Assembly (NCBI GenBank): GCA_900553635.1
Contig: USDU01000184.1
Span: 1-5,139, forward strand
Origin: an uncultured Lachnospiraceae bacterium
Lineage (GTDB): Bacteria > Bacillota_A > Clostridia > Lachnospirales > Lachnospiraceae
DNA length: 5,139 nt
Direction of reading: 5' to 3'
The notes under the pieces: model-generated
Databases searched by the model: none
Seen by the model: only the letters and a program-made list of their open reading frames with translations
Told to the model about the DNA's origin: nothing
Shown: piece after piece, positions 1-5,139 of the stretch
Layout: the number at the start of each line of letters is the position of its first letter
How positions within the stretch are numbered: position 1 is the first letter of the stretch
Made by a program: the position numbers and the translations under genes

Positions 1-558
1 GGTACCAGAGAGTTCCGTGATATGGTAAGTGAAATCGGAGCACTGATTACCTACGAGGCTACGAAGGATCTGAAGCTGCAGGACGTGGAGATTGAGACTC
101 CGATTTGCAAGACCACCGTAAAAGAGCTGGCAGGAAAGAAGCTGGCGGTTATCCCGATTCTGCGCGCGGGCCTCGGTATGGTAGAAGGCGTTCTGACCAT
201 GATCCCGTCCGCAAAGGTAGGTCATATCGGTCTGTACAGAAATGAGGAAACTCTGGAGCCGGTAGAATACTACTGCAAGATTCCGAAGGACTGCAGCGAG
301 AGAGATGTATTTGTGGTAGACCCCATGCTGGCTACCGGCGGATCTGCCATCGCGGCGATCCAGATGCTGAAGAACCGTGGCGTAAAGAATATCCGTTTCC
401 TGTGTGTTATCGCGGCTCCGGAAGGCGTAAAGAAGCTGCAGGAGGCACATCCGGACGTGGATATCTACATCGGTGCCCTTGACGAGCATCTGAACGAGAA
501 CGGATACATCGTTCCGGGTCTGGGCGACGCAGGCGACAGAATTTTTGGAACCAAGTAA
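1..558 (+). CDS. upp: Uracil phosphoribosyltransferase, 5' end missing
   Basis: Cytoplasmic pyrimidine-salvage enzyme that makes UMP and pyrophosphate from uracil and PRPP. The reading frame is open from base 1 (first residues GTREFRDM, matching the family's T-K-x-F-R-E-L segment), so the gene begins outside the window and the internal ATG at 22 is not the start. 185 residues are present. The family is usually about 209 residues, so roughly 24 N-terminal residues are missing. Visible motifs, numbered in the fragment, are PILRAGLGM (about 52-60), the PRPP-binding loop DPMLATGGS (about 107-115) and the C-terminal uracil-binding segment [16 protein letters not shown] (about 168-183). The protein ends in the typical FGTK. 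The next gene starts 19 bp downstream on the same strand and also acts in pyrimidine salvage, so they are probably co-transcribed. The promoter is not in the window. Identification is very secure. Confidence 0.97.
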
Positions 559-564
559 ATTACC

Positions 565-570
565 GGAGGT
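565..570 (+). promoter_or_regulatory. Ribosome binding site fixing the dCMP deaminase start
   Basis: GGAGGT lies 7 bases before the ATG at 578. An in-frame ATG at 545 lies inside the end of upp and has no comparable site in front, so 578 is the better start. Confidence 0.85.
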
Positions 571-577
571 AAGAGGC

Positions 578-1066
578 ATGGGAGACAAGCGGAAGGATTA
601 CATCAGCTGGGATGAATATTTCATGGGCGTGGCGCTGCTTTCCGGGATGCGGTCCAAGGATCCCGGTACCCAGGTGGGCGCCTGCATCGTAAGCCAGGAT
701 AACAAGATTCTGTCCATGGGCTATAACGGATTCCCCAAGGGCTGCGACGATGACGATTTCCCCTGGGCGCGGACGGCGGAGACGGCCAATGAGACCAAGT
801 ACCCCTTTGTGACCCATGCGGAACTGAATGCTATTCTCAATTACCGTGGCGGCAGCCTGGAGGGCGCAAAGATTTATGTGGCCCTGTTTCCCTGCAATGA
901 ATGTGCCAAGGCCATCATTCAGGCAGGCCTGAAGACCGTCGTCTATGCCTGCGACAAATACGCGGACACCGCCGCTGTGCTGGCGTCCAAGCGCATGTTC
1001 CGGGCAGCGGGCGTGGAGCTGGTGCCCTATCGCCATACAGGGCGGCAGATTACGCTGGAAGTGTAA
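578..1066 (+). CDS. comEB: dCMP deaminase (deoxycytidylate deaminase, ComEB-like)
   Basis: Predicted zinc-dependent cytoplasmic enzyme converting dCMP to dUMP, the substrate of thymidylate synthase. The product has 162 residues, typical for short bacterial members. It carries the cytidine/deoxycytidylate deaminase zinc signature: HAE at residues 80-82 (zinc ligand His80, catalytic Glu82) and PCNEC at 105-109 (zinc ligands Cys106 and Cys109). The segment SMGYNGFPKGCDDDDFPW (about 46-63) is characteristic of dCMP deaminases rather than cytidine or tRNA-adenosine deaminases. The chosen ATG gives an N-terminus (MGDKRKDYISWDEYFMGVA) that fits the family's conserved W-D-E-Y-F-M start. The gene follows upp after 19 bp, a gene order seen in clostridia, so it is probably the second gene of a salvage unit. 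It uses more C/G-ending codons than upp. The symbol follows the Bacillus subtilis name; no role in competence is implied. Confidence 0.93.
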   Translation: MGDKRKDYISWDEYFMGVALLSGMRSKDPGTQVGACIVSQDNKILSMGYNGFPKGCDDDDFPWARTAETANETKYPFVTHAELNAILNYRGGSLEGAKIYVALFPCNECAKAIIQAGLKTVVYACDKYADTAAVLASKRMFRAAGVELVPYRHTGRQITLEV

Positions 1067-1088
1067 AGAGAGTATTATAGAAAATAAG

Positions 1089-1184
1089 AAAACGTCGATA
1101 TGTAAGAGGCTATTTTAGCTATCAAAGGCAGATTCAGAATCTGGTATTTGATAACGGGACAAAACTCTTATATATCGGCGTTTT
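1089..1184 (+). other. Long branched inverted repeat after comEB; structured RNA or terminator, class unknown
   Basis: The outer arms (1089-1108 and 1165-1184) form 20 consecutive pairs, 18 Watson-Crick and 2 G-U. The two wobbles (1095 with 1178, 1102 with 1171) are allowed only in RNA read from the + strand; on the other strand they become A-C mismatches. Inside are two further hairpins: GCTA-TTT-TAGC (1109-1119), and a longer one with TATCAAA/TTTGATA (1120-1126 with 1147-1153) capped by CAGATT/AATCTG (1129-1134 with 1138-1143). An unpaired ACGGGACAAAA stretch (1154-1164) completes a three-way-junction layout. The last arm runs into TTTTAATTTT, so it may end the upp-comEB transcript. It does not match any riboswitch or ncRNA family I recognise. 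A small inverted-repeat element is the alternative. Confidence 0.55.
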
Positions 1185-1186
1185 AA

Positions 1187-1273
1187 TTTTGCTCTATAGG
1201 AAATACTGTGTCACATTAAAGCACGAAAGACATGCTTCCTATAGAGCAAAAAAACCTCCGGGGGATGCGCACT
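1187..1273. repeat. Palindromic repeat element, copy 1
   Basis: A perfect 16-bp inverted repeat (TTTTGCTCTATAGGAA at 1187-1202, its complement at 1236-1251) encloses a 33-base loop. It is followed by a conserved tail (CC-TCCGGGGGAT-GCGCACT, about 1255-1273). A second copy lies at 4804-4890. The arms are identical in the two copies, while the loop matches at 24 of 33 positions. The element abuts the inverted repeat ending at 1184. It could be a non-autonomous mobile element or a dispersed transcription or RNA-processing signal. No target duplication is obvious. Confidence 0.8.
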
Positions 1274-1285
1274 CTTTTTTATGTC

Positions 1286-1313
1286 TAAAAATAATGTTGA
1301 CAATAGAATGTCA
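1286..1313 (-). terminator. Possible weak terminator of the AraC-DUF402 operon
   Basis: Read on the minus strand downstream of the DUF402 stop, TGACA-TTCTAT-TGTCA (1313 to 1298) forms a 5-bp stem, followed within a few bases by a T-rich run (1291-1286). The stem is short and AT-rich and the T-run is not directly adjacent, so this is a weak candidate. The palindromic element beyond it may serve instead. Confidence 0.25.
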
Positions 1314-1330
1314 GAGAAGGCTCTGGGGTT

Positions 1331-1810
1331 TTAGTCCTCCGGCCAATACCCCTCCAGCGCAGGCAGCAGCGCCCCATCATAAATCAGCCGCAGCAGCGCG
1401 TCCAGTTTTCGGAGAGAATCCAGAAGCTGATCCGATGTAATCAGCTTCTTCTCCACCGCCTCGGCCAGCTCATCCAGATCCACCACCTTGATGAGCCCGG
1501 AAGGATAAATCAGCACATCCGCCAGCAGATCCGTGAAGGTGAAGGTATCCGTGTCCGCGTCATACTCTGTGGCAATGATATCGCAGTACCAGCAGATCAG
1601 CTTCCCCTGATGGTCAATGAAACGACTGACCTTCCAGCCTTCCTTCAGCAGAAAACAGGACGAGCCGTGATGCAGCTCCTTTTTGGGCTTAATGGTGGTC
1701 CAGCGGGTCACCAGCAGCCGGTCGCTGCGGTGGATGACCACGTCCTTTTCCAGACGCAGGGTTTCCAGAGGGATCAGACGTTTGCGAATCAGGGTGGGAT
1801 GTTGTACCAT
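1331..1810 (-). CDS. DUF402 domain protein (FomD/Ntdp-like fold)
   Basis: 159-residue cytoplasmic protein of the DUF402 family. Known members include the Staphylococcus aureus nucleotide phosphatase Ntdp and the fosfomycin-pathway hydrolase FomD, both metal-dependent phosphoester hydrolases. The recognisable core runs from CWYCDI (residues 73-78) through YDADTDTFTFTDLLADV (about 83-99) to YPSGLIKVVDLDELAEAV (about 102-119). Acidic residues Asp94, Asp98, Asp111, Asp113 and Glu114 fall where family members carry conserved, partly metal-binding acids. There is no signal peptide or membrane segment. The start is well supported: AAAAGGAGG lies 7 bases upstream and overlaps the stop codon of the AraC-type gene, so the two are co-transcribed and perhaps translationally coupled. 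The actual substrate cannot be told from sequence. The link to the regulator is positional only; a housekeeping nucleotide-hydrolysis role is equally possible. Confidence 0.82.
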   Translation of the reverse strand: MVQHPTLIRKRLIPLETLRLEKDVVIHRSDRLLVTRWTTIKPKKELHHGSSCFLLKEGWKVSRFIDHQGKLICWYCDIIATEYDADTDTFTFTDLLADVLIYPSGLIKVVDLDELAEAVEKKLITSDQLLDSLRKLDALLRLIYDGALLPALEGYWPED

Positions 1811-1817
1811 GGCGGGG

Positions 1818-1826
1818 CCTCCTTTT
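1818..1826 (-). promoter_or_regulatory. Ribosome binding site of DUF402 gene overlapping the upstream stop
   Basis: Read on the minus strand, AAAAGGAGG begins within the TAA stop (1827-1825) of the AraC-type gene and ends 7 bases before the DUF402 ATG. Ribosomes finishing the regulator would therefore sit on this site, which suggests coupled translation. Confidence 0.8.
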
Positions 1827-2748
1827 ACTGATGGTTTTTTACAAGCGTAAGGGAATCGTTTTCTACATACTCCTTTTCCGCGGAGCGGCGGTTGTAATAG
1901 GTTCTCTTATATACATCCGGATCCGCCACCAGCAGGAACTCCGAGGGCGTGTATCCGGTGATTTCCTTGAACACCCGATTGAAGGTGCGGATATTGTTGA
2001 AGCCGCAGGACAGGGCTACGTCCGTGATCTTTTTACCGGTGTTCCGAAGCTGTGAAGCAGCCCGTTCTACTCGGACCAGGTTCAGATAAGTGACGAAATT
2101 GATGCCCATGAGCTTCTTAAAAGTCTTGGAGAAATGGCTGTTGCTGAAATTCATCCGGGAGGCAGCGAATTCCAGAGTAATATTGTCGGCATAATGTTCG
2201 TCCATATAGGACAGCAGATCCTGCAGATCCCCCAGCATCCGGGAGCGCCGGTCATCGGGAAGCTGCTCGGCGTCGGTCCGGGGATGGCAGCGTTTTAAGA
2301 GCGCCCAGAAGGCCTGAATGGATGAACTGACCACTTCCTGGTAAAATGGCTTTTTCTGTTCCAGCTCCCGGGAAACCGTGTCGATGAGATCTGTAAGCTG
2401 CCCGGAGAGTCCGAAGGTGTCCAGCTCTGCTTTGGTGATGAGCGGATGCATAAAACCCGGATTCTGAAAAAGCGGCCCGAGAATGGATGTATCAAAGATA
2501 AGAAAATCCAGCACATTGTCCATCCCATGGGAATCGCTGTAATGGATCATCCCGCTCTCACAGACGGTCAGATCCCCGGCGTGCGCCAGAAAGGTCTGAT
2601 CGGTAATGCTTAAAAGACAGGAGCCCGAGCGCACGTAGATCAGCTCAATTTCCTTATGCCAGTGGGCCAGAAATCCCACATTTTCATAACGGGAATGCCA
2701 GACCATATAGTCAGAGTCATAGTTTCGCACTTCATGGAAAGCTTTCAT
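1825..2748 (-). CDS. AraC-family transcriptional regulator, divergent from fucI
   Basis: 307-residue two-domain regulator. The N-terminal part (about residues 20-90) is an AraC-type cupin sensor domain: HWHKEIELIYVRSGSCLLSI, with His29, His31 and Glu33 at the usual pocket edge, then AHAGDLTVCESGMIHY. The C-terminal part (about 175-273) is the double helix-turn-helix DNA-binding domain. The first helix pair is near 190-213 (ITLEFAASRMNFSNSHFSKTFKK). The second is near 241-264 (ITDVALSCGFNNIRTFNRVFKE), ending in the family hallmark GYTPSEF. About 35 further charged residues follow the domain. The ATG at 2748 has AGGAGA 9 bases upstream and a good promoter behind it. The gene is divergent from fucI across a 199-bp gap, which makes fucI the likely target and L-fucose or a derivative the likely effector. 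That assignment is inference from position; autoregulation is also likely. Confidence 0.93.
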   Translation of the reverse strand: MKAFHEVRNYDSDYMVWHSRYENVGFLAHWHKEIELIYVRSGSCLLSITDQTFLAHAGDLTVCESGMIHYSDSHGMDNVLDFLIFDTSILGPLFQNPGFMHPLITKAELDTFGLSGQLTDLIDTVSRELEQKKPFYQEVVSSSIQAFWALLKRCHPRTDAEQLPDDRRSRMLGDLQDLLSYMDEHYADNITLEFAASRMNFSNSHFSKTFKKLMGINFVTYLNLVRVERAASQLRNTGKKITDVALSCGFNNIRTFNRVFKEITGYTPSEFLLVADPDVYKRTYYNRRSAEKEYVENDSLTLVKNHQ

Positions 2749-2765
2749 AATAAAAAATCTCCTGC

Positions 2766-2773
2766 CACGTAAA
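2766..2773. promoter_or_regulatory. Candidate regulator half-site, left
   Basis: CACGTAAA lies between the regulator's promoter and its start codon. It is the exact reverse complement of the box at 2861-2868. The two centres are 95 bp apart, close to nine helical turns, so they face the same side of the helix. It could also be a chance AT-rich match. Confidence 0.35.
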
Positions 2774-2817
2774 AATTCGGTCGAAAGTGATAAAAGACGT
2801 TCCTTTTATATAGAAGA

Positions 2818-2846
2818 AGTATAACAACTAGCACAAAAAATGTCCA
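2818..2846 (-). promoter_or_regulatory. Sigma-A promoter of the AraC-DUF402 operon
   Basis: On the minus strand, -35 TGGACA (2846-2841), a 17-base spacer and -10 TATACT (2823-2818). Each box differs from consensus at one position. Transcription would start near 2811, giving a leader of about 60 bases before the ATG at 2748. Confidence 0.72.
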
Positions 2847-2860
2847 TATCATAACAGAAA

Positions 2861-2868
2861 TTTACGTG
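2861..2868. promoter_or_regulatory. Candidate regulator half-site, right
   Basis: TTTACGTG is the exact reverse complement of the box at 2766-2773. It covers about -40 to -33 relative to the predicted fucI start point, where an AraC-type activator would contact RNA polymerase. A related ACGTGAAAAT follows at 2908-2917. Confidence 0.35.
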
Positions 2869-2888
2869 CATTTTTTTATAAAATGTTA

Positions 2889-2894
2889 TATAAT
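2889..2894 (+). promoter_or_regulatory. -10 box of the fucI promoter
   Basis: A perfect TATAAT gives a predicted start near 2901 and a leader of about 47 bases. No good -35 sits at 16-18 bases: TTTACG at 2861 would need a 22-base spacer, and TGCATT at 2867 is a poor match. That pattern fits an activator-dependent promoter. Confidence 0.6.
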
Positions 2895-2933
2895 GTGATC
2901 ATCAGAAACGTGAAAATCTATTTTACAAAAAAT

Positions 2934-2939
2934 GGAGGG
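2934..2939 (+). promoter_or_regulatory. Ribosome binding site fixing the GTG start of fucI
   Basis: GGAGGG lies 8 bases before the GTG at 2948. No in-frame ATG lies near enough to compete, and the protein start ([17 protein letters not shown]) fits the family, so GTG initiation is well supported. Confidence 0.85.
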
Positions 2940-2947
2940 TTAAAAAA

Positions 2948-4750
2948 GTGGCAAAAAGCAGATTAATTGGGGATTATCCGGTAATTGGTATCCGTCCTAC
3001 TATCGACGGAAGAAGAGGAACTCTTGATGTAAGAGGATCTCTGGAAGAGCAGACCATGAACATGGCAAAAGCAGCAGCAAAGCTGTTTGAGGAAAATATC
3101 CGTTATTCCAACGGTGAGCCGGTAAAGGTGGTTATCGCAGACACCACCATCGGTCGTGTAGGCGAGGCAGCTGCCTGCGCAGACAAGTTCCGTAAAGCAG
3201 GCGTAGACATCACCCTGACCGTTACTCCCTGCTGGTGCTACGGCTCCGAGACCATGGACACCGACCCGTTGACCATCAAGGGCGTATGGGGACTGAACGC
3301 TACCGAGAGACCGGGTGCTGTATACCTGGCTTCCGTACTGGCTACCCATGCACAGAAGGGACTTCCGGCATTCGGTATCTACGGACATGACGTTCAGGAT
3401 GCTGACGATGAGACCATCCCGGAGGACGTAAAGGCAAAGCTTCTCCGCTTTGGCCGCGCCGCAGTGGCAGCAGCAAGCATGAGAGGAAAATCCTACCTGC
3501 AGATTGGTTCCGTTACCATGGGTATCGGCGGATCCATCATCAGCCCGGAATTCATCGAGGAATATCTGGGAATGCGTGTGGAGTCTGTAGACGAGGTTGA
3601 AATTATCCGTCGTATGACAGAGGGTATCTACGATCACGAAGAGTTCGAGAAGGCTCTGAAGTGGGCGAAGGAGACCTGTACTATCGGCTTCGACAAGAAC
3701 CCGCCTGAGCTTCAGATGACAGAGGAGCAGAAGGAAGAGCAGTTCGAGTTCGTCGTAAAGATGGCTGTTATCATCAAAGAGCTGATGAACGGCTGCGACA
3801 AGCTGGATCCGAAGTTCTCCGAGGAAGCTATCGGACACAACGCTCTGGCAGCAGGCTTCCAGGGACAGAGACAGTGGACAGACTTCTATCCCAACGGTGA
3901 CTTTGCAGAGGCAATGCTGAACACCTCCTTCGACTGGGAAGGCGCAAGAGAGCCGTACATCCTGGCTACCGAGAACGACGTATTGAACGGACTGGGCATG
4001 CTGTTCATGAAGCTGCTGACCGGCCGTGCTCAGATGTTCGCGGATGTTCGTACCTACTGGAGCGGAGACGCAGTAAAGAGAGTTACCGGTTATGATCTGG
4101 AAGGCAAGGCAAAAGAGGCTGACGGCTTTATCCACCTGATCAACTCCGGCGCATGCTGCCTGGATGCCTGCGGCGAAGTAAAGGATGAGAACGGCAACGG
4201 CACCATGAAGCAGTGGTGGGATGTAACCGAAGAGGATCAGAAGAAGATTATGGAAGCAACCACCTGGAACGCAGCTGACAACGGCTACTTCCGTGGCGGC
4301 GGATTCTCCTCCCGTTTCCTGACCAGAGCTGAGATGCCGGCTACCATGATTCGCCTGAACCTGGTAAAAGGACTTGGACCGGTTCTGCAGATTGCAGAGG
4401 GCTGGACCATCAACCTGCCGGATGATGTATCCGATACTCTGTGGAAGAGAACAGACTACACATGGCCCTGCACATGGTTCGCACCGCGCTGCACAGGCGA
4501 GGGCGCATTCAAGACCGCTTACGATATGATGAACAACTGGGGCGCAAACCATGGCGCTATCAGCTACGGTCACATCGGCGCAGACCTGATTACCCTCTGC
4601 TCCATCTTAAGAATCCCGGTATGTATGCACAATGTTCCGGAAGAGGAGATCTTCCGTCCGGCAGCATGGAACGCATTCGGTATGAACAAAGAGGGACAGG
4701 ACTTCCGTGCATGCAAGGCATACGGCCCGCTGTACAAGACTATCCGTTAA
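2948..4750 (+). CDS. fucI: L-fucose isomerase
   Basis: Cytoplasmic Mn2+-dependent ketol isomerase that turns L-fucose into L-fuculose, the first intracellular step of fucose breakdown. Family members also act on D-arabinose. The product has 600 residues against 591 in Escherichia coli FucI and can be aligned with it from end to end. Shared blocks include GIRPTIDGR (14-22), [12 protein letters not shown] (91-102), ERPGAVYLA (120-128), [12 protein letters not shown] (143-154), [18 protein letters not shown] (301-318) and IAEGW (482-486). The metal and catalytic residues known from E. coli (Glu337, Asp361, His528) correspond to Glu342 in ATEND, Asp366 in FADVRTYW and His535 in WGANHG. The gene is complete and ends at TAA before a strong terminator, so it forms a one-gene unit. 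No fuculokinase, aldolase or transporter gene is in the window. The divergent AraC-type gene is the likely regulator. Codon choice resembles that of upp, which fits high expression. Confidence 0.97.
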
Positions 4751-4773
4751 TTCGAAAAGAGAAGTTACATACG

Positions 4774-4807
4774 GGAGCATGGAACTGCGAGGTTCCGTGC
4801 TCCTTTT
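4774..4807 (+). terminator. Rho-independent terminator of fucI
   Basis: GGAGCATGGAAC (4774-4785) pairs with GTTCCGTGCTCC (4792-4803) over 12 positions, with one G-U wobble that is allowed only in + strand RNA. The loop is 6 bases and TTTT follows. It lies 23 bases after the fucI stop. The T-run is also the first four bases of the palindromic repeat. Confidence 0.88.
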
Positions 4808-4890
4808 GCTCTATAGGAAACACTGTGTTACGTTAAAGTGCGAAAACTATGATTCCTATAGAGCAAAAAGCCCATCCGGGGGATCGCACT
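4804..4890. repeat. Palindromic repeat element, copy 2
   Basis: Same architecture and orientation as the copy at 1187-1273: 16-bp perfect arms (4804-4819 and 4853-4868), a 33-base loop, and the conserved tail CCATCCGGGGGATCGCACT. The left arm starts exactly at the T-tract of the fucI terminator. Seven of the nine loop differences from copy 1 are transitions. Confidence 0.82.
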
Positions 4891-4991
4891 GCGACAGAGT
4901 AGCTTTCTCGTACATTAAAATAAAAAAACGTATATCTGGGAAGATGACCAATTAACAGATGACGGGAGAAAAAATTTGACAAAAATCTGAC

Positions 4992-5020
4992 TTGCAATAT
5001 GGAAGGGACTCTGCTAAAAT
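4992..5020 (+). promoter_or_regulatory. Promoter of the riboswitch-controlled unit
   Basis: -35 TTGCAA (4992-4997), a 17-base spacer and -10 TAAAAT (5015-5020). The predicted start is near 5027, about 20 bases before the aptamer's conserved GGGCAAACC. A perfect TTGACA at 4976-4981 is present but has only a poor -10 partner (TATGGA at 4998). Confidence 0.65.
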
Positions 5021-5034
5021 GAACAATATTGCAA
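4992..5034. repeat. Perfect 9-bp inverted repeat bracketing the promoter -10 region
   Basis: TTGCAATAT (4992-5000) and ATATTGCAA (5026-5034) are exact reverse complements 25 bases apart. The first covers the -35 box and the second the predicted start point. This placement suits a repressor operator, though no regulator is identified. Confidence 0.6.
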
Positions 5035-5039
5035 AAAGA

Positions 5040-5128
5040 GAATACTGGGCAAACCTGCTGAAAAGCAGGGACGCAAAGCCAAAAGGGTCTAAGGGTAAAA
5101 CTATGACAGCCGGTTGCTATTGGAAGTC
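5040..5128 (+). ncRNA. c-di-GMP-I riboswitch (GEMM-I) aptamer
   Basis: Cis-acting RNA that binds cyclic di-GMP and controls the gene downstream, which lies outside the window. Conserved GEMM-I blocks appear in order: GGGCAAACC (5047-5055); hairpin CCTGCT-GAAA-AGCAGG with its GAAA tetraloop (5054-5069); GGGACGCAAAGCC (5068-5080); TCTAAG (5088-5093) and TATG (5102-5105), resembling the two strands of the 11-nt tetraloop receptor; then GACAGCCGGTTGCT (5105-5118). By alignment to the Vibrio cholerae Vc2 RNA, the ligand-contacting G20 and A47 correspond to G5048 and A5075. G rather than A at the G20 position predicts c-di-GMP rather than cGAMP. The 3' boundary is approximate. The expression platform is cut off, so whether it is an ON or OFF switch cannot be told. 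Confidence 0.93.
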
Positions 5129-5139
5129 CGAAAAGAATT

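Follow-up and report, generated by a model that had tools for sequence, protein, structure and literature searches.

A c-di-GMP-I riboswitch with its own promoter downstream of fucI in an uncultured Lachnospiraceae bacterium

The stretch of DNA analyzed here (5,139 nucleotides, hereafter the window) closes with a genuine, ordinary c-di-GMP-I (GEMM-I) riboswitch that has its own promoter and very probably heads its own transcription unit. The aptamer, located at 5038 to 5121 on the forward strand, matches the Rfam c-di-GMP-I model (RF01051) over its full length (model positions 1 to 87), scoring 69.0 bits (gathering score 35) with an E value of 1.6e-12 (cmscan). Two more Rfam matches of the same clan overlap it, both lower scoring, and the same family search gave no RF01051 in any of 14 control genomes. 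A preliminary description of this DNA had proposed a c-di-GMP riboswitch downstream of fucI and had suggested this very model as a check, and the significant match obtained bears it out. The span proposed then (4976 to 5139) covers the promoter region (4992 to 5020), the aptamer and the 18 bases past it, at which point the window ends.

Once the Rfam alignment was mapped onto the sequence, 19 of the 22 model pairs turned out to be standard, and the three exceptions (two gapped, one G-A) all fall within P3. The P2 hairpin (5054 to 5069) has its six pairs standard and carries a GNRA-type tetraloop, GAAA, at 5060 to 5063, while the P3 helix occupies 5077 to 5115, with arms at 5077 to 5096 and 5099 to 5115. 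A possible P1, outside the Rfam model pairs, could join AAUA (5041 to 5044) with UAUU (5118 to 5121). For numbering we relied on the Vibrio cholerae Vc2 aptamer, for which a C22-G45 pair in P2 and A47 to A49 in J2-3 are described (PMC3764141). Setting C22-G45 at 5050-5073 gives 5048 as G20 and 5075 as A47, and C92 was assigned to 5117 by alignment to the conserved 3' end. These are the bases reported to touch the ligand in Vc2 (G20, A47 and C92; PMC4744006), and all three are conserved in the window as G5048, A5075 and C5117. The step from G20 to A47 is 27 in Vc2 and in the Bacillus thuringiensis Bc1 switch (G11, A38, as given in PMC11218506), the same as in the window. The preliminary description had seen nearly all GEMM-I consensus elements here, and sequence comparison establishes the identity of the aptamer and the integrity of its contact bases. 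Together with RF01051, Vc2 and Bc1, the window has P2, P3, the GAAA tetraloop, the three contact equivalents and a promoter directly upstream. It differs in having U at position 93 and a shortened P3 end, where each strand lacks two positions of the model and the 3' strand has an extra gap.

To place these features in context we took 62 switch loci from related genomes which, after removal of 4 unparsed and 5 duplicates, left 53 related switches; part of this set was gathered by DNA similarity rather than by covariance model, and at least one member (L151) looks truncated. Position 93 is C in 35 of them, A in 13, T in 3 and G in 2, by a rough parse that caught the wrong string in several rows. 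Position 20 is G in 44 of the 53 and A in nine. The G at this position in the window (5048) points to c-di-GMP rather than cGAMP as the ligand; the G20A class I scaffold is the form studied with 3',3'-cGAMP (PMC6274999). A riboswitch of this scaffold sensing another dinucleotide, of the 3',3'-cGAMP type, is conceivable insofar as cGAMP-sensing variants do use GEMM-I (PMC6274999, PMC9481103) and A20 occurs among the relatives. However, the window shares the scaffold without the A20, the Rfam model that fits it best is the standard c-di-GMP-I one, and we regard this alternative as extremely improbable. The nine A20 switches of the relatives (L085, L102, L136, L145, L149, L169, L174, L175 and L186) thus have the substitution by which cGAMP-sensing variants are recognized in other organisms. 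Diguanylate-cyclase (GGDEF) domains were found in all of 21 related genomes, so that c-di-GMP is probably available in this kind of cell.

The genes that precede the switch are the 3' end of upp (1 to 558), a dCMP-deaminase-like gene (start at about 578, end at 1066), a DUF402 gene (1331 to 1810, reverse strand), an AraC-type regulator gene (1825 to 2748, reverse strand) and, divergent from the latter, fucI (2948 to 4750, forward strand), which starts with GTG and codes for an L-fucose isomerase of 600 amino acids (Pfam Fucose_iso_N1, N2 and C). The AraC-type protein is likely the regulator of fucI. Of the 15 sister loci that were fetched, 12 also have the start of fucI adjoining the AraC gene, the exceptions being L118, where fucI is further off, and L106 and L119, where no fucI was found. 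Among the matches listed, a Blautia copy (L002) shares 92% identity with the window FucI in its best segment, and those of L112 to L118 share 84 to 87%. The identity is only 74 to 76% for the FucI proteins encoded next to the nearest AraC genes (L105, L107 and L109 to L111) and 72% for the partial L108. A replacement of fucI by transfer is possible from these comparisons.

Downstream of fucI there are, in this order, a terminator-like hairpin, a repeat element, the promoter and the aptamer. The hairpin (4773 to 4804, forward strand) has 14 pairs and a 4-nt loop followed by TTTGCTCTAT, a weak T-run. Such hairpins are expected by chance 1.3 times in 4300 to 5139 and only this one was observed, but its position directly 3' of the fucI stop makes it credible. 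The repeat element (4804 to 4890) is an inverted repeat with arms TTTTGCTCTATAGGAA / TTCCTATAGAGCAAAA, and has a second copy at 1187 to 1273, 80% identical over 87 nt; one copy lies 3' of the dCMP deaminase gene and the other 3' of fucI. The exact-arm pattern was absent from 15 related genomes and near-exact patterns from 186 loci. The element may be a mobile or MITE-like repeat restricted to this lineage. An Rfam match to mir-2511 at 4798 to 4871 (E 0.49, 22.7 bits, gathering score 100) overlies this element and was rejected for that reason.

The promoter (4992 to 5020, forward strand) is of the sigma-A-like type, with TTGCAA (4992 to 4997) as the −35 box, a 17-nt spacer and TAAAAT (5015 to 5020) as the −10 box, preceded by TG. 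From the end of the −10 box to the aptamer core there are 27 bases, and the median of this distance in the 53 related switches is also 27. A weighted promoter score, with weights that we set ourselves, was matched by only 2 of 200 shuffles of the 80 bases before the core (p 0.015 with +1 correction). A simple consensus scan is not significant by itself (one forward-strand site in 4300 to 5139, 1.0 expected). In the relatives, the best upstream site reached p ≤ 0.05 in 32 of 53 switches, and by the same weighted score no promoter was found at p 0.05 in the other 21. The preliminary description was right in placing a promoter upstream of the aptamer. The TTGACA at 4976 to 4981, which it may have had in view, lacks a good −10 partner, the best one being TATGGA at 16 nt, and was discarded as the −35 box. 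The separate unit behind fucI, also proposed in that description, is supported by this promoter and by the hairpin 3' of fucI, from which the riboswitch probably heads a unit apart from fucI.

Over the −35 box and the expected transcription start there is a perfect 9-bp inverted repeat, TTGCAATAT (4992 to 5000) / ATATTGCAA (5026 to 5034). Its length was attained in 6 of 2000 shuffles, and it was noticed after the fact. It is a possible operator, but it may mean nothing, since exact inverted repeats of at least 8 bases stand upstream of 6 of the 53 related switches. One could imagine a double control, in which a DNA-binding regulator at this repeat would gate initiation and c-di-GMP would gate elongation, the gene concerned coding for a surface or secreted protein and lying beside the fucose locus; we consider such an arrangement quite improbable.

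As to how the switch might act, RNA polymerase would start about 7 bases 3' of the −10 box (5015 to 5020), so that the aptamer would be made first. c-di-GMP would then bind between P2 and P3 at G5048, A5075 and C5117 and lock the 3' strand (5105 to 5121) in the aptamer. Without ligand, this strand would be free for an alternative pairing just downstream. A candidate for it is the hairpin at 5105 to 5128 (forward strand) that takes the aptamer 3' strand in the ligand-free minimum-energy fold and might be the beginning of the expression platform. The free fold of 5027 to 5139 does not contain the full aptamer and has −23.9 kcal/mol, compared to −19.6 with the aptamer pairs enforced (a difference of 4.3 kcal/mol). 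The fold is no stabler than those of shuffled sequences (z −0.81, with 43 of 200 equally stable), and the alternative hairpin fits a switch as a model without statistical support. The competition for the strand would decide between a terminator and read-through, as most often seems to be the case in the relatives. Ligand binding, the mechanism, its ON or OFF sense and the target are all matters that we infer.

In an automatic scan of the first 330 nt or so 3' of the aptamer, 41 of the 53 related switches showed a terminator-like hairpin. The classes were assigned automatically, and a few are doubtful (L147, L182): in 34 cases the hairpin is separate from the aptamer, and in seven its 5' arm starts in the aptamer 3' strand. 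The latter type recalls the B. thuringiensis Bc4 switch, described as an ON switch in which the terminator competes with the ligand-bound P1/P3 strand (PMC4759541). In the remaining 12 the scan found no such hairpin, due in some to masked sequence and in others perhaps to translation control. Since a decision between terminator and read-through seems to be the most frequent situation in the relatives, the switch most likely controls the transcription of a gene or operon situated past 5139, and by this analogy c-di-GMP-controlled transcription termination is likely in the window. Translation control, with the ligand freeing or hiding a ribosome-binding site, would be a variant of the same reading. 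Both modes have been described among class I switches (PMC11218506), and the 12 relatives without terminator leave room for it, but the 41 with a terminator-like hairpin make it considerably the less probable of the two; provided that there is a riboswitch heading its own unit, we would put termination ahead with reasonable confidence. A decayed remnant, without a working platform or gene, could also be considered, as the visible sequence stops at 5139 and none of 91 scanned related loci has a switch at this place. The intact contact bases, tetraloop and P2, and a promoter at the usual distance, speak against decay, which seems to us very unlikely.

In the case of a working switch, its expression platform and target gene would lie beyond 5139, and the target could be any of the kinds seen in relatives. 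An open reading frame was found after 47 of the 53 related switches, of which we kept 43 with a start no more than 450 bases away; in some relatives masked downstream stretches left neither gene nor terminator to be seen. Surface or secreted proteins are among the products of these first genes, but so are chemoreceptors, HU-like proteins and an EAL protein, and one operon of polysaccharide type is headed by an epimerase gene. Among the 25 of 49 Pfam families listed for the 43 genes, the most frequent are transglutaminase-like (6), copper-amine-oxidase N-terminal domain (4), chemoreceptor domain (3), epimerase (3), CAP (2) and HU-like (2), with EAL, type II secretion ATPase, response regulator and others found once. 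In G007, the operon behind one switch codes for an epimerase/DUF4118 protein and two DUF2194 proteins (Pfam), and the next frame is glycosyltransferase-like by eye; the first genes in G009 and G013 look similar by eye. We take this operon to resemble the Pel polysaccharide operons of Gram-positive bacteria. At L120:2599-10913 (the same place as L099), where an operon of this make-up lies in a probable sister species, the switch is of the overlapping-terminator type, with the 5' arm of the terminator inside the aptamer 3' strand. In Blautia schinkii (G006; L130:2628-8039), an A20-type switch precedes a protein of 1804 amino acids in which fn3 and peptidase M60 domains are present and F5/F8 type C matches weakly; enzymes of this kind are presumably mucin-directed.

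The vicinity of a mucin-sugar gene had made a surface or mucus-related target attractive in the preliminary description. A motif scan, i.e., a pattern search and not a covariance model, covered up to 2 kb after fucI in 91 related loci (500 bases or more in 87 of them, the full 2 kb in 84). It found no aptamer; the three strings that it picked up lie on the opposite strand and look like chance occurrences. No c-di-GMP-I switch appeared either in L001 to L007, which were run whole against Rfam, and the six RF01051 places in G007, G009, G013 and G018 are never on the contig with the AraC gene of that genome. The neighborhood of fucI and switch is not conserved and so does not speak for a connection between the switch and fucose, and we rejected the link as unsupported.

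Protein matches place the window in or near one group, which we take as a genus: AraC is 72 to 81% identical in the 16 nearest genomes (G002 and G007 to G021, chosen as best AraC matches), and Upp is 85 to 88% identical in 10 of 18 genomes, with two 87% pieces in G020 and 78% or less, or nothing, in the other seven. No nearer genome was found among 294 relatives of a Blautia genome. Among the matches listed, upp and AraC are both beside fucI in L004, L005, L015 and L021, named Lachnospiraceae bacterium, Clostridia bacterium, Candidatus Limivivens and Diplocloster. RF01051 was detected in four of the 16 nearest genomes (G007, G009, G013 and G018) and not in G002 and the 11 others. When 395 relatives were searched with the DNA, 77 had a match at E 0.01; the strong ones (from 89% identity downwards) cover the aptamer, and among the matches listed none extends past base 5122. 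An exact 31-base aptamer pattern was absent from viral contigs and phage records gave no match, while plasmid records yielded a single Ruminococcus albus plasmid sharing bases 5049 to 5120 only.

In the literature on c-di-GMP riboswitches with Lachnospiraceae or Blautia we found no publication on this locus; for Blautia, a survey of tandem switches treats c-di-GMP riboswitches (PMC9481103). The class is common in relatives, with at least one c-di-GMP-I switch in 153 of 395 genomes, and the finding does not by itself change any view. What it adds is one clear c-di-GMP-I switch from an uncultured Lachnospiraceae-type bacterium, close to a genus where four of the 16 genomes searched carry one.
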